From a virus, in IMG/VR virus record IMGVR_UViG_3300030328_001455, positions 1 to 27,702 of that record: 27,702 nucleotides of DNA; one strand, written 5' to 3'. A program made the position numbers and the translations under genes. This document shows, in pieces, positions 1-27,702 of the stretch. How positions within the stretch are numbered: position 1 is the stretch's first letter; every line of letters starts with the position of its first letter. The notes below the pieces were generated by a model, which saw only the letters and a list, made by a program, of their open reading frames with translations, was not told the origin of the DNA and ran no database searches.

Positions 1-917
1 CAGGACGATTAACTATGACACAAGATAGTTCTGCTCCTAGTGGATTTGCTAACAGTTTAAAAGTCGCTTGTACTACAGCAGATACGTCTATTGCGGCAGG
101 GGAACAGTTTACTATAGAACAATCTATTGAAGCTCAGAATTGTCAATCAATAGCAAAAGGTACAGCAGATGCTAAACCTCTTACGCTGTCCTTTTATTGT
201 AAAGCAAATGCTAATGCAACGTATGTTGCAGAGTTGTATGCTCAAGATGTAGATAGAAGAATTTCGTCACTATTTAGTGTAACAACAGATTGGACAAGAG
301 TAGAAATTACTTTTCCTGCTGACACTACAGGTGTTATTGCAGACGATAATGGTTCAGGTATAAAAGTTGGCTTGTGGCTTCACGCAGGGTCTACCTATTC
401 AGGTGGAACTTTACAGACTACATGGGCTGCGGCATCTGACAATACAAGGGCTACAGGTGGAGACTCATTCTTTGACAGCACATCAAGAACATTTTTTCTT
501 ACAGGCTGTCAGATAGAAATAGGGCAGAACGCAACAGAGTTTGAGCATGAGCCTTATGCAACGACTATTGAAAAGTGTTTAAGATACTTTTATGCTGTTG
601 TTCCTAAAGGAGAGGGAGATAGTTACATTGCCCCTGCTTGGAATTACGCATCTTCAACAATGGTATCTATTATAGACCACAAGGTAGATATGAGAGCAGC
701 TCCCACTGTAGAAAGTGTAAATATCACAGGTCTTTTTAGGTTTTATAGAAATAACGGAAATGATGATTTTGATGATGTAGCGTTAAGTTCTCCTAGCAAC
801 AGAAGGTCTACAGCAGTTTACAATGGTACAGATATTAGTGGAACAGCAGGTCATGCAGGTGGGATTTTTGGAAACGATGCAAATCAAACATTTTTTTATC
901 TAAAGGCAGAACTATGA
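1..917 (+). CDS. Tail fibre / receptor-binding appendage protein, C-terminal part (5' partial)
   Basis: The reading frame is open from the first complete codon at base 3, and the residues before the ATG at 15 (GRLT) run smoothly into MTQDSSAPSGFANSLK. I therefore read this as the end of a longer gene cut by the window edge, not as a gene starting at 15. The visible part has a beta-rich, Ser/Thr/Gly/Asn-rich composition with a carbohydrate-binding-module-like block (about residues 1-180 from the ATG: TLSFYCKANANATY, then QIEIGQNATEFEHEPYATT). This is typical of the C-terminal regions of tail fibre or appendage proteins of marine phages. A variable 120-residue tip follows. It probably contacts the host surface. 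The stop overlaps the next start as ATGA. The class is likely; the receptor is unknown. Confidence 0.72.
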   Translation, partial: GRLTMTQDSSAPSGFANSLKVACTTADTSIAAGEQFTIEQSIEAQNCQSIAKGTADAKPLTLSFYCKANANATYVAELYAQDVDRRISSLFSVTTDWTRVEITFPADTTGVIADDNGSGIKVGLWLHAGSTYSGGTLQTTWAAASDNTRATGGDSFFDSTSRTFFLTGCQIEIGQNATEFEHEPYATTIEKCLRYFYAVVPKGEGDSYIAPAWNYASSTMVSIIDHKVDMRAAPTVESVNITGLFRFYRNNGNDDFDDVALSSPSNRRSTAVYNGTDISGTAGHAGGIFGNDANQTFFYLKAEL

Positions 918-1093
918 CACAATATACAAATGCACAATACTGTAAAGACCATACAGGACAAACAGTAGTTTCAATAAAAGTAACACATAATGGTTCTAGG
1001 TTAAGTATACCACTTGACCCAGACAACACAGACTATCAAGAAATACTCGCACAAGTAAAGGCAGGTACACTTACGATTAAAGACGCAGACTAA
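914..1093 (+). CDS. Small tail-fibre-associated protein (59 aa)
   Basis: This 59-residue protein starts with the ATGA overlap at the end of the tail fibre gene and ends in a TAATG overlap with the next gene, so translation is coupled on both sides. It begins MTQYTNAQYCKDHTGQ, very like the fibre N-terminal visible segment (MTQ...), and ends with IPLDPDNTDYQEILAQV followed by an acidic LTIKDAD tail. Short proteins with a pattern of the type IP.D..N.DYQ..L..V are often found next to tail fibre genes in phages; their role is not established. An accessory or chaperone role in fibre assembly is my inference from position. Tight coupling and the family-like sequence make the gene convincing despite its size. 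Confidence 0.7.
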   Translation: MTQYTNAQYCKDHTGQTVVSIKVTHNGSRLSIPLDPDNTDYQEILAQVKAGTLTIKDAD

Positions 1094-1590
1094 TGTTTGA
1101 CCCCATAACAATCTCAGCTAGTCTCAGCGTGGCTAGTATGGCATTCTCCAATGTCAAGAGAATGTTTCAGGCAGGACGAGACTTAGAGAGTATGTCACAA
1201 GACCTGTCAAGATGGATGGGTGCAGTCAGTGACATAGATAACGCTGAGAAGTCTGCTAAGAACCCCACGATGTTCAAGAAAGTATTTGGTGGGGGTAGTG
1301 TAGAACAAGAAGCAATAGAAGCATTTGCTGCCAAGAAGAAGCTTCAGGAACAGAGGGACGAACTAAAACAATTTCTTATGTTTACTCACGGTTCAAAATC
1401 TTGGGACGAGCTACTTCAGATGGAAGGAACTATCCGTAAGAGAAGACAGAAGGAAGTGTATGACAAGCAGAAGTTTAGAGAAAAGGTTATAACGTATGTC
1501 GCTCTTGCAGTGGTGCTTGTTGTTGGCACTGGTATTTTGGGTAGCTTTGTATACACACTTATGGGGATTGACAGGGGTTGGTTCGGATAA
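1093..1590 (+). CDS. Membrane-anchored structural-arm protein with C-terminal TM segment
   Basis: A 165-residue protein with a mostly helical, charged soluble part (residues 1-130; a probable coiled coil around 70-130, rich in K, E and Q) and one strong transmembrane helix at about 133-157 (VITYVALAVVLVVGTGILG), followed by a short tail. The many basic residues just before the helix suggest the bulk lies in the cytoplasm. It starts at a TAATG junction. I do not recognise a named family. Position in the late arm between a tail fibre gene and virion genes, plus the single C-terminal anchor, would suit a lysis-related or virion membrane-interaction role; this is inference. The DNA encoding its TM helix also encodes the N-terminus of the next protein. 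Confidence 0.72.
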   Translation: MFDPITISASLSVASMAFSNVKRMFQAGRDLESMSQDLSRWMGAVSDIDNAEKSAKNPTMFKKVFGGGSVEQEAIEAFAAKKKLQEQRDELKQFLMFTHGSKSWDELLQMEGTIRKRRQKEVYDKQKFREKVITYVALAVVLVVGTGILGSFVYTLMGIDRGWFG

Positions 1591-1966
1591 CTGTGTAAGA
1601 AAAGATGGGGGACAGCATACATTTGAGTATCTTTGTGCAGACAAATATGGTACAATACACCTAGCACAATCAGAGAACATCAAACAATGCTTTACCTGCT
1701 TCCTCAAGAAGTTCAGCGACTGGACTTGGGAGCAAGAGAAAAGACTAGGCATGAGGGAAGACCCTAAGTACATCACATGCCGTAGGTATAAGAGAGTACA
1801 AGCTAAGAATGGACAGCAAGTCTGTCTGTATAAAGGTGCAAACGATACGTACACGTTAGTAGTAGAAGGTCAATGTCCGACTGAGTACCGTTGTAAATAT
1901 GACCCAGATGGTCAAGAGCCAAACATAGACAGTGTTCTTGACTCAATGAATAAGAGTTTTAAGTAA
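1496..1966 (+). CDS. Cysteine-rich protein with N-terminal signal/anchor
   Basis: A 156-residue protein whose start lies 95 bp inside the previous gene, in another frame. The start is supported by an upstream GAGAAAAGG ribosome-binding sequence with nine bases of spacing. Residues 3-26 (LLQWCLLLALVFWVALYTHL) form a hydrophobic signal or anchor segment. The remainder carries eight cysteines (33, 47, 65, 68, 95, 110, 127, 133), including a CFTC pair, as expected of a periplasmic, disulfide-bonded domain. No family is recognised. The nested arrangement of a TM-tailed protein and an exported protein recalls the layout of spanin gene pairs, but there is no lipobox or proline-rich Rz1 signature, so this is only an analogy. 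It ends directly before the next ATG. Confidence 0.68.
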   Translation: MSLLQWCLLLALVFWVALYTHLWGLTGVGSDNCVRKDGGQHTFEYLCADKYGTIHLAQSENIKQCFTCFLKKFSDWTWEQEKRLGMREDPKYITCRRYKRVQAKNGQQVCLYKGANDTYTLVVEGQCPTEYRCKYDPDGQEPNIDSVLDSMNKSFK

Positions 1967-2200
1967 ATGGAAATTGACCCAGTAATGTTTTGGAATTTAA
2001 TCCTAACCCTTGTGATAGCTCCTGCGATATGGACATTTCGTAACATGATGTTAGAGCTAAAAAGAATAGACATACTCCTTAATAAAACAAGAGAAGAGTA
2101 TGCGTCAAGGGCAGAGGTAAAAGATGAGATGCACGGAGTGATGGAAGCATTGCATAGATTAGAAGATAAGCTAGACAGAGTATTGAGTAGGGATAAATAA
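1967..2200 (+). CDS. Small membrane protein with coiled coil, holin-like layout
   Basis: A 77-residue protein with one N-terminal hydrophobic segment (about residues 8-23, FWNLILTLVIAPAIWT) followed by a charged amphipathic helix (LKRIDILLNKTREEYASR, then a second heptad-like stretch ending in LHRLEDKLDRVL). Short late proteins with this TM-plus-coiled-coil layout are common in podophages and are often annotated as holin-like or as hypothetical structural proteins. I cannot decide between them. The ATG follows the preceding stop without a gap and the stop overlaps the next gene as TAATG, so the gene is embedded in the late operon. A role in lysis or in membrane contact during DNA delivery is inference. 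Confidence 0.68.
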   Translation: MEIDPVMFWNLILTLVIAPAIWTFRNMMLELKRIDILLNKTREEYASRAEVKDEMHGVMEALHRLEDKLDRVLSRDK

Positions 2201-5200
2201 TGGCGATACCACAGAATTTACAAGACGCTAACATAAGACGTTTTAAAGGCTTTACACCTCAACAAGTGCAGAAGCTACTAGAGGGCAAGGGACTAAAGCC
2301 TAACAGCAGAGAAGCAGCAATGTACTTAGCTTCAATGTCAGATCAGGCAGAGCAGTTACTACAAAGAAGCAAACAAAACACCATGAATCAAGGGCAAGGC
2401 TTTCAAATGGGGGGGCAAGTCGGTGGTTTTGACCCTAAGTCACAGAAGCTATTTGATGCGGCAGTGAAGAGAGTTTCAGGCAATCAGCCTCAAACACCTG
2501 AGGTGCAACGCTACCTTGACAATGTAATAGAAACTCGTGGCAGACCTACTATGGTATTTCCAGGAAGTGCTGATCCTTTGCAAGGGTTTCAGCAGGGAGG
2601 ACCTGTTAGAGCCTCTATGGGAATGGTTGTTGATAAAGATGGTAAGCTCATAGGGCATGACTCAGGACCTGCTTTGATGGACGAGCAAGGAAATTACATA
2701 AGTGGTGGAGGCTTAGGTACACCAGGCTTTATGCCTTTGCCAGGAATTGACATGCAAGGCAAACCTATAGAGGGTTATACTCCACCACCTGCACGAACAG
2801 GCTCTCCTGATTGGAGGCAACAATTTGAAGTAGACAAAAGAATGTATCAAGAAGCAATGAAGCCTCAAGGCTCTTTTACAAATGATATGATGGGTGTTGG
2901 TATACCTGCTACGCAAAACCCAAGAGGAACTAAGGAATATGTACCTCCTGCAGGTGTTACGGTTGCAGGGGGAACTGCACAAGATCGACAAATAGAAGAT
3001 TATGCACAGAACTTATTAAGAACATCCTCCATAGGAAGAGGCTTATCACCACAAGACGCTTTAATAGAAGCTAGAAAACAAGCACAGGAGGCTTTCACAC
3101 AACAAGTTAAACAGGCTACACCTGAAAACCCATATCCATACGGAATACATGAGCCTACAGGATTACCTGCAGGACCAGGTGGTATGCCAGTTCTCCACTC
3201 TGAAGCAACCTTCTTCCCTGGTTTAGGTAAAGTTTTATCGTTTAACAGAGCAACAGGGCAGTATTCTGATGGCAAAGGAAATTTTTATGAGGGGAAAATA
3301 GGAGAAGAGCCAACACTTGCTCAGTATAAGCCTCCTCCAGATCCTTTTAAAGACTTTCCTGGTTTACTTCCTCCAGGAGGAATACCTCAGAATCCAAACA
3401 GAAGAGATCCACTACCAACACCTACAACACCAGGAAGTGATGCAGGAACAAAGCAGAAAGCAGGGCTAAACACAGCACAAGCTAATCTTGCCTCAGCACA
3501 AGAGCAACTCTCTAGTCTACAACAACAACTAGCGTCTACTCCTATTGAGGATGAGGCGACTAGAAACGCTATTATAGAGGAGATCAATCAGCAAGCACCA
3601 AAGATAACAGCGGCAGAGTCGGCTCTTGCAAGTGCGTCTTCCTCGTTTCAAACAGCAGCTTTGCCTACAGCATCTGAGGCAGTAGGTTCTGCTGTCAGTA
3701 CCCCATCGGATGTTATTACTAGACAGCCTGTGGATAAATTAGTAGCGACTACACAACAAACAATAGACTCAAGAGCAGGGCAACTTACAGGACAAGTTAC
3801 ACCTACAGCTACAACAGGTAGGACAACAGGCACAGCAGATGTTACAGCCACTGACTCTGCTCAGGCACAGACTACAGGTACGCAAGCAGATGTAAAGGCT
3901 TTACAGCCACAGGAACGCTTCGGCACTATATCTCAAGATGCTGTCATAAAAGCACAAGAGCAAGCTACACAAGACCTTAACATAAGGGACGTACAGGCAG
4001 CTCAAGGTACAGGACAACAAATTGTTTCTCCTGCTAAAAGAGCTTTGCAACAAGGAGAGCTTGTCTCAGGGGCAGCCAACGCAGAACAGTCAGCACAATT
4101 CCTAGAGGGGATTGAGGCAGCCACAGGAGCACCCTCTTCTGCGGCAACAGTTCAAGGACAACTGACAACCTTAATGACTCAGTTTGAGGGTGGCGAACCC
4201 CCACCTTGGGCTTCAGGGGCTATGCGACAAGCTACAGCAATCATGGCACAACGAGGTATGGCGGCTAGTTCTATGGCAGGACAGGCTATTGTACAGGCTG
4301 CGATGGAAAGTGCTTTGCCTATAGCTATGCAGGACTCCCAAACTGTAGCTTCGTTTGAGGCACAAAACCTTAGCAACAGACAACAAAGAGCTATGCTTTC
4401 AGCCCAACAGAGAGCACAGTTTCTTGGCATGGAGTTTGACCAGACATTTCAGGCACGAGTACAAAACGCATCCAAGATATCAGACGTAGCTAATATGAAC
4501 TTCTCTGCTGAACAGCAGGTAGCATTAGAGAACGCACAGTTAGCTCAGACAGTAGACCTTACTAATCTCAGCAACAGACAGGCTGTAACGATGGCTCAGG
4601 CTTCTACTATAGCACAGGCTGATATGGCTAACCTTAACAATAGGCAACAAGCAGCAGTTCAGAACGCACAGAACTTCTTACAGATGGACATGCGTAACCT
4701 TGATATTTCTCAACAAAACGACATGTTTAAGTCACAATCGCTTGTACAGAGCCTGTTTTCAGACGCTTCAGCACAAAATGCCGCATCACAGTTCAACGCT
4801 TCGAGCCAAAATCAAACCAATCAGTTCTTTGCTAACCTTAAAAATCAAGTGGGACAGTTCAACGCAAGCCAATCTAACGCTATGGAGCAGTATAATGTTG
4901 GTCAGGTTAACGCAATGGAGACGTTTAAGGAGCAAATAAATAGTCAAAGAGAGCAGTTTAACGCTCAAAACTCTCTTGTTATAGCACAGGCTAACGCACA
5001 GTGGAGACAACAATTAGCTACAGTAAATAACGCAGCCCTTAATGAGGCTAATAGGCAGAACGCACTACAGGCTAATGGTCTAACACAAAAAGGTCTTGAT
5101 GAGATATGGCAGAAGGAAAGAGACTTGATGGCTTATGCTTTTGCTACAGCAGAAAGTGCCGCAGAAAGACGTAATCAACTTATTATGCAAGACCTAAAGT

Positions 5201-5307
5201 CTGAAGCAGACGGTGATACTGCTTTTTCTAGTGCCTTAGGTAGTTTCGGTAGTGCTGTAGTAAGTGGTATATTTAAGCCAGGAAACTTAGATTTCTTGTT
5301 TGGATAA
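2200..5307 (+). CDS. Large Gln/Ala-rich virion protein with C-terminal 22-residue repeats
   Basis: A 1035-residue protein. Residues 1-60 look like a small helical domain (FTPQQVQKLLEGKGLKP). About 60-430 is Gly/Pro-rich and probably extended. About 430-720 is rich in Ala, Gln, Thr and Ser, including a helical region with many AQ pairs. Residues 723-942 consist of ten back-to-back 22-residue units. Size, low complexity and place in the late arm fit a virion component such as an internal core, ejection or tail-associated fibre protein. No enzymatic domain is visible: no lysozyme or lytic transglycosylase motif was seen. A named function cannot be given. It starts at a TAATG junction and ends ten bases before the next start. 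Confidence 0.75.
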   Translation: MAIPQNLQDANIRRFKGFTPQQVQKLLEGKGLKPNSREAAMYLASMSDQAEQLLQRSKQNTMNQGQGFQMGGQVGGFDPKSQKLFDAAVKRVSGNQPQTPEVQRYLDNVIETRGRPTMVFPGSADPLQGFQQGGPVRASMGMVVDKDGKLIGHDSGPALMDEQGNYISGGGLGTPGFMPLPGIDMQGKPIEGYTPPPARTGSPDWRQQFEVDKRMYQEAMKPQGSFTNDMMGVGIPATQNPRGTKEYVPPAGVTVAGGTAQDRQIEDYAQNLLRTSSIGRGLSPQDALIEARKQAQEAFTQQVKQATPENPYPYGIHEPTGLPAGPGGMPVLHSEATFFPGLGKVLSFNRATGQYSDGKGNFYEGKIGEEPTLAQYKPPPDPFKDFPGLLPPGGIPQNPNRRDPLPTPTTPGSDAGTKQKAGLNTAQANLASAQEQLSSLQQQLASTPIEDEATRNAIIEEINQQAPKITAAESALASASSSFQTAALPTASEAVGSAVSTPSDVITRQPVDKLVATTQQTIDSRAGQLTGQVTPTATTGRTTGTADVTATDSAQAQTTGTQADVKALQPQERFGTISQDAVIKAQEQATQDLNIRDVQAAQGTGQQIVSPAKRALQQGELVSGAANAEQSAQFLEGIEAATGAPSSAATVQGQLTTLMTQFEGGEPPPWASGAMRQATAIMAQRGMAASSMAGQAIVQAAMESALPIAMQDSQTVASFEAQNLSNRQQRAMLSAQQRAQFLGMEFDQTFQARVQNASKISDVANMNFSAEQQVALENAQLAQTVDLTNLSNRQAVTMAQASTIAQADMANLNNRQQAAVQNAQNFLQMDMRNLDISQQNDMFKSQSLVQSLFSDASAQNAASQFNASSQNQTNQFFANLKNQVGQFNASQSNAMEQYNVGQVNAMETFKEQINSQREQFNAQNSLVIAQANAQWRQQLATVNNAALNEANRQNALQANGLTQKGLDEIWQKERDLMAYAFATAESAAERRNQLIMQDLKSEADGDTAFSSALGSFGSAVVSGIFKPGNLDFLFG
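4366..5025 (+). repeat. Ten in-frame 22-residue (66-bp) protein repeats
   Basis: Within the 1035-residue protein, units begin at residues 723, 745, 767, 789, 811, 833, 855, 877, 899 and 921 with no insertion or deletion between them. The clearest copies start NLSNRQQ, NFSAEQQ, NLSNRQA, NLNNRQQ and NLDISQQ, followed by an A/Q-rich half. Twenty-two residues is two hendecads, the period of a straight or slightly right-handed coiled coil. Later units are more divergent (QFNAS and NAMEQ variants). Confidence 0.8.
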
Positions 5308-5316
5308 GGAGTAAGC

Positions 5317-5736
5317 ATGTCAACAGCACAATACAAAACAGCATTAACTAACTTTAGAAAGATGGCATTTGCTAGACCTTTGAAGAGGATATTAAACGAA
5401 GGCACAGGCAAGAAAGTACAGGCTACTGAGTCACTCATGGCTAAAGCACCTACTCCTCAAGGTACAGAAAAGATTATGGAGAAGATGAGTGACGAACAAG
5501 CAGCTCTTAACAAGATATACGATATGCAAAAAGTTTTATCAGATGTCTCACCTGATGATGTTAAGGACTATGAGGTAGTAGCAGGAGACACAATTAGTGA
5601 CATATTAGAAAGAACAGGTATGAGTATGGCAGAATTTATAGCTCTCAACGAAGATGAGGCTTCTATGTCAAGCGAGGGAGAGTTGTACGCAGGGGAAACT
5701 GTCAAGGTATTAAAGCGTGAGGAAGAAACAGTATGA
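5317..5736 (+). CDS. LysM-domain virion-associated protein
   Basis: A 139-residue protein with a basic helical N-terminal half (residues 1-40) and a C-terminal LysM-like domain at about 84-131: DYEVVAGDTISDILERTGMS, then the typical EFIALN and a closing GELYAGETVKV. LysM domains bind N-acetylglucosamine-containing glycans such as peptidoglycan. In virions they can hold a protein on the cell wall during infection, or dock proteins to one another. No catalytic domain is attached. The start has an AAGGAG ribosome-binding site ending six bases before the ATG, and the stop overlaps the following gene as ATGA. The domain call is good; whether the protein is in the mature particle is inferred from gene order. 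Confidence 0.75.
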   Translation: MSTAQYKTALTNFRKMAFARPLKRILNEGTGKKVQATESLMAKAPTPQGTEKIMEKMSDEQAALNKIYDMQKVLSDVSPDDVKDYEVVAGDTISDILERTGMSMAEFIALNEDEASMSSEGELYAGETVKVLKREEETV

Positions 5737-6320
5737 TTGAGCAACCACCAAACTTTGAAGCTCCTATTCCAGGGCAGTCTTTAACAGGCGAACCCAAAGG
5801 ATATTCGTGGGAAAACCCTCCACAGATGGATAAAGTAGAAGACATTATAAAATTTTATGTGCGTAATATGTCTGAGCAAGAAGTAATAGACGATATATTT
5901 ATAGCTCTTGACGAGGGCTTTCCTCTTAACATCCTTGTAAAAAGCATATTAACAACAGGTGTTATGGAAGGAATGCACAGCATAGATGCAAGCCTAGTAG
6001 TTGCCCCTGTTCTCCACGAGTATATACATGGTGCGGCAGTAGCTGAAGGTATAAAGGTTAAGGAAAGACCTTTATCTAAGGACGAGGAGCTAGGCAAAAA
6101 AGAAAAAGCCGCCCTTGCTTCTACTGTAGAGCGTAGCCTTGAGCAGTCTCCTAAAGCTGATGCAGGAAGAGAGCTACTAGAAGATGCACTAGAATTTGTA
6201 CAGGGAGATATGGCAGAGCCTACCCCTGAGGATGCAGAAATAGAAGAAGATATGGTTATGGACGAAGAGCCTGTTGAAGAGGAAGCTCCAAGAGGACTAA
6301 TGGCGAGAAGAGGAACTTAA
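5733..6320 (+). CDS. Phage structural-type protein with acidic tail
   Basis: A 195-residue protein that begins with a proline-rich segment, NFEAPIPGQSLTGEPKGYSW followed by ENPPQ. This opening is shared with virion structural proteins of cyanophages and other marine phages as far as I recognise it. Residues 35-110 are a hydrophobic helical domain (ILVKSILTTGVMEGMHSIDA). The last 40 residues are very acidic (ALEFVQG, then many E/D) and end RGLMARRGT. It overlaps the LysM gene by four bases and ends one base before the next start. The exact position in the virion is unknown. Confidence 0.68.
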   Translation: MIEQPPNFEAPIPGQSLTGEPKGYSWENPPQMDKVEDIIKFYVRNMSEQEVIDDIFIALDEGFPLNILVKSILTTGVMEGMHSIDASLVVAPVLHEYIHGAAVAEGIKVKERPLSKDEELGKKEKAALASTVERSLEQSPKADAGRELLEDALEFVQGDMAEPTPEDAEIEEDMVMDEEPVEEEAPRGLMARRGT

Positions 6321-6321
6321 C

Positions 6322-7503
6322 ATGGGATTTGATGCACAAGCATTTGCAACGGCTTTCCTAAAGGGACAGGCAGTAGATATAAAAGATCGTTTTGATAAAG
6401 CCGAAAAGTTCAGAGAAGAAGAGCTAGAAAAGGCTCAACGAAACCTCCCTTTGTATAAGAAGAGACAGGCACAAAAGAAACAAGTGCTTCAAATGGCTCA
6501 AACATTAAATAAGATGGGTGTATCTGCTGAGAACATAATGTATTTTGCTAAAGATGGTCCTCAAAGCTTACAGGCTATGTATAAAATCGTGACTGACAAA
6601 GCTAAAGCCTACAAAGGTGTGACAGGTGACAAGATGTCAGAGGTGCAAATAAATAGTATGATGGAGCTACCTCAAGGCTTTGAAGAGGCAGCAAGTGAGT
6701 ATGGCTCTTTGTCTGACTTTTTAGAAAGAGCGTACAGCTTATCCAACGATAACGATACAGTCGAGAGACCAGAAAATGCCGAAATTATGAATGGTAACTG
6801 GCTGATGGGGCTTATGGGCTACGGAGCTAAGGAGAAAGAAAGACAGAGACTAGAAACTGAAAAGTATGTAGGGGATGTTAGCATTGCTGAGTTAAACAGA
6901 ATGGCAGGAGAGCAAGACTTTGATGATCCTTTTGGTGGAGCATTTGCACCTGCACCAATAGACCCTTCTGCAGGACCTCGTATTATAGACGACACAACTA
7001 GAGTAAGTATAATAAAGAGAAAAAATACTCTCTTTGACAAGTATACTACAGTCACTCCTCTTGGGCAAACTAAGTTAAACGCTTTCTTAGACTCTAAGGG
7101 CATTGTCGATACAAAAGATATCAAGAGAAAGTCTACTCTTGCCTCTACTATATTAAATTCTCCTGAAACGCTGACAGATGAAAGAGATTTAGCCTTGTTT
7201 AAAGAGTTTACTGAACAAATGGAATACGAAGCTTTTGAAGAGGCTTCTATAGGTTTTAACAGGGATGATGCTGAAAGAAGACAGATAGATCCTAACTTTC
7301 AAACCCTATATGAAAAGTTTGGAGGAGTAGATAATGTTGCTTCTTCTGTAGGTAAAGTAGATTACTCTACTAAAGATGAATTTATGACAGCTATAAAAGG
7401 TAACTTAGTTCAACCAGGTTCTTATAAGGTCTTAAAGAACGGTAAAGTTGAAACTCTGACAATAACGCAGGATGACATTAACAAGTTGCAAGGAAAAGTA
7501 TAA
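6322..7503 (+). CDS. Predicted virion or ejection-module protein (393 aa)
   Basis: A 393-residue, mostly helical protein without a recognised domain. Residues 15-60 are highly charged and likely form a coiled coil (FREEELEKAQRNLPLYKKRQ). A Pro/Asp/Gly-rich linker around 200-220 (DDPFGGAFAPAPIDPSAGP) divides it in two. The C-terminal end (GSYKVLKNGKVETLTITQDD) looks like a small beta hairpin. There is no signal peptide or TM helix. It is coupled to the next gene by TAATG, and its position between two structural genes and the giant ejection-type protein is the only basis for calling it virion-associated. A GAGGAACTTAAC leader supports the ATG. Confidence 0.65.
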   Translation: MGFDAQAFATAFLKGQAVDIKDRFDKAEKFREEELEKAQRNLPLYKKRQAQKKQVLQMAQTLNKMGVSAENIMYFAKDGPQSLQAMYKIVTDKAKAYKGVTGDKMSEVQINSMMELPQGFEEAASEYGSLSDFLERAYSLSNDNDTVERPENAEIMNGNWLMGLMGYGAKEKERQRLETEKYVGDVSIAELNRMAGEQDFDDPFGGAFAPAPIDPSAGPRIIDDTTRVSIIKRKNTLFDKYTTVTPLGQTKLNAFLDSKGIVDTKDIKRKSTLASTILNSPETLTDERDLALFKEFTEQMEYEAFEEASIGFNRDDAERRQIDPNFQTLYEKFGGVDNVASSVGKVDYSTKDEFMTAIKGNLVQPGSYKVLKNGKVETLTITQDDINKLQGKV

Positions 7504-10500
7504 TGGGAACAATATCTGTTGACGATTTCTTGTCGCCTGACCCTGCACCCCCTAAAAAAGAAGGTATAACCCTTGACGAGTACCTTTCTCAAGAACAAGA
7601 AGATAACACTCCTGACCCCCTACCCACCATAAACAAAGACGAAAAGCTCAAAGTCAATGACATTGTAGCTAACGATGATTACGTTGACAGGATAAGAGAT
7701 TACATGGTAGACCGAAAGGGCAAGCAGTTCCTTAACATGGATAAGGATGAGCTTGTGGATACCTTTATTGGTCACATGAGATACTTCAACACAAATGAAA
7801 TGTTTACTATAGATGAAGCACGTTATGTAGCTACTGCTGATGACGACAAGAAAGCTGTGGCAGGAGATGCCTACAAGATATACGATAGATTAGGAAATGT
7901 TTTTGTAAATGATGGGCTGTCAGGGGCTGTAGGTGGAGTGGCTGACTATGTGGGAGCTATACTATCTTCTCCTTCTACCTATATAGGACTTGGTGTGGGC
8001 AAAGCTCTAGCACTAGGGGCAGGTAAGCTAAGTGCTCAAGGCATTAAAGCTGCGGCTAAAAAGGCAGGACGAGAGGCTATTGAGAAGAAGTCAAAAGAAC
8101 TTGGTTCAGGACAAGGCAAGCTATCCTCCTTTAGAGGCATAGCAAAAAAAGCTGAAGATGATTTTATTAAAAAAGCCACACGAGATAGGTCATTAAAGAA
8201 TGTTAAAATTACAGGGGCGGCAGATGCTGCAGTAGCAGGTGGTCAAGACGTAATGTATCAGAAAGACATTATGATGGAGACTGGTGCTCAAGATGAATAC
8301 AACCCCTTTCAAACTGGTATATCTGTGCTTGGTGCAGGTGTAGGCACAGGGCTATCTATATGGGCTATACCTAATCTAACAGGGGCAGCAGAACGTGGAG
8401 TGTCCTCCGATGTCTCTAAAAAGATTGTTAAAGCTAACGCAGTAAAGAAAGCAGAGATAAAAAGTGCTAAAGATCTTGAAAAGTTAAACAAGAATTATCT
8501 GCGTAGACTACGAGACAAAGCTAAACGTATGGCTGTCAAAGAGACACCTGAGTTTAAAACAGCAAAGCAATTCCAAGGAGCAGTAGACAAGAGGTTTAAA
8601 TCTCTTATAAACGATAATGATGTTCTTATGAAAGCACAGAAGAAAGAGCTAGGACTTCTCTACACCAAAATTAAAAGGCTAGAGATACCAAAGTCAACAC
8701 AAAAGGGACGACAGACAAAGACTTTATCGGACAAGAAACGAGCAGAATTACAGTCTCTTAGGATTCAGGCAAGAAAGCTTGAGACAGCTAGGAGAAGAAA
8801 CTTTAGGAGAGGCATAGAGTTAAAAGAGGATAACGCTAGACTTAAAAAGATGAAGCCAGGAGTAGACTACACAGGCTTTCCTACTATGGTAGCAAAAGGA
8901 TATGACATTGACGAGCCTGTACTAGGGTCTGAGATATTAAACTTTATATTTGGTAAAGCAGACGATAGCCCTGTGGGAGATGACATAATCTCTATGGCTG
9001 AAGAGGCAGGGGCTAAGTTTAAGTCTAACATGAACAACGCACAGAAATATGCTAAAGCTTTTCAATACCTGACCCCTGAGACATTAAAAGAAATATCAAA
9101 CATGACTAAGGACAAGTTTGGTGTTTACTTAGGAGATGCACTAGACATTAATAACTTTGCAACACAGCTAGGGCATAGAGTAGCAAGGTCGGCAAGTGAA
9201 GCAGGTAGAGATCTTGGAGCTTTTAGGAGAGCACAGAATGAGCTAGACATAGCTTTAGTTGGTGGGACAAAAGAAGCAATAGAAAAAGGACTGCAAGAAA
9301 ACGTAGGAAGATTTGGACGTAAAGCCTTAGCAGGATCAGGCTACGCAGAATACACGCAGAATGTGTGGAAAAGATTACTAGTTTCTGCTCCTCAGACGAC
9401 TGCCGCTAACGTGTTTGGTTGGGGGCAATACTTCTTAGCTAACTCTGTAGCTGAGGTGTTTCAAGGAGCAACGTATGCTGCTGTAGGTGACTTTAAGAAA
9501 GCTAGAGCTTTGTTTCATCTACAAGGCACGAAGATGAAGAATTTGTTAGACCCTTACAGTACACTTGATAGCTACGAAGCTATGCTTAAAACAGACGATG
9601 AGCTAAGTAGGTTTTTGAGAGAGACTATATCAGGGGGTATAGAACGAGCTTCTAAACGCTATGGCTTTGCTGAAGGTAATAAGGCTCTTAGTGTAGTAGA
9701 AAAGGGTACTAACTTTGCTCAAACTATTTCTGCTGTTAACCTACAGGATAGCCTTACTAAGAGTCAAATGTTTATGACAAGTATAGACAAATATCTAAGG
9801 CTGTTAAAAGGTAAGTCTTTTAAAGATACTTTGGAGAGTGGCTCACTAATAGATGTAGACCAAGAAGTTATGGACAGAGCTATGAGTGACACGCTTAGAT
9901 CAGTGTTTGCAGAAGATTACACTCAGAGTAAGTCTCTCTTTGGCTATGCAGGGAAGATAGGTAAGGTAGTTGAGACAGCTTCCAACGCTCCAGGGATAGG
10001 CTTTGTACTTCCTTTTGGTAGATTTATGAACAACGTAGCCGCCACAGCGTATCAATGGAATCCTGTAACAGGTGGAATGGAAACTGCTGTAGCACTTATG
10101 AGACAACTAAGGGGTAAAGGCAAGAGTATAGACACTGTTGAGGCTTTCTCACGAGCCATTGTAGGATGGGGTGCTTTTGAATATGCTGTTAACTTTCAAG
10201 ACCAACAGCAGGAGAAGGGGTACTCTTGGAACGAGCTAGACACTGGTACTGGAGAGGTATCTGATATAACCAATGTCTTCCCCCTCTCACTTCTTATGAT
10301 TGCAGGGAGAGTGTGGAATAAGAGACGTAAAGGAGAAACGGTTGATAGAGATTTGGTGACAGAACTTGGTAAGCAATTAGCCATAGGTCAGGCTGCAACA
10401 GACCTTCAATTTGGAAACGACATTACAGCTTTAATATCTCTAGCCGTAAATCAAGATAGAGACTTTAAAGGTCCTTTACCTAAAGCATTTGAAGGCTTAG

Positions 10501-11264
10501 GGCATATAGGAGGCAATGTAATTGCAGGAGCTACTAGACCTTTAGACGTATTTAACAAGATGGCAGGATATGCTGTGTCAGAAGGTCCTCGTGCTTTTGG
10601 TTACGAAGGGTATGATGTTACTCCTACTATAGACAGAAGAATGGCTAAAGGCTTTGGAGAAAAGCTAGGGCATCAGTCTACAAAGTATGTGGATAACATT
10701 ATTGAAGGAGTAATGAGCATAGTCAACCAGGAGACTACTTTACTTGGAGAGAAAGCAAAAATGGCTCATCGTGAGGGAGACTTGAAAGATCCTAGTCCCT
10801 ACAGAACCCTGACAGGTCAAAGAATAAAACAGCCTCGTACATTTGCCAACATTGTCTTTGGTATGGTTGATAAGCCTGAGTGGAAAACAGGAATGTACTC
10901 AGATATCCCTGAATATGACAACTTTGCAAACAGTGTGCTCGCTCCTATGATTGAGAAAGAATCTGAGTTACTGCTCAAGGATGAGTCCTTTGTAAAAGCT
11001 GACGGAGATACTAAGAGAGAAAAGGTCAATCTTATGTTGCTTAAAGTTAAGAGGAATGTAAACAAATACTTATCCTCTGTTCCTAGTTCAGATCAAGGTT
11101 TAAGCTACAGAAAGAAAAAGTTGAGTGGGGTAGAGAAAGATATCCTAAAGAGAGCAATGAGAATTACTGACATTAAAGGTGTAGACGTTAGAGATTTAAC
11201 AGATAGTGAAGTAACTAGACTAGAAAATACTATACAGTATATACGCTTTACTCGTAAGCAATAA
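7503..11264 (+). CDS. Giant internal virion / DNA-ejection-type protein (1253 aa)
   Basis: The largest protein of the window. The N-terminus is Pro/Asp-rich with two short repeats (VDDFLSPDP and LDEYLSQEQ), like a peptide that docks on another particle protein. Two Gly/Ala-rich hydrophobic stretches follow at about residues 138-180 (SSPSTYIGLGVGKALALGAG) and 271-295 (TGISVLGAGVGTGLSIWAIP). Charged helices lie at 300-460 and a long helical body reaches the C-terminus. Giant late-module proteins in podophages are typically stored in the capsid and ejected to form a channel across the envelope; the hydrophobic stretches fit this. No lytic transglycosylase motif was found. The role is inferred from size, position and composition. 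It is the last gene of the rightward arm, and its stop is followed at once by the terminator. Confidence 0.7.
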   Translation: MGTISVDDFLSPDPAPPKKEGITLDEYLSQEQEDNTPDPLPTINKDEKLKVNDIVANDDYVDRIRDYMVDRKGKQFLNMDKDELVDTFIGHMRYFNTNEMFTIDEARYVATADDDKKAVAGDAYKIYDRLGNVFVNDGLSGAVGGVADYVGAILSSPSTYIGLGVGKALALGAGKLSAQGIKAAAKKAGREAIEKKSKELGSGQGKLSSFRGIAKKAEDDFIKKATRDRSLKNVKITGAADAAVAGGQDVMYQKDIMMETGAQDEYNPFQTGISVLGAGVGTGLSIWAIPNLTGAAERGVSSDVSKKIVKANAVKKAEIKSAKDLEKLNKNYLRRLRDKAKRMAVKETPEFKTAKQFQGAVDKRFKSLINDNDVLMKAQKKELGLLYTKIKRLEIPKSTQKGRQTKTLSDKKRAELQSLRIQARKLETARRRNFRRGIELKEDNARLKKMKPGVDYTGFPTMVAKGYDIDEPVLGSEILNFIFGKADDSPVGDDIISMAEEAGAKFKSNMNNAQKYAKAFQYLTPETLKEISNMTKDKFGVYLGDALDINNFATQLGHRVARSASEAGRDLGAFRRAQNELDIALVGGTKEAIEKGLQENVGRFGRKALAGSGYAEYTQNVWKRLLVSAPQTTAANVFGWGQYFLANSVAEVFQGATYAAVGDFKKARALFHLQGTKMKNLLDPYSTLDSYEAMLKTDDELSRFLRETISGGIERASKRYGFAEGNKALSVVEKGTNFAQTISAVNLQDSLTKSQMFMTSIDKYLRLLKGKSFKDTLESGSLIDVDQEVMDRAMSDTLRSVFAEDYTQSKSLFGYAGKIGKVVETASNAPGIGFVLPFGRFMNNVAATAYQWNPVTGGMETAVALMRQLRGKGKSIDTVEAFSRAIVGWGAFEYAVNFQDQQQEKGYSWNELDTGTGEVSDITNVFPLSLLMIAGRVWNKRRKGETVDRDLVTELGKQLAIGQAATDLQFGNDITALISLAVNQDRDFKGPLPKAFEGLGHIGGNVIAGATRPLDVFNKMAGYAVSEGPRAFGYEGYDVTPTIDRRMAKGFGEKLGHQSTKYVDNIIEGVMSIVNQETTLLGEKAKMAHREGDLKDPSPYRTLTGQRIKQPRTFANIVFGMVDKPEWKTGMYSDIPEYDNFANSVLAPMIEKESELLLKDESFVKADGDTKREKVNLMLLKVKRNVNKYLSSVPSSDQGLSYRKKKLSGVEKDILKRAMRITDIKGVDVRDLTDSEVTRLENTIQYIRFTRKQ

Positions 11265-11290
11265 AAAAAGGGGAGACTAAGCTCCCCCTT
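11263..11290 (-). terminator. Intrinsic terminator between convergent arms
   Basis: Read on the - strand, GGGGAG, a six-base loop and CTCCCC are followed by seven T residues, a textbook rho-independent terminator for the leftward transcript. Read on the + strand the same hairpin is followed by only CCTTTG, so it probably also stops the late transcript but less strongly. It occupies nearly the whole gap between the two convergent gene ends (11264 and 11295). Confidence 0.88.
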
Positions 11291-11294
11291 TGAG

Positions 11295-11531
11295 TTAATA
11301 CCATTTGGTATATAATTTAAATGGATCTGATGTCCATGAAGATGCGTAGCTTGTAACTCCTAGAGCCTTTAGCTCTTCTTTTACAGCTTCATCGGCAGAC
11401 TTACGTGCTTCCATAGCAGATTTAAGACCTGCCATTTTCCTATCACGATAAGCTTTTTTCATTTCAAGCAGTTGTTTTTCCAACTCTTTGATTTGATCTG
11501 CCATATCTTCCACACTTATCTCACTTTCCAT
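11295..11531 (-). CDS. Small coiled-coil protein, last gene of leftward arm
   Basis: A 78-residue acidic-basic helical protein: residues 4-60 are a near-continuous coiled coil (MADQIKELEKQLLEMKKAYR), followed by a short aromatic end (SYASSWTSDPFKLYTKWY). I chose the ATG at 11531 because GGAGG lies five bases upstream; the frame is open for 18 more codons, but those lie within the preceding gene and have no better site. The function is not recognised. It ends just before the terminator. Confidence 0.62.
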   Translation of the reverse strand: MESEISVEDMADQIKELEKQLLEMKKAYRDRKMAGLKSAMEARKSADEAVKEELKALGVTSYASSWTSDPFKLYTKWY

Positions 11532-11772
11532 CTTTACCTCCGATTTTTTGAAAGCTTTTTCTGCTTCTTCTTTCGCTCTGTTCATCTAACCTCTCCAAGT
11601 TTTGATAATATGCGACATTGAAGCCACGTTCCCATTCTTTATACGCAGTTGTATTTAGGTGAAAGGGATTACCCATCATCATCTTTGACTTGTGCATAAG
11701 CCTACCTTTGTCAAAGACTCTGAATCCTCTATCGAATGGCTTGACATGATTTTTATTATGTTGATGTTTCAT
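11521..11772 (-). CDS. Small basic protein, possibly ribosome-modulation-factor-like
   Basis: An 83-residue basic protein (His, Lys and Arg rich at the N-terminus). The part MMMGNPFHLNTTAYKEWERG followed by FNVAYYQNL resembles the NP(F/Y)...W..G(F/W)..A spacing seen in ribosome modulation factor and related short phage proteins. The match rests on a few residues only, so the functional suggestion is weak. The ATG at 11772 was chosen over an in-frame TTG four codons upstream. Its 5' end overlaps the previous gene by 17 bases and its 3' end overlaps the next gene's start. Confidence 0.6.
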   Translation of the reverse strand: MKHQHNKNHVKPFDRGFRVFDKGRLMHKSKMMMGNPFHLNTTAYKEWERGFNVAYYQNLERLDEQSERRSRKSFQKIGGKDGK

Positions 11773-12001
11773 TATCTCTCTCAAAATTAAGTCTATCGGA
11801 ACAGCCTAAGACCAGTAGACGACTATTAGGATATACAGTATTCATGTGTTGTTTTAATGTACTTGCTATCTTTTCTCCGTGCTTTTCTACGTACTCGTAA
11901 CAGACTTTCTCTGTAGAGAAGCCGTGACTAGCTCCTTTGTATTGTAGGTTTTCTACGTTACCATTAAAGAATATAGTTGCAAATATAATAATAGGTTTCA
12001 T
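11756..12001 (-). CDS. Small exported or membrane-anchored protein
   Basis: An 81-residue protein with a short hydrophobic N-terminus after one lysine (MKPIIIFATIFFNGNVENLQ) and two later cysteines (34 and 67) that could form a disulfide. The layout suggests export with a very short signal segment or an anchored N-terminus. Comparable small proteins occur next to nucleotide metabolism genes in marine phages, but I know no function. The start is firm: GGGAG five bases upstream is formed by the last codons of the ribonucleotide reductase gene, so the two genes are translationally linked. Confidence 0.62.
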   Translation of the reverse strand: MKPIIIFATIFFNGNVENLQYKGASHGFSTEKVCYEYVEKHGEKIASTLKQHMNTVYPNSRLLVLGCSDRLNFERDNETST

Positions 12002-12002
12002 T

Positions 12003-13889
12003 TTAACTCCCTATGTCTACTAGCTCACATGAGTCACCTGAGCAAGCAAAGGTTTGCGAAGACTGTGTGTTGTCTTCCTTTTCATAGCTTCTAAACTTAT
12101 CCCAATCAATATGACTGAATCTACTGCTAAATGTATTGTATACGTCTTCTGTGCATTCCTGATAGGGTGCTTGTTGGTAAGTGTGGTCGGAGTGTGGTAA
12201 GAAGGACACTCCTGACATCTCGTCAAAGTGTTCAAACACAAATGCTCCTACTTCCATCCATTCATCATCTCGTACAGAAACAGTCACAGAGGGCTTGTGC
12301 TCACACCAATGCCTTTGGTATATGAGCCACATTTCTAGCTGTTCTATGGCTGTCATATCGTCTCTCATCATAGACTTTCTAGGAGACTTCATAGGAAAGC
12401 TAAAGACTGTCTGTGTATCAGGCTTCATTACGTCAGGCTCATTAGGTATGCCACTGTCTACCATGAACTGAGTAAGAGGATCTTTATTATCACCCCTAAC
12501 AGTCCTAATATAATAACTGCTATGACGAGGGTGGATACCACTGCTTGAGTCAACAAGTTGTGATACTGTCCCACTTGGCTTAACACATGTAATGGCTGTA
12601 CTTTGTGGTATGTTAAAGATCGCTGACCACTCTCTGTTTGTTTCGACTGCGATTTCTCTGAGGGATTCAAGGGTTCTTTCGAGTCCATGTTTTGTTCCAT
12701 TCGTTAATGGGTTATCCATTATCCCTGTAAGACTTACACCAAGTAGTCTTTCCTCTTCTGTGTTCGTCTTCCATACTTTACGGAGATAAGGGAACTTCAC
12801 TAAGGTAGCCTGTGCTGTACCAAGTATGGTTGCCAACATTACTTTTTTCTTTAAGTCATCAAACTTATCCTTCTCTCGTATCACAACCTCTGTAAGGTTA
12901 CAGAACTGATAAGGTCTAAGTATAATTTCGGAGCAGGGGTTAGTACCAAATTCGTGGTTAGGATCTCTCCTCTCGTACTTACTTGCCTGTGTCTTAGCTG
13001 ATACTCTATTAAATATACCACGTTCACCTGACTTAGACTCGACAAGGGATACCCACTCACGCAGGAATGTCTCACCATCAGGCTTGTCAGTATAGCATAC
13101 AGAGTTGTTAGCGAGTGCCATCTGTGGTGCTGTCTCCCACCATTGTCCTGACTTAGCGTGTCGCATACGTCCATCAGAGAGATTAGACAAGCTTATCATA
13201 GCTGAACGTCTAACACCACCTGATACTACAACCTCTCCAACCTTGCACATTAAATTGTGACAATCGTAGCTAGATAGCTTACGTCCTGCGTTGTACCTAA
13301 ATAGATTGACAGTAAAGTTAAAAAGGTCAACCAAAGGGGCAGGACCACTAGCTCTACCACCAAAGATCTTGAGCCTAGCACCTGCAGGTCTTATGTCGTC
13401 AACATTCCAGGTAGGTACTTCTCCCATATAAAGATGTCCTATGAGTTTACGCAAAGACCTTGCCCACCCTTCTTTACTATCTAGTACCTTAATAACAGTA
13501 TCTACATTTTCAAACGTCTCAGGGATTTCAGGCAGTTGTCCAACGTATTGCCTTTCTACTGAGAAGCCTACACCTGTACCACACAATAATATGTACATAG
13601 CCTCGTCAAAAGACTTGGGGTCATCCACAGGCAAATAACTACAGTTGTACCCTGCAGTGTTATCTCTATCTAAAGCCAATCCTGCTGTCATCAAGGCTCT
13701 CATAGAGGGCATGACTTCTAGCTTTGTTATGGCTTCTTTTAACTGAGGGATAGGCAGGTGTCCCTTTACCTGTAGGCTCATAAAATCTACATATCTGTTA
13801 ACTGTTTCTTCCCATGTCTCTCTTCTGTTTTCGTTTGGTAGCCATCTTGCGTACCTAGATACAGCTATAAATTTTTGATAGTCGTTCAT
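12003..13889 (-). CDS. nrdJ: Adenosylcobalamin-dependent ribonucleotide reductase (class II, monomeric type)
   Basis: A 628-residue enzyme that reduces ribonucleotides to deoxyribonucleotides using a cobalamin-generated thiyl radical, to supply phage DNA synthesis. Key residues are in place: Cys83 and Cys330 as the active-site disulfide pair, the radical Cys319 within N317-P-C-S-E321, the KPSGTVS loop at 437-443, and a C-terminal redox pair C616-x4-C621 (FACSGDSCELVDIG). The 11-residue spacing between Cys319 and Cys330 equals that of the Lactobacillus leichmannii enzyme (408 and 419), which favours the monomeric triphosphate reductase type. It depends on host cobalamin. The ATG overlaps the upstream 59-residue gene as ATGA. 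It is part of the unit starting at the promoter near 16450. Confidence 0.95.
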   Translation of the reverse strand: MNDYQKFIAVSRYARWLPNENRRETWEETVNRYVDFMSLQVKGHLPIPQLKEAITKLEVMPSMRALMTAGLALDRDNTAGYNCSYLPVDDPKSFDEAMYILLCGTGVGFSVERQYVGQLPEIPETFENVDTVIKVLDSKEGWARSLRKLIGHLYMGEVPTWNVDDIRPAGARLKIFGGRASGPAPLVDLFNFTVNLFRYNAGRKLSSYDCHNLMCKVGEVVVSGGVRRSAMISLSNLSDGRMRHAKSGQWWETAPQMALANNSVCYTDKPDGETFLREWVSLVESKSGERGIFNRVSAKTQASKYERRDPNHEFGTNPCSEIILRPYQFCNLTEVVIREKDKFDDLKKKVMLATILGTAQATLVKFPYLRKVWKTNTEEERLLGVSLTGIMDNPLTNGTKHGLERTLESLREIAVETNREWSAIFNIPQSTAITCVKPSGTVSQLVDSSSGIHPRHSSYYIRTVRGDNKDPLTQFMVDSGIPNEPDVMKPDTQTVFSFPMKSPRKSMMRDDMTAIEQLEMWLIYQRHWCEHKPSVTVSVRDDEWMEVGAFVFEHFDEMSGVSFLPHSDHTYQQAPYQECTEDVYNTFSSRFSHIDWDKFRSYEKEDNTQSSQTFACSGDSCELVDIGS

Positions 13890-14065
13890 ACCTTTACCAC
13901 CTTTATTGTTTTAATTTCAATATCATCCATGTCATAAAGAAGATCTTTAACAACATCCTTTATAACATTTTCTCCTTCTCTTGACTTCTCCTCTTTGTCG
14001 CAGGTAACAGGCATTAAAGAAGAGTCCTCGTCTATAGTTACTTCTGCTATAATCTTAAACTTCAT
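13886..14065 (-). CDS. Small acidic protein (59 aa) upstream of the reductase
   Basis: A 59-residue protein, MKFKIIAEVTIDEDSSLMPV and onward, ending VVKDLLYDMDDIEIKTIKVV. A beta-alpha-beta pattern with an acidic helix (DLLYDMDD) near the end is a common theme among very small phage proteins; no function is known to me. It overlaps both neighbours by ATGA (with the DUF3310 gene upstream and the reductase downstream), and AGGAG lies nine bases before its start. These overlaps make a chance frame unlikely. Confidence 0.68.
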   Translation of the reverse strand: MKFKIIAEVTIDEDSSLMPVTCDKEEKSREGENVIKDVVKDLLYDMDDIEIKTIKVVKV

Positions 14066-14367
14066 CCTAACATACTCCTATTATCTACATCTCTAATCAT
14101 GGCTTTAAGATACCACTCAGCCTTTTTCAAATCCTCAATGCCGTTCTTGTATCTCCAACGATGAAGATATTTTATCACGTTGCCCTGACAATAGGAAGAA
14201 AATTCTTTGCCTAATTGTTGTCGAATATAGTCAATACACTCCATACCACCATTGTTGTAGTGTGGAGGACTGTTTACTGTATCTACGTCCACCTGTTCAG
14301 TAGCCCTAGTTGTATCCGTTTCTTCTTCTCTGTCAACCATTTTTTCGGTATCTCCCTCTCTGTCCAT
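14062..14367 (-). CDS. DUF3310 protein
   Basis: A 101-residue protein with an acidic, disordered N-terminus (1-30) and a DUF3310 domain: VNSPPHYNNGGMECIDYIRQ, then GNVIKYLHRWRYKNGIEDLK and KAEWYLKAMI. Databases sometimes label this phage family nucleotide kinase, but no P-loop is visible, so I do not use that name. It is often found among nucleotide metabolism and replication genes, as here. The start is uncertain: the ATG at 14367 has only a weak GGA, while an ATG at 14340 has GGGAG eleven bases upstream and would give 92 residues. Its 5' end lies inside the endonuclease I gene. Confidence 0.85.
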   Translation of the reverse strand: MDREGDTEKMVDREEETDTTRATEQVDVDTVNSPPHYNNGGMECIDYIRQQLGKEFSSYCQGNVIKYLHRWRYKNGIEDLKKAEWYLKAMIRDVDNRSMLG

Positions 14368-14693
14368 TTAAATCCATACTTGTCGCACCAATCACAATAT
14401 TTAGTAGTAGAACCCTTGTTCAAGGTATTGTAGGCATTTTGAAACAGAAAGCGTATATCTAACTCAGGATATTGCTCTTGTATTAACAAGTGCTTCACTC
14501 TGTCTTTAGGTCTAAACCATCCCTTCGCTTCAATAATAATACCATTGTTAAGAATAAAGTCAGGCTTATATAACCTGAACATCTGTACTGCGTATTTGAT
14601 TGACATTTTCTCATATCTAATCCTTTGTTTGAGAAGACGTAACTCCTTTGCTACGTCCTCTTCAAACTTACTCCTAAATTTTAGCTTCGGCAT
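14283..14693 (-). CDS. T7-type endonuclease I (Holliday junction resolvase)
   Basis: A 136-residue nuclease of the phage endonuclease I family, which cuts four-way junctions and branched DNA during phage recombination and host DNA breakdown. The catalytic set of T7 endonuclease I is preserved in spacing: D45, E55 and K57 (PDFILNNGIIIEAKG; D-x9-E-x-K), with an upstream glutamate pair at E11/E12 (FRSKFEEDVAK). The start at 14693 is preferred over an ATG five codons upstream because GGAG sits seven bases before it. The gene begins inside the 3' end of the exonuclease gene and runs 85 bases into the DUF3310 gene, an unusually long overlap. Confidence 0.9.
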   Translation of the reverse strand: MPKLKFRSKFEEDVAKELRLLKQRIRYEKMSIKYAVQMFRLYKPDFILNNGIIIEAKGWFRPKDRVKHLLIQEQYPELDIRFLFQNAYNTLNKGSTTKYCDWCDKYGFKWTEREIPKKWLTEKKKRIQLGLLNRWT

Positions 14694-15534
14694 CTGCAAG
14701 CTCCACATAATTAATTAGAGGTGGGTTGGCAGATCTCGACACTTTAGATGGTAAAACTTGTAGATTATCCCAACATGTTTCTCTGTAGTTGCAAAAGCTA
14801 CATTCAATCCCTAGCTTTTTATTACCACTTGGTTTTCCATAATATGTTTCTTCTACAGGTTCATAACATCTCTCAAACGGCTTATCGTCTTCCAGGTAGT
14901 CTATGGTTTCGTCTATCTTCTTTAACTCCTCATCCATATCTACTGTGTCTGCACCAACGTATTTAAAGTTTCCGTTAGCCTTGTTGATAACCCACCATCC
15001 ACCGACAGGAACACCTCTAGCTTTAGCGTAGCCTACTAGTTGTGCCACATAGCCAAAACTATCCTTGCTCCTTAGTGTCTCAAAGTCCACAAATTTGTTG
15101 TCGTAAGACCAAGATGAAGCTGATTTAATGTCATCGACTTTTCCATTTAATACTAAGTCATACGTTCCCTCTACTTTCTTTCTCTTAGTTTCTAGGGTAG
15201 TGTGCTCACTATCTTCAAACTCAACCTTTGATGCTCTCAGTAATCCTTTGAATACAGCCTCAACTATATCCCCTAACATCATGTTAATTAAGAAGAAAGG
15301 CGAGTCATCCAATTTAGCCTCAGGGCGATTCTTGTCGAACCAAAGCTGACACTTCTTACGTCCAAGATTTGACATTCGGATTCTGAAAGTTCGCTTCCCC
15401 CCTGAGAACTGACGAGCCATAGCATCTCTTACGTCCCTAGCTACGAGGTCAATAATAGCATCATCAACACTTGCTTTACCAAGCATGACTTTCTGTAAGA
15501 ATGAATGGATCGCCACTTCTGCAGGATGGTTCAT
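14674..15534 (-). CDS. RecB/Cas4-like PD-(D/E)XK exonuclease with probable Fe-S cluster
   Basis: A 286-residue nuclease. The PD-(D/E)XK core reads GTYDLVLNGKVDDIKSAS with D126, D135 and K137, followed by the Q165-x3-Y169 motif (VAQLVGYAKA) typical of RecB-family nucleases. Cys62 together with Cys245, Cys248 and Cys254 (CSFCNYRETC) matches the split four-cysteine arrangement that holds a 4Fe-4S cluster in Cas4 and AddB-type nucleases. It probably processes DNA ends for recombination or recycles host DNA into nucleotides. Its neighbours, a probable single-strand binding protein and a junction resolvase, suit a recombination module. The upstream gene ends three bases before its ATG. Confidence 0.88.
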   Translation of the reverse strand: MNHPAEVAIHSFLQKVMLGKASVDDAIIDLVARDVRDAMARQFSGGKRTFRIRMSNLGRKKCQLWFDKNRPEAKLDDSPFFLINMMLGDIVEAVFKGLLRASKVEFEDSEHTTLETKRKKVEGTYDLVLNGKVDDIKSASSWSYDNKFVDFETLRSKDSFGYVAQLVGYAKARGVPVGGWWVINKANGNFKYVGADTVDMDEELKKIDETIDYLEDDKPFERCYEPVEETYYGKPSGNKKLGIECSFCNYRETCWDNLQVLPSKVSRSANPPLINYVELADAEAKI

Positions 15535-15537
15535 GGT

Positions 15538-16419
15538 CTACTCGTCTATCTCAACAACATTGGCAACAATCTCAGACTCGTCATCGGATAGCTCCTCAGG
15601 TCTTCGATGTTCTTCCCACTTGCTCATTGTGATAGAGTTCATAGACTCAACCCACTCGACAAAGTTATTTAGCACCTCTTGATCGTCAGTGGTGATCTCT
15701 ACTACTTCCCCCAACTTAGGTGTAATCACAGCATAAGTTGCCCCACTAGGAATACTCTTTACTTCTGACGATAGGTGGAGAAGGTGTTGAATAGGAAGCC
15801 GATTTTTCCTCTGAATTTGACTAAACATATCAGTCATAGCTTTGAAGCTATCACGATTTTTAATCCTCATAAGGAAAGGGAACTCTTTAACCACTACTGT
15901 TTTACCATTGGCATCCTTCGGCTTGCCGAGAGTACACAGACCAAAGATAACCTTGAACCTATCAGTGGCTCTCATAAGGTCTTGTGTTTCTTGTGGCAAC
16001 GAACTGAAGTCCTTAACGTACCCTGAAGGTCTACCACAGTTGAACCCACCGTAGTTATCCTTCAAGTCGCCATTAAGAGACGTTGCCATTACAGTACGCA
16101 ACATCCGTCCTTCACCACCATCAGGTCTTTGGTAGCTCTTATCGTAACGCTGAAACTGAAAGCGTTGCATAAAAGGACGTATCGTTATTTTGTCACTGTA
16201 ATAGATGGTATCATCAGGGAAAGTGACAGAGTAAGCTCCTGCCTTAACGATAGCAACTTCCATTTCCTCGCCACCGACAGTCTTTGTACCCATCACGTTC
16301 TGATGTACCTGTTTAATTTCTGCTAAAGCTGAAGTGCTCTTCGCAGGTAGATTTGACATCCCCATTAGTTCTGCAAGATCTGCAGGGGATTTTCCTATAA
16401 CTGCTAAACTATTATCCAC
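15538..16419 (-). CDS. Probable single-stranded DNA-binding protein
   Basis: A 293-residue protein with a beta-rich central part (about 55-240; ITIRPFMQRFQFQRYDKSYQ, VVVKEFPFLMRIKNRDSF, ATYAVITPKLGEVVEIT) and an acidic C-terminal tail of about 25 residues (EELSDDESEIVANVVEIDE). A beta-barrel-like body plus an acidic tail, placed between the polymerase and an exonuclease, is what phage single-strand binding proteins look like, but I see no diagnostic motif, so the function is inferred. The start is GTG at 16419, supported by AGGAG nine bases upstream; the first in-frame ATG (16365) has no such site. It is the first gene after the promoter at 16450-16478. Confidence 0.62.
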   Translation of the reverse strand: MDNSLAVIGKSPADLAELMGMSNLPAKSTSALAEIKQVHQNVMGTKTVGGEEMEVAIVKAGAYSVTFPDDTIYYSDKITIRPFMQRFQFQRYDKSYQRPDGGEGRMLRTVMATSLNGDLKDNYGGFNCGRPSGYVKDFSSLPQETQDLMRATDRFKVIFGLCTLGKPKDANGKTVVVKEFPFLMRIKNRDSFKAMTDMFSQIQRKNRLPIQHLLHLSSEVKSIPSGATYAVITPKLGEVVEITTDDQEVLNNFVEWVESMNSITMSKWEEHRRPEELSDDESEIVANVVEIDE

Positions 16420-16428
16420 TTTTATTTA

Positions 16429-16433
16429 CTCCT
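16429..16433 (-). promoter_or_regulatory. Ribosome-binding site deciding a GTG start
   Basis: AGGAG on the - strand, nine bases before the GTG at 16419. It sets the start of the probable single-strand binding protein 18 codons ahead of the first in-frame ATG. Confidence 0.72.
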
Positions 16434-16449
16434 ATTGTTTAGATTTCGA

Positions 16450-16478
16450 ATTATATCAGGCGACATCTTTAACGTCAA
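16450..16478 (-). promoter_or_regulatory. Consensus extended -10 sigma-70 promoter inside the end of the polymerase gene
   Basis: On the - strand, TTGACG, a spacer of exactly 17 bases and TATAAT. The TGA before TATAAT supplies the TGn of an extended -10 and is also the stop codon of the polymerase gene. Initiation would fall near 16443, leaving a leader of about 24 bases with an AGGAG site before the GTG at 16419. It is the best-matching promoter I found in the window. Confidence 0.82.
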
Positions 16479-18510
16479 GCCAATTATCACCTATTTTTGA
16501 TTCCAATAGCATTGGCACGTTAACTTCTACATCGTAATGCTGTTCTATTATACGATCTAGGTCTTTGTTAACGCTTTTCAGTATAGATAGTACACTGCTA
16601 ACCTCTGCAGGGTGTACGTCCAATACCACAGAATCGTGTACTGTATTTACTAGTAAACTATGTAGTCTATGAGACTCAAGACGTTTCTCAATCTCCAACA
16701 ACACAATCGGAACTATATCACCTGTAGCAAAACCTTGAACAGGATAGTTCTTTATCATGGTAAAGTGGGTTGGAGTACCACTCTTCCTTCTCTCCACATC
16801 AGGAAAAGCGTACTGCCTACCTGATGGTATCTTTATTCGTCCTAGATTAATAGCCTCGTCACCTAGTTTCTTATGCCACTTTGCTATGCCTTTATACTTA
16901 TCTAAGAAATGAGTGTAATACTCAGCCTCAGCTTTCGTTCTACCGTACCCTGTAGCTCCGTAGAGAGGTGCAAAGGTGTGTGCCTTAGCTTCTTGTCTCG
17001 ATGTAGGTTGACCTGCCTCAGAGATGATCTGTGCAGTGTACGAGTGAACATCAAATCCTGTAGACACCTCTTCCATTGCAACTTTATCCTGCGACAAAAG
17101 TGCGGCAACCCTAAATTCTAACTGTGCAAAGTCAGCCTCAAGTATCTTTCCGTTCTTCCAACGAGATACAAACACCTTCTTAACAGGAAACGTACCACCT
17201 CTAGGCATATTTTGCATGTTAGGGTTACGTCCACTGAACCTGCCTGTGGCTGTAACATGCTGAGTTAGGGTCACATGAAGGAAGCCATCATCCTTAGTAT
17301 AATGATCTATGCCATCAACAAAGGCTGAAAGGTAACTAGATACGGCACTTTGCCTTTTTAGGTCTGTCAGGAAGGTTTCAGCCGTAGTCATGCCTTTATT
17401 CTTGGCTATGTTAATGAGATTTTCCAAGTTTCCCTTGCTTGTGGAGAACCCATTGGCACTAACCCACTCCTTAGAAGGGGGAAAGAACCCAAGACCTGCC
17501 ATATGACGTAGTTTTGTCAGCCTGTAACCCCTTGTATCACACTCAGGACACCTAGAAGGTTTGGCAAAAGGGTTTCCATCCTTCTTAGTCTTGTATACTT
17601 TACCACTTCCGTGACATTTAGTACACACACTAGCCTTAGTCTTGACCATCATACCACTATTGTCCTTGACAGCCTGTTTAAACTCATCCTTTCCGTCTAC
17701 ATAGTCAAAGGCAACTGCCCATTTCTTCTTGTCACACAGTATCCTAGAGTAAATAACTTGGCTGACCTGCTCAGGAGAGTTGAGATTTATAGGTGTATCC
17801 CCCATCAACTCTTTAACTTGCTCCTGTAATCGCTTTTCTATACCTATTAACTCCTGTTCAAAGTCCAAACGCACATCTTGTAAGGCTCTTCTGTCTATTT
17901 TAAAGCCATTCATATACATTTTGGTCAAAGATTTGCACACTTCGTTGGTAATATCACGCACATTTATCAAAGATTTAGCCTCAGGCTTGTCATATTCTTC
18001 CATAAGTCTCCAATAAAGTCCCTTAGTCACTATTAAATCCTGATGTAAATACTTTGAAAGCTCGTCAAGAGGTATTTCATCTGTCTTAAACCCTCTGCTA
18101 AAGTAATCCTTTAAGGTATCAGACTTCTTCATGTCAAGATCGTAACGTATTGCACAGTTTTCCAGGCTAACAGATTGCTTTTGTCCTCGCTGAAGTATAT
18201 ATTCTCCTAGCATAGTGTCAAATATCTGACCTTGATACTTAAACCCACATGCCCACAACCACTGTAAATCGTATTGCAAGTTGTGACCAATGAGTAGTGT
18301 AGTGTTGTCAAGAACTCTTTGTAGCCTCTCTTTACTATCATCATCTGTTATTTTCTTCTCTTTGTGATCGAACACAAATATCTCACTATCGTACTCCAAC
18401 CAATCAAGAACACCAACGAGTGTCAAAGAATTGTCAGGCTCGAATGGGTCAAGGTGTAACTTGCCATCCCTCTTAGTTGTCGTGTTCTCTACATCAAGTA
18501 TTATCTTCAT
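16456..18510 (-). CDS. Family A DNA polymerase with partial DnaJ-type zinc finger insertion
   Basis: A 684-residue replicative polymerase. The 3'-5' proofreading domain (about 1-190) has D6-x-E8, the N77/D81 motif (IGHNLQYDLQWL) and Y154/D158. The polymerase domain (about 400-684) has motif A with D460 (LEADFAQLEFRVAA), motif B R505, K509, F513, Y517-G518, and motif C H625-D626 (VNTVHDSVVL). Phenylalanine 513 occupies the position of E. coli Pol I residue 762. Between the domains, C296-T-K-C299-HGSG and C321-P-E-C324-DTRG form half of a DnaJ zinc finger (two of the usual four repeats). There is no 5'-3' exonuclease domain. A partial DnaJ domain at this place is the reported hallmark of phage HMO-2011. 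It starts in an ATGA overlap with the helicase gene. Confidence 0.96.
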   Translation of the reverse strand: MKIILDVENTTTKRDGKLHLDPFEPDNSLTLVGVLDWLEYDSEIFVFDHKEKKITDDDSKERLQRVLDNTTLLIGHNLQYDLQWLWACGFKYQGQIFDTMLGEYILQRGQKQSVSLENCAIRYDLDMKKSDTLKDYFSRGFKTDEIPLDELSKYLHQDLIVTKGLYWRLMEEYDKPEAKSLINVRDITNEVCKSLTKMYMNGFKIDRRALQDVRLDFEQELIGIEKRLQEQVKELMGDTPINLNSPEQVSQVIYSRILCDKKKWAVAFDYVDGKDEFKQAVKDNSGMMVKTKASVCTKCHGSGKVYKTKKDGNPFAKPSRCPECDTRGYRLTKLRHMAGLGFFPPSKEWVSANGFSTSKGNLENLINIAKNKGMTTAETFLTDLKRQSAVSSYLSAFVDGIDHYTKDDGFLHVTLTQHVTATGRFSGRNPNMQNMPRGGTFPVKKVFVSRWKNGKILEADFAQLEFRVAALLSQDKVAMEEVSTGFDVHSYTAQIISEAGQPTSRQEAKAHTFAPLYGATGYGRTKAEAEYYTHFLDKYKGIAKWHKKLGDEAINLGRIKIPSGRQYAFPDVERRKSGTPTHFTMIKNYPVQGFATGDIVPIVLLEIEKRLESHRLHSLLVNTVHDSVVLDVHPAEVSSVLSILKSVNKDLDRIIEQHYDVEVNVPMLLESKIGDNWLDVKDVA

Positions 18511-19730
18511 GCTGTATACCTTCCTGTTTCTACATCTAGCTCAACATGAACTGTTCCATGCCAACCTGTTAATTTATTCTTAGCTAACCTAATGTGTCTC
18601 TGTGGGTCATTGCTATCCTGCCCCTCTATCTCAGGGTTTTTACTGAGTAATAACATCAAATCTGCTTCTGCCGCTTTTCCTGTCTTACTGCCCTCAAGCA
18701 TAGATTGGTTAACATTTATCTTTCCTTCTGCTTCTGCTGATAGCTGAGACATCCAAAGTATAACACAGTTGTACTTCTTTGCAATGTTTCTTGCGTGAAT
18801 TGCCGCCTCTTTCAGGTAAATGTCTGATCTATCCGAACCTGCCGTAGCGAACTTGTCTCCCATGTCTAACACGATAATGTCAGGCTTAACACTCTTAGCT
18901 AACTGCTCAACATAATCCATCCTCTTATCCGTAGAATCTTTGATAGACAGTAGTTGTCTCACAGGCTCATACCTTTCAAGAGCTATCTTTCTTTTTTCTA
19001 ACACCTGATCGCTAGACATGTTTGCCTTACAGTAGAGATACCTCAAGCCAACCCTCTTGTAGGCTTCTTCGTTACACAGGACTATACACTTAGCACCCTG
19101 ATCTATGAAGCCACCTTCTGAAGCTATAATACTAGCATGGAAGGAAGTCTTACCTGTATTAGGTCTAGCTCCCACTATAACAAAGTGTCCACCACTCAAC
19201 CCCTCAACTCGTCTAGCAAGGGAAGGTATGTTAAACTTCCATTGGTACTTAACATTCAGGTGGTCAACCAACGTATCAAAACTAATGTCGTCACCTTCAA
19301 AGCGAAAGCTAGGAGTGAAGTCATCTTGGTAGTTGTCAAGTATATTCCTCAACGGCTCAAGATTACTCTTAGTACCATTCACATAGTCAAAGCCAAGATT
19401 AGCTATGTCCTCTCCAACCATTTGTTGAAACAATTTTGATAACACTTCCTTAGCTATCTCATTGTCCATTGGCTCTTCTCGTGAGAGCTTAGTAAATAAA
19501 ACCTCGTAGGAAGTCTTATTTGCTGACGTAAGAGTGTTGTTACCTGAAAAGAATAAGGCTTGAAGCTCCGTCAGAGTTAAATCCCTTTCGTGTTTACTCA
19601 TAGCCTCGTCAAGCGTACCCTTTATCTTTCTAATGTCCTTACTAAAAAGTCTATCAGGACACTTACTACCCTTATGCTCATCATAAAAATCTTTCTGCAT
19701 GAGACTTCTAATCAATGCAAGTTCAATCAT
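18507..19730 (-). CDS. DnaB-type replicative helicase
   Basis: A 407-residue helicase with a helical N-terminal region (about 1-140) and a RecA-like ATPase core. Walker A is GARPNTGKT at 187-195, Walker B is IIVLD at 285-289, and WMSQLSAEAEG (326-336) corresponds to the DnaB motif 3 glutamine region. The closing LAKNKLTGWHGTVHVELD segment matches the C-terminal DNA-contacting strand pair of the family. It should unwind DNA ahead of the polymerase as a hexameric ring. Primase activity is on a separate gene here, unlike T7 gp4. GGAG lies seven bases before the ATG. Its ends overlap the nuclease gene upstream (8 bases) and the polymerase gene downstream (ATGA). Confidence 0.92.
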   Translation of the reverse strand: MIELALIRSLMQKDFYDEHKGSKCPDRLFSKDIRKIKGTLDEAMSKHERDLTLTELQALFFSGNNTLTSANKTSYEVLFTKLSREEPMDNEIAKEVLSKLFQQMVGEDIANLGFDYVNGTKSNLEPLRNILDNYQDDFTPSFRFEGDDISFDTLVDHLNVKYQWKFNIPSLARRVEGLSGGHFVIVGARPNTGKTSFHASIIASEGGFIDQGAKCIVLCNEEAYKRVGLRYLYCKANMSSDQVLEKRKIALERYEPVRQLLSIKDSTDKRMDYVEQLAKSVKPDIIVLDMGDKFATAGSDRSDIYLKEAAIHARNIAKKYNCVILWMSQLSAEAEGKINVNQSMLEGSKTGKAAEADLMLLLSKNPEIEGQDSNDPQRHIRLAKNKLTGWHGTVHVELDVETGRYTA

Positions 19731-20280
19731 TTAACATCTCCAATAATTTATCTAATGTATCTTTAGTTAAGTCTTTTACATAAAACCACTCATTACTTCT
19801 CTTTTCACATATACCTTCTACAATCTTGTGCATCTTTCTTTCTGCTACGTTCCTATCTGATACAGCTATGTAGGTCAACAGAGTGTAGTCTCTGTATGGA
19901 CTGCTTGTCTGATAACCGTTACATCTATCTTTAGAATCTACAGCCTTACCTACCTTATACCAATCCTTCCAAGCAGGGTTCTGCACAACGTAGACTTCCC
20001 CTTCGGTAGACTTGCTATAATTCTCCAACGAAGAAAAAGCCGCATCATTAAAAGTTTTGTACTTACCAGGCTTATACAAAGGGTGCTTCCTTGATATATA
20101 CTTACCATCTACATACATTTGTTTTGCGTTCTCTATTGGGTAATGAAAAGGGTTGTACTTATAGTTCTTCCTATCATTCAGAACCTTCTCACAAGATTTA
20201 CATATGTTACGGTTGTACTGCCCCAAAGTACAATTCTCAAGTTTGACTAACTCAGTAGAGCATCTAGTACAATTTGCCAT
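19723..20280 (-). CDS. Zinc-finger GIY-YIG-type (T5orf172-like) nuclease
   Basis: A 185-residue protein. The N-terminus has a zinc-ribbon-like set C4, C7, C27 and C30. The C-terminal half (about 93-170) is a T5orf172/GIY-YIG-type domain: GEVYVVQ at 94-100, WYKVGKA at 107-113, R119, the AERKMH helix at 146-151 and NEWFYV with E164 as the likely metal-binding glutamate. It sits between primase and helicase and overlaps both (17 and 8 bases). It could be a free-standing homing-type nuclease or a domesticated nuclease working in replication; the coupled reading frames and the strong AAGGAGG site argue for stable residence. Its substrate is unknown. Confidence 0.8.
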   Translation of the reverse strand: MANCTRCSTELVKLENCTLGQYNRNICKSCEKVLNDRKNYKYNPFHYPIENAKQMYVDGKYISRKHPLYKPGKYKTFNDAAFSSLENYSKSTEGEVYVVQNPAWKDWYKVGKAVDSKDRCNGYQTSSPYRDYTLLTYIAVSDRNVAERKMHKIVEGICEKRSNEWFYVKDLTKDTLDKLLEMLND

Positions 20281-21061
20281 CTATAACCTCCTTTATTTTA
20301 TCAAAATCCTTCTCTCGTCTATACTTCAAATCATCTTCAATGTGTAATGCAATCACCTCAGATGGTTCACAATAACTCTTCAACTCTTTAGTGTACTCAA
20401 TAGTTTTACCAAGAGCATCAGGGTCAAGAGCTACAACAACTGTATCAAAAGTATCCAAATACTCTTTGTGTTCTCTCAGTAAGCTAGTTCCTAACAAAGC
20501 TACTCCAGTTACTCCTGCTAATGTTTCCCCAACCACAGTAGCTGATATAACATCTTCCACAACTACGGCTATGCTCTCACTAGGGTTGATGCAGTAGGAA
20601 TAATACTTAGCCTTGCCACCATACTTATACCACTTGGGTTGGGCATTATATAAGGCTCTCCCTATCGCATCTACAATCCTTCCGTTTTGATAGATAGGAA
20701 ATACTGCTCTATTACTTTTACAATCGTACAATAACTCTACCCTCAAATCCCATCTTCTCCTAAACCTCTGAACATAAGAGTTGTTACCATCAGTTATATA
20801 CTCAGGCATCTCAAACTTTCTATCTTTCTCCACTTCGTCTAATCCTTGTATCTTATTCTTTATAGTCTCAACAAGCATTGGAGTCATTGTTGCTCCTTTA
20901 ACGTCACAACTATTCCTGTAGCAGTTGTAGAGTATTAGTCCTTCCTTGTTCGTGGCTGAGAACTTCTTAACTCCGTTGCATACAGGACAATCTATCGTAA
21001 TAGACTCGCCCTCTTTTATGTCAAGACCCTCTATGAACTCTCTTGATGGCTTATGAACCAT
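20264..21061 (-). CDS. DNA primase (zinc-binding plus TOPRIM domains)
   Basis: A 265-residue primase that makes RNA primers for lagging-strand synthesis. An N-terminal zinc site is formed by C25, C28, C47 and C52 (CPVCNG, then YNCYRNSC). The catalytic TOPRIM domain shows E169 (VVVEDVISATVVGE) and D213-x-D215 (VVVALDPDALGK), with a further acidic pair D243/D244. It resembles the primase half of T7-like gp4 proteins in size but has no helicase domain; the helicase is encoded two genes downstream. The ATG has GAGGAG eight bases upstream, and the 5' end overlaps the integrase stop by 11 bases. It lies in the same leftward operon as helicase and polymerase. Confidence 0.92.
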   Translation of the reverse strand: MVHKPSREFIEGLDIKEGESITIDCPVCNGVKKFSATNKEGLILYNCYRNSCDVKGATMTPMLVETIKNKIQGLDEVEKDRKFEMPEYITDGNNSYVQRFRRRWDLRVELLYDCKSNRAVFPIYQNGRIVDAIGRALYNAQPKWYKYGGKAKYYSYCINPSESIAVVVEDVISATVVGETLAGVTGVALLGTSLLREHKEYLDTFDTVVVALDPDALGKTIEYTKELKSYCEPSEVIALHIEDDLKYRREKDFDKIKEVIDGKLY

Positions 21062-22004
21062 TCTGATTCTCCTCTCTCCTTGTTAAAGCATTTGCCGCCG
21101 ATTTGTATGTGTGCCGAATATAGGGTCGCATTGAGTTAGGACTGTTGTGTCCTGATACTGCCATAATCTGAGTAGTGTCTACTCCTGCTTCAACCATCTC
21201 AGTTATAGCCGTTCTCCTCATGTCCATAGCCGTTAATTCTTTCGGCAATCCTGCCTCTTGCTTCACCTTGTTAACCATCTTACTAATGTCCGTATCCGTA
21301 TACATTCTGTAAGAGCCACTTCTAGGGTAGGGGTGAGGTGCTACATACTCTTGAAAACCAAAGTCTTTGTACTGCCTCTCCAACATTCTGTATAGGTGTA
21401 TGTGGATAGGTAGGTGTACCTCTGCTCTCTTCTTGGACTGCTCAAGGTCTAGCCTGTGTTCCTCAAAATTAATGTTATCCCACTTGAGTGAACGCATATC
21501 GCCAATCCTCTGAGCAAAAGAGTATGCCATTTGAACTATAAGACCTATGCTTCTCCACTCATACTTAGTGTATGCCGTATCTGTAAAAAGCCTCACCTGA
21601 TCTACTGTCCACATTACTTTTCTTGGCTTCTCTTTCATCTTCTTCACACCTCGCATAGGGTTACGAAATATTAGTTCCAACTCCTCTGCCATATTAAACA
21701 GAACAGACGTAACAGTTGTTGTTAGGTTAGCCGTTCTAACTCCCCTCTTAACCCATTGTTGGTAGGCAACCTTACAATCAGAAACGCTTATCTTATCTAG
21801 CCTAGTTGTACCTAGCTTCCTAGAGTACGTTACAGTAGTGTTTACTGCTCTGTTAATACAATACTCGTAGTCCTTTTGTGTTCTACTCCTAAGAGCTAAG
21901 AACTGTGGACTTTTAAGGTAATACTTAACTAGATCATTCAAAGTCTTAGGCATTACCTCAGAGCCTGTGTCTTTCTTCTCCATAGTATGTATGATATCAA
22001 ACAA
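21051..22004 (-). CDS. int: Tyrosine recombinase (integrase)
   Basis: A 317-residue site-specific recombinase. It has an N-terminal SAM-like core-binding region (about 20-120; YYLKSPQFLALRSRTQKDYE) and a catalytic domain with R166 (AQRIGDMRSLKW), K191 or K192, R263 in MDMRRTAITEM, H286 (SGHNSPNS) and the nucleophile Y295 nine residues later. The histidine usual in the HxxR motif is Met260 here, a noncanonical substitution. It would join phage and host attachment sites, implying potential lysogeny, or it may resolve genome multimers. The start is TTG at 22004, decided by AGGAG seven bases upstream; internal ATGs at 21983 and 21953 lack such a site. It lies inside the replication operon with no adjacent noncoding gap. 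Confidence 0.92.
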   Translation of the reverse strand: MFDIIHTMEKKDTGSEVMPKTLNDLVKYYLKSPQFLALRSRTQKDYEYCINRAVNTTVTYSRKLGTTRLDKISVSDCKVAYQQWVKRGVRTANLTTTVTSVLFNMAEELELIFRNPMRGVKKMKEKPRKVMWTVDQVRLFTDTAYTKYEWRSIGLIVQMAYSFAQRIGDMRSLKWDNINFEEHRLDLEQSKKRAEVHLPIHIHLYRMLERQYKDFGFQEYVAPHPYPRSGSYRMYTDTDISKMVNKVKQEAGLPKELTAMDMRRTAITEMVEAGVDTTQIMAVSGHNSPNSMRPYIRHTYKSAANALTRREENQNGS

Positions 22005-22177
22005 TGTTTCTCTCCTAATAATTTATCAAGTAGCCATGCTAAGTTTGGTTTACCATTCTCTTTCCACTCATAGTTACGAGCCGAAAAAGACTGATGTATA
22101 CTTCCCCCCAACAAGAAATTAAGTATCTTACTAAAGGGAAGGATAGCTCTTATTATGTGTACTCGTCTAACCCTCAT
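21953..22177 (-). CDS. Small phage protein with GG....S.R motif (74 aa)
   Basis: A 74-residue basic protein: MRVRRVHIIRAILPFSKILN, then LLGGSIHQSFSARNYEW, AWLLDKLL and a closing HCLISYILW. The pattern of a hydrophobic helix, GG....S.S(A)R, a variable loop, W..L.D..L and a late HC is one I recognise from small uncharacterised proteins of many phages. No function is known. I chose ATG 22177 rather than a TTG eight codons upstream, because the ATG has a GGA-type site and overlaps the stop of the preceding microgene. The 3' end overlaps the integrase start by 52 bases in another frame. Confidence 0.6.
   Translation of the reverse strand: MRVRRVHIIRAILPFSKILNFLLGGSIHQSFSARNYEWKENGKPNLAWLLDKLLGEKHCLISYILWRRKTQALR
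22012..22016 (-). promoter_or_regulatory. Ribosome-binding site deciding the integrase TTG start
   Basis: AGGAG on the - strand, seven bases before TTG at 22004. The pairing of a strong site with a weak start codon may keep integrase yield low; that consequence is inference. Confidence 0.68.
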
Positions 22178-22244
22178 CAAAGGTGTTCCACATATAAACA
22201 ACTATACCACAGTATACTAAAAGGAATATTGTATATCCTATCAT
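22167..22244 (-). CDS. 25-residue transmembrane microprotein
   Basis: A 25-residue peptide, MIGYTIFLLVYCGIVVYMWN followed by TFDEG: one hydrophobic helix and a short acidic tail. It begins in a TAATG overlap with the preceding gene, has AAGGAG about nine bases upstream, and its stop lies inside the start of the 74-residue gene. These junctions and the membrane-like sequence make it more than a chance frame. It could be a small holin-type or regulatory membrane peptide near the SleB hydrolase gene; that is inference. Confidence 0.6.
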   Translation of the reverse strand: MIGYTIFLLVYCGIVVYMWNTFDEG

Positions 22245-22477
22245 TACTTCATCTCCTTTGGCTTGGGTAAGGGTATCCTTACTGTTTTCTTTTGTCTCCA
22301 CATTACTGTTCTCTTGCCATTACCTTCAAAGGCTATGGCGAGGGCATCTTTACTTATAAATCCAGGCGATAGCTCCCAAACATACCCATTCTTTTTGTTC
22401 TCTCTCGCTTGGTTAATGAACTCTTTGTTATGCTCTACAAAAGCTAAAGCAAACATTCCTACAAACATATCTGTCAT
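22244..22477 (-). CDS. Unrecognised small protein (77 aa)
   Basis: A 77-residue protein with a hydrophobic N-terminal helix (MTDMFVGMFALAFVEHN), a charged middle and a basic, Pro-rich end (VRIPLPKPKEMK). FISKDALAIAFEGNGK and VMWRQKK suggest a small alpha/beta fold. No family is recognised. It overlaps the hydrolase gene by ATGA and the microprotein gene by TAATG, so it belongs to a tightly coupled series. Its place next to a cell-wall hydrolase makes a lysis role thinkable, but nothing in the sequence proves this. Confidence 0.62.
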   Translation of the reverse strand: MTDMFVGMFALAFVEHNKEFINQARENKKNGYVWELSPGFISKDALAIAFEGNGKRTVMWRQKKTVRIPLPKPKEMK

Positions 22478-22899
22478 TTCTTTCTCCTATAAAATATGTG
22501 ACTATCTATCCTCGTTACTCTTTCTTTTTGTCTTGCCCAAGAGGGTTTCACATAATACGCATGATACCATAAGCTCCCTTGAGTTACGTCCATTACTATC
22601 CTACCACTTACAACAATACTCGCATAATCTAAAGCCTTTCTCCAAGCCTTAGTGTCTCTATTTATATAATCGCTTTTGCCATCACAAATCCAGGAAAATT
22701 GGCATCGATGGAGTACCATCTTTCCATTCTTGTATCTCTGTCCTTGTTTAACTACTTCGCATACTGTGTTAGGAAAAGATGGACTTGCTACCCTGTTCAT
22801 CACCACTTGCCCTACTGCAATCTGTCCTAACATAGATTGATTGTTGGCTTCATGGTAAATATTAAATGCCATGCACATCAATGCTGTTTCTAATATCAT
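22474..22899 (-). CDS. SleB-type cell-wall hydrolase (Hydrolase_2 family)
   Basis: A 141-residue single-domain hydrolase of the SleB/CwlJ family, which cleaves peptidoglycan glycan strands and acts as phage endolysin or infection-stage wall enzyme. Family landmarks include MCMAFNIYHEA with the probable catalytic E17, GQIAVGQVVMNRV, FPNTVCEVV, the CQFSWICDG segment, GSLWYHAYYV and a terminal HIFYR. No signal peptide is present, so access to the wall would need a holin-type partner. It is encoded in the replication arm rather than with the virion genes, amid several microgenes with membrane-like sequences. GGGAAG lies upstream of the ATG. The 5' end overlaps the 49-residue gene by 38 bases. Confidence 0.92.
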   Translation of the reverse strand: MILETALMCMAFNIYHEANNQSMLGQIAVGQVVMNRVASPSFPNTVCEVVKQGQRYKNGKMVLHRCQFSWICDGKSDYINRDTKAWRKALDYASIVVSGRIVMDVTQGSLWYHAYYVKPSWARQKERVTRIDSHIFYRRKK

Positions 22900-23011
22900 G
22901 TACTTCCCTTATCTTTTGTATTAACTCAAAGTCTTCTTCTTTTGCGTTATCAAACTCTGCGTCAAGAATTGTATCAGATTCAATCAAATTTGTAAACTCA
23001 TCTTCGTCCAT
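22862..23011 (-). CDS. Acidic microprotein (49 aa)
   Basis: A 49-residue protein opening MDEDEFTNLIESDTILDAEF and containing KEEDFELIQKIREVHDIRN, strongly acidic and helical. A GGAGAGGATAG leader gives a strong ribosome-binding site before the ATG. The last 38 bases overlap the SleB-type hydrolase gene in another frame. No family is recognised. Its acidic character would allow a DNA-mimic or inhibitor role, but this is speculation from composition alone. Confidence 0.6.
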   Translation of the reverse strand: MDEDEFTNLIESDTILDAEFDNAKEEDFELIQKIREVHDIRNSIDVHGI

Positions 23012-23023
23012 CTATCCTCTCCT

Positions 23024-23188
23024 TTAATGTAAAACTTCATAATCAAACTCAGGGTTATGTTCAACATAGCCTGTTATCTGAGCATCTATAAGTAGCTCAT
23101 GGTCTAAATCCCACTCACATTCCTTGCATATAATTTCCAGGTTATCAGCTTCGTGCTCCACCTTTATTATTATGTATCCACTTTTCAT
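23024..23188 (-). CDS. Small acidic protein (54 aa)
   Basis: A 54-residue protein, MKSGYIIIKVEHEADNLEII, with a CKEC pair at 31-34 and an acidic end (VEHNPEFDYEVLH). I chose the ATG at 23188 over a GTG ten codons upstream: AGGA is seven to eight bases before it, and the ATG overlaps the stop of the preceding microgene as TAATG. No family is recognised; the single CxxC pair is too little for a zinc site on its own. Confidence 0.62.
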   Translation of the reverse strand: MKSGYIIIKVEHEADNLEIICKECEWDLDHELLIDAQITGYVEHNPEFDYEVLH

Positions 23189-23286
23189 TAATTTATCCTC
23201 ATAAAGAAACCTGAACACGCATTAAGTATAAGAGCCATAGTTATAATCAAAGCTATGCTTGTTAGTAGTGTCTGTCCTTCATTCAT
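23188..23286 (-). CDS. 32-residue transmembrane or lipoprotein-like microprotein
   Basis: A 32-residue peptide, MNEGQTLLTSIALIITMALI followed by LNACSGFFMRIN. It has one hydrophobic helix (7-21) and an LNAC motif that resembles a lipobox, with only eight residues after the cysteine. There is no positive charge before the helix, which argues against normal lipoprotein export, so a simple membrane peptide with its C-terminus inside is equally possible. GGAG is eight bases upstream; the start overlaps the previous gene by ATGA and the stop overlaps the next by TAATG. Confidence 0.6.
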   Translation of the reverse strand: MNEGQTLLTSIALIITMALILNACSGFFMRIN

Positions 23287-23432
23287 AGCTTCTTCTCCTT
23301 TTTCTTTAACTTTTCAATTTCTTTCTGTTGCTCACGCACTAAAGCAACCAACTCCATAATCACTTGGTTAATCTTTCCTATATGTGGTCTTTCAAGCCAC
23401 GTTACATAGGGCTTAGTATGTTCTTCATTCAT
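23283..23432 (-). CDS. Small coiled-coil protein (49 aa)
   Basis: A 49-residue protein: MNEEHTKPYVTWLERPHIGK, then a helix INQVIMELVALVREQQKEIE ending in a lysine-rich run. The amphipathic helix is probably a coiled coil and the end is very basic. GGAGAAAGGT precedes the ATG, and the stop overlaps the following microgene by ATGA. No family is recognised. About 28 bases separate it from the methyltransferase stop, the largest gap in this stretch. Confidence 0.6.
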   Translation of the reverse strand: MNEEHTKPYVTWLERPHIGKINQVIMELVALVREQQKEIEKLKKKEKKL

Positions 23433-23460
23433 ACCTTTCTCCTTCTATCTGTCATCTGCA

Positions 23461-23892
23461 TTATCGTACTCCTCTAAAAATTACGATTGCTGATGGAAAA
23501 GGTGCTGAATTATTATGCCCACCAAATTTTAATCTACCCTTAATAAAACGTACCTCTGCATCATTATCAATGATGTTATCATGCCACCACCTCGTATCAG
23601 TTCTTGATGGTAACAGGCATACTACTGTCGCACCTTTAGTAGATTCTTTATATGCTTTACTTACCCATTCACCTATGGTTCTACCATAAGGGGGATTCAT
23701 AAAACAAGTGCCTTTCCAATCTTGTAGCAACCCATTATCTTGTTTTGTATAGTAATGGCTACACTTAGCATTGGTACTACTAGCACAAACGTCTGTGTTA
23801 AAATTAAATTCTTCATTCAGCTTATCAAAAACGTCTTGAGGTGTTGCCCACATATCTGTCTTTGATGAAAACATTAAGTCTGCATTAAACAT
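23461..23892 (-). CDS. Phage DNA N6-adenine methyltransferase (Dam type)
   Basis: A 143-residue enzyme of the short phage Dam family, expected to transfer a methyl group from S-adenosylmethionine to adenine N6 in DNA. The opening WATPQDVFDKLNEEFNFNTD, the catalytic motif CFMNPPYGR (NPPY) and the later VVCLLPSRTDTRWWHDNI and RLKFGG segments match this family in order. No partner restriction gene is visible, so it is an orphan. It could protect phage DNA from host restriction or tune promoters or replication. GGAG is seven bases before the ATG. The target site cannot be read from the sequence. Confidence 0.9.
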   Translation of the reverse strand: MFNADLMFSSKTDMWATPQDVFDKLNEEFNFNTDVCASSTNAKCSHYYTKQDNGLLQDWKGTCFMNPPYGRTIGEWVSKAYKESTKGATVVCLLPSRTDTRWWHDNIIDNDAEVRFIKGRLKFGGHNNSAPFPSAIVIFRGVR

Positions 23893-23896
23893 ATCA

Positions 23897-24163
23897 TTAC
23901 TCCATTATAAAATCAGGTTCGTTTTCTTCGTCAGGCATCTTTACCATTCTCTCTGCCTTTGACCTATTAAAACATATAGCCTCAAATTCAGATAGCTCTA
24001 CCACTTCCCCTGTGTTCCACCTATCAGCTTCAATTTGAGCAAGAGCCTTTGTAGGGAATACCTTAACAGGACTATCTATTGTCCAACCTTTGTCTCCCTC
24101 TTTGACATATTCTAACCCATCAACTTCAAAGGGTTCAAATACTACTGCATAATATCTAGTCAT
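23897..24163 (-). CDS. Unrecognised small protein (88 aa)
   Basis: An 88-residue acidic protein, MTRYYAVVFEPFEVDGLEYV, with an alternating beta-strand pattern, then a helix ALAQIEADRW and an acidic tail (PDEENEPDFIME). It reads like a small alpha/beta protein of the early-gene type. AAGGAG lies upstream of the ATG, the 5' end overlaps the previous gene by eight bases, and the methyltransferase start follows its stop by four bases. No function can be given. Confidence 0.62.
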   Translation of the reverse strand: MTRYYAVVFEPFEVDGLEYVKEGDKGWTIDSPVKVFPTKALAQIEADRWNTGEVVELSEFEAICFNRSKAERMVKMPDEENEPDFIME

Positions 24164-24344
24164 TCTTCTTCTCCTTAAATGCTATGATAAATTTATCATT
24201 CTCAACACTAGGATAGAACAGATAGTTAAAGTCTAAGATTAAATCCTCATCTTCTCCAAATAGTTTTACAGGTAATCTAAACTCTATGTCTGTGTCCATA
24301 CTGTCTAGCTTTATGATCTTCTCCATTAGGTGTTTAGCTTTCAT
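24156..24344 (-). CDS. Unrecognised small protein (62 aa)
   Basis: A 62-residue protein, MKAKHLMEKIIKLDSMDTDI, followed by acidic strands (EDEDLILDFNYLFYPSV) and a basic end. A second methionine at residue 7 could also start it, but GGAGAAGAAGGA directly precedes the first. ATGA overlap with the upstream gene and an eight-base overlap downstream show it is part of the coupled early series. No family is recognised. Confidence 0.6.
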   Translation of the reverse strand: MKAKHLMEKIIKLDSMDTDIEFRLPVKLFGEDEDLILDFNYLFYPSVENDKFIIAFKEKKND

Positions 24345-24583
24345 TCCTTCTTCTCCTTTGGTAAATCTTCTTTAAGAGAATAGTCGCTATACCAACCCCC
24401 CTCTAAACCCTTTGGTTGTTCAAACTGTAGTAGGTTTGCTAGTCTAAACATAAGAGTTTCTATCTCACAAATGTGTTCATAGTAGATAGGTGTTTTCTCT
24501 GATGTGTTACAGTTAAACTCTCTCAACATATTAACATACTTGAGTAACTCTACTCTGTCTTTTGGTTCAATAGTTATCTTCAT
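24341..24583 (-). CDS. Unrecognised small helical protein (80 aa)
   Basis: An 80-residue protein, MKITIEPKDRVELLKYVNML, with two predicted helices (residues 8-23 and 35-56, YEHICEIETLMFRLANLLQF) and a polar end with lysine and glutamate runs. The ribosome-binding site AGGAG, eight bases upstream, overlaps the last codons of the previous gene. It overlaps the next gene as ATGA. No function is recognised. Confidence 0.6.
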   Translation of the reverse strand: MKITIEPKDRVELLKYVNMLREFNCNTSEKTPIYYEHICEIETLMFRLANLLQFEQPKGLEGGWYSDYSLKEDLPKEKKE

Positions 24584-24587
24584 AGTC

Positions 24588-24812
24588 TTAACTCCTATTC
24601 AAATTGTTGTAAGTATTTAATAAAAAAATCTCTAAGTCATCTACCAAATCCCCAAGAGTATCTTGGTTATCGCTGTCAAATAATTCTTTTAATTTGTTTT
24701 CAAACTTTGTTCCCTCATGGACACGTTTGGTATCACGCAATCCATTTGCCTTAATTGTTTCCTTAACATCATTCAAGTTAAAGATAGCATTATTTATATC
24801 CTCAAGTTTCAT
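24588..24812 (-). CDS. Unrecognised small helical protein (74 aa)
   Basis: A 74-residue protein, MKLEDINNAIFNLNDVKETI, largely helical and acidic, with DTLGDLVDDLEIFLLNTYNN near the end. I start it at ATG 24812 because that codon overlaps the preceding stop as TGATG and a GGGGG-type site lies about ten bases upstream; two GTG codons just before are less likely. It could be a dimeric helical bundle. No family is recognised. Confidence 0.58.
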   Translation of the reverse strand: MKLEDINNAIFNLNDVKETIKANGLRDTKRVHEGTKFENKLKELFDSDNQDTLGDLVDDLEIFLLNTYNNLNRS

Positions 24813-25012
24813 CACCACTTACCCCCTGTATTATTTATATCAAGAAAATTAGGTTCATCTTTCAACTCCTCAACTTCTGATAATTTAAAACACAATTCAT
24901 TATCCCAAGTTTCTGCATCTTCATCTGCTATAACCACTTCTGTGGGATATAGTATAACAATCTCACCATAAATCTCTTGGTCAATTACTTTTATTCTGTC
25001 ACCTATCTTCAT
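24812..25012 (-). CDS. Small beta-rich acidic protein (66 aa)
   Basis: A 66-residue protein, MKIGDRIKVIDQEIYGEIVI, with VVIADEDAETWDNELCFKLS. The GDRIKV...GEIV pattern suggests a small SH3-like or KOW-like beta barrel, but this is only a pattern impression. The frame is open 50 codons further upstream; I use ATG 25012 because GAGGAG ends six bases before it, while the upstream stretch lies inside the HTH gene. The stop forms TGATG with the next start. Confidence 0.62.
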   Translation of the reverse strand: MKIGDRIKVIDQEIYGEIVILYPTEVVIADEDAETWDNELCFKLSEVEELKDEPNFLDINNTGGKW

Positions 25013-25241
25013 CTTTAACTCCTCTTGATTTTCCATATTTTTCTGCGTTCTTCGATAACTGTTTAATTTGTTTAGCAATCTTTTCGGCATTGTGAAAAGT
25101 AATTTCAACAATCGGATCGCTTTCAAAGTTTCGATAGTAACTACTTGAGGGAATCCCCGCATGTCTATAAGCTTTCTTCAAATCTATTTTCATTGGACTC
25201 GCTAGTTCTTTCAATTGTTCTTTGTAACTTTTTATCAGCAT
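24999..25241 (-). CDS. Small helix-turn-helix-type protein
   Basis: An 80-residue basic protein. The segment IDLKKAYRHAGIPSSSYYRN has the AYRHAGI-turn-SYYR form of a helix-turn-helix recognition unit as seen in small phage DNA-binding proteins, followed by FHNAEKIAKQIKQL. It may regulate early transcription in this arm; the target is unknown. AAGGA lies eight bases before the ATG. It starts 77 bases inside the previous gene and overlaps the following gene by 14 bases, both in different frames. Confidence 0.62.
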   Translation of the reverse strand: MLIKSYKEQLKELASPMKIDLKKAYRHAGIPSSSYYRNFESDPIVEITFHNAEKIAKQIKQLSKNAEKYGKSRGVKDEDR

Positions 25242-25614
25242 TGTTTTTTTCCTTTGCTTGTTTAAGTAATGGATTAATAATTTGTTCTTCTGCTTGATAG
25301 TTAAATGCGTATTCTCTTATTTTTTCGGGTGCATTTTTATGAATACCTGATGCCATGATATGAGTTTTAGAGTAGTAAGTTCTTGATTTTAAAAAGAATT
25401 TTCCGTACTCAAGAATATTTAATACAGATGATATGGTTGTTTTTGGTTTTATTCCAAACCATTTTTCATACATTTGATGAATCTCTTTTGAAGTTGCTCC
25501 ATGTTTTTTACCTTTCTTTTCATAGATAGCTTTCATTATTAACAATACTTTTGCTTGATCTCCGTTCCCATTTGGTGCAAATTTTCCGTTAATTCTTTTA
25601 TTATTATTTGTCAT
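25165..25614 (-). CDS. Winged-helix-like protein, possible regulator
   Basis: A 149-residue basic protein. After a polar N-terminus (MTNNNKRINGKFAPNGNGDQ), residues 20-90 read as a winged helix: a first helix (VLLIMKAIYEKKG), ATSKEIHQMYEKWFG, then ISSVLNILEYGKFFLKS and a wing-like YYSKTHIMASG. The C-terminal 50 residues are charged and helical. A DNA-binding regulator is plausible but no named family is recognised. The site AAAGGAGTTTGAT before the ATG is among the strongest in the window, and the start overlaps the previous gene as ATGA. Confidence 0.62.
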   Translation of the reverse strand: MTNNNKRINGKFAPNGNGDQAKVLLIMKAIYEKKGKKHGATSKEIHQMYEKWFGIKPKTTISSVLNILEYGKFFLKSRTYYSKTHIMASGIHKNAPEKIREYAFNYQAEEQIINPLLKQAKEKNNADKKLQRTIERTSESNENRFEESL

Positions 25615-25901
25615 ATCAAACTCCTTTGCTTGGGTTCATCACCTAATATTTTTAATACTTCTTCAATTACATCTTCTCTTACAATCTTTCTGTTCTTATT
25701 TGTTTGTTGTCCTCTCCAAAGCTGAGTTCGTAGAGAACGATATCCTGTTTCACTAACTTTAGATGGGACTCTTTCCCCATCTTGAGTTGATTGAAATTCA
25801 TAGTGGTCAATACCGATTCCGTAACAATCTAGTTTTTCCCAAATTGTAATATCAATATTATCCCATTTAGATTTATGAATAAGTTTGTGAGTGTTTGACA
25901 T
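25611..25901 (-). CDS. Unrecognised protein (96 aa) directly after a terminator
   Basis: A 96-residue protein with MSNTHKLIHKSKWDNIDITI, ERVPSKVSETGYRSLRTQLW and a helical end (REDVIEEVLKIL). The charged helix and the basic TGYRSLRTQLWRGQQ patch suggest nucleic acid binding, but no family is recognised. It is the first gene beyond the terminator at 25915-25950; its AGGAG site touches the T-run, so no promoter fits between terminator and gene. Expression probably needs readthrough or a promoter inside the upstream gene. Confidence 0.62.
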   Translation of the reverse strand: MSNTHKLIHKSKWDNIDITIWEKLDCYGIGIDHYEFQSTQDGERVPSKVSETGYRSLRTQLWRGQQTNKNRKIVREDVIEEVLKILGDEPKQRSLI

Positions 25902-25913
25902 TTTGCTTTCTCC
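25899..25913 (-). repeat. Repeated translation-initiation region, copy 2
   Basis: GGAGAAAGCAAAATG on the - strand, identical over 15 bases to the start region at 27421-27435. It includes the ribosome-binding site and start codon of the gene ending at 25611. Confidence 0.75.
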
Positions 25914-25914
25914 T

Positions 25915-25950
25915 AAAAAAAGAGAGAGCCAATATTAAACTGACTCTCTC
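25915..25950 (-). terminator. Intrinsic terminator or attenuator in the leftward operon
   Basis: On the - strand GAGAGAGTC, an 11-base loop and GGCTCTCTC form a nine-pair stem with one G-T wobble, followed at once by seven T residues. It begins 12 bases after the stop of the upstream gene and its T-run abuts the AGGAG of the gene starting at 25901. It should end or reduce transcription before the bulk of the replication genes unless overcome. Confidence 0.88.
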
Positions 25951-25962
25951 AGGGTTTATAAA

Positions 25963-26229
25963 TTAATCAGGTTCGTTCCCTATGTTTTTAATATCTTGAA
26001 CAGTATCAAAAATTGTTATTACTTTCCCAATCTGATCTGATGCACAGGATAACAATAATTTAATTTCATTTTTAGTAAGTTTAATATCTTTAAATTCTGA
26101 GCTCTGAAGTATTAATTCAAGACCACCTCTTACAGATCTTAAATAATCATAAACAGAAGGTGTTTCTAACATATCTAAAACATCTTTTGTCTTTGGGTTT
26201 TGTCCTAATAATTTTACAATTTTATCCAT
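25963..26229 (-). CDS. Unrecognised helical protein (88 aa)
   Basis: An 88-residue protein, MDKIVKLLGQNPKTKDVLDM, with mostly helical character (GGLELILQSSEFKDIKLT, LLLSCASDQIGKVITIFDTV). I use ATG 26229, which overlaps the previous stop as TGATG with GGAG ten bases upstream, rather than a GTG one codon earlier. The DNA is clearly more AT-rich than in the replication genes. It is the last gene before the terminator. No family is recognised. Confidence 0.6.
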   Translation of the reverse strand: MDKIVKLLGQNPKTKDVLDMLETPSVYDYLRSVRGGLELILQSSEFKDIKLTKNEIKLLLSCASDQIGKVITIFDTVQDIKNIGNEPD

Positions 26230-26684
26230 CACAAGCTTTCTCCTTTATTGGTGTAATGTTTTCTATCTCTTTTGTGGTACATTTTATTAATTATTTTTTC
26301 GTCCTCCCCATCAGGATAGTTCCCTCCAAGAATAGCATTTTGAGTTTTCTCTAATTCGTATTCAATAACTGATCGCATAAAATAACGAGCAAATCTTTTT
26401 CCTTGTTTATTAGTTTCTTGTATAGGAATGAATTTATTTAAATAGTTATGAGGAAAATCTTTGTCATTAAAATTATCTTCGTAATCTTTATCGTTCAACA
26501 TTGAAACAATCTTTCGAAGTTCTGTTGTTCCAAACATTGACAAAGCATCTAGGGTTGTAAGCCCTAGATGACAAGTTGAGTTATGAGTTAAGAATAGTTC
26601 GATTTTATCTTTAATTGAAGGATCATTATAATAGATAAATTTTCTATCCTTCTCGCAATATGAATACCAAGATTGTTTGCTCAT
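26229..26684 (-). CDS. Unrecognised early protein (151 aa)
   Basis: A 151-residue protein, MSKQSWYSYCEKDRKFIYYN, with a helical middle (LGLTTLDALSMFGTTELRKI) and a basic end (MYHKRDRKHYTNKGESL). I chose ATG 26684: GGAG lies eight bases upstream and the start forms ATGA with the previous stop; the open frame continues nine codons further without a site. The coding DNA is AT-rich. Neither domain nor motif is recognised; its place among the first leftward genes suggests an early host-takeover or regulatory role, by inference only. Confidence 0.62.
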   Translation of the reverse strand: MSKQSWYSYCEKDRKFIYYNDPSIKDKIELFLTHNSTCHLGLTTLDALSMFGTTELRKIVSMLNDKDYEDNFNDKDFPHNYLNKFIPIQETNKQGKRFARYFMRSVIEYELEKTQNAILGGNYPDGEDEKIINKMYHKRDRKHYTNKGESL

Positions 26685-27025
26685 TGTACTTTCTCCTTTT
26701 TTTCTGAACATAAGAAAATATACTCATAATTTTTTGCATCATAAGAATAGGTATGAATTTCCATGTCAGGAATTTCTGAATTTATCTTATGATCTTTTAA
26801 ATTAGTAGGTTGTTTTCTGTAATGATTCCATTTTTCTAAAACTGCTTTTGCTGAGATTAAATAATTGTCTGTAGTCGCTTTGCTATAATCCCAATGGCAA
26901 GTGGTTGAGATATGAAAGTTTTCATCTCTTACAATATAAGACTTTACTCGATCTCCTTTGTGATCGGTTGGTGAAAGTCTTTTAGATCTAATTAAAAGAC
27001 CGGTATTTAAATCATATATGCTCAT
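26681..27025 (-). CDS. Unrecognised early protein (114 aa)
   Basis: A 114-residue protein, MSIYDLNTGLLIRSKRLSPT, with HWDYSKATTDNYLISAKAVL in the middle and an end like SYDAKNYEYIFLCSEKKEK. The mix of strands and aromatic residues suggests a compact alpha/beta fold. AGGAGG lies seven bases before the ATG, a near-perfect site. The stop overlaps the next gene as ATGA. No family is recognised. It belongs to the AT-rich early block. Confidence 0.62.
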   Translation of the reverse strand: MSIYDLNTGLLIRSKRLSPTDHKGDRVKSYIVRDENFHISTTCHWDYSKATTDNYLISAKAVLEKWNHYRKQPTNLKDHKINSEIPDMEIHTYSYDAKNYEYIFLCSEKKEKVQ

Positions 27026-27028
27026 TGG

Positions 27029-27103
27029 TTAACCTCCTATATACCAAAGTGTCAGAATAATAAGTGTAAAGAAAAATAAAAGACCTCTAATTATTTCTTC
27101 CAT
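27029..27103 (-). CDS. Possible 24-residue transmembrane peptide
   Basis: MEEIIRGLLFFFTLIILTLW followed by YIGG: one strong hydrophobic helix. Its last codons form the AGGAGG site of the following gene and it stops three bases before that ATG, as in the other microgene junctions of this arm. No ribosome-binding site of its own is visible, so translation is uncertain. Confidence 0.4.
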   Translation of the reverse strand: MEEIIRGLLFFFTLIILTLWYIGG

Positions 27104-27133
27104 AATCACATTAATTTTAGGTCTCGAAGTGTT

Positions 27134-27167
27134 GAGGAGAGGAGCAAAGATCCTTGCTCTCCTCCTC
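27134..27167. other. Long imperfect hairpin in the leftward leader region
   Basis: GAGGAGAGGAGCAA, a six-base loop and TTGCTCTCCTCCTC form 14 positions of stem with one mismatch and one wobble. No T-run follows on either strand, so it is not a standard terminator. It lies between the first leftward gene and the next one. On the - strand it contains GGAGGAG, which resembles a ribosome-binding site held in a stem. An RNA-processing or translational control element is possible. Confidence 0.55.
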
Positions 27168-27189
27168 GCCTTCCGTGTTCTATACCTAC

Positions 27190-27423
27190 TCATTTGACAA
27201 ACTTCAATTTTAGATTTCTTGGATCGTCTGCGTGATTAATCCTTCTGAGATGATCAGGACAATTAAACATATCATCAGGATAATTAAACATTTCTTCGCA
27301 CTCATTACAGAAATCACAATCTTCTATTTCTTTCTTTGTTGGCTTGTGTCCACACTCAGAACAAATAACCTGAAAGAATTTCGGTACGTTTAGATCTTCA
27401 TGATTTAAAGTAAAAGATTTCAT
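27190..27423 (-). CDS. Zinc-ribbon protein, first gene of the leftward arm
   Basis: A 77-residue protein, MKSFTLNHEDLNVPKFFQVI, with cysteines at 21, 24, 36, 39 and 42 (CSECGH; CDFCNEC), enough for one zinc ribbon. A second CPDHLRR segment follows, and the C-terminus is basic. As the first gene after the likely early promoter it may bind nucleic acid or a host protein, for example to redirect transcription; this is inference. GGAGAAAGCAAA precedes the ATG, the same 15-base start region as at 25899-25913. Confidence 0.68.
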   Translation of the reverse strand: MKSFTLNHEDLNVPKFFQVICSECGHKPTKKEIEDCDFCNECEEMFNYPDDMFNCPDHLRRINHADDPRNLKLKFVK

Positions 27424-27435
27424 TTTGCTTTCTCC
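27421..27435 (-). repeat. Repeated translation-initiation region, copy 1
   Basis: GGAGAAAGCAAAATG on the - strand at the start of the zinc-ribbon gene, identical to the region at 25899-25913. Confidence 0.75.
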
Positions 27436-27458
27436 ATTTATTGTTTTCGTTAATTAAA

Positions 27459-27487
27459 ATTATACACTACTTTTAAAATAAAATAAA
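27459..27487 (-). promoter_or_regulatory. Likely early leftward promoter
   Basis: A perfect TATAAT (27459-27464 on the - strand) stands about 36 bases before the first leftward ATG. The -35 at 17-base spacing is weak (TTTATT, three of six matches) but lies in A/T runs that could act as an UP-type element. Confidence 0.6.
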
Positions 27488-27531
27488 ACTATTTGTTGCA
27501 GTCATGCAGTAATGGACCTTCTTGAATGTAA

Positions 27532-27612
27532 TTGAACCTTTGCTAAAAAATGCCAGGTGCTTCGCTACTTGGCATTTGTTTAGCAGCAGCATTAAAATGC
27601 TGACAGGTTCAA
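27532..27612. other. Compact three-way-junction inverted repeat
   Basis: TTGAACCT (27532-27539) pairs with AGGTTCAA (27605-27612). Inside lie two hairpins: an 18-pair stem (27541-27558 with 27567-27585; one G-T wobble, one bulged G) and CAGCATT/AATGCTG (27587-27602). Only one or two bases are unpaired at the junction. On the - strand the main loop contains GCGAAGC, a known unusually stable DNA mini-hairpin. The junction can be drawn on either strand, in DNA or RNA. Confidence 0.72.
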
Positions 27613-27644
27613 AAACTAATTTGTTCTTCACCATAAGTAGGATC

Positions 27645-27673
27645 TTGACAAGCTTTCAAAATACTCTGAAAAT
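27645..27673 (+). promoter_or_regulatory. Possible rightward promoter
   Basis: A perfect TTGACA at 27645-27650 followed after 17 bases by GAAAAT (four of six matches to TATAAT). It points out of the window toward the presumed late genes. The -10 lacks the first T, so this is tentative. Confidence 0.35.
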
Positions 27674-27702
27674 CATGGTCAAGGGGTTCATGGTGTTAGA
27701 CA

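Follow-up and report, generated by a model that had tools for sequence, protein, structure and literature searches.

A conserved but accessory branched inverted repeat between the early and late genes of Hodr-like marine podoviruses

The put RNAs of phage HK022 are structured antiterminator leaders, the packaging RNA of phi29 contains a three-way junction, and integron attC sites are folded, single-stranded DNA with bulges, in which structure is conserved rather than sequence. Cruciform-forming inverted repeats are found in regulatory DNA, as outlined in the review PMC3176155, and the early promoters of phage N4 are described in PMC4496689 as hairpins that its virion RNA polymerase recognises. 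The element described here combines a compact fold with a position in a phage control region. It lies in a window of 27,702 nt, which is the entire linear IMG/VR record IMGVR_UViG_3300030328_001455, and no publication on it was found in the literature.

The whole element spans positions 27532–27612 (no strand assigned) and is supported by folding, homologues, covariation and an independently built covariance model. An eight-pair outer stem, P1, with a 5' arm TTGAACCT (27532–27539, plus strand) and a 3' arm AGGTTCAA (27605–27612, plus strand), surrounds a long hairpin, P2 (27541–27585, plus strand), and a short hairpin, P3 (27587–27602, plus strand; CAGCAT..ATGCTG), the CAGC/GCTG core of which recurs in relatives; nearly all junction bases are paired. 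The extent and three-way shape proposed by the sequence-only reading were confirmed by both DNA and RNA folding. As DNA the segment folds at −24.6 kcal/mol (z −6.65) and as RNA at −37.3 (z −6.3), with none of 200 dinucleotide shuffles as stable in either case, and it ranks first in stability among the 81-nt segments of the whole record, both strands included. Three-way topology by itself is not rare: about ten plus-strand spots of the record pass the same geometric test, which asks for 7 or more pairs in the outer stem, but their energies are −16 to −24 kcal/mol versus −38 for the element. The GCGAAGC mini-hairpin that had first been singled out is indeed present, on the minus strand at 27559–27565 (read from 27565), but is not conserved: it occurs in the window copy only (one of six), and the other four long copies carry a TAAA loop. 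A degenerate DNA pattern for the tip, run over viral contigs, gave only chance matches in unrelated DNA, as did a stem pattern.

The same reading had placed the element in a gene-free control region, and this was borne out. No convincing reading frame was found in 27424–27702 of the window, none is open across all element copies, and no conserved frame covers the element; a coding explanation, such as a minus-strand C-terminus of the type GAAAESCPSxLxPGQSxC, was rejected, since from one member to the next the frame is shifted or interrupted by stops. The terminator scan found no intrinsic terminator at the element, and no T run follows the outer stem on either strand.

The window is of mixed affinity. 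Its polymerase and a 1253-aa virion protein resemble those of HMO-2011/Roseobacter CRP phages, and it carries genes for a primase and a tyrosine integrase (21051–22004). At about 25 kb (24800–25100) this HMO-2011/CRP-like body gives way to Hodr-like early genes and the GC content falls to 0.31. Since the last 2.7 kb belongs to the Hodr-like group, the record is either a chimeric contig or a mosaic that arose naturally; the same join was absent from all primase-related loci. Searching with the first early gene led to two other contigs, and searching with the adjoining small-terminase gene to eleven, those two included. The eleven are small podoviruses whose large terminase shares 65% identity with its counterpart in Pelagibacter phage EXVC031P Hodr, the only cultured member of the Hodr-like phages, with SAR11 as host. 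The group encodes Erf/RecE/RusA-like recombination proteins, and no HMO-type polymerase was detected in its fragmentary records. Primase relatives and HMO-2011/CRP phages were rejected as a source of homologous control regions, as they share only the genome body: the 45 primase-related loci gave no match to the window's control region, and the divergent region of CRP-2, CRP-603 and HMO-2011 is different and longer. The annotated-phage collection gave no DNA match, and no relatives of the 160-aa early protein were found.

Several features of these other phages were noted in passing. Around FENKLKELFDS, the window (24673–24707) and L021 (3661–3695) match at 97% identity over 35 bp that belong to different genes in the two phages, possibly a trace of recombination. 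L021, an HMO-2011-type phage, also carries the same intergenic hairpin, TTTACTAAATAGGGGAGTTTTAACAACTCCCTTAACTAGTAA, twice (670–720 and 1800–1845), each time ahead of an early gene. The divergent region of CRP-2 (L068:8941–10149) and that of CRP-603 (L070:7354–8552) are non-coding and 1.2 kb long; the two share a branched inverted repeat, CACAGTTACAAC..TTGTGACTGTG, and that of CRP-603 contains repeated TGTGATCACA motifs.

The element is found in five relatives as well, in the equivalent position, with the first early gene on one side and the small-terminase gene, read in the opposite direction, on the other. Four carry a long form (L079:4824–4909, L082:4823–4909, L084:1340–1424 and L088:162–247; L079 is the same as L075, and L082 as L076), and one a short, 52-nt form (L089:3230–3285). 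The sequences of these five relatives diverge, with the three-way junction retained. Among the copies, P1 appears as TTGAACC/GGTTCAA, TTGGATC/GATCCAA or TTGAATC/GATTCAA, and the tip as GTGG-TAAA-CCAC, GTGC-TAAA-GCAC or GTGA-TAAA-TCAC, so that the tip-closing pair is G-C, C-G or A-T in relatives. Across the five long copies (the window, L079, L082, L084 and L088), 94% of cells are paired, and 8 of 31 pairs are changed on both sides, against a shuffle mean of 3.3 with none of 500 shuffles as high, although with five sequences such counts reflect few independent events. When partners were slid by 1–3 columns, only 0–2 pairs with both-sided changes remained. Pair counts from alignment A7 were left out because it included opposite-strand partial matches. 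Two of the seven P1 pairs and six pairs of P2 are altered on both sides; P3 shows zero compensatory changes among the long copies and is therefore the least supported helix. A covariance model built without the window recovers it (E 3e-9) and also L089 (E 2e-9), the latter having a different palindrome as its long arm and yet retaining the junction.

The sequence-only reading had looked to related phages for compensatory changes, and these are present. Since related phages keep the fold while the letters change in matched pairs, the three-way fold of the element is confirmed as real, and the comparative support, that is, the same architecture in five relatives together with compensatory changes, is decisive. 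In our judgement, base-pair covariation in a phage intergenic region has seldom been demonstrated.

The surroundings of the element are also conserved. In an alignment of twelve sequences, the order outward from the early gene is the start context GGAGAAAGC, a −10-like TANAAT, an A/T-rich tract, TTGCAN4TGCA, the repeats, the element, CCATAAGTAGGATC, TTGACA and the terminase start. The first early gene (27190–27423, minus strand) specifies a cysteine-rich protein of 77 aa, possibly zinc-binding, and the homologues of L075, L076 and the window share 81–86% pairwise identity. The predicted −10 of the early promoter (TATAAT, 27459–27464, minus strand) corresponds to the TANAAT conserved in relatives, and lies exactly 37 bp from TTGCAN4TGCA (27496–27511, plus strand) in 11 of the 11 sequences reaching that motif, which resembles an operator and may act as one. 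Three direct repeats (27512–27538, plus strand) come next, ATGGACC, TTGAATG and TTGAACC, starting at 27512, 27522 and 27532, a pitch of exactly 10 bp that the TTGRAY-like repeats keep in relatives. The third of them, TTGAACC at 27532, doubles as the 5' arm of P1, and the 3' arm is its inverted copy. Beyond the element, the aligned sequences share CCATAAGTAGGATC (27631–27644, plus strand) directly upstream of the late −35, which opens the predicted late (terminase) promoter, TTGACA-17-GAAAAT (27645–27673, plus strand). TTGACA is present in 12 of the 12 aligned sequences and is followed after 17–18 nt by an AAAAT-type −10; the alignment places the end of the window about 9 nt short of the terminase start. 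The gene divergent from the early genes is the small terminase. All promoter assignments were made from sequence only, and on this basis the early and late promoters flank the element, both pointing away from it, and the element appears to lie outside both predicted transcripts.

Three further observations concern the early genes. A conserved early protein of 76–80 aa, encoded at 24999–25241 of the window, might conceivably be of the helix-turn-helix (HTH) kind. The first early gene beside the control region varies between otherwise close relatives (L079–L089), which suggests a cassette slot, and several contigs break there. Within the early operon of the window (25922–25950, minus strand) there is a strong hairpin resembling an intrinsic terminator, GAGAGAGTCAG..TTGGCTCTCTC, with a run of seven T after it.

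Six close relatives (L080, L081, L083 and L085–L087) do not have the element and carry in its place a short sequence with no excess structure. They keep both promoter-like sites where the contig extends that far, and by this sequence comparison the element is accessory, and dispensable at this locus. The existence of such relatives also means that it is not essential for early/late transcription, replication or packaging in the group, unless the short form substitutes for it. They provide a natural presence/absence control, being close relatives with the same flanking promoter-like sites. Further afield, the terminase small subunit matches at 53% in Hodr (L102) and at 58% in L109, and both have a large imperfect palindrome in the interval between early gene and small terminase (L102:3637–3800, z −5.5; L109:2553–2830, z −6.7, where it extends over the early gene's start), and no resemblance in sequence was noted; L110, like L109 a small-terminase relative from genome bins, showed no comparable structure (z −1.4). 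What the Hodr-like marine podoviruses have between their divergent early and late genes is a branched inverted repeat, conserved but accessory, in the control region.

Beyond the fold, the covariation, the position and the presence/absence pattern, which the analysis shows, we infer an action at the DNA level. We tentatively favour a branched inverted repeat acting as DNA to modulate the control region, given that neither transcript seems to include the element and that the third repeat serves as its outer arm. P1 is one TTGRAY-like repeat paired with its own inverted copy and, as the outer stem consists of the same repeat in both orientations, a protein-bound repeat array and an extruded junction would be mutually exclusive. 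Divergent transcription from the two flanking promoters would introduce negative supercoils into the interval, and these could drive extrusion of the junction and thereby alter how active the early promoter is relative to the late one. The covariation, the independent model, the flanking promoters, the third repeat serving as a P1 arm and the lack of an open frame together make this a plausible reading, if one that could well prove wrong, and the palindromes of Hodr and L109 in the same interval count in its favour. Against it, a plus-strand G.U in the five long copies suits RNA, six relatives manage without the element, the flanking promoters are predictions read off the DNA, and the repeat-binding protein and the extrusion are hypothetical. 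Were the element to act as DNA, it would offer a testable case of transcription-driven cruciform regulation. A bolder reading, improbable though worth stating, is that the element represents a class of control elements new for phages: the last copy in the repeat array of a regulator would also form the stem of a three-way junction extruded by supercoiling, giving a DNA-shape early/late switch gained and lost as a cassette.

The main rival to a DNA-level role is a structured RNA, which could be a small RNA that the phage transcribes from a dedicated promoter or a leader (antiterminator-like or protein-binding) at the 5' end of the terminase mRNA, and there is some chance, though not a large one, that this is correct. 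The covariation is of the RNA type, the G.U wobble 27556.27569 of P2 is retained on the plus strand in five of five long copies, and in the window the plus strand is the more stable as RNA (−37.3 versus −33.1 for the minus strand). In L079 and L082, however, the minus strand is slightly more stable, and one L079 pair, A.C on the plus strand, favours the opposite strand. Inspection of the alignment revealed no conserved promoter upstream of the element on either strand, and nothing near a curated Rfam covariance-model threshold was found for the window, L075 or the Hodr region. An RNA role, if correct, would give the Hodr-like phages a previously undescribed family of small RNAs or leaders.

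It is rather unlikely that the element is debris of template switching, in which fold-back copying during replication made the arms and keeps them alike, so that matched changes would need no selection. The right arm of P2, TTGGACAACTTT, does resemble the element-less form TTGGACAAACTTTT, and the other arm could then be an inverted copy; in L089 the spot is taken by a new palindrome of unrelated sequence, and half of the relatives do not have the element. The junction is nevertheless retained even where an arm has been replaced, and mismatches (A.A, C.C, A.C/G.U) persist across copies that frequent arm-to-arm copying would erase, a point that is not decisive.

Two other readings draw on position only. 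A replication origin or single-strand initiation site is unlikely: the divergent control region with its 10-bp repeats and A/T-rich tract would suit one, and cumulative GC skew has an extreme near the right end, but the skew is equally well explained by gene direction, close relatives do without the element, and the replication genes differ between the window and the Hodr-like phages. A packaging (pac/cos) site for the adjoining small terminase, or a hairpin for genome-end processing, is very unlikely, since six close relatives with a 90–95% identical small terminase lack the element; the adjoining divergent gene is that terminase and 4 of 12 contigs end at most 340 nt upstream of it, but contig ends are explained by the variable first early gene as well. 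An N4-type virion RNA polymerase promoter and an integrase attachment site, for which the GCGAAGC tip and the integrase gene of the window speak, are the least likely readings and appear largely refuted, as the tip is unique to the window and no triloop is conserved, a search of the large virion proteins in these incomplete records detected no polymerase of the N4 type (that of 1253 aa has no family match and that of 1297 aa matches an internal virion protein with an endolysin domain), L103 and L105 show no integrase-sized early ORF, making attachment unlikely, and there is no tRNA anywhere in the record.

Compared with the systems described at the outset, the element shares with HK022 put a compact multi-hairpin form near an operon start, in a phage with no detected RNA polymerase of its own, but lies upstream of both predicted promoters. 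Like the phi29 packaging RNA it is a three-way junction beside a packaging function, whereas the phages here use TerS/TerL, relatives with nearly the same TerS have no element, and Rfam gave no match. It resembles attC as folded, bulged DNA conserved through structure, yet is branched, with no GTTRRRY/RYYYAAC boxes in its stems and no integron integrase known here. With the N4 promoters, as far as PMC4496689 presents them, it has in common a small-loop DNA hairpin in a phage control region; it differs in having no conserved triloop and in lying outside the predicted promoters, in phages with no N4-type virion polymerase detected. The cruciform-forming repeats, in the outline given by PMC3176155, are likewise inverted repeats that lie between promoters and that negative supercoiling could extrude; here, however, the arm is three-way branched, the outer arm is common to a 10-bp repeat array, and extrusion is a proposal, the quantities computed being folding energies. 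The kind of element is known, a regulatory inverted repeat or structured element, of which this is a variant by virtue of its branching, its sharing of an arm with a repeat array and its presence/absence polymorphism.
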